Shown in pieces: positions 1-35,312 of a stretch of DNA of 35,312 nucleotides. Location: the IMG/VR virus record IMGVR_UViG_3300017786_000051, positions 1-35,312 of that record. One strand, given 5' to 3'. A program made the translations under genes and the position numbers. Under the pieces are notes generated by a model. It did no database searches and was not told where the DNA came from. It worked only from the letters and a program-made list of their open reading frames with translations. How positions within the stretch are numbered: position 1 is the stretch's first letter; every line of letters starts with the position of its first letter. Origin of the DNA: a virus.

Positions 1-200
1 GCAACGGTTCGCGGGCTGTCGCTGGCAAATGTATAGTGGTCAAAACCCATTGACCGCAGCATTGCTTTCAAGGTTTGCGCCTGTGCTTCTAAAGTCTCAA
101 CAGACTGCAATATCATAGCCTGTTCATCTGTGGTCATAACAACCATTCTTTTTGACTGGCTGTCGAATTCATCCTGCTTGAAATCAATTGTGGTTTTCAT
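1..200 (-). CDS. hypothetical protein, 3' end beyond window
   Basis: A reading frame starts at ATG 200 and stays open to base 1 on the minus strand (66 codons), so its C-terminus is outside the window. The product begins MKTTIDFKQDEF and is polar, with several Met and Gln residues. I see no recognisable domain. The start is preceded by AAAGGGAACCGAACCGATG, the same leader found before many minus-strand genes in this block, which decides the start. It is the most distal gene visible in the left accessory block. Function unknown; real gene likely because of the open frame and leader. Confidence 0.6.
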   Translation of the reverse strand, partial: MKTTIDFKQDEFDSQSKRMVVMTTDEQAMILQSVETLEAQAQTLKAMLRSMGFDHYTFASDSPRTV

Positions 201-230
201 CGGTTCGGTTCCCTTTGTTGGTTAAAGTGA

Positions 231-255
231 GACTGGCAACACCGCGCCGCCAGTC
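231..255 (-). terminator. inverted repeat, possible weak terminator
   Basis: GACTGGC (231-237) and GCCAGTC (249-255) form a perfect 7-bp stem with an 11-base loop between the gene ending at 279 and the one starting at 200. On the minus strand the stem is followed only by a short T-containing stretch (TCACTTT), so it is a poor intrinsic terminator and might instead stabilise or process mRNA. Confidence 0.4.
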
Positions 256-278
256 CCCAATTAATAGCCGGTTTCGGA

Positions 279-665
279 TTAGCTGGCAAGCCGGTATTTA
301 GGCCGCAAGAAACCCTCACGTTTTACGACAATGCTATAGCCGTGCTTTCGCAACCGGTGCACCGCATTTTGAACCCCGCGAACAGTCAAGCCGGATTCAC
401 GGGCAAGCGTTTTAATGTTGACGCCATGCTTACGGCTGGCAAGAGTCCGATAAACCCGCGCCAGTGACGAATTCGGACGGAATGGACGCTTGTCGTTGCC
501 GCGCTGCCCCCGCTGCCGGACGGGTTCAAGCTGTTCACCATGCATGCCAGTCTGGAAATCAAACTCAGCCTTGAACCGCTGGTATAAGTCCTGCTTTACG
601 TCGGCACGGACAGCCGAAACAAGCTGGTTGCAAAGCTCTTTTATGTGTTCGTTGTTGGTTGTCAT
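279..665 (-). CDS. winged-helix DNA-binding protein
   Basis: A 128-residue product. The last ~65 residues look like a winged helix-turn-helix: an initial helix around ARVYRTLASRKHG, a helix-turn-helix around IKTLARESGLTVRGVQNAV, and a basic wing (VVKREGFLRPKYR) at the C-terminus. The N-terminal half is charged and could mediate dimerisation. The start at 665 (MTTNNEH) follows GGAACCAGAAAGATG, the shared leader. An upstream in-frame ATG at 707 would absorb that leader into the coding region and overlap the peptide at 688-768, so I reject it. Probably a transcriptional regulator of phage genes; the target is unknown. Confidence 0.65.
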   Translation of the reverse strand: MTTNNEHIKELCNQLVSAVRADVKQDLYQRFKAEFDFQTGMHGEQLEPVRQRGQRGNDKRPFRPNSSLARVYRTLASRKHGVNIKTLARESGLTVRGVQNAVHRLRKHGYSIVVKREGFLRPKYRLAS

Positions 666-687
666 CTTTCTGGTTCCTTTTTTCCAG

Positions 688-768
688 TTATTGAACAAAG
701 ACCGCATAAATAATCATAATTATCAGTAGCACGGTCAGACTACGATAAATTACATATAGTGCTTCCAT
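688..768 (-). CDS. 26-residue single-pass membrane micropeptide
   Basis: The stop of the DUF932 gene and an ATG overlap as TAATG at 768, opening a frame that ends with TAA at 688-690. The peptide starts MEALYVIYRS and is then almost entirely hydrophobic (SLTVLLIIMIIYAVFV), one membrane-spanning helix with a short N-terminal flank. TAATG coupling is used repeatedly elsewhere in this genome, for example at 27361, 29071, 22640/23182 and 20657, which supports translation. It fills most of the gap between the DUF932 gene and the winged-helix gene. Function unknown; a membrane-acting accessory or holin-like peptide are guesses only. Confidence 0.5.
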   Translation of the reverse strand: MEALYVIYRSLTVLLIIMIIYAVFVQ

Positions 769-1781
769 TAGGCCGCGACACTCTCAAGATATTGCCATGA
801 CGGGGACGTGATAACGTTCCGCACGTCTTCGTTGCGTTTACGCTGAACCATATGCTGGCTGGCTGTATTCTTTCCAGTCTGCCGGTCAACACCATCCGCG
901 CCAGTCCATGTAACATTGGTATGTGTTGCCCAATGGGTGAGAGCATTATAAGCCGCCCACATGGTTGACCCCAATTCCTGCTTTTCCGCATTGAATTGAT
1001 GCATTAGGTAATTGAACAGCCGTTCGTTGACTGGTTTCACCTTGCCTTGTTCGGCTGCTGCCCCAGATTTATAGCAAACGGTTTGCGCCAAGATATCCCC
1101 GAATTGTTCATCGGATAATTTGGCACCCTGCCACAATTGCATCTGGTCAAGCTGGTTTTCCCACATGTTCAAACCCATTGCCGCCTTGCTAATCAATGCG
1201 GTTGGCTCAAGGTTTTTGGTATGCTTAGATTTTTGGTGGTAGGCCTTTTCCCCGCCGAAAACTAGCGTATTGCGGCACAGGTCACGATAAGCCCCACTGA
1301 ATATCTGGAAAGCCCAAGACATATCAATACTATTGAAGATATCCATGCGGCAGACAACATTATCCTGCTTTTCACCTACGCCATGCTGCAAGTCTAAAAA
1401 GTGCACAGTCCGATGAGCACGCAGCCCCCCGTCATATATTCTATCCATGACTGCAACGTTACTGGTCGGCAAGTCGGTTGCACCCAAGACATCGGCATGA
1501 TTGGCGAATAGTTCATCATGCGGGACAAGCTTATAGCTGGCACCTACAGGTCGGGTCTTTAACACCTCACCCGTTGCCGTATTTTGCAATGCCGAATAAT
1601 CCGGCATCGGCTGATACTCGCACAATTCAACATCACTATAATGTTGAGCGGTGACTGCTTCAATCGGCACCCGCCGCACCGAACCCATATCTTGAAAAAT
1701 AGATATGTCGGCAATGTTGGCATGTTCATAGACGGTCGCGCCGCCTTCGTTTTTATATTCAGGTTGGATTAAGTCAAACAT
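768..1781 (-). CDS. DUF932 family protein
   Basis: A 337-residue protein resembling the DUF932 / TIGR03299 phage-and-plasmid family. Near residue 80 is the characteristic YKLVPHDELFANHADVLG segment, followed by conserved aromatic and Asn/Asp-rich stretches (DIFNSIDMSWAFQIFSGAY) typical of the family. The start is ATG 1781 because GGAACCGGACAT lies directly in front of it. The same frame stays open to 1970, but that part is low in coding character and crosses a terminator hairpin. The biochemical role of DUF932 is not established. The gene has its own intergenic region upstream with a terminator for the preceding genes, so it is probably transcribed separately together with the micropeptide downstream. 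Confidence 0.8.
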   Translation of the reverse strand: MFDLIQPEYKNEGGATVYEHANIADISIFQDMGSVRRVPIEAVTAQHYSDVELCEYQPMPDYSALQNTATGEVLKTRPVGASYKLVPHDELFANHADVLGATDLPTSNVAVMDRIYDGGLRAHRTVHFLDLQHGVGEKQDNVVCRMDIFNSIDMSWAFQIFSGAYRDLCRNTLVFGGEKAYHQKSKHTKNLEPTALISKAAMGLNMWENQLDQMQLWQGAKLSDEQFGDILAQTVCYKSGAAAEQGKVKPVNERLFNYLMHQFNAEKQELGSTMWAAYNALTHWATHTNVTWTGADGVDRQTGKNTASQHMVQRKRNEDVRNVITSPSWQYLESVAA

Positions 1782-1995
1782 ATGTCCGGTTCCTTTCGTT
1801 GATTGAACATAGCATGAATCATACACCGATTTGACGTAATGGGAACCCCCCAGCCCAAAAAAAATACAGATAAAAAAATGGGATGCCGCCCCGCGACTCG
1901 CAACATCCCGCCGCCTGTACCGTGCCCAGTCCCCCAACAACCCGAAACCGCAAACACATACAAGCCCCAAAAAACTTAGCGTGGCAGATTTGTCA
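1782..1995 (-). promoter_or_regulatory. intergenic region, candidate promoter for DUF932 gene
   Basis: A 214-base gap with no convincing gene. On the minus strand, downstream of the hairpin at 1871-1909, there is a TATGAT hexamer about 35 bases before the DUF932 start, with TTCCCA as the best -35 at suitable distance. The -35 is poor, so this is only a candidate. The rest of the gap holds the terminator listed separately and G/C-rich sequence of no clear function. Confidence 0.35.
1871..1909 (-). terminator. rho-independent terminator
   Basis: On the minus strand GGGATG (1909-1904) pairs with CATCCC (1885-1880) across a GC-rich loop that can pair further, and the hairpin is followed by ATTTTTTTAT (1878-1871). 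This fits an intrinsic terminator for the small-gene operon ending with the GP88-like gene at 1996. It would isolate the DUF932 unit from upstream transcription. Confidence 0.6.
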
Positions 1996-2679
1996 TTAGT
2001 GGGTTTGAAATAAAACCTGCATATCTTTTGCCGCCCAGCATATCGTACAGGTTGAGCACGATTCGGTTTGCCCCGTTTGTTCTGGACAGATTACCGATTT
2101 GTTTTTTACCTGTTCGAATAGGTCGGCACTGTTCGCGCTGAATTGCCATTCCGGTGCATTACTGAATCGAACCGCGAACCGTTCCCCGAATCCAACCCGT
2201 ACAGATTGGATAGCTTTGCCAATATAACTAGTTGGCTTATGTCCGGTAAATCCCCAAATAGCTAAGTTATCAAATTCAGCCAATAGATGCCGCCACAGCA
2301 TCACATATTTTGCAGAATAAAAATCACCCAACACATGCAGCCGGATAATCACCCCGCGATAAAGTCCGCAAAGTTCCGCAACTTCTTTTTTCAATGCGGC
2401 TTCAAGTTCTGCCCCGTGCTGGATGCGATGCCCGAACATCATGTTATTACCGTAGCAATCATCCCAGTGATAGCAATAGCGGGGACAGGTTGCCCGCTCT
2501 TCTAATGTCAGGGTATAAATTACATAGCCTTTAAACCGGCCTTTTTTAATTACAGGCAATTTATCTCTGGACAGTTTTTTATTTTTAGATTGTTTCAAAA
2601 CCGATTTGGATTCGGCAACCGTGCGGCGACTCTTTGGATACATGGTCGCGGCTGGCTTGTTTGTATCTGCTTTTTTCAT
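1996..2679 (-). CDS. GP88-like Cys-rich phage protein
   Basis: A 227-residue protein resembling the phage 'gene product 88' family. A basic N-terminus (~1-50) is followed by a first Cys cluster, CPRYCYHWDDC (C65, C69, C75). Next come HVLGDFYSAKYVMLW (~115-129), corresponding to the family's conserved H.xGDF.S block, and a terminal cluster CPEQTG..SCSTCTICW (C198, C208, C211, C214). The cysteines could bind zinc or an Fe-S cluster. The molecular function of the family is not known. The start ATG 2679 overlaps the upstream stop as ATGA, a translationally coupled junction. It is the last gene before the terminator at 1871-1909. Confidence 0.7.
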   Translation of the reverse strand: MKKADTNKPAATMYPKSRRTVAESKSVLKQSKNKKLSRDKLPVIKKGRFKGYVIYTLTLEERATCPRYCYHWDDCYGNNMMFGHRIQHGAELEAALKKEVAELCGLYRGVIIRLHVLGDFYSAKYVMLWRHLLAEFDNLAIWGFTGHKPTSYIGKAIQSVRVGFGERFAVRFSNAPEWQFSANSADLFEQVKNKSVICPEQTGQTESCSTCTICWAAKDMQVLFQTH

Positions 2680-2933
2680 GACGCCACCCCGCTTATCAAA
2701 GTGACCTTGCCACCATTTTCACATTGCACGGGTGCCTCTGTTTCAATCCAAACACGGGCACCACATGATAATGGTTTATCAGGTGAATAAACAACATTAG
2801 ACGCGCCGCGAATCTCGACACGGTCGGCATAGATATTGCGACTGCTAGTTTTAATTGTGATTACAGGGTCGGTCGTGCCATTTTTTTTATTTGCGCGAAT
2901 GACGTGCTGGTTTATGTGTATACGTTTTTTCAT
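2676..2933 (-). CDS. conserved small phage protein
   Basis: 85 residues, beginning MKKRIHINQHVIRANKK. A basic N-terminal stretch is followed by a beta-rich body with alternating hydrophobics and a PLSCGARVWIETEAPV segment. I recognise no catalytic motif. Start chosen at 2933 because AAAAGGAACCAACAACATG precedes it; the longer frame from 2966 would run through that leader. Its stop overlaps the GP88-like start (ATGA), so the two are co-translated. Function unknown. Confidence 0.65.
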   Translation of the reverse strand: MKKRIHINQHVIRANKKNGTTDPVITIKTSSRNIYADRVEIRGASNVVYSPDKPLSCGARVWIETEAPVQCENGGKVTLISGVAS

Positions 2934-2969
2934 GTTGTTGGTTCCTTTTCGTTTGTTGGTTTGCAAACG

Positions 2970-3164
2970 TTACGGATAAAATCCGCGATGGTCAAGCGGT
3001 TTTATTTTGGCACCCTGCTTTTTTAAATAACATTTAGGGCAGTAAAACAAACTATCTACATAAACCATTGATGGTTCACCGCAATCATAGCACGGATAAT
3101 CTCTTGATAGCGTGGTTCGTTTGTCAGGCATTTGTCTAGAAATTTGGTGTGTATAATTTACCAT
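2970..3164 (-). CDS. zinc-ribbon small protein
   Basis: 64 residues with two CxxC pairs, YPCYDCGE and FYCPKCYLKK, separated by 13 residues, a classic zinc-ribbon arrangement. The C-terminus is short and basic. It overlaps the upstream gene by 29 bases if the start is ATG 3164. The alternative ATG 3131 would start just past the upstream stop but lacks a Shine-Dalgarno. The zinc ribbon is kept either way. Such proteins often bind nucleic acid or other proteins; no specific role can be assigned. Confidence 0.6.
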   Translation of the reverse strand: MVNYTHQISRQMPDKRTTLSRDYPCYDCGEPSMVYVDSLFYCPKCYLKKQGAKIKPLDHRGFYP

Positions 3165-3330
3165 GTTGCACCATTTGTCTTAGCGTGGATAATTTGTCAC
3201 GTTGCGCTTTTGTCACGGGTTTGCCATGCCAGTCAGCGTCACTAATTTGTCTGTTTAGTGTCTGCCATTTGTCAGCCACATTTGTCAATCGTGGGTCGCT
3301 TGCCTTGTCAGGGTAGGCGGGGTCAATCAT
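3136..3330 (-). CDS. hypothetical protein
   Basis: 64 residues, beginning MIDPAYPDKASDPRL, with a helical, charged middle (WQTLNRQISDADW, TKAQRDKLSTLRQMVQ). The start at 3330 overlaps the stop of the upstream membrane protein as ATGATTGA, and the preceding GGCGAACATG resembles the shared leader. The open frame extends to 3417, but that would overlap the upstream gene by nearly 100 bases. No domain recognised; function unknown. Confidence 0.5.
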   Translation of the reverse strand: MIDPAYPDKASDPRLTNVADKWQTLNRQISDADWHGKPVTKAQRDKLSTLRQMVQHGKLYTPNF

Positions 3331-3604
3331 GTTCGCCACCATTACCCCTGCCAAGTCCGCCAAAGTAGTTTGGTTTGCGTCGGGCTGTTTCAAATACACC
3401 CGCTGTAATAAATGCACCTGCTATCAACAGAGCGTGTGCAACTGCGCTAATTCCAAACACAGTGACAGAACCGACGGACATACCAAAGATAATGCACCAC
3501 ATCCATGCCAGTATCTGCATGACCATGTGTCTTGTGTTTGTGTCTGGTATGTTAGACAGAGGGTTGTATTTACTATCCATGATTAGTTTGTATGTTTGTT
3601 TCAT
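3323..3604 (-). CDS. two-helix membrane protein
   Basis: 93 residues. A polar N-terminus (1-27) is followed by two hydrophobic helices, about residues 28-50 (MVMQILAWMWCIIFGMSVGS) and 52-72, and a basic, Gly-rich tail. This is an integral membrane protein with a short loop between helices. The size would allow a holin, but lysis genes usually lie elsewhere and similar two-helix proteins of unknown role are common in marine phages. The start at 3604 follows GGACAAACGATG, a variant of the shared leader, and overlaps the preceding stop as ATGA. Confidence 0.6.
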   Translation of the reverse strand: MKQTYKLIMDSKYNPLSNIPDTNTRHMVMQILAWMWCIIFGMSVGSVTVFGISAVAHALLIAGAFITAGVFETARRKPNYFGGLGRGNGGEHD

Positions 3605-3807
3605 CGTTTGTCCGCCCAAAAGTTATCCCATATATCACATTGTAGTTCATCTAATTCTGCATCGGTATAGTGTGCCATCATGTCACGACAAGGTTCCATC
3701 TGTATCATAAATTCAGCTATGGTTTCACAGCCACCGATTTTCGAACCTGCAATGTCAAACCATTTGTCTTCGTTGTCCATTGCCAATGCTTTCATCTTAC
3801 CCATCAT
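3601..3807 (-). CDS. hypothetical acidic protein
   Basis: 68 residues, beginning MMGKMKALAMDNED, acidic and helical, ending in a Trp/Asp-rich segment (DELQCDIWDNFWADKR). Two adjacent ATGs (3807 and 3804) follow GAGGTGTA. The first overlaps the upstream stop as TAATG, and the second has the better Shine-Dalgarno spacing. No family recognised. Confidence 0.55.
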   Translation of the reverse strand: MMGKMKALAMDNEDKWFDIAGSKIGGCETIAEFMIQMEPCRDMMAHYTDAELDELQCDIWDNFWADKR

Positions 3808-3995
3808 TACACCTCGCCTATGTCGTATGTATCCTGTTCAAATACTTCAGGAACACCTTCAAGTTCTTTCCAGTATCCTGCGAATATTTCATGTGCCTGT
3901 TCTTCTGCTTCTTCTTCCGAATCAGCCTTGACAGTTATTTCTTTAGATACAGATGCAACTATGTCAACTACAAATTTACGTTTCGCCTTTGTCAT
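3807..3995 (-). CDS. small DpnD/PcfM-like protein
   Basis: 62 residues. The pattern of a short beta strand (RKFVVDIVASVSKEITVKA), then SEEEAEEQAHEIF, and an acidic tail matches the small 'DpnD/PcfM-like' fold seen in phages and mobile elements; this is an inference from pattern only. The start at 3995 follows AAAAGGAACGAACGATG, the clearest copy of the shared leader. Function unknown. Confidence 0.55.
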   Translation of the reverse strand: MTKAKRKFVVDIVASVSKEITVKADSEEEAEEQAHEIFAGYWKELEGVPEVFEQDTYDIGEV

Positions 3996-4143
3996 CGTTC
4001 GTTCCTTTTAGCATTAGTTTCGTAATCTTGATAGAGACGGGACGATTACCTGTCAACTTAATTCGTCCCATGCGGTCATATTGAGGTTCAACCTCTAGGA
4101 TTTGCAAGTCCCTCTTTAGTTCCTTGAATGTCGGTACGTTCAT
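3976..4143 (-). CDS. 55-residue hypothetical protein
   Basis: A frame from ATG 4143 to TAA 3976 encodes MNVPTFKELKRDLQILE..., rich in Lys/Arg/Asp and ending KLMLKGTNDDKGET. It is preceded by AAAGGAAACCGACGATG, matching the shared leader, and overlaps the genes on both sides (20 bases downstream, 56 upstream). Overlapping so deeply on both sides is unusual, but the leader supports translation. No domain recognised. Confidence 0.5.
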   Translation of the reverse strand: MNVPTFKELKRDLQILEVEPQYDRMGRIKLTGNRPVSIKITKLMLKGTNDDKGET

Positions 4144-4363
4144 CGTCGGTTTCCTTTATTAACTGTGTTGACATTTTGTCCCATTCGCCACGCCGCATAC
4201 GAAACTTCTTGTTTTGTACTGGTGTGCAAATGCGAACCCACTTGTAACCGACAACAGCCCACACGAGCCGTGTGCCGGATACTGGTAATCTCATGTCGAA
4301 GAAATCCACGCGGTACAGCTTGGCGTTGTCCCACGCGGCTTCTTTAGGTCTAGCTACGTTCAT
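4088..4363 (-). CDS. hypothetical protein
   Basis: 91 residues, beginning MNVARPKEAAWDNAKLY. The first ~60 residues look beta-rich (LYRVDFFDMRLPV, RLVWAVVGYKWVRI) and the C-terminus is charged. The start overlaps the upstream stop by 14 bases and has only a weak ribosome site, so it may rely on translational coupling. The last 56 bases are shared with the next gene in another frame. Function unknown. Confidence 0.5.
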   Translation of the reverse strand: MNVARPKEAAWDNAKLYRVDFFDMRLPVSGTRLVWAVVGYKWVRICTPVQNKKFRMRRGEWDKMSTQLIKETDDERTDIQGTKEGLANPRG

Positions 4364-4631
4364 CTAAATTAAACTCAAACTTTAGTTTGTCCCGTGCATC
4401 TGACAACTCTTGCAATGCGTATGCTGACACACATTTGATACCCCCCATGTCAGGGTATAATGCCAAGTCTAAGACATCATCAAGCCACTTCTGTACCTCA
4501 ATTACAGCGCACCGTTGTTCCATAGACAGTTTACCAATGCGGTTTCTGCGCTGTATGCGTTCCTTTTCCCGTTGGTTTTCCCAATAGGCCATGCGTTCAT
4601 CAATCGTCATGTTCTCTAGTTTTTTAGACAT
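4350..4631 (-). CDS. hypothetical protein
   Basis: 93 residues, highly charged and helical, beginning MSKKLENMTIDERMAYW, with a long basic/acidic helix (QREKERIQRRNRIGKL) and an amphipathic second half. Start at 4631 chosen because GAAGGAAGCGAACGATG precedes it; the frame's upstream extension to 4709 overlaps the neighbouring gene and lacks a leader. No known domain. Confidence 0.55.
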   Translation of the reverse strand: MSKKLENMTIDERMAYWENQREKERIQRRNRIGKLSMEQRCAVIEVQKWLDDVLDLALYPDMGGIKCVSAYALQELSDARDKLKFEFNLDERS

Positions 4632-4839
4632 CGTTCGCTTCCTTCTCTTTTGGATACATCCATTCAGCATTGTAGTAAATAACTTCCCAGTTAATACCAA
4701 TACAGGCATCGTGGTTGTGTTTTAGATTGTGTAACACTTCCAGTGCCTGTTCTTCGGTGAGCCAGTCACACTCCTGCATCACGTCTTCAACAGACCACAC
4801 AATTGCAATCTCATCATCTTTTAGTTCTAGGGTTTCCAT
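4624..4839 (-). CDS. conserved small acidic phage protein
   Basis: 71 residues. The pattern EIAIVWSVEDVMQEC, LTEEQALEVLHNLKH and HDACIGINWEVI resembles a small acidic protein common in phages and plasmids with no known role. The start at 4839 follows GAAGGGAACGAACGATG. It is the first gene of the leftward small-gene operon, directly downstream of the promoter at 4873-4901. Confidence 0.6.
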   Translation of the reverse strand: METLELKDDEIAIVWSVEDVMQECDWLTEEQALEVLHNLKHNHDACIGINWEVIYYNAEWMYPKEKEANDV

Positions 4840-4872
4840 CGTTCGTTCCCTTCATTGATTAACGATACATAA

Positions 4873-4901
4873 CCAATATCGGTTATCAAACAGGCTGTCA
4901 A
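4873..4901 (-). promoter_or_regulatory. sigma-70-like promoter of small-gene operon
   Basis: On the minus strand TTGACA (4901-4896) is separated by exactly 17 bases from TATTGG (4878-4873), about 30 bases before the first ATG at 4839. The -35 is perfect; the -10 is weak but resembles the TATTTG of the replication-operon promoter at 5613-5641. The -35 begins right after the T-tract of the terminator at 4903-4943. Confidence 0.55.
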
Positions 4902-4902
4902 C

Positions 4903-4943
4903 AAAAAAAGAAACGGGGCTGGAAAATTAATCCCAACCCCGTT
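4903..4943 (-). terminator. rho-independent terminator
   Basis: CCAACCCCGTT (4933-4943) pairs with AACGGGGCTGG (4912-4922) as an 11-bp stem with one mismatch around a 10-base AT-rich loop. On the minus strand it is followed by a T-tract (4909-4903). It ends the leftward regulator operon 4968-5536 and separates it from the small-gene operon. Confidence 0.75.
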
Positions 4944-4967
4944 CCCCAACCAACGAACGAAACAACC

Positions 4968-5219
4968 TCACGACACCTCGTAAGGTATCCCTAGTTTTAA
5001 CACCACCTGTTTATGTTCGTCAAGCCATTTTTTACATTCCCACCGACTTTTTCCGACAAACAATACAACGTGACGCAGATAGTCTACACAATCTTTTGAC
5101 TTCACCAGTTCACGGTCTGTTTCACCAATACGAACAGACGATGCCGGAACAATCAAAGCCCACTTGTAATCAGGCCGTTCTACAATTTCTACTTCAAGTT
5201 TCTCAGTCTTTAGAGACAT
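4968..5219 (-). CDS. hypothetical protein
   Basis: 83 residues, beginning MSLKTEKLEVEIVERPD. Beta-rich N-terminal half, then a helical charged segment (SKDCVDYLRHVV) and GKSRWECKKWLDEHKQVV. The start at 5219 follows GAGGAG inside the upstream gene with a 10-base spacer, which is better than the ATG at 5237. It lies directly downstream of the ribbon-helix-helix gene (17-base overlap) and just before a terminator, so the two are probably co-expressed. Function unknown. Confidence 0.55.
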   Translation of the reverse strand: MSLKTEKLEVEIVERPDYKWALIVPASSVRIGETDRELVKSKDCVDYLRHVVLFVGKSRWECKKWLDEHKQVVLKLGIPYEVS

Positions 5220-5412
5220 CTGCGTCGTGCTCCTCATCTAATGCTTCAAGATATAATGCAATCCCGTCACGGATTAAATCACCTACACTAACCTGTTCGT
5301 AACTTTTCTTATCTAGCTTCTTTGCGTGGAAAGCTAGCCTGTCGTACTGTTCTACAGATATTAGCAGACTATACACTTTAGTTGGTTCAGGTATCTTGGC
5401 TGGTCTTGCCAT
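5203..5412 (-). CDS. ribbon-helix-helix regulator
   Basis: 69 residues with the layout of a CopG/Arc-type ribbon-helix-helix protein: a beta strand (KVYSLLISVEQY, ~12-23), a first helix (YDRLAFHAKKLDKK), and a second helix with the typical SVGDLIRDGIALYLEAL (~42-58). Such proteins bind operators as dimers through the paired strands. The acidic tail (DEEHDADVSKD) is unusual. AAGGAACTGAGGAATG gives a good ribosome site. Its gene sits beside the divergent control region 5537-5663, so repressing that region is the natural inference. It could instead be a small antitoxin-like protein, but no toxin-like partner is obvious. Confidence 0.65.
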   Translation of the reverse strand: MARPAKIPEPTKVYSLLISVEQYDRLAFHAKKLDKKSYEQVSVGDLIRDGIALYLEALDEEHDADVSKD

Positions 5413-5536
5413 TCCTCAGTTCCTTCTTTACAAGTTTATCTAATTTATCTTTTTTCTTGTTGGGGACAACCTGCTTGGTATACCGTTTGTCCCTTAACAG
5501 TTTAGCTATAGGGTTTATTTTATTAGTTATTTTCAT
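5387..5536 (-). CDS. 49-residue ArfA-like basic protein
   Basis: A frame from ATG 5536 to TGA 5387 encodes MKITNKINPIAKLLRDK... and ends NGKTSQDT. The segment NPIAKLLRDKRYTKQV then VPNKKKDK lines up with the N-terminal core of the ribosome-rescue factor ArfA: N.I..LL.D followed by V..NKK.K. In ArfA this part precedes the basic tail that enters the mRNA channel. Here the product is strongly basic and of plausible size. It overlaps the ribbon-helix-helix gene by 26 bases and is first in the leftward operon. The match is short, so the role (rescue of stalled ribosomes during infection) is an inference. Confidence 0.5.
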   Translation of the reverse strand: MKITNKINPIAKLLRDKRYTKQVVPNKKKDKLDKLVKKELRNGKTSQDT

Positions 5537-5663
5537 AGTAGGGTTTCCCTGTAGGGTTACTGTTCTTATTGCGTATCACGCTTGTCAATAGTTCGTCAAC
5601 CAAAAAATGTAGTTGACACGGATTTTATTGTGGCGTATTTGTCAACGCCATAGGAGATAGCCA
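5537..5663. promoter_or_regulatory. divergent control region
   Basis: 127 bases between the leftward regulator operon and the rightward replication operon. The rightward promoter is listed separately. On the minus strand there are two -35-like boxes, TTGACG (5599-5594) and TTGACA (5588-5583), but no good -10 at 16-18 bases, so the leftward promoter is unclear. TGGCG (5631-5635) and CGCCA (5646-5650) form an inverted repeat spanning the rightward -10, a likely operator. Confidence 0.55.
5613..5641 (+). promoter_or_regulatory. promoter of the replication operon
   Basis: TTGACA (5613-5618), a 17-base spacer, then TATTTG (5636-5641), followed by AGGAG and the primase ATG at 5664. The -10 lies between the arms of the TGGCG/CGCCA inverted repeat, so a bound protein would block it. 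The -35 is perfect and the -10 weak, as in the promoter at 4873-4901. Confidence 0.6.
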
Positions 5664-6458
5664 ATGACAGTTTGGTTAAAAGATTACGTTGAAGGATTGA
5701 CAATTGCACCAGAGGGTCGTCTGCGAATAGACTGCCCTGCGTGTGGTAAAAAGAACACGTTCAGTGTTAGCGACACTGGCGGCGAACGACTGTGGTTTTG
5801 CTTTCATGCAGACTGTGGGGTTCGTGGACGGACAGGATTTAGGGTTCGCAAAGATGCCCCCTATCATCCCTTGCTAAAGAAAGTGCAACCTGTTCGCAAA
5901 CCCGATGACGAACAAGTCTTTGAAATACCTGAAACTTTCGTGGCTCTCTCCCGCGAACCCGATGCCGAATCTTATGTCAAGCGGGTCAATGCTTACGATG
6001 CGTACCTATCTGGTCGTGTCGATATTCGTTATGATTTCCGAATGAACCGTGTTGTTTATCTAATTAAAGATGGACGCAAGACTGTTGATGCGGCGGGTCG
6101 TAGTTTAGCTAACATCAAACCAAAGTGGTGGAGATATGGAAAGTCAGGTAATCCTTTCATTTGCGGTGCCAGCCGCATCGGTGTTGTTTTGGAAGACTGT
6201 GCTTCTGCTTGCAGTGTATCTAATATTCTTTCGGGGATAGCATTGCTTGGCACAAACTTACAGGACAGTCATTTGCCGTTCCTGCGGCGTTATGATAGAC
6301 TGCTGGTTGCGCTGGACAAAGACGCAACGCAAAAGGCGTTTCAACTTGTTCGGCAACTACAGGCTCACAGGCCTACTAGCTTAGTTGTTTTAAACAAAGA
6401 TGTGAAAGATATGACAGATGATGAACGAAGACAAACCTTCCAGAAATACATCGATTGA
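5664..6458 (+). CDS. DNA primase (zinc ribbon + TOPRIM)
   Basis: 264 residues equivalent to the primase half of T7 gp4. An N-terminal zinc ribbon has C24PAC27 and a second cluster with C46, H48 and C51. The TOPRIM core includes VVLEDCAS (E177) followed by GIALLG, and LLVALDKDA with D218 and D220, which in this family bind the catalytic metal. It should lay RNA primers on single-stranded DNA for lagging-strand synthesis. Start ATG 5664 follows AGGAGATAGCCA. It overlaps the helicase gene by 41 bases. In T7 primase and helicase are one polypeptide; here they are two, so physical coupling would have to be by interaction. Confidence 0.9.
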   Translation: MTVWLKDYVEGLTIAPEGRLRIDCPACGKKNTFSVSDTGGERLWFCFHADCGVRGRTGFRVRKDAPYHPLLKKVQPVRKPDDEQVFEIPETFVALSREPDAESYVKRVNAYDAYLSGRVDIRYDFRMNRVVYLIKDGRKTVDAAGRSLANIKPKWWRYGKSGNPFICGASRIGVVLEDCASACSVSNILSGIALLGTNLQDSHLPFLRRYDRLLVALDKDATQKAFQLVRQLQAHRPTSLVVLNKDVKDMTDDERRQTFQKYID

Positions 6459-7659
6459 AATACAGGTATTAGGATTTCTGCTAAACAGAAAATTCTACGA
6501 CAAGGTAAAGAACATTGTGACCCGCGACATGTTCGAAGGACGTTATGTTACTTTGTTCGATACGATATCCTATGCACATAAGAATTATGATACGGATTTG
6601 TCGCGTGACCAGTTAGATTCACTGTTCATGGACAGGAACCCTGCTATGCCTCACAGTGCGCGGCAAGAGGTGTTCGACATAATATCCAACTTATCCGAAC
6701 ATATGTCGGATGCTGGCGACTTAGAGGCGGATATAGTCAAGAACTTTTGGGTTCGCGATAAGGCACGGCAGATTGGTGAAAAAGCTATATCAATCTTTAC
6801 TGGCGAATCGGAACACTTTGGTGAACTAAAGACGCTAATAGACATGGTAGAGGACGGGCGTATGTCCGACAAGACTACCTATAGCGAGATGGACAAAGAC
6901 TTTGTGCAACTCATGGAAGAAGAGGTTGGCGAACCAGACTTCCCGTTCACTTGGGATTTACTAAACGAACACCTGTCGGGTATGGACAGAGGTAATCTAG
7001 GTATTATCTTTGCCCGTCCAGAGGTTGGCAAGACCACCTTCTGTGCATTTGTTGCCGCAAGCTACATCAAACAGAAACACAAAGTAGTCTATTGGGCTAA
7101 CGAGGAACCAGCCGAAAAGATTAAGCTGCGGATAATACAGAGTTTTTTCGGCCTTACCCGTGAAGAGATGACACAAGGTGCGGATGCTTTGTCACAACGT
7201 TACCTTGAAGAGATAGAGCCATACCTTGTTGTGATGGATTCGGTCGGTACATCTATGGAAGAATTAAACGACTATGCCCAACTCAATGAGCCGGACGTGA
7301 TGTTCTGTGACCAGCTAGATAAGTTTCGCGTTGCGGGTGAGTTCAATCGTGGTGATGAACGTCTGAAGGAAACTTATGTTGTTGCCCGTGAGATAGCAAA
7401 GCGTAACAAACTATTGGTGTGGTCAGTTAGCCAAGCCAGCTTTGAGGCGCATGACCGTCAGTTCATTGACTACGCTATGCTTGACGGTTCGCGAACAGGT
7501 AAGGCAGGTGAAGCTGATGTAATCATTGGTATTGGTAAGACAGGTACATCCGAAGAGGAGAATACCACACGTCACATCTGCATCTCTAAGAACAAACTGA
7601 ACGGTTGGCATGGTATGTTTACCAGCCACATCGATGTGCAACGGGGGCTGTATTACTGA
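6418..7659 (+). CDS. replicative DNA helicase, DnaB type
   Basis: About 413 residues. The N-terminal domain (~10-150) begins SIEIQVLGFLLNRKFYDKV, like the DnaB N-terminal helical domain. The RecA-type motor has Walker A ARPEVGKTTF (199-208), very close to the DnaB consensus ARPxxGKTTF, and Walker B DVMFCDQLDK (~293-302). Later motifs include LLVWSVSQAS and a final conserved stretch with SKNKLNG. Two adjacent ATGs (6418, 6421) are possible; neither has a strong ribosome site, so coupling to primase translation is likely. The stop overlaps the exonuclease start as TGATG. It unwinds DNA at the phage fork and partners the separate primase. Confidence 0.9.
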   Translation: MMNEDKPSRNTSIEIQVLGFLLNRKFYDKVKNIVTRDMFEGRYVTLFDTISYAHKNYDTDLSRDQLDSLFMDRNPAMPHSARQEVFDIISNLSEHMSDAGDLEADIVKNFWVRDKARQIGEKAISIFTGESEHFGELKTLIDMVEDGRMSDKTTYSEMDKDFVQLMEEEVGEPDFPFTWDLLNEHLSGMDRGNLGIIFARPEVGKTTFCAFVAASYIKQKHKVVYWANEEPAEKIKLRIIQSFFGLTREEMTQGADALSQRYLEEIEPYLVVMDSVGTSMEELNDYAQLNEPDVMFCDQLDKFRVAGEFNRGDERLKETYVVAREIAKRNKLLVWSVSQASFEAHDRQFIDYAMLDGSRTGKAGEADVIIGIGKTGTSEEENTTRHICISKNKLNGWHGMFTSHIDVQRGLYY

Positions 7660-8243
7660 TGAACGTACTTACTTTTGACGTGGAGACTACCCACAAGCAC
7701 AAGCCCAATGGTTCGACAACTGCCTTGCCTTACTTTGGAAACTCTTTAGTTTCAATAGGTTATAAGCGGCTGTCTTCACCCTACATACATTATCATTGTT
7801 ACTATCACGCAGACAGAGAACCCCACGATTTTGCACCTGAACTATTTCAAGAAGCACTTGACGAGGCAGACATGGTTGTGGGACAAAACATTAAGTTTGA
7901 TTTATCTTGGATACGGGAGTGCGGTTTTGTTTATGACGGTGATATCTACGATACGATGGTGGCGGAATATATTCTTGCGAAGGCGCAGCGTTGGCCTCTT
8001 GGACTTGCTGCTCTTACAGAAAAGTATGACGTTACCCGCAAGGAGAAAGACCTTGTGGAGCCGTATCTTAAAGCGGGGAAGACGTTCTACGACATCCCGT
8101 GGGAGATAGTAGAAGAGTACGGTAAAGCTGACGTACAGGCTACAGAAGAGATAGCACTAAAACAGCTAGAGGCCTTTGGCACTACATTTGAGGAATTTTA
8201 CAATGCAGCGAACTTTACTACCGACACTAAGACTGTCGCTTGA
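7659..8243 (+). CDS. DEDD 3'-5' exonuclease (split from DNA polymerase)
   Basis: 194 residues forming a DnaQ-like proofreading domain. Motif I is FDVET (D7, E9), motif II NIKFD (N77, D81), and motif III YGKAD (Y154, D158), so all four acidic residues and the DEDDy tyrosine are present. In T7 and most phage family-A polymerases this domain is the N-terminal part of the polymerase; here the frame stops at 8243 and the polymerase continues in the +1 frame. Start ATG 7659 overlaps the helicase stop (TGATG); the longer frame from 7605 lies inside helicase coding. It probably proofreads in complex with the polymerase. A programmed frameshift near GCT-TGA could also make a fusion, see findings. Confidence 0.88.
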   Translation: MNVLTFDVETTHKHKPNGSTTALPYFGNSLVSIGYKRLSSPYIHYHCYYHADREPHDFAPELFQEALDEADMVVGQNIKFDLSWIRECGFVYDGDIYDTMVAEYILAKAQRWPLGLAALTEKYDVTRKEKDLVEPYLKAGKTFYDIPWEIVEEYGKADVQATEEIALKQLEAFGTTFEEFYNAANFTTDTKTVA

Positions 8244-9747
8244 GATGACAGACGTTCTGGCTCGTATGGAGCAGAACGGACTGAAGATAAACAGACAGAC
8301 GTTAGCAGAAATTCGTAGTGAATACGAGGAAGAACTGTTTACATTGGAGCGGCGACTTAACGAACTTGCAGCAGAGGCTATGGGGGACACTCCCGTGAAC
8401 CTCGACAGTCCTGATGACCGTTCCAAGCTTTTTTATTCATGCTGTGTGTTGGACAAGAACAGGTGGGCTGGCGTGTTCAATCTTGGTCACGAGATTCGCG
8501 GTGCGGGAAAGAAGCCAAAGAGGCGTACCCGTATGAGCCGTGCTGACTTTCGGCGAACCGTTGTCAACGAGACTGATGTACTGTATAAAACAAAGGGTAG
8601 TCAGTGTACCGATTGCGGCGGCGTAGGGCGTTATACAGCCCGTAAGAAGGATGGCACACTGGGTAAGGCTGTCCGAATCTGTAAGCCCTGTCAGGGCAAG
8701 GGTGTGCTCTATGTACCCACAGGACAGGTAGCGGGGTTCAAGCTTATCCCCCGTGACCCCTACGATGTGGCGGCGGCGGGATTCAAGACAGATAAAGAAA
8801 CCCTTGAAAGTATGTTCACATCATTAAGAGGAGAAGCCCGTGAATTTGCAGAAGCTTATATACGATACAGTGCGGTTCGAACCTACCTTCGTTCGTTTGT
8901 TGAAGGTATGGAAAACAACATGGATGCGAACGGTTTCATCCACACAGAATTCATGCAGTGTGTTACGGCGACGGGTCGCCTTTCGTCTAGGAATCCGAAC
9001 TTCCAAAATATGCCACGAGGTTCTACCTTCATTATTCGTAGGGCTGTCGAAAGCAGGTTCGAGGGCGGTTACATACTTGAAGGAGACTATGCCCAGCTTG
9101 AGTTTAGGGTTGCTGGCTTTCTTGCTGATGACCCTGCTATACGAGATGATGTAGAGGCAGGTACAGATGTTCACAGCTATACTGCTGGTGTTATCGGATG
9201 CTCACGACAGGACGCGAAAGCACACACGTTCAAACCGCTCTATGGTGGGGTATCTGGTACAGAAGACCAGAAGCGTTATTACAATGCATTCAAAGAAAAA
9301 TACAGCAGCGTCACCAAGTGGCACGAAAGATTGCAAAAAGACGCCGTAACTAAGAAGTACATTGAACTGCCATCAGGACGCCAGTATGCTTTTCCAAAGG
9401 CTAGGTGGACAGAATGGGGAGCAGCCACTGACCGAACCGCAATCTGTAACTACCCAGTTCAGGGGTTCGCCACGGCTGACTTGTTACCGACTGCCTTGGT
9501 TCGACTAAGCAGAATGATGCAAACCAGAAATATGCTTTCTGTAATCTGCAACACAGTTCACGATTCGATTGTTCTTGATGTGCACCCCGAAGAAAAAGAG
9601 GCTTGCATCAACCTGTTAGCTGACTGTATGCTGGCTATACCTACTGAGACTTTGAACCGCTACGGGTTCGAATATAACATGCCTGTTGGGATAGAATTAA
9701 AAATAGGTGAAAATTGGCTTGACTTGGAAGAGATACTAACTGTATAA
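8203..9747 (+). CDS. family-A DNA polymerase with DnaJ-like zinc finger
   Basis: 514 residues, lacking an exonuclease domain. The thumb begins with LEMTDVLARMEQNGL. A DnaJ-like double zinc finger follows: C135TDC138GGVG and C160KPC163QGKG, a signature of HMO-2011-type polymerases. The palm and fingers have motif A DYAQLE (D295), motif B RQDAKAHTFKPLYG (R335, K339, F343, Y347) and motif C VHDS (H453, D454). F343 corresponds to E. coli Phe762, which affects sugar selectivity and processivity. Start ATG 8203 follows GAGGAA with a 7-base spacer; the TTG at 8176 has no site. It overlaps the exonuclease gene by 41 bases. Confidence 0.93.
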   Translation: MQRTLLPTLRLSLEMTDVLARMEQNGLKINRQTLAEIRSEYEEELFTLERRLNELAAEAMGDTPVNLDSPDDRSKLFYSCCVLDKNRWAGVFNLGHEIRGAGKKPKRRTRMSRADFRRTVVNETDVLYKTKGSQCTDCGGVGRYTARKKDGTLGKAVRICKPCQGKGVLYVPTGQVAGFKLIPRDPYDVAAAGFKTDKETLESMFTSLRGEAREFAEAYIRYSAVRTYLRSFVEGMENNMDANGFIHTEFMQCVTATGRLSSRNPNFQNMPRGSTFIIRRAVESRFEGGYILEGDYAQLEFRVAGFLADDPAIRDDVEAGTDVHSYTAGVIGCSRQDAKAHTFKPLYGGVSGTEDQKRYYNAFKEKYSSVTKWHERLQKDAVTKKYIELPSGRQYAFPKARWTEWGAATDRTAICNYPVQGFATADLLPTALVRLSRMMQTRNMLSVICNTVHDSIVLDVHPEEKEACINLLADCMLAIPTETLNRYGFEYNMPVGIELKIGENWLDLEEILTV

Positions 9748-9748
9748 T
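9719..9748 (+). promoter_or_regulatory. near-consensus sigma-70 promoter
   Basis: TTGACT (9719-9724), an 18-base spacer, and a perfect TATAAT (9743-9748) lie at the very end of the polymerase gene, about 40 bases before the ATG at 9788. This would add transcription of the putative ssDNA-binding-like protein and the genes after it, consistent with a need for large amounts of such a protein. Confidence 0.6.
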
Positions 9749-9787
9749 CCATTTACGCTTAACACTCATAGAAAAGGAATTACGATT

Positions 9788-10642
9788 ATGGGTAACGAAC
9801 TTCAAATGTTAAATGATGAAATGAACTCCTACCTGACAGCATTCGAGTCAGGCAATGACGAAGCACTCATGGAGATGAGTGGACAGGCTGACCCGAACAA
9901 TAAGCCTAAGATGGGGTTGCCTAGATTGAACATTAATTACGACACAGAAACAGATGATGGTACATTACTACGGCGTGGTGCGTGGCGTATCTGGAACGGT
10001 TCAGCCCCTGTATACTCAGACAAGGTTTTAGTTCGTCCATTGCTGCGAACCTTCGAGTGGTCTGTGTGGGACCAAGAAGAAGGCAAGTTCTCTTGTAAGT
10101 CTGTACAGAAGCGCAAACTAGCTGGTGACTTCCCTGACACATTGGGTGGTAACAAGTGTGGTCGACTGTCGCGTCAAGAAGAAGAAGCTCTTGGACAGGA
10201 TGACCCTCGTGTGTTGCTGAGTCGTTCGGTTAGCTGTAACCAAGTTATCTATGGCATTATTGATGCACCTGATGCGTCGTATGCTGATGGTACTGCTGCA
10301 CCTATTGAGCAGATGCCATTCATGGCGTACTTCAAGCGTTCGGGCTACCGCCCTGTGAACGACTTCATTCAGAAGCAGCTTACAGACCGTAAGATTCTGA
10401 TGCACAAGGCTCTGATTGAGTTCACAACAGAGAAGCAAAAGAACGGTGGTGTTATCTACTGGACTCCAAAGCTTTCGTTTGTAAAGGAAGTGTCGGGTAC
10501 AGATGCTGACAAAGCCCTGATGAAAGACTTTGGCGATACGGTCAACGCACATAATGAATCTGTGTTTACTGAGTACAAGAACGCTCAGAAATCAATGAAC
10601 TCTACAGATGATATCGACTTAACAGCACGTCTGGCTGGCTAG
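9788..10642 (+). CDS. putative ssDNA-binding-like replication protein
   Basis: 284 residues with no motif I can name. The protein begins MGNELQMLNDEMNSY and has a beta-rich middle (GAWRIWNGSAPVYSDKVLVRP, a segment of ~100-200) and an acidic C-terminus ending DDIDLTARLAG. Its position between polymerase and recombination nuclease is where T7-like phages encode their single-strand DNA-binding protein, the acidic tail fits that role, and a private strong promoter suggests high expression. Function is therefore inferred from context, not sequence. AAAAGGAATTACGATTATG gives a good ribosome site. Alternative: a structural or nucleotide-binding protein of unknown kind. Confidence 0.5.
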   Translation: MGNELQMLNDEMNSYLTAFESGNDEALMEMSGQADPNNKPKMGLPRLNINYDTETDDGTLLRRGAWRIWNGSAPVYSDKVLVRPLLRTFEWSVWDQEEGKFSCKSVQKRKLAGDFPDTLGGNKCGRLSRQEEEALGQDDPRVLLSRSVSCNQVIYGIIDAPDASYADGTAAPIEQMPFMAYFKRSGYRPVNDFIQKQLTDRKILMHKALIEFTTEKQKNGGVIYWTPKLSFVKEVSGTDADKALMKDFGDTVNAHNESVFTEYKNAQKSMNSTDDIDLTARLAG

Positions 10643-10644
10643 TA

Positions 10645-11538
10645 ATGATACAACTTGTAGAGGTGCAAGACTTTCTACAGAAAGCGGGGCGGGGGGAGAT
10701 AGACTCCTCTCGCCTCGAACATCTGATAGAACAGTTTGGTGAGGATTGCAAAGCTGCTATGCGTAAGCAATTCTCTAGCAGGGGAGACTACCGGGTTCGT
10801 ATGTCCGGTGTTGGTCGCCCCTTATGTCAACAACAACTTGAGAAGCAGGGTAACAAACAAGACGTTGCCTACAATGATATCGTGCGGTTCGCAACCGGCG
10901 ACCTCTTAGAAGCGTTCGCCATCCTTGTGATGCGTGGGGCTGGCTTGGATGTCGTTGCGGAACAGAAGAAGTGTTCCCTTGAACTGGGGGGTCAGACTGT
11001 CAACGGAACCCTAGATATCATCTTGAACGTCGACGGCGAAGAAGAGGTCTGGGATATCAAGACAGCCAGCCCTTGGTCATTCGACAACAAGTTTTCTGGG
11101 CGTGGTGGCTATGATGTTATCAAAGAGGATGACCCCTTTGGTTATGTCATGCAGGGACATCTGTATGGCGAGTCAGAGGGTAAACGGTTCGGGGGATGGA
11201 TTGTAATCAACAAATCCACAGGTGAGTGGGATTTCGTAGAGGCACCCCGCGAACAGTCTGAAGACCGCAAGGCATATCTTGAGGATGCGAACAAGCGTGT
11301 CGAGGCTATTGTCAATGACGCACCGTTCAAAGTACCGTTCCAGTCTGTTCCTGAGACAGTCACGATAGATAGACAGAAGGTAGAGACAGGCAATCGTTTG
11401 ATGCCCAAGACTTGCACCTTCTGTTCCTTTAAGACAAAGTGCTGGAAGAATGCAGAGCTATCTCCTAAGATAACGTCTAAGGCACGGTTCAAGCCGCATG
11501 TCTGGTATACGAAGCTTGTCAAGCGAGAACTAGACTGA
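10645..11538 (+). CDS. Cas4/RecB-like PD-(D/E)XK exonuclease with Fe-S cysteines
   Basis: 297 residues. An early SGVGRPLC (C61) and a late CTFCSFKTKC (C257, C260, C266) give the four cysteines that hold a 4Fe-4S cluster in Cas4/AddB-type nucleases. Between them lie GDLLEAF (E89), NGTLDI (D124), EVWDIKT (D137, K139) and GYVMQGHLYG (Q170), matching the PD-(D/E)XK catalytic order. Such phage enzymes act as 5'-3' exonucleases in recombination or host-DNA degradation. The start at 10645 is 2 bases after the preceding stop, and the end overlaps the next start. Confidence in the fold is high; the precise substrate is not known. Confidence 0.85.
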   Translation: MIQLVEVQDFLQKAGRGEIDSSRLEHLIEQFGEDCKAAMRKQFSSRGDYRVRMSGVGRPLCQQQLEKQGNKQDVAYNDIVRFATGDLLEAFAILVMRGAGLDVVAEQKKCSLELGGQTVNGTLDIILNVDGEEEVWDIKTASPWSFDNKFSGRGGYDVIKEDDPFGYVMQGHLYGESEGKRFGGWIVINKSTGEWDFVEAPREQSEDRKAYLEDANKRVEAIVNDAPFKVPFQSVPETVTIDRQKVETGNRLMPKTCTFCSFKTKCWKNAELSPKITSKARFKPHVWYTKLVKRELD

Positions 11539-11933
11539 TGCCTGTTCTGTACACACGGGAGTACCCCCACGAACTATTTGAACTCAATCCAGAGTTGCGT
11601 TGTGTGTTCGTTGAATCACACGAGCGTCGTGGGGGTGGTCGCTCTACTGTAAGGGTTCGCCAACTAGAGATTAGGCTACCCATTACCTTACGTAACAATT
11701 TTTCATCTGAGGGTACTTTGGATTCGCGAACCGAATCACGAGACATTAAGCTTATTGAAGAGGAGTTTCAAAACGTTGTTCATCACCTACGACAGGGAGT
11801 CACCGTATGTCTACCGACGTTAGCATTGTCTCAAGAACTAGAGCAGCTAAAAAAGCAATCACCAAAAGTAGAACAGTATCTGTTGAAAAGGCTAGAAGGG
11901 GTAAAGGCGGGGTTTCCGTTGCAAGGATTATGA
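11538..11933 (+). CDS. conserved phage protein of unknown function
   Basis: 131 residues, beginning MPVLYTREYPHELFELNP. The N-terminal half has a RRGGGRSTVRVRQL stretch, and the second half a helix (DIKLIEEEFQNVVHHL) followed by a hydrophobic strand and a helical tail. Proteins with this architecture are widespread in marine and enteric phage replication modules, but I know of no function. The start overlaps the nuclease stop. Its last ~127 bases are also read in another frame by the endonuclease I gene. Confidence 0.7.
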   Translation: MPVLYTREYPHELFELNPELRCVFVESHERRGGGRSTVRVRQLEIRLPITLRNNFSSEGTLDSRTESRDIKLIEEEFQNVVHHLRQGVTVCLPTLALSQELEQLKKQSPKVEQYLLKRLEGVKAGFPLQGL

Positions 11934-12301
11934 GAGGAACAAGATACAGGTCACATTTCGAGATTGGGTTAGCCAAGTCACTTTTTGAAAAGAAAGTTGC
12001 GTTTGAATACGAGGGTTCGAAATTTACTTACATACCCAAGCCGCGAACCTACACCCCTGACTTTTATCTACCTGAGCAGGACATATACATAGAAGCCAAG
12101 GGCAATCTAGACAAGGGTGACCGTGTTAAAATGCAGCTAATCAAGCAGCAACATCCCGAACTAGACATACGGTTTGTATTCCAACGTGCCCGTAACAAGA
12201 TATACCGGGGTAGCAAGACCACCTACGCTGACTGGGCGAACCGCTATGGCTTTCCGTGGGCAGAAGGCGGTATACCAGAGGAGTGGTTTAAAAATGACTG
12301 A
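11807..12301 (+). CDS. endonuclease I, T7 gp3-like (Holliday junction resolvase)
   Basis: 164 residues. The C-terminal ~120 match T7 endonuclease I: HFEIGLAKSL (E52), FEYEG, TYTPDF (D85), IEAKG (E96, K98) and QHPELDIRFVFQ, with the catalytic order and spacing of T7 E20/D55/E65/K67. It cuts branched DNA and helps break host DNA and resolve replication intermediates. I take the start ATG 11807 because GGGAG lies 7 bases upstream. This gives a basic N-terminal extension (~42 aa) encoded entirely inside the preceding gene. ATG 11930 would overlap the stop as ATGA but has a poor ribosome site and would place the first catalytic Glu at residue 11. Confidence 0.88.
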   Translation: MSTDVSIVSRTRAAKKAITKSRTVSVEKARRGKGGVSVARIMRGTRYRSHFEIGLAKSLFEKKVAFEYEGSKFTYIPKPRTYTPDFYLPEQDIYIEAKGNLDKGDRVKMQLIKQQHPELDIRFVFQRARNKIYRGSKTTYADWANRYGFPWAEGGIPEEWFKND

Positions 12302-12653
12302 TGAACGGAACTTTGAGATAGCCAGTTTGTTACCCGATAAATGGTACATCATATTGACTAAAGTGGATGATGACAACTTTAGAATGACGGCATATGATAC
12401 AACTCGCCCCCCTCAAGATGAAGATGATGAGTTTGTTGACGCTGGGTTCGTAGCGCAGCAGGGAATAATAGAGTTGTTAGAAAATGATTTTGAAAGATTG
12501 TTACAGGCAGGGTTGGCACGTATACATTTTAATGGTATGAAAGAAGAGATACTAGAAGAGTTGGAAGAAGAAGGTATCGACTTAGAACCCAAGGATAGAG
12601 TTACAGAGCGTGATAAAAACGTACTTAAAGTGGACTTTGGAACAAAACAATGA
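12294..12653 (+). CDS. acidic hypothetical protein
   Basis: 119 residues, very acidic: QDEDDEFVDAG in the middle and a Glu-rich helix EEILEELEEEG near residue 90. The N-terminus (FEIASLLPDKWYIILTKVDDDNF) is beta-like. No known domain. Start at 12294 overlaps the endonuclease stop as ATGACTGA with GAGGAG ten bases upstream; the longer frame from 12174 is inside the endonuclease gene. Acidic phage proteins sometimes mimic DNA, but nothing specific supports that here. Confidence 0.6.
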   Translation: MTDERNFEIASLLPDKWYIILTKVDDDNFRMTAYDTTRPPQDEDDEFVDAGFVAQQGIIELLENDFERLLQAGLARIHFNGMKEEILEELEEEGIDLEPKDRVTERDKNVLKVDFGTKQ

Positions 12654-12925
12654 GACACGAATCATACATGAAAGAACTTGAACAGGCCGGAAAAGAAGCA
12701 TACGGAAACGTAGACATGGTAAACTCTCCGCCACACTATAATAAGGCGGGGGTAGAATGTATTGATGCTATAGAATCCGCTACAGAAGATGGGTTCGAAT
12801 ATTATTTACAGGGAAACATACTGAAATACCTGTGGAGATACCGTTACAAGAACGGTGTTGAAGATTTAGAAAAAGCTAAGTGGTACTTAGAAAAACTTAT
12901 TAATATAAAGGGAGACAACCGATGA
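12650..12925 (+). CDS. DUF3310 family protein (SaV-like)
   Basis: 91 residues. The DUF3310 signature is clear: NSPPHYNKAGVECIDAIES, then YYLQGNILKYLWRYR and a closing DLEKAKWYLEKLI. This family occurs next to nucleotide-metabolism genes in many phages and is sometimes called nucleotide kinase, without strong evidence. The start overlaps the previous stop (ATGA), and the end overlaps the ribonucleotide reductase start (ATGA), which fits a role in dNTP supply. Confidence 0.85.
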   Translation: MRHESYMKELEQAGKEAYGNVDMVNSPPHYNKAGVECIDAIESATEDGFEYYLQGNILKYLWRYRYKNGVEDLEKAKWYLEKLINIKGDNR

Positions 12926-14850
12926 ACAACCTACTACCAACTGTATACCAGCAGTTTATTCACAAATCACGCTATGCTCGTTGGGTAGACGAAGAAGGCC
13001 GCAGAGAAAACTGGGATGAGACAGTTGACCGGTATATTGGATTTATGCAAGACCATGTGCTGATGAAGCACAACGTAAAGCTGCAAGACAAGACAGTGAA
13101 CGAGATTCGTGATTCTGTGTTAAGTCTGCAGGTTATGCCTAGTATGAGAGCCATGATGACTTCTGGTCCGGCTCTCGCTCGTGACAACATCTGTGGTTAC
13201 AACTGTAGCTACATCCCTGTGGATAGCCCCCGTGCGTTCGATGAATGTATGTATATTTTGATGTGTGGCACCGGGGTTGGATTTAGTGTGGAGAGAGAGA
13301 ATGTTGATAGACTTCCTGTGGTATCTGACAATTTTGGGGATTCTGACATCGTTATAACTGTGGGTGATAGCAAGCCGGGGTGGGCAAAAGCATTTCGCGA
13401 ACTGATAGCTTTACTTTACGCTGGACAAATTCCTACATGGGATATGTCAGCAATTAGACCTTCTGGCTCCCGTTTGAAAGTTATGGGGGGTAGAGCCAGT
13501 GGTCCACAGCCTCTGATAGACCTGTTTAACTTTGCTGTTCAGGTGTTTAAGAAATCGGCTGGACGTAGGCTGTACCCTATTGAGTGCCACGACCTTATGT
13601 GTAAGGTGGGCGAGGTAGTTGTTGTGGGGGGCGTTCGTCGCTCTGCCTTGATTAGTCTGTCTAATCTTAACGATGACCAAATGCGCCACGCTAAGTCAGG
13701 TAACTGGTGGGAGCACGAAGGACAACGTGCGTTGGCTAACAATTCTGTATCCTACAAAGAGAAGCCCCAGATGGAAACCTTCATGCGGGAATGGTTGGCT
13801 CTTGTAGAGTCTAAGTCTGGCGAGCGGGGTATCTTCAACCGTGAGGCTGCAGACAAGCAGGTAGGCCGCAATGGACGCCGCGAACAGGGTCACATGTGGG
13901 GCACCAACCCATGTTCGGAGATTATCCTTCGTGGCTACCAGTTCTGTAATCTGTCAGAGGTGGTGGTTCGTGAATCAGATAGCTTGGAAGACTTAAAGAG
14001 CAAGGTTCGTGTAGCTACAATCCTTGGAACCCTTCAGTCTACTTTGACTGACTTCAAATACTTGAGGAAGATATGGAAAGACAACACAGAGGAAGAGCGT
14101 TTGTTAGGCGTCTCCTTGACTGGTATCATGGACCATCCCGTTTTATCCAAAAATGTAGACAGCAAGCGTTGGCTAGAAGAGATGCGGCGAACAGCAGTAG
14201 ACACAAACCTGAAATTTGCGAACATGCTTGGAATCCCGCAGAGCACTGCAATCACCTGTGTAAAGCCGTCGGGTACTGTGTCTCAACTGGTGGACGCAGC
14301 AAGCGGGATACATGCACGACACAACGACCACTTTATCAGAACCGTTCGCGGCGATAACAAAGACCCGCTGACTCAGTTCCTGATTAATGAGGGCGTACAT
14401 AGTGAGCGGGATATGATGAAGCCTGACAGTGTTACTGTGTTCAGTTTTCCTATGAAGTCTCCAACAGGTGCAGTCACACGAACCCAGATGACAGCTATCG
14501 AACAGCTTGAGTTGTGGAAGACTTACGCTATTCACTGGTGTGAACACAAGCCATCTATCACTGTGACTGTAAAGGAACATGAGTGGATGGAAGTCGGTGC
14601 GTGGGTGTACGAGAACTTTGATGTAGCATCAGGTGTATCGTTCTTGCCTCACGACGACCATACATACCAGCAAGCTCCTTATCAGGATATTGGACCTGAT
14701 GAATATCTTGAGTGGGAGCAGGTGTACGAACATGTTCACATTGACTGGAACAAGTTGACAGAGTTCGAAAAAGAAGATAATACTAGTGGTTCGCGGGAAC
14801 TGGCCTGTACGGCTGGAGTTTGTGAAGTTGTAGATTTGAGTGCGGCGTGA
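12922..14850 (+). CDS. nrdJ: class II (adenosylcobalamin-dependent) ribonucleotide reductase
   Basis: 642 residues, resembling the monomeric ribonucleoside-triphosphate reductase of lactobacilli (739 aa). Key residues are visible: C95 in NICGYNCSY, C331 and E333 in NPCSEI, C342 in FCNLSEV with the same 11-residue spacing as C408/C419 of the family, and a C-terminal CTAGVC pair for electron entry. It makes dNTPs without oxygen or a small subunit but requires adenosylcobalamin from the host. No thioredoxin partner is seen nearby, so host thioredoxin is presumably used. Start overlaps the previous stop as ATGA, with GGGAG upstream. Class II reductases are common in marine phages of B12-containing hosts. 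Confidence 0.93.
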   Translation: MNNLLPTVYQQFIHKSRYARWVDEEGRRENWDETVDRYIGFMQDHVLMKHNVKLQDKTVNEIRDSVLSLQVMPSMRAMMTSGPALARDNICGYNCSYIPVDSPRAFDECMYILMCGTGVGFSVERENVDRLPVVSDNFGDSDIVITVGDSKPGWAKAFRELIALLYAGQIPTWDMSAIRPSGSRLKVMGGRASGPQPLIDLFNFAVQVFKKSAGRRLYPIECHDLMCKVGEVVVVGGVRRSALISLSNLNDDQMRHAKSGNWWEHEGQRALANNSVSYKEKPQMETFMREWLALVESKSGERGIFNREAADKQVGRNGRREQGHMWGTNPCSEIILRGYQFCNLSEVVVRESDSLEDLKSKVRVATILGTLQSTLTDFKYLRKIWKDNTEEERLLGVSLTGIMDHPVLSKNVDSKRWLEEMRRTAVDTNLKFANMLGIPQSTAITCVKPSGTVSQLVDAASGIHARHNDHFIRTVRGDNKDPLTQFLINEGVHSERDMMKPDSVTVFSFPMKSPTGAVTRTQMTAIEQLELWKTYAIHWCEHKPSITVTVKEHEWMEVGAWVYENFDVASGVSFLPHDDHTYQQAPYQDIGPDEYLEWEQVYEHVHIDWNKLTEFEKEDNTSGSRELACTAGVCEVVDLSAA

Positions 14851-15005
14851 TGCAGTGCTGGCATTGTAACACTGAACTGGTGTGGGGAGCAGACCACGAC
14901 ATCGACCATGAAGACGAAGAGTATTGTATGGAAACAAACCTTACCTGTCCTAAGTGCGATTCGTTTGTAATGGTCTTCTTACCAAAGGAAAAGTCTGATG
15001 AGTAA
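14850..15005 (+). CDS. 51-residue zinc-ribbon protein
   Basis: Frame from ATG 14850 (overlapping the reductase stop as TGATG) to TAA 15003-15005. It carries CWHC near the start and CPKC later, with an acidic HDIDHEDEEY loop between. Small double-CxxC proteins of this kind sit beside replication and nucleotide genes in many marine phages; function unknown. Confidence 0.7.
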   Translation: MQCWHCNTELVWGADHDIDHEDEEYCMETNLTCPKCDSFVMVFLPKEKSDE

Positions 15006-15423
15006 AATGGAACCAGCGGTTTGTGACCGCAAGAAGTTTGATTTAGATTTGGCATACGGCAAAGTTCGCGAACAGCGGGTTGCCGACATGCTGACAGACA
15101 AAAAAGTAGAGGTGAAGTCAGAGCGAGACATGTGGGTTCGAACAGGCAACATAGCCGTTGAATATGAATCCTATGGCAAGCCTAGTGGCATCGCTGCTAC
15201 GGAAGCAGACTACTGGTTCCACAACCTTTGTATCGGTGATGAGACTTTTGCAACCCTCGTGTTCGACGTACCGTCGTTGAAGCGTATCATAGATAACCTA
15301 GACTATAAAAAAACCGTTAGCGGTGGGGACCACAACGCTTCACGGATGTACCTTCTGAACATACAGAAGTTGTTTTCATCAGACGTAATTAAGGCGTATA
15401 AAAATGAGCAACAAGCGTCCTAA
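14998..15423 (+). CDS. putative PD-(D/E)XK nuclease
   Basis: 141 residues. YGKVREQRVADML is followed by a VEVKSERD strand with the E-x-K pattern, and then TGNIAVEYES and GIAATEADYWFH. This matches the fold of Holliday-resolvase/RecB-like PD-(D/E)XK nucleases: E at the start of the first helix, ExK, and a later polar Thr/Asp. It would be the third nuclease of the operon. AAAGGAAAAGTCTGATG gives the ribosome site. Call rests on pattern only; an inactive relative is possible because the usual early Asp is not obvious. Confidence 0.6.
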   Translation: MSKMEPAVCDRKKFDLDLAYGKVREQRVADMLTDKKVEVKSERDMWVRTGNIAVEYESYGKPSGIAATEADYWFHNLCIGDETFATLVFDVPSLKRIIDNLDYKKTVSGGDHNASRMYLLNIQKLFSSDVIKAYKNEQQAS

Positions 15424-15628
15424 AGCTGAACTGTTTAAATTAACAGCTACATTAAATGACAAAGGCTGTATAGAGTTAGATATGGACTCAGTGAACCCTG
15501 ACCAGTTTGTCTCTATAATGGAAAAAGACCTGCCAGAATATGAAGGAACCTTCAAGGTGGCAAGTCTTCTTCGTTACTTGAAATCTATGGGGGATGAGAT
15601 GATAACTAAGTCTAGTCGATATATTTAG
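15404..15628 (+). CDS. hypothetical protein, last gene of replication operon
   Basis: 74 residues, beginning MSNKRPKAELFKLTATL, with a beta hairpin (LTATLNDKGCIELDM) and a helical second half. It overlaps the nuclease gene by 20 bases and ends with TAG at 15626-15628, overlapping the stop of the convergent gene on the minus strand. No domain recognised. Confidence 0.6.
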   Translation: MSNKRPKAELFKLTATLNDKGCIELDMDSVNPDQFVSIMEKDLPEYEGTFKVASLLRYLKSMGDEMITKSSRYI

Positions 15629-15780
15629 TGCGATTCTTGTACTTTAAATTTAGCACGTAAGCTTGACCCCTTGTGGCGTTTGTAACCGCCCTTGGGGTTT
15701 TTCATTAACTTGTAGCTGTTACCACTTTTCATCCAGTGGTAGCCACGAGGTGCGGGAACTGTCTTGTTCTTAATAGCCAT
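15625..15780 (-). CDS. 51-residue basic protein, conserved in marine phages
   Basis: Frame from ATG 15780 to TAA 15625. The product begins MAIKNKTVPAPRGYHWMKSG and contains YKLMKNPKGGYKRHKGSS, ending AKFKVQESH. A small YHWMK..YKLM..GFK.HKG protein of this type recurs in marine phage genomes. It is the last gene of the leftward virion operon and overlaps the preceding gene by 11 bases. The plus-strand terminator at 15666-15702 is embedded in its coding sequence. Function unknown; strongly basic, so nucleic-acid binding is possible. Confidence 0.7.
   Translation of the reverse strand: MAIKNKTVPAPRGYHWMKSGNSYKLMKNPKGGYKRHKGSSLRAKFKVQESH
15666..15702 (+). terminator. rho-independent terminator of the replication operon
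   Basis: ACCCC (15666-15670) pairs with GGGGT (15694-15698), and inner GGCG (15675-15678) with CGCC (15687-15690), around a 7-8 base loop, followed by a short T-run to 15702. It lies 38 bases after the last plus-strand stop and inside an opposing gene. Confidence 0.65.
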
Positions 15781-16051
15781 TCTTCTTCTTGGCCTTTCCG
15801 CCGTACATCATTCCCGGCATACCCATGGCTGGCGTGATACCGCCTTGCTGTTGGCGAGGCTGCATAGGGTTCATAGAGGTTTGCATCTTGTTTTCAGATG
15901 CCATTGGGCTGCGAACCATTGAGCCGTAGGCGTAGCCCTTTTTCTTGGTCTTGCCGCCATAGGCCATGTAGCCCATGTTGTTGCGTACTTTTGTGGGAAG
16001 CTTGCCCAAGCCTTTATTGTCCGCTGGTACTGACTTCAGTTTCTTGTCCAT
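15770..16051 (-). CDS. small Gly/Met/Lys-rich protein with YGGK repeats
   Basis: 93 residues, beginning MDKKLKSVPADNKG. Two near-copies of a motif, AYGGKTKKKGYAYG (~35-50) and MYGGKAKKKNGY at the C-terminus, flank a Met/Gln/Pro-rich linker. Low-complexity basic proteins with YGGK motifs occur near virion genes of marine phages; a minor virion or DNA-associated role is possible. Start at 16051 chosen because GATGGAG lies 8 bases upstream; in-frame starts at 16063 and 16066 are alternatives. It overlaps the end of the giant internal-virion gene by 38 bases. Confidence 0.65.
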   Translation of the reverse strand: MDKKLKSVPADNKGLGKLPTKVRNNMGYMAYGGKTKKKGYAYGSMVRSPMASENKMQTSMNPMQPRQQQGGITPAMGMPGMMYGGKAKKKNGY

Positions 16052-19000
16052 CTTCATCTCCATCAAATGGGTCTATGTCTAGGTATTTACGAACCACGGC
16101 TTCCTGTCCGGTTCGTGTAGCATGAGTCATCATAAATTGAATTAGATAAGTGTCAAACTTTTTTAGGTCTTGGGGGGTCACTAGCTCTGGGAACTCTAGG
16201 ATGTTTCGCATAATACGTCCAGCATCTTTACTGTCTAATGCCATCATCAGGGTTTCTGCTCCCATCTCTTGCATTAGGCGTATTGCAATTTCGGAACCCA
16301 CATACAGAGGGCTAACCATCTCCCTTGCAATATTGTAAGCGCGGCTCAAAGCTTCTGTTGTTGATATTCCTCTAACACCACCGCTTAAAACAAGAGCACG
16401 AGCAGACTGTATATGCACGTAAGCTGCAATAGCATTTATGTATTCTATGTGTTCAGGGTCAAATACCTCCAGCATGTTCTCTTGAACATCAGGATTTTTA
16501 AGAGTCTCGACTAGGCTAAGTGAATCATGGAATGTCTTACCAGCGTATTCACTACCATCAAGAGCCGTATCTAAAGCATCGTTCGCTCTGTAACCACCAC
16601 GAGCAAGCAGACCTTGGAATGTCAAAGCTTTAACACCATCATCAAATGTCTTTTCAGCTTGCGCTTTACTTTTACCTTGCTGTTGTGCAATTGACACAAA
16701 TCGGTTTTTCAGTACACTAATATCCTCTCCTGTCCCCGCTATGTACTTTTCAAAGAATTTCACACCGTCATCAGAGTTGGAAAGTATCTTTATAGTTTCT
16801 AAGGACTGACCTCTCTCCATACTAACAAGGGCTTCGTCAGCCTTTATTCTGGTCATGGTTGTAGAAGCTCGTGTCTGGAAGTCTTTGAACCCTTGTGCTA
16901 GTTTAGTCCCCTCTTCTAAACGTTCCAGTTCCAAACGTTCTGTTTTATACAGGCTATCTAAATCTAGCAGTGGAACCGAAACAATTTCTACCTCGCCTTT
17001 AGAATTTAATCGTTTAACCAATACTTGGCTATTTTCGTTTACGAACTCTAAGTCAGTAGACCTTTGAAAATTATAAGTTTCTTCAGGCTTAATTTTAGCA
17101 CCAACACGTGGGCTACGAACCGCCTTTATATAATCTGAAAACCATCTGTCTTGTAAGGACTCTGTTACAGCTCTGCGAATTAAATTAAAATTCTCTAAGA
17201 CTGTTTCATCTGTTAAATCAAATATGATGTTTCCATCAACGGGGTCACCAAAAGCTTGTTGAAGTTCTGCAACGGCTCTATTTAAATCATCTGCAACGTC
17301 TAACTTTTTACGGTCATTAAGATTTCTCATAAGACGGTCAACCCCATCTGTCACATCTTCAAACAAATCTGTAGGTTGAAAAGTGCGATAGAAATACGTG
17401 GTAGGCGCGTTCAAAGCTAGATTTTTTTTCTCACCACCCACGCGAGATTGCTTTAGTTTGTAGAAGGTGCCCCCTTCACGCATAGTGTCTCCTACGGCGG
17501 CTGCGTACTCATCTCTAGCTTTAAGAAGCTCTTGGAACCCTTCCTCGTCTTGGCTTTCAATCAGATTGTCTAACTTCTCAGCAAACTCTTTAAACCTTGA
17601 CCCCACGGCTGGATTACTGTTTTTTACCTTGTAGCCGTAATCTCTGAACGCACGTCTCATAGTGTCGGCTTCAGTCAACGTCACGTTTCCGAATATGTTC
17701 ATTGCACCTGTGCTGTGAGCCAGCAAAGAAAAGTCCACCTTATTCATGGCTTGCAATTGTTCAGCGGTTGCAATTTTCTTTTCTATTATCTTCGCTTCCA
17801 AAAACTCTTTAAATTTAGGGTCAATAGAATCGAAGGCTCTCTGGGCCATATTGTTAAAAGTAAGCTGGGCTTTTCTACCGACGGCTGAAGTAAAAAACAG
17901 ACCTTCCCGTCCAAACATGTACATTATATCGCTCTCTCCAGCAATATTCATCATGTCCTGAACTGCTTCTGCAATGTCAACAGGGGGTCTGTCTGTGGTA
18001 TTTATATATTCATTAAGACGGGCGTACGCTGCATCTCCACGAGCAGTTAGCTGCTCTAGCCTTCCTAACGCAAGTTGCTCTAGTAATCTGGACAACCCGT
18101 TACGATGACGTAGAGTGTCTCTCCTCAATGCTTCTATTTCATCTATCTTTTGAGACGTGCCATTTGCCCAAGCTGCATTCGCTTCTTTCAAAGCTTTCTC
18201 TTCATCTATGGTTTCATTAAGTACGCCTTGTAAACGAACCTTCATGTCTCGCATACTTGTTATGAATGTTTCATCAACAGGTTCTAGTATGTTAGCCGCA
18301 CTAGCTGTAATAAAGGTATCCAGATTTTGATTGATGATGCTGAAGTCTCTTTGTATTGCTACTTCCTGCTTATCAACCATATCCTGCATCCCCTGTAACA
18401 TTCTACGTATAGGGGCTGTTCTATTGATGTCTCCAAACTCAGCTATGTGCTTTGCAAAAGCTTCAAGGGCTATTTTAGTTTGTTCAATTTGGTCCCGCTG
18501 CACCATCTTTCCATCAAACAGAGTTTTCAGACCTTCTTTCTTCAGTTGCTTATAGTTTATGCTAGTTGCTGCATTAGCAGCCGCTGTTATAGTTATTCCA
18601 GCAGCCTGACCTACAGACATTTGAAATAGCTGATGTGCCCTCATTCTGGTTGCTTCATCAGGAAAGGCCTTTGTACTTAATATTATGTCCTCTAAGTCAG
18701 CTATTCTGCCAATGTCATCTAGGAACCGTTCCTTGTTTTCTGGTGACAGTTTTTGAACCTGTTCAACTGTGCGCCGTAACGCAGCCTGTTCCTTTAAGTT
18801 CATCTTTCTACCATTTAACGGTTCGAAAACTAACCTTTCATAGTCGTTGACTGTAGTGTCTCCTAAAGGTATGACTTTGTTAGCGACTCTACCAAACATG
18901 CTAACACCGCTTCCTAAAAAGTCAGGAGTAACTCTAAGAGCGGTGTTCCCTGTAAATCCTAGTAAAGATGTCGCCCCAGAAGCTAATTTTTTACCTGCAA

Positions 19001-20657
19001 ATATACTAAGGTCTTTGGCACCCATATTCATAGCCAAAAATCCTACAGCCTCTGCCGCACCGGGGTCAATTGACTCCCCTAAAATATCACGAGCATAGAA
19101 TTGACCTATGGACACTACTGCAGCATCTCGTGCTCCTGCAATTAGGTAAGGTCTAGTTTTACCTGATACAAACGCACGATTCCTCATACGTATCAAGTTA
19201 TCTCTTTTTGACAATTCTATTTTGTAATCTGCGGTTTTCTCAAGCCCGTCAAGAGCCATCTGTTCAAGTTTTGAATTGGATTCTTGTATTTTAGCATAAG
19301 AAGCCTTTAACTGGTCGCTTACTTTCTCTTGACCAATGCCTATGTCCAGCAGTTTTTCGTTTACTTTAAAGTTTGTATCTCTGCGTTTTAGAACCTGAAC
19401 CACTTGTGAATATGGTAAATTCTGTAATGTCTTATCAGCGGCTATTAATCTTTTAAGCTTCTTGAGTTCCTTTTCAGCCTTTGCTGCTTTACTGCCCCCG
19501 AAGAAACCACCTGTGACAGCGTTCTCTGTAAGCATTACTCCTATCTGTGCTACTTCAGGCATTTCATTGAATGCAAGGTCCATCAACTGATAAGCTGTAT
19601 CTTCATCAAAATGTTGTTTTGGAACCAGTTCACCGCCTACTTCCACAAAGGCAATGTCATTGTACTGCTCTTCTGTTATGGTACCGTTTTCGAACCGTTC
19701 CTTTGCAATCCTGTTTACTTCATTGTTGAAGTGCATTGCAAGGGTAGGCCCAGACAAAACATTATCAAGCCCTTCTAGATATTTTTGTCTTTGACGTTCG
19801 CGTTCTGGACGACGGGCTTCCCACGCATCCATAAAAGGGATGCCCCGCATACTATAGTCTTCTAAAGCCTCTAGTGCACCATAAGCTTCTACGCCCAACA
19901 AAGGTAATCCGGCGACAAAACCTCTACCTTGTTCAGCTAATCTTTCCTGAAGGTTTGCAAAAAAGTCCCCGGTTACATAATTATCCACTATTATTTGACG
20001 AACATTTCTATCGGGTATTGTCTGTTGCAACATACTGTTCACAGCCATACGACCTTGAGCATAGGTAGTAGCAAGGTCACGTTCATCCGGGTCAGTCATG
20101 TCTTGCGGCAGAACTACACTTGATGCAGCCGGGTCAGTGAATGCGATAGTTGGCTGGTCTTCTTGAACCTCTCCCGGCATACCGTACTGGGCTATTTGAC
20201 CCTTTAGTAAAACTCGTTCTTGAGCGTTGTTCTTGATTACTCTGGCAGTAGGGCGACCAACATAAGTCTTGTTGCCTAAAGTTACAGTCTCTCCAGCTTC
20301 AAGACGTTTCATTATAGACTCATAAGTCTGAGGCTCAGTAACCTCTGCCTTACGTTCTAATTCTTCTTGAACTTTAGGTTCTAATTCTTTTGTTTCAGTG
20401 CGAATAAATGGTGCTTGTTTTTGTACCTCGACCCTTGTTGTTGTATCCCCAACTCCAGCTTTTGGTTGGGGGGTTACAGGTGCAATAGTAAGACGTGGAA
20501 TGCCAGAACTTGTAGTAGGCAAGTCCTCTATCTTCTGAGTTTTTTGCGCTAGCTGTTCATCTGCAGGAATAGCCTGTGTAGCTATTTCGTCCTGTGTTAA
20601 AACCACAGGGTCGTTTGGTGTCTGCTCTTCGTCATTTACTTGAAGTGGTTCAGCCAT
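16014..20657 (-). CDS. giant internal virion protein
   Basis: 1547 residues, the largest gene here. An acidic, Pro/Thr-rich N-terminus (~1-150, many short repeats of E/K/Q/T) is followed by long helical stretches with charged coiled-coil character and a few hydrophobic segments (for example AGITITAAANAATSIN). The C-terminal region contains YNIAREMVSPLYVGSE and a helical end. Position and size match the core/ejection proteins of podoviruses (T7 gp16 is 1318 aa), which enter the cell with the DNA. I see no lytic transglycosylase or peptidase motif. The start overlaps the upstream stop as TAATG. Confidence 0.7.
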   Translation of the reverse strand: MAEPLQVNDEEQTPNDPVVLTQDEIATQAIPADEQLAQKTQKIEDLPTTSSGIPRLTIAPVTPQPKAGVGDTTTRVEVQKQAPFIRTETKELEPKVQEELERKAEVTEPQTYESIMKRLEAGETVTLGNKTYVGRPTARVIKNNAQERVLLKGQIAQYGMPGEVQEDQPTIAFTDPAASSVVLPQDMTDPDERDLATTYAQGRMAVNSMLQQTIPDRNVRQIIVDNYVTGDFFANLQERLAEQGRGFVAGLPLLGVEAYGALEALEDYSMRGIPFMDAWEARRPERERQRQKYLEGLDNVLSGPTLAMHFNNEVNRIAKERFENGTITEEQYNDIAFVEVGGELVPKQHFDEDTAYQLMDLAFNEMPEVAQIGVMLTENAVTGGFFGGSKAAKAEKELKKLKRLIAADKTLQNLPYSQVVQVLKRRDTNFKVNEKLLDIGIGQEKVSDQLKASYAKIQESNSKLEQMALDGLEKTADYKIELSKRDNLIRMRNRAFVSGKTRPYLIAGARDAAVVSIGQFYARDILGESIDPGAAEAVGFLAMNMGAKDLSIFAGKKLASGATSLLGFTGNTALRVTPDFLGSGVSMFGRVANKVIPLGDTTVNDYERLVFEPLNGRKMNLKEQAALRRTVEQVQKLSPENKERFLDDIGRIADLEDIILSTKAFPDEATRMRAHQLFQMSVGQAAGITITAAANAATSINYKQLKKEGLKTLFDGKMVQRDQIEQTKIALEAFAKHIAEFGDINRTAPIRRMLQGMQDMVDKQEVAIQRDFSIINQNLDTFITASAANILEPVDETFITSMRDMKVRLQGVLNETIDEEKALKEANAAWANGTSQKIDEIEALRRDTLRHRNGLSRLLEQLALGRLEQLTARGDAAYARLNEYINTTDRPPVDIAEAVQDMMNIAGESDIMYMFGREGLFFTSAVGRKAQLTFNNMAQRAFDSIDPKFKEFLEAKIIEKKIATAEQLQAMNKVDFSLLAHSTGAMNIFGNVTLTEADTMRRAFRDYGYKVKNSNPAVGSRFKEFAEKLDNLIESQDEEGFQELLKARDEYAAAVGDTMREGGTFYKLKQSRVGGEKKNLALNAPTTYFYRTFQPTDLFEDVTDGVDRLMRNLNDRKKLDVADDLNRAVAELQQAFGDPVDGNIIFDLTDETVLENFNLIRRAVTESLQDRWFSDYIKAVRSPRVGAKIKPEETYNFQRSTDLEFVNENSQVLVKRLNSKGEVEIVSVPLLDLDSLYKTERLELERLEEGTKLAQGFKDFQTRASTTMTRIKADEALVSMERGQSLETIKILSNSDDGVKFFEKYIAGTGEDISVLKNRFVSIAQQQGKSKAQAEKTFDDGVKALTFQGLLARGGYRANDALDTALDGSEYAGKTFHDSLSLVETLKNPDVQENMLEVFDPEHIEYINAIAAYVHIQSARALVLSGGVRGISTTEALSRAYNIAREMVSPLYVGSEIAIRLMQEMGAETLMMALDSKDAGRIMRNILEFPELVTPQDLKKFDTYLIQFMMTHATRTGQEAVVRKYLDIDPFDGDEDGQETEVSTSGQ

Positions 20658-22639
20658 TATACTACCTGTTCTGATGCTACTGAGGGTGCTACTGACGACT
20701 GGGTGCCTCTCTCTGTGACGCCCGTAACTACATTACCATTCTCATCATAGTAATTACCATCTTTATAAAAAACGGTTTCACCATTAGGTCCAACCATATC
20801 TGGCATGGCAACTGCACCTTGGGGTAGTCCGCCTTCAGGATTATCCGGCTTTTCGGATGTTGGAGGTTTTTGTGTAACCCTTCCTGTGCCGTATATCTGA
20901 CCTTGCAGTTTGCGAATCGCCATGGCGGCTTGTACCCGTCTTGCTTGTTGGCGAGTCAAAGGGGATGTCTGTGCAGATATAGTGGACAACATCTGTTTGT
21001 ATTCCAAGTCTGCCATAAATTCTTTCTTTACGACTTTTAAAGCAGCCGCAATACTTTCTGGTGTTGATAGATTGTACTGACCTAATCTACGTAGTTGTAT
21101 CTCAAAGTCTTGGTTCGATAAGCGACCAGATGGGTCAACAGCACGAGCCATTTTTGCAGCCAGAGTCAGTCTGATTGCTTCGGCCTCAGATACAGCGGCT
21201 AAGTTTATACCTGTAGCCTGTGCTGCAGCTTGTATGGCACCTAAATCCGCACCCTGAAACAGTTCAGCGTTGTCATTGAATACATTACCTATGACGTTAA
21301 CTGCTTGCTTTATCTGAATACCAAATGCTGAAAGTCCTGCAGCCGTACTACGCACCCAGCCGGAACCCGCGTTTTCTCCTAGTAAAGTTTCTAGCTGTTC
21401 CAATCGTTCTATATAAGCAACAGCGTCTTCTTGTGCCTTTAAGCCCGTATCAAAATCATCTTTTTTCAAGCCTGTAACCGTTTCTACAAACTGCATACCA
21501 TTCATCTGAGCAACCGCACTTTGATTATTGTCACGTTGGTAGCGATACTTTCGTGTCTTAGAAAACACACCAGATGGAGTTCCGCTTAAAAGGGACAAAG
21601 CCTGTATTTGTTGCATCTTATTGTTTTTACCGTACAGAGATTCAAGGTCTGTAAGTAGTTTTGCACTTTTTTCCTTAGTCCACATCTCAGGGCTGCGAAG
21701 GTACGCTCCCCAACTACCGCTCTTTTCAAGCTGCGCTGCTTTATATAGTAAAGCGTTCTGCTTTGCTGCGAACTGCTGGTCTGTTTCACCCTCTTCGCGA
21801 ACAATGGACGGGTCGTAATTATAGCTAAATATCATTTCTTGAGCGTCCGCAAACCCGCCAGCAGCAGCCATCTGTTCCCAGATTGACGCTGTTGCTTTGT
21901 CTACAGAGATAGCTACGGCTTGTTCTACACCGCCGCCATCTTTGTTTTTTGTGTTCATCCAATAAGCAGTTTGAGTATTTGTATCTAAATCTTGAATATA
22001 GGTTGCAGCTTGACTAGTGGCATTCTGCTCTACGCTCTGGAAACCTAGGTCGTCAAATAAACGTGCGGCGTTACCATAATCAGAGCCAAGGTCGATGAAC
22101 TGCATACCTACAGCCTCCACGCCCTGCTTCTTTTGACGCAGTATGTTGCCCATACGAATTTCGTATTCGTTCTTATACACATCAGCACGGAGAGCATCTG
22201 CCGCGTCTTTGTTACCCCTAAAGTAGTTGAGAGCAGCGTTGTAGTTGTTTTCATCAGCAAGTTGATTCTGCCAACTGTCCCAGAATATTTGTGACCTGTC
22301 ATAATTGCTAGTTCCCGAACCGTATTTCATTTCAGAAAGAAGGTTCAGCTTAAAAGCATTGGGTCCACTACCGTAGCGTTTTGTCATAGCAACATCTGCT
22401 GTTTGACTTACCAAACTAGCTAAGTTAGCCATAGTTCTTTGGTCGCCCGGTAAACCTAAAAATGCAGCACCTTCTGGCCCTGTCAACTTGTCATCTTTAA
22501 TAAGGTCAAAGACGGTTTCGCCCAGCTTTTCTTCAGCCGCTTTTGCAGCCTTTTGGCTTTCTCTCTCAGCCTCCATCTCTGCTTTCATAAGGTTAGTGTG
22601 ACCGTTTAGGACACCTTTAGCGAATGCGTAGAATGCCAT
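20657..22639 (-). CDS. internal virion protein
   Basis: 660 residues. Charged helical N-terminus (MKAEMEAERESQKAAKAAEE, ~18-37), then mostly helical and polar, with a Gln/Ala-rich C-terminal part and a Pro/Gly-rich tail (KPPTSEKPDNPEGG). The layout resembles an ejectosome component of podoviruses such as T7 gp15 or gp14, but no signature makes this certain. GGGGGACAAATAAATG provides a strong ribosome site immediately after the upstream stop. It is directly upstream of the giant 1547-residue protein. Confidence 0.6.
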   Translation of the reverse strand: MAFYAFAKGVLNGHTNLMKAEMEAERESQKAAKAAEEKLGETVFDLIKDDKLTGPEGAAFLGLPGDQRTMANLASLVSQTADVAMTKRYGSGPNAFKLNLLSEMKYGSGTSNYDRSQIFWDSWQNQLADENNYNAALNYFRGNKDAADALRADVYKNEYEIRMGNILRQKKQGVEAVGMQFIDLGSDYGNAARLFDDLGFQSVEQNATSQAATYIQDLDTNTQTAYWMNTKNKDGGGVEQAVAISVDKATASIWEQMAAAGGFADAQEMIFSYNYDPSIVREEGETDQQFAAKQNALLYKAAQLEKSGSWGAYLRSPEMWTKEKSAKLLTDLESLYGKNNKMQQIQALSLLSGTPSGVFSKTRKYRYQRDNNQSAVAQMNGMQFVETVTGLKKDDFDTGLKAQEDAVAYIERLEQLETLLGENAGSGWVRSTAAGLSAFGIQIKQAVNVIGNVFNDNAELFQGADLGAIQAAAQATGINLAAVSEAEAIRLTLAAKMARAVDPSGRLSNQDFEIQLRRLGQYNLSTPESIAAALKVVKKEFMADLEYKQMLSTISAQTSPLTRQQARRVQAAMAIRKLQGQIYGTGRVTQKPPTSEKPDNPEGGLPQGAVAMPDMVGPNGETVFYKDGNYYDENGNVVTGVTERGTQSSVAPSVASEQVV

Positions 22640-23182
22640 TTATTTGTCCCCCTGTCTAGCACTAAGGAAGCCACGTTCTGGCTCTGGTTCGCGAGGTGTA
22701 TTACCCGCTCTAAAGGCAGCGTTGGCTTGTTCTCGTATCATGTTAAACATGCGAGGGTTGTTTTGCTGCATCATACGTAGGAATGTTTCATCATCCATAG
22801 TGCCGTCAGTTTCGGCGTCGTCGTTTTCGAACAGACGGTATGGTATGTTTTCTTCTTCTGCCATGTCGGAAATCACCAATGCCAGCGAAGGTTTCATAAG
22901 CAAACCTACGTCTGGTGTAAACATGCCCTCTTGAAATCCTGTGAATATAATACCTTCAATTATTACTTCTATAGATACCCCAACCATAAGCAGCTTAAAC
23001 AATTCGTTTTTGTTACGAGGTTTCATAAGCTTCTTTATAGAGTTCTCCAATGCAGCGTCCGGGTCTGCGTATTTAGCAGGTTGTCCCCAAGGCCATTGAG
23101 AATTGTCCTGCGTAAGAGAGTACCCCGGAGGTGCTGCAGAAAATCTATCACCGACTGTTTTTCTTGAAGGGGGCTGTGCCAT
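22640..23182 (-). CDS. virion-associated protein with hydrophobic segment
   Basis: 180 residues. Pro-rich N-terminus with QWPWGQPAKYADPDAALEN, a hydrophobic stretch ~61-83 (LFKLLMVGVSIEVIIEGIIF), then FTPDVGLLMKP and an acidic/Gln-rich C-terminus. The combination WPWGxPxxxxDPxxAL and the TPDVxLLMxKP block recurs in marine phage proteins of unknown function found among virion genes. Starts by TAATG overlap with GAGGTTAGC ahead. Confidence 0.6.
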   Translation of the reverse strand: MAQPPSRKTVGDRFSAAPPGYSLTQDNSQWPWGQPAKYADPDAALENSIKKLMKPRNKNELFKLLMVGVSIEVIIEGIIFTGFQEGMFTPDVGLLMKPSLALVISDMAEEENIPYRLFENDDAETDGTMDDETFLRMMQQNNPRMFNMIREQANAAFRAGNTPREPEPERGFLSARQGDK

Positions 23183-23721
23183 TAGCTAACCTCTGTTGTT
23201 GCTGTAGTTTTGCGAACCGCTGCAGGAGCCGCAGGGGCAACACGAGGCATACCGGTTGACCCTAATCCTATAGTTCTACGACCTTGACGTGCGGTCATGT
23301 TTGCGTCCACGATACGTTGGAGTTGAGGGCTTGTATTGGTTCGTTGAGACATACGGCGCATTGCAGATTGAACCTGCGCGTTGTTTAAACCCACGGGGTT
23401 TCTGACTTGTGAAGGTGTTACCTGACTAGGCTGCATTCTTCCTCTAATTATATCGGGTCTTTGAAATTGTGGATTAGTAAAAGTAGGCTTTTCTTGAGAT
23501 TTTAGGTACATACTCGCTCCTGTTTTTATCAGGCTTCCCAAATCCCCACCTAAAAAGCTGCTGCCATAATCAACTACACTGCCGATAAAGCTACTCCCAG
23601 ACATACCTTGAGTGTACTGAAGTTCGTCAGGAAGGTCTAGGATGTCGGAACCACCAAAAAAGTCAGAACCAAAATCCACAGCATCCTCAACAAAGCTTGT
23701 AACTGTATTCCAAAGACCCAT
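23182..23721 (-). CDS. putative small internal virion protein
   Basis: 179 residues. Gly/Ser/Asp-rich N-terminus (WNTVTSFVEDAVDFGSDFFGG), a Pro/Gln/Arg-rich middle, and an Ala/Arg/Thr-rich C-terminus. The GSSFLGG-type amphipathic segments could insert in membranes. AAGGAGATAATTTATG is a strong ribosome site. By position it belongs to the core/ejection set. Confidence 0.5.
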   Translation of the reverse strand: MGLWNTVTSFVEDAVDFGSDFFGGSDILDLPDELQYTQGMSGSSFIGSVVDYGSSFLGGDLGSLIKTGASMYLKSQEKPTFTNPQFQRPDIIRGRMQPSQVTPSQVRNPVGLNNAQVQSAMRRMSQRTNTSPQLQRIVDANMTARQGRRTIGLGSTGMPRVAPAAPAAVRKTTATTEVS

Positions 23722-23732
23722 AAATTATCTCC

Positions 23733-25079
23733 TTAGTCAGATGCTGCCCAAGTCACTAGCCAGTTACCGATACCTTCAAGAACGGCATCTTTCTGTTCTG
23801 TCTTGTACATGTCTTTACTGTTCGCGTACTGCATAGCAACCATGCCAATGTCATGTTGGCGGTTGAGTGCGTTCTCACTTTTTTGGAAGTTCCAAGCTGC
23901 ATTGTCGCGATAAGACTGCCAAAGACTGTTCAGAGCATTTTGATTCATGGCGTAGGCATTTTGCACATTAATTCGATTTGTTTCGTTCTGGATTGCCGTG
24001 TTTGCGGTGTTAATTTCCCTGCGCCACACGGCATTCGACTGGTCAACTGCAAACTTCATGTTCGCGTTGAACTTGTCCCGTGAATCATTTAGGGATGAGT
24101 TGAACTGCTGCATGGCGTTCTCTTCAGATACATTGAACTGTTCCATAGCAGCCAGACGGTTCGCGTTCGCGGTATCAACCTGTGCACCCAGTTCCGCAAA
24201 GAACTCTTCAACCTGTAATTCGTTCTTAGCATTGAATTGTTGACGAGCGTTGTCTTCAGCCGCATCCTTAAACAATCCCTGAACCAAACTTTGATAAGTA
24301 AGGGTGTCGCTTTTTTGTTGATTGTCAAGATTCTTTAAGTCAATGGACAGGAACGACTGGGCGTTCGTAACGGCAGCTTGCATACGTGCGTTGAGGTTCG
24401 CCTTGTCCATCGCCGCGAACGTGGCAGCATTTGCAAGGGCAGTTTGCTGCTGGTTGTTCAGATTCTGTAACTGGATGGTTGCATACTTGTTCGCGTCCTG
24501 CTGTGCAATCTGTACGCCAGACTCCATGAGGGCTTGCGTCATAGCAGCCGACGCCATTGAACTGGAACCCAGACCACGGGCTTGCATAACGGCGTTCACT
24601 TTGCGAACCGCTGGGGCAGCCCATGCTGGCATTGGTCCGCCTGACTGCAGGGATGACATAAGCTGGCCCAACTGGTACTGAGTTGTGGCTTGTGGGTCAA
24701 GTTGCTGGGTAGCGGCAGTAGCTATAGCCCCTGCTGACGGTCCAGCTTGGACACCCGTCATGTCCACGTAAGGTCCGGTAGGAGTTAGCTGTGCAGCAGT
24801 AGCCGGACCTAACTGTTGTAGGTCCGTAGTTACTTCAGTTGTTGCTCCGACCTGACCTACCCCAGCACCGGGGGCCGTGGGGGCTGTGGTGTTGAGGCCT
24901 GTTGTTGCAGCTTGGTCGGCTGTGACTGGTGTGGCGGCACCCAAGGTAAGATTGCTGCTATCGAGGTCTTCGTCAGCAGGTTTTGCTTGTATTTGAACCC
25001 CTGTTAACTTAGTGTCCCCAGAAAGCTGTTTAACGCCAGTAGCGGCATCTTCCATTTCCTGTTCAATGTTGATTGCCAT
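23733..25079 (-). CDS. Ala/Gln/Asn-rich coiled-coil virion protein
   Basis: 448 residues. An Ala/Thr/Pro/Gly-rich N-terminus (~1-130) is followed by a long alpha-helical region dominated by Gln, Asn and Ala (for example NLNNQQQTALANAATFAAMD), typical of an extended coiled coil. No catalytic motif. It is probably an internal virion or tail-core protein. AGGGACTAACCTATG is the ribosome site. Confidence 0.55.
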   Translation of the reverse strand: MAINIEQEMEDAATGVKQLSGDTKLTGVQIQAKPADEDLDSSNLTLGAATPVTADQAATTGLNTTAPTAPGAGVGQVGATTEVTTDLQQLGPATAAQLTPTGPYVDMTGVQAGPSAGAIATAATQQLDPQATTQYQLGQLMSSLQSGGPMPAWAAPAVRKVNAVMQARGLGSSSMASAAMTQALMESGVQIAQQDANKYATIQLQNLNNQQQTALANAATFAAMDKANLNARMQAAVTNAQSFLSIDLKNLDNQQKSDTLTYQSLVQGLFKDAAEDNARQQFNAKNELQVEEFFAELGAQVDTANANRLAAMEQFNVSEENAMQQFNSSLNDSRDKFNANMKFAVDQSNAVWRREINTANTAIQNETNRINVQNAYAMNQNALNSLWQSYRDNAAWNFQKSENALNRQHDIGMVAMQYANSKDMYKTEQKDAVLEGIGNWLVTWAASD

Positions 25080-25082
25080 AGG

Positions 25083-25307
25083 TTAGTCCCTCTGCAAAAC
25101 TTTATCTAACTTATCTTCTACCCGATGTAATGCTTCCATTACTCTACGCATATCGTCACGCATTTCTAAGCGGGTAGCGTATTCTTCACGGGTCTTATTC
25201 AATAGAATCTCAACACGTTTCTGTTCACGAATCATGCCGTTAGCCCACCATGCACCACCTGCAGCAAGCAAACCCAAAAGCATATCTACAAGGCTGGTCA
25301 TTTCCAT
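25083..25307 (-). CDS. small membrane-anchored coiled-coil protein (spanin- or holin-like)
   Basis: 74 residues: a single N-terminal hydrophobic segment (~6-25, LVDMLLGLLAAGGAWWANG), then a charged coiled coil (~27-72). This is the topology of an inner-membrane spanin (Rz type), or of a holin-like membrane protein. No partner outer-membrane lipoprotein or endolysin is recognisable in the window. M1 (25307) or M3 (25301) could be the start. It sits between the adhesin genes and internal-virion genes, an unusual place for a lysis gene, so it may be a tail component instead. Confidence 0.45.
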   Translation of the reverse strand: MEMTSLVDMLLGLLAAGGAWWANGMIREQKRVEILLNKTREEYATRLEMRDDMRRVMEALHRVEDKLDKVLQRD

Positions 25308-25311
25308 ATAA

Positions 25312-25869
25312 TTAGCCTAAAAACGTCCCACTAAAAGCAGAACCTCTATTATTAATAGTAACCGAACTGTCTGATTGAACTATTATATAGTGTTGAACGG
25401 TTTGCCCCGCAGTTAACTTCATTACAGTGGAACACGTTACTGTTTCATAATTACTAGCAGGACTTCCCGATAAAAAATAAGTTGAAGCCCAAAGCGCATC
25501 TATCTCCGCAGTTCCTGTACCATTATAATCTGTCGCTAGTCCAGAGGGGCCAAGTGCATTTTGTACATATCCAGAACCTATACCATCTAATCTACATCTG
25601 GCTTCAAAGTGATATATACCCGCTTCAGGACATGTATAAGTATTGGTTGATAAGTTGTAATCACTACCTTGGTTCTGCACCAAAGAACCAAAAGTGTTGT
25701 AATCAACTACTTGATTACCTAATCCATCAATATCAAGTGAGGTATTTGTAGAAACTCTAACCAAAAAATGACTACGAGACGAACTAACTAGCGGTGCGCT
25801 TATACTTAAGTTTCCGCCACTTACAGAAACGACATTTGCAACATTTGCGAAATCCCTTGCTCTACTCAT
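25312..25869 (-). CDS. C1q-like tail protein
   Basis: 185 residues. The N-terminus MSRARDFANVANVVS is a common short anchor of phage tail adhesins. From ~30 to the end the pattern is a C1q/TNF-like jelly roll: FLVRVS, VVDYNTFG, TYTCPEAGIYHFEARC, LTAGQTVQHYIIV and a closing SAFSGTFLG. Such domains form trimers at tips of phage tail fibres and bind host surface molecules. Fold call is by pattern; ligand unknown. Confidence 0.7.
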   Translation of the reverse strand: MSRARDFANVANVVSVSGGNLSISAPLVSSSRSHFLVRVSTNTSLDIDGLGNQVVDYNTFGSLVQNQGSDYNLSTNTYTCPEAGIYHFEARCRLDGIGSGYVQNALGPSGLATDYNGTGTAEIDALWASTYFLSGSPASNYETVTCSTVMKLTAGQTVQHYIIVQSDSSVTINNRGSAFSGTFLG

Positions 25870-25878
25870 GTCCCTACA

Positions 25879-26724
25879 TTATCCTATTTTAAAAATTGTA
25901 ACTTGTGTATAAAATTCCACTTCGCCACTAAGGTTAAAAGGCAAACCTAAACCATTGGTGGCGCGTGTAGTGGTGACCCGTTGTTGGATTTCAAAAACTG
26001 TGCTTGACGAAATATCAACATACCCGTTTCCAGTTGCTATCGTCGTAACATTTGCATTCGCATCTGTCTGCTGGTTTATGCTTTCTGCAACAACACTAGT
26101 TGCGGTTGAGTTGTATAATCTGGCTCTGTGTTTTCCACACCTATGGCCCGGAACAGAAAATTCAATAAGGTATTTTCCTGCACCTAAAGTAAACTGGTTG
26201 CTTGTTACGCTAACAATGCCATCAGGGTCAGCAAGTTCAGTATTAAGGTCTCTAGTAAACCAAGAGCCAGCAGTCGATGCGCCACCCGCTGTTCCTTGTG
26301 TTTTTTCATCAACAATAACTGCAACAGATGTGCCACCGCCCAACCCAGTCAAAGCAGAGCCATTACCACTAAATGATGTAGCAGTCAGTGTACCATTTAC
26401 CGTTACGCTACCGCTAAACGCACCGCCATCCTTTGCAGATACAGTGTCAGCCACAGTAAAAATGTCATACACCACAACCTCTACAATGTCGCTTGCAGAC
26501 AGGGCTGATAGGCCAGCAATGGTGTTGGCTGTGCTAGTGTTGTAGTCAGTGCCAGCAACCAAGGCTATGCCGTTCAGTGACACATCTACATAGTTGCCAT
26601 CGCTAAATACTAGCGTGTTGCTATTGTCATCAGCACCAGACAGCGATGTCTCACCGCCAGTAGCTGTGTAGTAATAGCGTGACCTTACGCCAGTTCCTGT
26701 TGGGGATTTACCTATGTATGCCAT
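25879..26724 (-). CDS. tail fibre/adhesin with jelly-roll C-terminus
   Basis: 281 residues. The N-terminal ~120 (MAYIGKSPTGTGVRSRYYYT ... VEVVVYDIFTVADTVS) is a module shared by tail fibres of marine podoviruses. A short linker (SVTVNGTLTATSFSGNGSAL) leads to a beta-rich C-terminal domain (~140-281) with alternating strands, similar in outline to the neighbouring C1q-like protein. Probably a receptor-binding or side tail fibre. AAGGTCAACATG is the ribosome site. Confidence 0.65.
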   Translation of the reverse strand: MAYIGKSPTGTGVRSRYYYTATGGETSLSGADDNSNTLVFSDGNYVDVSLNGIALVAGTDYNTSTANTIAGLSALSASDIVEVVVYDIFTVADTVSAKDGGAFSGSVTVNGTLTATSFSGNGSALTGLGGGTSVAVIVDEKTQGTAGGASTAGSWFTRDLNTELADPDGIVSVTSNQFTLGAGKYLIEFSVPGHRCGKHRARLYNSTATSVVAESINQQTDANANVTTIATGNGYVDISSSTVFEIQQRVTTTRATNGLGLPFNLSGEVEFYTQVTIFKIG

Positions 26725-26731
26725 GTTGACC

Positions 26732-27361
26732 TTAACTTTCTGCGAAACCGTAAACTAATAAACGGCCTGTTATAGTGTCTGACGCATCAGCAGAACCGCC
26801 AATAGTACCGGATACCCTAAGATGAATACCTGAATAACTTGTAGTTTGATTAGTGCCAGCCGCATAAGCAAAGGTCACTACATCATCATCAATATTTACA
26901 GTGTAATTTCCCACACCACTTACATTTGCTCTAGTGGCATTGAATGGGTCATACACATTCATTTCTTGATAATGTTTATGAATATTCTCAACGTCGTCAT
27001 CTTCAATAACCCAATAATTTACATTGTTTGCAGATTTGTTTCTTGTAGTGGCATCATTATCAGTGGCATCAACCCTGAAATCAATTGCGGCTGTTGTGTC
27101 AATTGAACCATCTGATGCTTTAATCCACTGGAAATGATTAGCAACATTATTGACTGAGTTTTTAATTTCCCAGAATAATTTGTAATGATTATAATCTGCG
27201 CTAAACAAATCAGTTGCACTAAAAGTACCGTTTGAACTACTAAGCGTTACTTTTTTTATGAACCTAAAACCACTGTTAGACCCAGCACCTGTTACAGTGC
27301 CTGTGAACGCAAAGTCATCAGTTAAGTCTATGCTTTGAGACCTTAGTTTTGAAAGTGCCAT
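26732..27361 (-). CDS. tail-associated beta-rich protein
   Basis: 209 residues, beginning MALSKLRSQSIDLTDDFAFTG, an N-terminal tail-module motif seen also in other phage fibres. The rest is beta-rich with many Asp, Asn and Tyr (for example DYNHYKLFWEIKN, VNYWVIEDDDVEN) and repeats of VSGVGNYTV/RVSGTIGG. Start at 27361 overlaps the preceding stop as TAATG. Receptor-binding or tail-tip component is the best guess. Confidence 0.55.
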   Translation of the reverse strand: MALSKLRSQSIDLTDDFAFTGTVTGAGSNSGFRFIKKVTLSSSNGTFSATDLFSADYNHYKLFWEIKNSVNNVANHFQWIKASDGSIDTTAAIDFRVDATDNDATTRNKSANNVNYWVIEDDDVENIHKHYQEMNVYDPFNATRANVSGVGNYTVNIDDDVVTFAYAAGTNQTTSYSGIHLRVSGTIGGSADASDTITGRLLVYGFAES

Positions 27362-27765
27362 TACTCTACCAACTCCCAACCTGTAGTGTTATCCGCTTGA
27401 TATGCAGACTCGTTCCACGCATAGTTGTTACCATCATCTGGATACGCTATTGGAGCTTCCCACAAATAAGTGCTTGAATTTAGTGTCCAGCTATCATACG
27501 GCTGCGGCGAATAAAACCCTGTGCCGTCATATTTATAACCAATGCCAGCGAAGTTCTTACGCTGACGTGCCTCATCGCCCCCAACAACAGACTGGTCAAC
27601 AGCAGCTTGATTAGTAACAGTGTCATAATATACCCCGCCACGAATATTATATGATGTCTTAATCCACCGCCCCGGTGAGTCATCCACAAATGTGTCAAAA
27701 AACTCCAAATCAGCAAAAATGACATTAGTTACTGTGTTGTTTATTACTTTTGCAAAATGTGCCAC
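27361..27765 (-). CDS. conserved tail-module protein, GTG start
   Basis: 134 residues, beginning (V/M)AHFAKVINNTVTNVIFADL. It has the FDTFVDDSPGRW, KNFAGIGYKYD and PYDSWTLNS blocks typical of a small protein found with tail-fibre genes of marine myo- and podoviruses; function unknown. The start is GTG at 27765: GTGAGGG lies upstream with a 7-base spacer, and the previous stop is only 10 bases away. The longer frame to 27867 overlaps the glycine-rich gene and is rejected. Confidence 0.65.
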   Translation of the reverse strand: MAHFAKVINNTVTNVIFADLEFFDTFVDDSPGRWIKTSYNIRGGVYYDTVTNQAAVDQSVVGGDEARQRKNFAGIGYKYDGTGFYSPQPYDSWTLNSSTYLWEAPIAYPDDGNNYAWNESAYQADNTTGWELVE

Positions 27766-27775
27766 ATTTTTACCC

Positions 27776-29071
27776 TCACGCCGTAAATGTTCCAGATGAT
27801 GTGAAAACGTGCATAGTGTCCCCGCTTGGTGAGGTGACTGTTCCACCAGTGCCTTGTTGAGAACCACTATATCGTATAATTACAACACCTGACCCACCAT
27901 TGCCACCATTGCCATAGTTAGTGCTCCAGCCACCACCGGCACCGCCACCGCCAGTATTAGCTGTGCCAGCTTCCCCCGTGCTTGCGTTGGCTTGGGCAGT
28001 GCCACCACCGCCAAGACCGCCACTAGCAGCACCACCGCCAGTATTTGATTGCGACCCGCCGCCGCCACCACCGGCAAAATATCCGCTGTCTGCACCTACA
28101 GATGTTCCAAAGTGTGAACTTAAATCTATTCCAACACCACCAAGACCCCCAACACTGCCGTTAACACCAGCGTTGCCGCCAGCGCCACCAGCACCACCAC
28201 CGCCAGCGGCAGATGCAGTTCCACCGGCATTAGTGCCACCAGCATTCCCATATGTTGTAAATCCTGAAACTGAAGTCCCAGAAGCCGCAGCACCTGTTGA
28301 GCCACTCGCACTAGACGCACCACCCCCAGAGCCGCCCACAGTCGGACTGGTGGCACCTGTACCACCGCCACCGCCACCAATCGCAGTCGCGGCACTGCCA
28401 AAAGATGTGCTGCCACCAACGGTTGATGCTGATGTATTATAAATCGCACCAGCACCCCCTGCACCCACAGTCACAGAATATGTGTTGCCTATTGTTAGCG
28501 TAAATGAAGATGCAAAAAGAACTTCTCCACCACCACCGCCACCACCAGTAGTACTGCCACCACCACCGCCACCAGCGACAAGCAGTAATTTAGCCTGATA
28601 TGTCGGGGTTATATCACCTGTGCCATCACCAATGTTCGTCCAAACATTTGCATTAGTAGTGGCATCAGTTAAACACCACATCTCACCAGTCGTTTTATTT
28701 AGGTACAAATCGCCTTGTGTACCATTGGTTGAAACAGTTGGGTTTGATGTTGCCTTTGTTACGACAGCCCCAGATTGCAACATTGCAGCAGTAATCGTGT
28801 TGTCACCGGGAACTACAGTCTGAATTGCTTTACCTTGAAACACCACATAGAAATCATCTGTGGACGCAACCGTGCCTGTCATAGTCATTGCAGTGCCAGC
28901 CACAGTATAAGCTACACCCGGCTCTTGGCGAACATTGTTTACGAACACCTCAATATCCTGTGCAGAACCAGCGGGGTGATTCAGTGTAAAGCTGGTACCA
29001 CTGCCTCCCGTTAAATCTTGGTAGGCTACTGTGCTGAAATTTGTTGCTGGTACGTTACCAAGATAGGGCAT
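27776..29071 (-). CDS. glycine-rich tail-tip adhesin
   Basis: 431 residues. An N-terminal anchor-like domain (~1-150: PYLGNVPATNFSTVAYQDLT ... VTKATSNPTVS) is followed by a long Gly/Ala/Ser-rich domain (~165-400) with repeated GGGGGG and GGSGGGAS tracts, and a closing VVIIRYSG...VFTSSGTFTA. Poly-glycine stretches separated by short turns suggest a packed polyglycine-II bundle as in phage S16 gp38 adhesins, a host-range determinant. That structural link is inferred. Starts by TAATG overlap. Confidence 0.7.
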   Translation of the reverse strand: MPYLGNVPATNFSTVAYQDLTGGSGTSFTLNHPAGSAQDIEVFVNNVRQEPGVAYTVAGTAMTMTGTVASTDDFYVVFQGKAIQTVVPGDNTITAAMLQSGAVVTKATSNPTVSTNGTQGDLYLNKTTGEMWCLTDATTNANVWTNIGDGTGDITPTYQAKLLLVAGGGGGGSTTGGGGGGGEVLFASSFTLTIGNTYSVTVGAGGAGAIYNTSASTVGGSTSFGSAATAIGGGGGGTGATSPTVGGSGGGASSASGSTGAAASGTSVSGFTTYGNAGGTNAGGTASAAGGGGAGGAGGNAGVNGSVGGLGGVGIDLSSHFGTSVGADSGYFAGGGGGGSQSNTGGGAASGGLGGGGTAQANASTGEAGTANTGGGGAGGGWSTNYGNGGNGGSGVVIIRYSGSQQGTGGTVTSPSGDTMHVFTSSGTFTA

Positions 29072-29424
29072 TAGGTTATCTCCAAAATGCTCAGTGTTGT
29101 ATCCACGCTGTTTGCAGTGTCAGATTGTACCTTCAATACATCTGTATTAAGGAGAACGACCTTTTGGTCGCCCCCGACAGGAACCAATGTACCGCCCACA
29201 GGAATAGGCGCATCCTTAATTAAGAACACGTTTGCGTTTGTTTCTGTGTCTGATGTATTACTTTCAATCTTGACATCGACAGTTACTTGTGATGTAGTGA
29301 TATTAGCGATAGACATGCCAATGATTGTAGTTTCGGTGCCTGATTTACCTGTATAAATGGTCATATCCGTGTTGGCACCAATTGCACCACCAGCAAAAGT
29401 TTTTAGTTTGAATGCGTTTGCCAT
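29071..29424 (-). CDS. conserved small virion protein
   Basis: 117 residues, beta-rich, beginning MANAFKLKTFAGGAIGANTD, with TTIIGMSIANITTSQVTVDV and a VPVGGDQKVVLLNTDVLKV block. A small protein of this type accompanies tail genes in many marine phages. It is the first gene after the consensus promoter at 29445-29473. GAAGAGGGATAATCATG is its ribosome site. Function unknown, virion location likely. Confidence 0.6.
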   Translation of the reverse strand: MANAFKLKTFAGGAIGANTDMTIYTGKSGTETTIIGMSIANITTSQVTVDVKIESNTSDTETNANVFLIKDAPIPVGGTLVPVGGDQKVVLLNTDVLKVQSDTANSVDTTLSILEIT

Positions 29425-29444
29425 GATTATCCCTCTTCGGATAT

Positions 29445-29473
29445 ATTATATAGTATTTTTAGTTAATTGTCAA
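29445..29473 (-). promoter_or_regulatory. perfect consensus sigma-70 promoter
   Basis: On the minus strand TTGACA (29473-29468), exactly 17 bases, TATAAT (29450-29445), about 20 bases before the ATG at 29424. It is a textbook strong promoter in the 52-base gap after the tail-fibre gene, driving the adhesin and internal-virion genes. Confidence 0.85.
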
Positions 29474-29476
29474 GAA

Positions 29477-31267
29477 CTATCCCAGTGCAATGCCTAGTGC
29501 TACAGCCTGACCTGCAGGGTCAAAATCTGTAGAATTAGCAGTTGCAGCACTACCAAGTCCCAAAGTAGTTCGTTGAGCAGCCGCATCAGCATCGTCAAGG
29601 AGTGCTTTACCTGCTGCTGTCAAGTCGTATACTGCTGCAGTTCCCGAACCCGTAAACTGTATGCCTTTGTCTGCTGCAGAAGAAAGTCCTGCCAGTGCTT
29701 GCAATTCTGCATCAAGCCGTGCGTTGGCAACTGTGCCAGATAGTTGGGCAGCGTCGATAGTCTTGTTAGTCAGAGTTTGAGTGGCTGATGCACCAACAAT
29801 TTCTTGGTCACCACCTGCAGGTAATGTAAGTGTGTTTGTTACACCAGCAGAGTGAGGTTGGGGTTGAACAGTTTGTGCATGGGCGTTACTAGATTCACAG
29901 TAAAACTTTACTTGCGAACGTGAGCCTGTGCCTGTGCGAATATCAACAAGACCGTCCGTAATTGTTACACCGCCTGATGAACCATTACCATCTATATTTA
30001 CTTTACCAGCACCGTTCGGTAATATGTTAATATTACTATTAGATACGGAAACAATATCGTTACCGTTTACATCAAGGTCGCCACCAAGCTGTGGGGTTGT
30101 ATCAGAAACTACATCACTAATACCACCGCTAACACCCGATACAAGATTACCAACAGTCATTTTACGTAATGCTGTTGCATCGTTATCATATACTAAAACT
30201 AAGTCGTTAGTTGCGTCTACGGATGTTTCTGCAGTTTGGCCTGTAATGACATTAGCGTTGACCATCGCAGTTTCAACAGCATTGTTTGCAATTGTTACAG
30301 CACCACTAGCTGCAAGGGTAATGTCTCCAGAGATAGGCTTGTTATCAAAACTGTCGCTACCGTCATGTATGAGTATGTGACCCGCTGCCTCAGATGATAT
30401 ATCAGTATCGTTGAGTTCTACGAGTGTATCTTCGGTTTGTATCTGTGCATCCACATATGCCTTGATAGCTTTTGCGGAAGCAAGTGTAGTGTCTGTTCCA
30501 GCAACGCTAGAAAGGTCTGTGTCGAGAACACCAGATTTAAGGTTGTCTACCTCAATATTAGACAGAGTGTTATTGTCTGCGTCTATCGTTTTGTTTGTAA
30601 GAGTTTGCGAACCTGTTAGGGTAGCCACAGTGCTGTCGATAGCAAAGGTTACAGCGTTACCTGAACCGCTAGTGTCGATACCCGTTCCGCCAGTAAAAGT
30701 GAGTGTCTCGCTGTCTAGGTCTATGCTAAGTGCACCACCACTATCTGCTTGGAAATCCAAGTCTTCGGCGGTGAGTTGTGTATCGACGTATGCTTTGATA
30801 GATTGCTGGGTGGCAAGGGCTGTGGCACTATTTGAAGACATATCATCTTCATCAAGAACTGTGCCTATAGACGAACCACCACCGACAGCTACACCACCAA
30901 CATTTAATGTGCCAGCAAAATGACCATCCTTAAATTGTTTACTGGACGAACCCAAGTCTATATCGTTGTTCGTTGTCGGTTCGATTACACCGTCTTTTAC
31001 AACGAACTGTTCGGTAGATGTACCCGACACGTCAATGTTGAATTCGACCTGATTGTTCGCATCGTCAACTACAACTTTATTTTTGGGAGTGGCAATACCG
31101 GGGTCACCAATCAAGCCAATGACCGGACCCTCTGCCGCCGTGCCATCATGTTTGTGACCTGATGTATTATTAAATGCTGCAAGAACTTGGTCAAACTCGT
31201 CATTACTGTGTGCGGCGGTAATAACGTCGCCATCAGTGAACGTGGATTGTCTGGTATATCCTGCCAT
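29477..31267 (-). CDS. tail fibre protein
   Basis: 596 residues. The N-terminus (~1-60, [20 protein letters not shown] ... NTSGHKHDG) is an attachment module typical of marine podovirus tail fibres. It is followed by a repetitive beta-rich shaft: related blocks [26 protein letters not shown] and [28 protein letters not shown]. The C-terminus ([18 protein letters not shown]) may include an attachment site for further fibre proteins. AAGGAGATAATCAATG is a strong ribosome site. It probably trimerises and contributes to host recognition. Confidence 0.8.
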
Positions 31268-31270
31268 TGA

Positions 31271-32776
31271 TTATCTCCTTCCGCCCGGAGTAAATTCCAG
31301 TTGGTATCCTTTTAGTGAAATTGAATCGGCCCCGTCTTTATCATCTAAACGAACTGATACAGTAAATCCGCTACCTTCGATGCTTTGACGAACTAGAGGT
31401 GTACCTGTTGAACCGTATACTGCTGTTCCGAACAAAGACGCCGTATTACCGTAGATAGCAACAGCGGCACCTGTAGTCAGGGGATACTGCGCTGGTTGTG
31501 GTGTCTCTGACGAACTAAAGTCGTAACGAATACGGAAATCTGCATCCACAGAGCCTTCGTTATCATAATTCCAAATGATACGCTGCATCATCTTTCTGAT
31601 GCCAGCATCTCCCATTGTAAAGTCAGGACCTTGATAAATAGCTTGGATGTTCGTTCCGTTAAACGTGTCACCTGTTTCCTGTTTGTACACGTAACCGTCG
31701 TAGCCACCGTGAATCACAGTCTCTGTACCGCTGATGAATCCAGATGCACAACAAGCAGGTTTGATACCCTTGATGTCCGCATATTCCCAGCCCATGCCAC
31801 CTTCAACACCTGCCTTAATTACACCGATAACTCCCTGCGCTGCAGTCTGGGCTTGGCTATCTCCCGGAAAGAACAAACGATACTGACTCTTGTTTCGTAT
31901 CACGACAGATGAAATTCGGTCTGTGTTAACGTTGTCGAGGCGGGGCTGTACCTGTTTCGACACAGTACCAAGTTCAACGTCACCAATTTTTTCAGTACCA
32001 GCAATAGTTCGCAAACCGTCTGGTGCTAGGTAGATAAGGTCACCAGCTATTTCCTGAATACTAAACCCGTCGATACAGCCAATCTTACGAGTTACAGGCT
32101 GTAGTTGGAAATCGGTAACGGACGAACCTGCTAAAGAAAATATTTCATCTTCACAGAAAATAAACAGCCGTTCGCGGAAAACCTTCAAGCCTTTTACTGC
32201 GCTATCTACTCGTACCGAACCTGCACCGTTAGCTGCTGTGTAGTCCGTTTCATCAAAAGGTGCGCTAAACACTACCTCTTGTGGGTTGGTGGACATACCT
32301 GCAAAGAACACGTGATTCTTATATATTGCAACTATCTTTGGGTCAGATGGTGCGTTAGATAAGTCAACTACAGTAGTATTGTCATACGAAGAGGGTCTGT
32401 TCGCTCCGTCACACCATATTACTTTTTCTGTGTTGTTAAAGTTGAATGTTGCAAAGGTATATCGACCTGCGCTAGTTCGACCTGTATCGATGCTTGTCCA
32501 ACCACTGCCTGAACTTTTGTATACTGCCGTTCCCTTAGACGCAATAACTTGGTTCTTATAAATGTGTACACCAAGAATAGTACCAGTGGAGCCACCTATC
32601 TGATTTGTATCATATTCATCGAATCCATTGATACGACGGTAGCCCCCATTAATATCAGGTTCGAAGTTTTGTAGTTGAAGGGCAGCACCGGGGGGGATTG
32701 AAAACGTATCTTTATCCAAAACCAATCCACCGCCTAAACGAACTACGAAGGGACTGAGTAGCGAGGTATCTGGCAT
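31271..32776 (-). CDS. tail nozzle protein (T7 gp12-like role)
   Basis: 501 residues, beta-rich throughout. N-terminal TSLLSPFVVRLGGGLVLDKD and YRRINGFDEYD are typical of podovirus and siphovirus 'stabilisation/nozzle' proteins. Repeated aromatic-Gly strands (GVHIYKNQVIASKGTAVY, IYKNHVFFAG) suggest a beta-propeller-like core. Together with the adaptor just upstream it would close the tail tube. The start overlaps the preceding stop as TAATG. Family assignment by pattern and order, no catalytic role. Confidence 0.7.
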   Translation of the reverse strand: MPDTSLLSPFVVRLGGGLVLDKDTFSIPPGAALQLQNFEPDINGGYRRINGFDEYDTNQIGGSTGTILGVHIYKNQVIASKGTAVYKSSGSGWTSIDTGRTSAGRYTFATFNFNNTEKVIWCDGANRPSSYDNTTVVDLSNAPSDPKIVAIYKNHVFFAGMSTNPQEVVFSAPFDETDYTAANGAGSVRVDSAVKGLKVFRERLFIFCEDEIFSLAGSSVTDFQLQPVTRKIGCIDGFSIQEIAGDLIYLAPDGLRTIAGTEKIGDVELGTVSKQVQPRLDNVNTDRISSVVIRNKSQYRLFFPGDSQAQTAAQGVIGVIKAGVEGGMGWEYADIKGIKPACCASGFISGTETVIHGGYDGYVYKQETGDTFNGTNIQAIYQGPDFTMGDAGIRKMMQRIIWNYDNEGSVDADFRIRYDFSSSETPQPAQYPLTTGAAVAIYGNTASLFGTAVYGSTGTPLVRQSIEGSGFTVSVRLDDKDGADSISLKGYQLEFTPGGRR

Positions 32777-33438
32777 TATACGGCCCTCATGTAATCCTTG
32801 CGGTTGATAAGTTCAACACGCATACGATTTAACCCCCCGTCATAATCCCGCAAAGCAAGCTGAGAAAACTGAGTGTCAGAACGAAGCATGTGGGTGTAGT
32901 AACGTGCACGGTTTACAATAACATCATGAAAACGCTCCGGTATAACAGGAACATCTGCTGCTGCTGTCATGTCTGTGTGCGTAGCATAGTAGTAGTAACG
33001 AACTGTATAAGTTGACGCATCAGGCACGGGGGACAAACCAATGTTTTCGTCTGGTGTAAAGTACACGTATTGAGGTGTTGCCTGTGCACTTGCATTCGGA
33101 TTCGTATCTGATTCGTTAAGACGTTCTAGATATTCATTGAATGAAATAAACTTTAAAACTTTTTCAGCGGTGCTTGCAGATTCTTGAACAGTAAAGCTAT
33201 CGAAGTCTATAGTCTTTGAATTTGCAGGTTTTGTGTACTCTGCTTGTCCTGTTACAGTAGTTATTGTTCCGGCTGCAACAGTAAAAGGCCATTCAACCTC
33301 AGAATTGATAATGTCTCGCTGCGCTTTGTTAATAAAATCGCTTACGGATGTTTGAATACCACGAGCCGAAGCAATGGTAGTAAGTTCGACTTCGTTTACT
33401 TCTCGCAAAACTGCGTTGATTAGTTGGAGATAGTTCAT
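32776..33438 (-). CDS. tail adaptor protein (gp11/gp4-like role)
   Basis: 220 residues. The helical N-terminus MNYLQLINAVLREVNEVEL, then SDFINKAQRDIINSEVEWPF, and a C-terminal helix with PERFHDVIVNRARYYTHML resemble the head-tail adaptors of the SU10/T7 gp11 type. A beta-sandwich middle (TGQAEYTKPANSKTIDFDSF) fits. It would sit between portal and nozzle. AGGTAAACCATG is the ribosome site. Confidence 0.7.
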   Translation of the reverse strand: MNYLQLINAVLREVNEVELTTIASARGIQTSVSDFINKAQRDIINSEVEWPFTVAAGTITTVTGQAEYTKPANSKTIDFDSFTVQESASTAEKVLKFISFNEYLERLNESDTNPNASAQATPQYVYFTPDENIGLSPVPDASTYTVRYYYYATHTDMTAAADVPVIPERFHDVIVNRARYYTHMLRSDTQFSQLALRDYDGGLNRMRVELINRKDYMRAV

Positions 33439-33441
33439 GGT

Positions 33442-33801
33442 TTACCTGTGAGGTTCGTAGAATTCTTCGGCAGCGACAACAACTATCAAGGTGTTAACAG
33501 TACCTGCAGCCACGATAATCTTATCACCTGCATGGCAGAAGAGAGGCTTGTCTAATGTGAACAGTGATTCAGACCCCTTACCGCCTACTGCATGGGACGA
33601 AAACAGCGTATGTGTAATAGCCGTGTCAGCTTCGTGAAACTTTAAGGTATAGTTACGATTACTTGAATCGCTGTTGGTTATAAGGACATGTTCGACGTGA
33701 GACGAAAAGTTTGCCGGAACAACGTAGCAGTCAGTATCGCTCGTGGTTGTTAGGGCTGTTGCATGTGTAACAAACTTTGAACCGCTAGATAGTACAGGCA
33801 T
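33442..33801 (-). CDS. small beta-rich virion protein
   Basis: 119 residues, beginning MPVLSSGSKFVTHATAL. Alternating strands (DCYVVPANFSSHVEHVLITN, NYTLKFHEADTA, DKIIVAAGTVNTLIVVVAAE) suggest a beta sandwich. The outline is similar to the small protein at 29071-29424, hinting at related virion decoration or tail proteins. The start lies just after the small gene ending at 33806. Role unknown. Confidence 0.55.
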   Translation of the reverse strand: MPVLSSGSKFVTHATALTTTSDTDCYVVPANFSSHVEHVLITNSDSSNRNYTLKFHEADTAITHTLFSSHAVGGKGSESLFTLDKPLFCHAGDKIIVAAGTVNTLIVVVAAEEFYEPHR

Positions 33802-33805
33802 CAGT

Positions 33806-33907
33806 TTACTTTCTCACTATGATATATCGGTTTTTACCAACCTGTTTTAAATCTTTACTTTTCAATACAGCAGGTGGGGATGTGCGTCTCAAACGTTGAG
33901 GTTTCAA
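33806..33907 (-). CDS. 33-residue basic peptide, TTG start
   Basis: The frame opens at TTG 33907, overlapping the previous stop as TTGA, and ends with TAA 33806. The product is basic: (M)KPQRLRRTSPPAVLKSKD followed by a C-terminus ending RYIIVRK. No ribosome site is visible, so translation would depend on coupling. It is the only plausible gene in the gap between its neighbours. Function unknown. Confidence 0.4.
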   Translation of the reverse strand: MKPQRLRRTSPPAVLKSKDLKQVGKNRYIIVRK

Positions 33908-34020
33908 GAGTTGGGATTTAATAAGTCTAATACTGCCCTGTGCTTCTTCCAAAACCAGTCGCCTATTTTTGTGAAGGGTCTACCTGCATACAAAAGTCCC
34001 AAACCAACGTACTTAATCAA
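33904..34020 (-). CDS. 38-residue peptide, TTG start
   Basis: The frame starts at TTG 34020, overlapping the upstream stop (TTGATTAA), and ends TGA 33904. It encodes (M)IKYVGLGLLYAGRPFTKI and then GDWFWKKHRAVLDLLNPNS. The hydrophobic start plus RPFTKIGDWFWKKH resembles a small membrane-associated peptide found in marine phages. A longer frame to 34200 exists but overlaps the gene at 34013-34237 and is rejected. Confidence 0.5.
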   Translation of the reverse strand: MIKYVGLGLLYAGRPFTKIGDWFWKKHRAVLDLLNPNS

Positions 34021-34237
34021 ACAGCGATTGATATCTGTTATCTTCGTGCGCTTCCAAAGCTTCAAGTTTACCTTGCGCTGAATCCCAACTTTCAAGAGCT
34101 TTATCAATTTCCGCAAGCAAGTCGGGATGCTCCCCAATTGCTGCTGGATTGTTGAAGTAATTAACGATAGTATATTCTGCACTTTTTTTCTCAGCTTCAT
34201 ATCTGTGCCTCAATGCGTCTATAGCAAGTTTTTTCAT
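34013..34237 (-). CDS. conserved small helical protein
   Basis: 74 residues: MKKLAIDALRHRYEAEKKSA, YFNNPAAIGEHPDLL and an acidic C-terminus. It is a widespread short marine-phage protein of unknown function, probably all-helical. GAAGGGGACTATTATG is a good ribosome site, and it is the first gene after the promoter at 34257-34285. Confidence 0.65.
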   Translation of the reverse strand: MKKLAIDALRHRYEAEKKSAEYTIVNYFNNPAAIGEHPDLLAEIDKALESWDSAQGKLEALEAHEDNRYQSLFD

Positions 34238-34256
34238 AATAGTCCCCTTCGAATTT

Positions 34257-34285
34257 ATTATAGACTAAAAATTTAATTTAGTCAA
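34257..34285 (-). promoter_or_regulatory. near-consensus sigma-70 promoter
   Basis: On the minus strand TTGACT (34285-34280), 17 bases, perfect TATAAT (34262-34257), about 20 bases before the ATG at 34237. The -35 follows directly after the stop codon of the coiled-coil membrane gene. Drives the small genes, adaptor, nozzle and fibre unit. Confidence 0.8.
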
Positions 34286-34286
34286 G

Positions 34287-34766
34287 TTATTTTGGAAGTA
34301 GGATAATAAATGCAAAGAATAAACCGATTGCTATTGCTACGACTAGGCTAACTAGGGCGGATTGCTTCAAACCTTCCATAAACTCTTCATGTTCGCGTTG
34401 GGCTTGGATTCTGGCTTGACGCTCTGCCTCTTTTGCTTCTTTTATACGACGTGCACGTTCGTCAACTATAGATTGCCAAGTGCCGGGGCCGAACCTCATA
34501 TCAATCATGGTTCGCATTTCTTGAACCTGTTCTTGGGCGAGTCGTGCGTCGATAATTTCTTGTGCAACGGACTTGATACCAAACTGGTCACCCAAGCTAG
34601 CACCAGATTTACGTGACCGTTGTTCCTGTACTTGCTTTTCACCAGTTAAGAGATTGTCGATGTGTCCTGCAATCTCTCCAACATCTTTTGCTGTGCCAAT
34701 TGCAGATTTAATGCCATCGACTGCGCTCTTTACAAGCGCAATACCTGCAAGAGTTTCTGCAATCAT
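34287..34766 (-). CDS. coiled-coil membrane protein of marine phages
   Basis: 159 residues. A hydrophobic, Ala/Gly-rich N-terminus (~1-28), a middle with RSRKSGASLGDQFG, a charged coiled coil (~102-135, RARRIKEAKEAERQARIQ) and a C-terminal membrane helix (~136-157, ALVSLVVAIAIGLFFAF). Similar proteins are common in cyanophages and other marine phages without a known function; injection, lysis or virion-assembly roles are possible. GAGGAACAAAGATG is the ribosome site. Confidence 0.6.
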   Translation of the reverse strand: MIAETLAGIALVKSAVDGIKSAIGTAKDVGEIAGHIDNLLTGEKQVQEQRSRKSGASLGDQFGIKSVAQEIIDARLAQEQVQEMRTMIDMRFGPGTWQSIVDERARRIKEAKEAERQARIQAQREHEEFMEGLKQSALVSLVVAIAIGLFFAFIILLPK

Positions 34767-34801
34767 CTTTGTTCCTCATTGATTGGTTGTTAGTCATTTG
34801 T

Positions 34802-35312
34802 CTATGCTGCTAGTGCAGGATTACTAGCATCCACTTGCATCCACTTCGACCATTCTGAATAGTAATGACGCATACCTACTTCATCGTGGATTGTACTGTT
34901 TTCGTGTCGTCCGTGTAAAATGTTCCGTGGTTCGGTGCCCTCTCGCATTGTTGTACCTTGACCTGCAACACCAATCAGGTCTTCATGTAGGTTCCGACCA
35001 AACGGTCCCCATATAGAGTTGTGATGTCTGATACGAGTATGCCTTTCTTCTTCTGTGTCCCTACATAAGCCGTAGCCCCGAAACTCAATAAGAACTTTGT
35101 TCGGTCCTAACGGTGTTACGCTATCACTGCGATAGGCACTGCCACGTAAATTAAAGTTGTAGCCGGGAAACAAGTCTACCATATACCATTGGTTAGGCGG
35201 AAGGTTAGGGAAACTAAGTTCTCCTCTGTCTTCAAAACCATCGTACTCTTCGTAGTTAACTGTAAAGCTACTGACGTTGACGTGTCCGTTATCAAATGGG
35301 ATATTTTTTCTA
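34802..35312 (-). CDS. Rieske oxygenase alpha subunit, catalytic domain (MsmA-like), partial
   Basis: The frame is open to the window edge, so the N-terminus with the Rieske [2Fe-2S] domain is outside. The ~169 visible residues match the C-terminal catalytic domain of ring-hydroxylating oxygenase alpha subunits: LSFPNLPPNQWYMVDL, a SVTPLGPNKVLIEF strand pair, then FGRNLHEDLIGVAGQG, where the Asp of HED aligns with the metal-binding Asp of the facial triad, and a closing HYYSEWSKWM helix. HMO-2011-type phages are reported to carry an atypical methanesulfonate monooxygenase of this family. The likely role is an auxiliary metabolic enzyme for organosulfur or another small substrate, but the substrate is not proven by this fragment. 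Confidence 0.75.
   Translation of the reverse strand, partial: RKNIPFDNGHVNVSSFTVNYEEYDGFEDRGELSFPNLPPNQWYMVDLFPGYNFNLRGSAYRSDSVTPLGPNKVLIEFRGYGLCRDTEEERHTRIRHHNSIWGPFGRNLHEDLIGVAGQGTTMREGTEPRNILHGRHENSTIHDEVGMRHYYSEWSKWMQVDASNPALAA

Follow-up and report, generated by a model that had tools for sequence, protein, structure and literature searches.

The window, one whole viral record of 35,312 b, ends within a gene for which we use the label A', meaning a Rieske-less MsmA-type alpha subunit (Table 1). The open reading frame is present as the first-pass annotation had called it, with 169 amino acids, and with the window being the entire record and the frame running open on its 5' side to the end of the contig, the gene is cut short there. 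Two members of the iron triad, H174 and H178 in the numbering of the full-length relative L005, fall off the contig, and the aspartate alone lies on it; we presume the ligand role of this residue from PF00848 and from what is generally known of Rieske oxygenases. The gene had been described as lying next to virion genes, and we observe that it does share the minus strand with tail genes; for the late timing or packaging raised along with this, the shared strand counts as positional evidence. The plus strand carries a replication cluster that includes a B12-dependent-type ribonucleotide reductase and a phage endonuclease I, in a layout typical of podoviruses.

Table 1. Positions of the features discussed, in the window and in related viral and bacterial records
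Feature	Record	Position	Strand	Basis or remark
A' gene, 3' end (169 codons and stop)	Window	34802..35311	-	ORF, 5'-open at contig end
Codon of Asp, presumed mononuclear-iron carboxylate ligand (...NLHEDLIGV..., D303 in L005)	Window	34979..34981	-	Sequence and alignment
Window A' fragment on full-length relative	L005	Residues 193-361		Alignment
Phage endonuclease I	Window	11807-12301	+	Replication cluster
Ribonucleotide reductase, B12-dependent type	Window	12922-14850	+	Replication cluster
Loop at former Rieske site	L005	2561-2678 (approx.)		Hypervariable in phages
A' on T4-like contig	L165	10001-11089		Binned as Rickettsiales MAG
Gene X	L150	7656-8495		Uncharacterized Msm-associated protein
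Gene X	L263	8555-9385		Uncharacterized Msm-associated protein
Gene X	L164	8924-9805		Uncharacterized Msm-associated protein
DMSO-reductase-like set	L263 (presumed IMCC1322)	3912-8502		Between MsmC and gene X

The closest described protein is gp61 of Puniceispirillum phage HMO-2011, whose annotation reads methanesulfonate monooxygenase hydroxylase alpha subunit; the fragment is 88% identical to it over 167 amino acids (E 3e-97), in agreement with the homology first proposed. One IMG/VR locus (L003) is 100% identical to the fragment, and the 80 closest of at least 595 such loci are 92 to 100% identical; judged by sequence identity, the likeness to gp61 and to these relatives is far beyond chance. 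The assignment to the catalytic domain of ring-hydroxylating oxygenases stands as well, with a ring-hydroxylase alpha-subunit fold and with PF00848 exceeding the Pfam cut-off in full-length relatives (27.7 to 31.9 bits), although the window fragment alone stays below it (E 0.028; 14.8 bits versus 24.9). No PHROGs family matched the A' protein, and a phmmer search of the fragment against the PDB returned chance hits only. The gene is orthologous to HMO-2011 gp61, which likewise lacks the Rieske motif and keeps the iron triad intact, yet the phages themselves differ: virion proteins are mostly 34 to 52% identical (70% over part of the g43 homologue), and A' in the window lies beside tail gene g45, as in L006, whereas that of HMO-2011 lies upstream of lysozyme and terminase.

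The first-pass annotation had named the enzyme a Rieske oxygenase and expected a CxH...CxxH motif upstream, an expectation that failed in all 141 full-length viral relatives compared. The pattern was found in 0 of 80 IMG/VR loci, these being the 80 closest of at least 595, and in the alignment the Cys-His-Cys-His ligands are missing, their columns deleted, from all 142 phage A' rows (140 full-length viral relatives, HMO-2011 gp61, and one truncated 61-aa ORF). The iron-binding His-His-Asp (H174, H178, and D303 in L005) is kept in 141/141 intact phage rows, and the Glu at the bridging position is invariant in the alignment. The absence of the motif from the HMO-2011 protein, from many marine metagenomic MsmAs, and from one of the two MsmAs of IMCC1322 was reported in 2015 (PMC4433239), together with the 26-residue spacer in the Rieske motif of MsmA (PMC4433239). 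This long-spacer motif is absent from A' and present in all canonical MsmA and in the host fusions described below.

Comparison with canonical MsmA (e.g., that of Filomicrobium, L170) locates the loss. The two align along the N-terminus (MPxRNH...), the initial strands of the Rieske domain, the hinge, and a catalytic domain with all its iron ligands, and A' differs in lacking the whole CxH-X26-CxxH region: the stretch with both Cys-His pairs measures 83 aa in canonical MsmA and 32 to 40 aa in phages. Since the N-terminus and the flanking strands are kept, the loss is internal and affects the cluster-binding loops, with a net reduction of about 50 aa (A' mostly 352 to 381 aa, canonical MsmA 409 to 431 aa). 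The AlphaFold2 model of A' has a two-domain Rieske-oxygenase fold (pLDDT 77.7; pTM 0.84), matched best in the PDB by terephthalate dioxygenase, salicylate 5-hydroxylase, and CntA. Because model confidence is low around segment 171-192, which holds the iron helix, we claim no metal geometry.

At the family level, A' and canonical MsmA are 50 to 59% identical over their full length, and in a tree confined to Msm-type oxygenases the Rieske-less proteins form a clade apart from canonical MsmA (support 100/99). By sequence the A' catalytic domain appears to group with MsmA and to be nearest to the canonical form, and the nearest bacterial relatives fall inside the MsmA family, so that the placement within the Rieske oxygenase family originally given is upheld. 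Phage monophyly is not rejected (p-AU 0.559), and the tree therefore does not settle between a host-first and a phage-first origin of A'.

Redox partners are not evident on the phage side. Reductase and ferredoxin partners, whose presence the first-pass annotation had raised, were not found in the phage records searched: no Rieske domain exceeded the cut-off in 23 viral records, no reductase match occurred in 18, and neither MsmB, MsmC, nor the gene X described below was seen within the fetched viral flanks. A scan of 2.9 million viral contigs for the Rieske-bearing host fusion, based on a few peptide patterns that could miss distant relatives, gave two hits, both to the reductase part. Because full-length viral relatives lack CxH...CxxH and no partner was found, A' is, as far as its sequence tells, a Rieske-less catalytic subunit derived from MsmA and not a complete Rieske oxygenase.

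A genome scan recovered two kinds of bacterial A' relatives, namely, canonical MsmA with the CxH-X26-CxxH motif, found in Hyphomicrobiales and others, and a Rieske-less host A' of 362 to 364 aa that is 74 to 80% identical to the query and occurs on SAR116 contigs, in one Magnetovibrio MAG, and in a few other MAGs. In addition, hosts encode a fusion of 787 to 857 aa that combines an intact MsmA-type Rieske motif, a shrunken remnant of the MsmA catalytic domain, and a Pyr_redox_2 reductase. By alignment column, the Rieske ligands are present in 58/58 canonical MsmA, in all 14 fusion rows (13 distinct genes, as L252 duplicates another), and in 0/15 host A', and the iron ligands in 58/58, 0/14, and 15/15, respectively. 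A 16th row (L225) was left out of the host A' count; it had been a candidate Rieske-less protein, but its length is canonical and the pattern was missed because of one ambiguous ligand residue. The losses are thus complementary at the level of aligned residues, the fusion lacking the iron ligands and A' the Rieske site, and the usual single MsmA alpha subunit appears in SAR116 hosts and in one Magnetovibrio MAG as two genes that replace it. The same pair is carried by a single-contig genome (G114) that we take to be “Ca. Puniceispirillum marinum” IMCC1322, the host of HMO-2011; its fusion has Gln and Lys at the two iron-His positions and no Asp. Each of the two msmA-type genes of IMCC1322 is therefore incomplete alone, since the Rieske-bearing one has no iron ligands and the other no Rieske site. 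A fold prediction of the fusion had too little confidence for any use (pLDDT 47.5).

The two halves occur together. A' was detected in 12 of 136 genomes of the SAR116 order and the fusion in the same 12, with none of the 136 carrying only one half. Eleven of these fusions were found by search, including one broken into two ORFs (G004), and the twelfth is that of G003, where the contig ends inside the fusion gene and leaves a 124-aa tail that is 98% identical. The sole member of the order found to encode canonical MsmA (G015; 420 aa) has neither fusion nor A', and the Magnetovibrio MAG (G013), which was not among the matches of the SAR116-order search, has both. Two further contigs filed as bacterial (L163 and L165) were set apart as probable phage because the fusion is absent from their genomes and a T4-like NrdA is encoded on L165.

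The host locus reads, in order, MsmEFGH-like ABC transporter, fusion, MsmB, MsmC (a Rieske ferredoxin), gene X, and A', followed by a LysR regulator, the sulfite exporter TauE, PanB, formate-THF ligase, and FolD. TauE and the C1-folate genes fit sulfite and formaldehyde as products of methanesulfonate oxidation. Gene X encodes 274 to 293 aa, and two copies scanned against Pfam gave no match. Its place in split loci is between MsmC and A'; it also occurs close to many canonical msm loci and hence is not specific to the split. As a phage-carried partner it was rejected, no homologue being found in 18 phage records or in the fetched viral flanks. The presumed IMCC1322 locus (L263) additionally holds a DMSO-reductase-like set composed of a molybdopterin oxidoreductase, a 4Fe-4S protein, and a third ORF.

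Among viruses the gene is widespread, with at least 595 to 599 viral loci in IMG/VR encoding A' relatives. We compared 16 cultured HMO-2011-type marine phages: A' is present in the SAR116 phage only and absent from 11 Roseobacter and 4 Pelagibacter phages that have the terminase in common, an association with host range that rests on one cultured SAR116 phage. The contig L165, placed in a Rickettsiales MAG by binning, resembles a T4-like phage, its NrdA being approximately 70% identical to those of cyanomyoviruses, and so the Rieske-less subunit probably occurs outside podoviruses as well. Given this contig and the different arrangements in the window and HMO-2011, A' seems to move between phage lineages. 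A 55.9-kb contig (IMGVR_UViG_3300025128_000048; L008 and L035) has A' matches at both ends, 97% and 96% identical to the query, which reflects either overlapping ends with some strain variation or a second copy.

The phage catalytic part is under strong purifying selection. Counted by NG86 over pairs with dS of 0.1 to 1.5, which leaves out many saturated pairs, dN/dS is about 0.03 for the catalytic part of phage A' and about 0.74 in the loop where the Rieske site used to be, and the corresponding host values, from few pairs, are 0.014 and 0.10. The loop is hypervariable in phages, with 90 versions of 32 to 40 aa among 140 proteins; in hosts it is conserved and fixed at 33 aa. As a host-type metabolic gene with chromosomal homologues in SAR116 and under purifying selection, A' qualifies as a phage auxiliary metabolic gene.

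The split architecture appears to follow that of NdmC and NdmD, the former a catalytic subunit without a Rieske cluster and the latter a partner reductase that carries one; the subfamily of NdmCDE is, we assume, a different one from that of MsmA. In the N7-demethylase NdmCDE of Pseudomonas putida CBB5, which acts in caffeine degradation, NdmC has no Rieske cluster and the reductase NdmD has an extra one (PMC4408171); NdmD is described as having two [2Fe-2S] clusters with FMN and NADH domains. The systems differ in that the host Rieske site belongs to an entire MsmA remnant, whose catalytic domain is degenerate and which is joined to a Pyr_redox_2-type reductase, and in that MsmB and MsmC persist in the split msm loci.

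We favor, with a probability of about 0.68, the reading that A' represents one half, the catalytic one with the mononuclear iron, of a split methanesulfonate monooxygenase and that phage A' joins the host complex. By analogy to NdmC and NdmD, the phage protein would most likely borrow electrons from the host half. That the phage in this way swaps the catalytic subunit of a host hetero-enzyme for one that bears a hypervariable patch in place of the Rieske loops, and so controls substrate flux without encoding a redox partner, we hold only slightly more probable than its opposite. Both halves would assemble with MsmB and MsmC, and electrons would pass from NADH to the FAD reductase, possibly through the Rieske ferredoxin MsmC, to the Rieske site of the fusion and then across the subunit interface to the iron of A'. 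Ordinary Rieske oxygenases have the iron of one subunit reduced by the Rieske cluster of the adjacent one, about 12 Å away (PMC12445004), and therefore loss of the Rieske site in one subunit and of the iron in the other would leave a productive interface. During infection, the host complex would take in phage A', which may sustain or retune the oxidation of methanesulfonate, or of another methyl-sulfur compound related to it, yielding sulfite and formaldehyde; these would feed sulfite oxidation and the folate C1 pools, the latter being useful for nucleotide synthesis. Methanesulfonate as substrate of the split enzyme is suggested by homology and by operon content.

Certain points weigh against this reading. 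If the alpha subunits simply formed a trimer, mixed assembly would leave few of the interfaces productive, and the fast evolution of the phage loop is unexpected for a tightly conserved interface at that place. MsmC, itself a Rieske protein, might moreover reduce A' directly, with the fusion Rieske site shuttling electrons to MsmC or being vestigial and the enzyme still split. The Rieske motif on MsmC, its position in the same locus, and the retained strands of the former Rieske domain in A', a possible docking site, would suit such a route, but the X26 Rieske motif is kept in every fusion copy, which argues that the fusion still performs the electron transfer of an alpha subunit and makes this route unlikely. 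Fusion and A' could also act on different reactions. A', in host and phage, would then use a different donor to catalyze, for example, the conversion of another C1-sulfur compound, as the DMSO-reductase-like genes inside the presumed IMCC1322 locus and the distance of several genes between A' and the fusion in some hosts (L264 and L265) may hint; in view of the strict co-occurrence of A' with the fusion and of the closeness of its catalytic part to canonical MsmA, we regard this as slightly less likely still. An inhibitor or decoy that replaces host A', stopping or diverting the reaction to spare NADH and O2 or to avoid formaldehyde, would accord with the single subunit carried by phages and with a loop that is hypervariable in phages and fixed in hosts. 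We consider it improbable, since very strong purifying selection maintains the iron ligands together with the entire catalytic part, which a decoy would not require. Finally, a complete Rieske oxygenase of the ordinary MsmA type, as proposed at first and as the PF00848 match and the HMO-2011 annotation would suggest, is very nearly discounted by the absence of Rieske ligands from every full-length viral relative.

Both the phage gene and its lack of the motif were already on record (PMC4433239). The two MsmA proteins of IMCC1322 noted there are the same two host genes, one without the motif, but that study records the motif's presence in one only (PMC4433239), and here we observe in addition the loss of the iron ligands and the fusion to a reductase. 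The host-enzyme split is not described in the openly readable literature searched; what appears new is that the host enzyme is divided between complementary halves and that the phage gene would accordingly depend on the host half.

The split would give a reason for the lack of a Rieske cluster in the abundant viral “MsmA,” which is probably half of a split oxygenase and not a broken one. For SAR116, a dominant ocean clade, it corrects the reading of the methanesulfonate enzyme, whose two annotated MsmA genes are each incomplete alone. In surveys of msmA, a requirement for the X26 motif would miss the catalytic half, and those based on the catalytic domain would count phage copies as host enzyme. 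If true, this would be the second case, after NdmC and NdmD, of a Rieske oxygenase with its two metal sites on different genes, and it provides a model, open to direct test, in which a phage metabolic gene can work only by docking into a host complex, as part of sulfur and C1 cycling in surface seawater.
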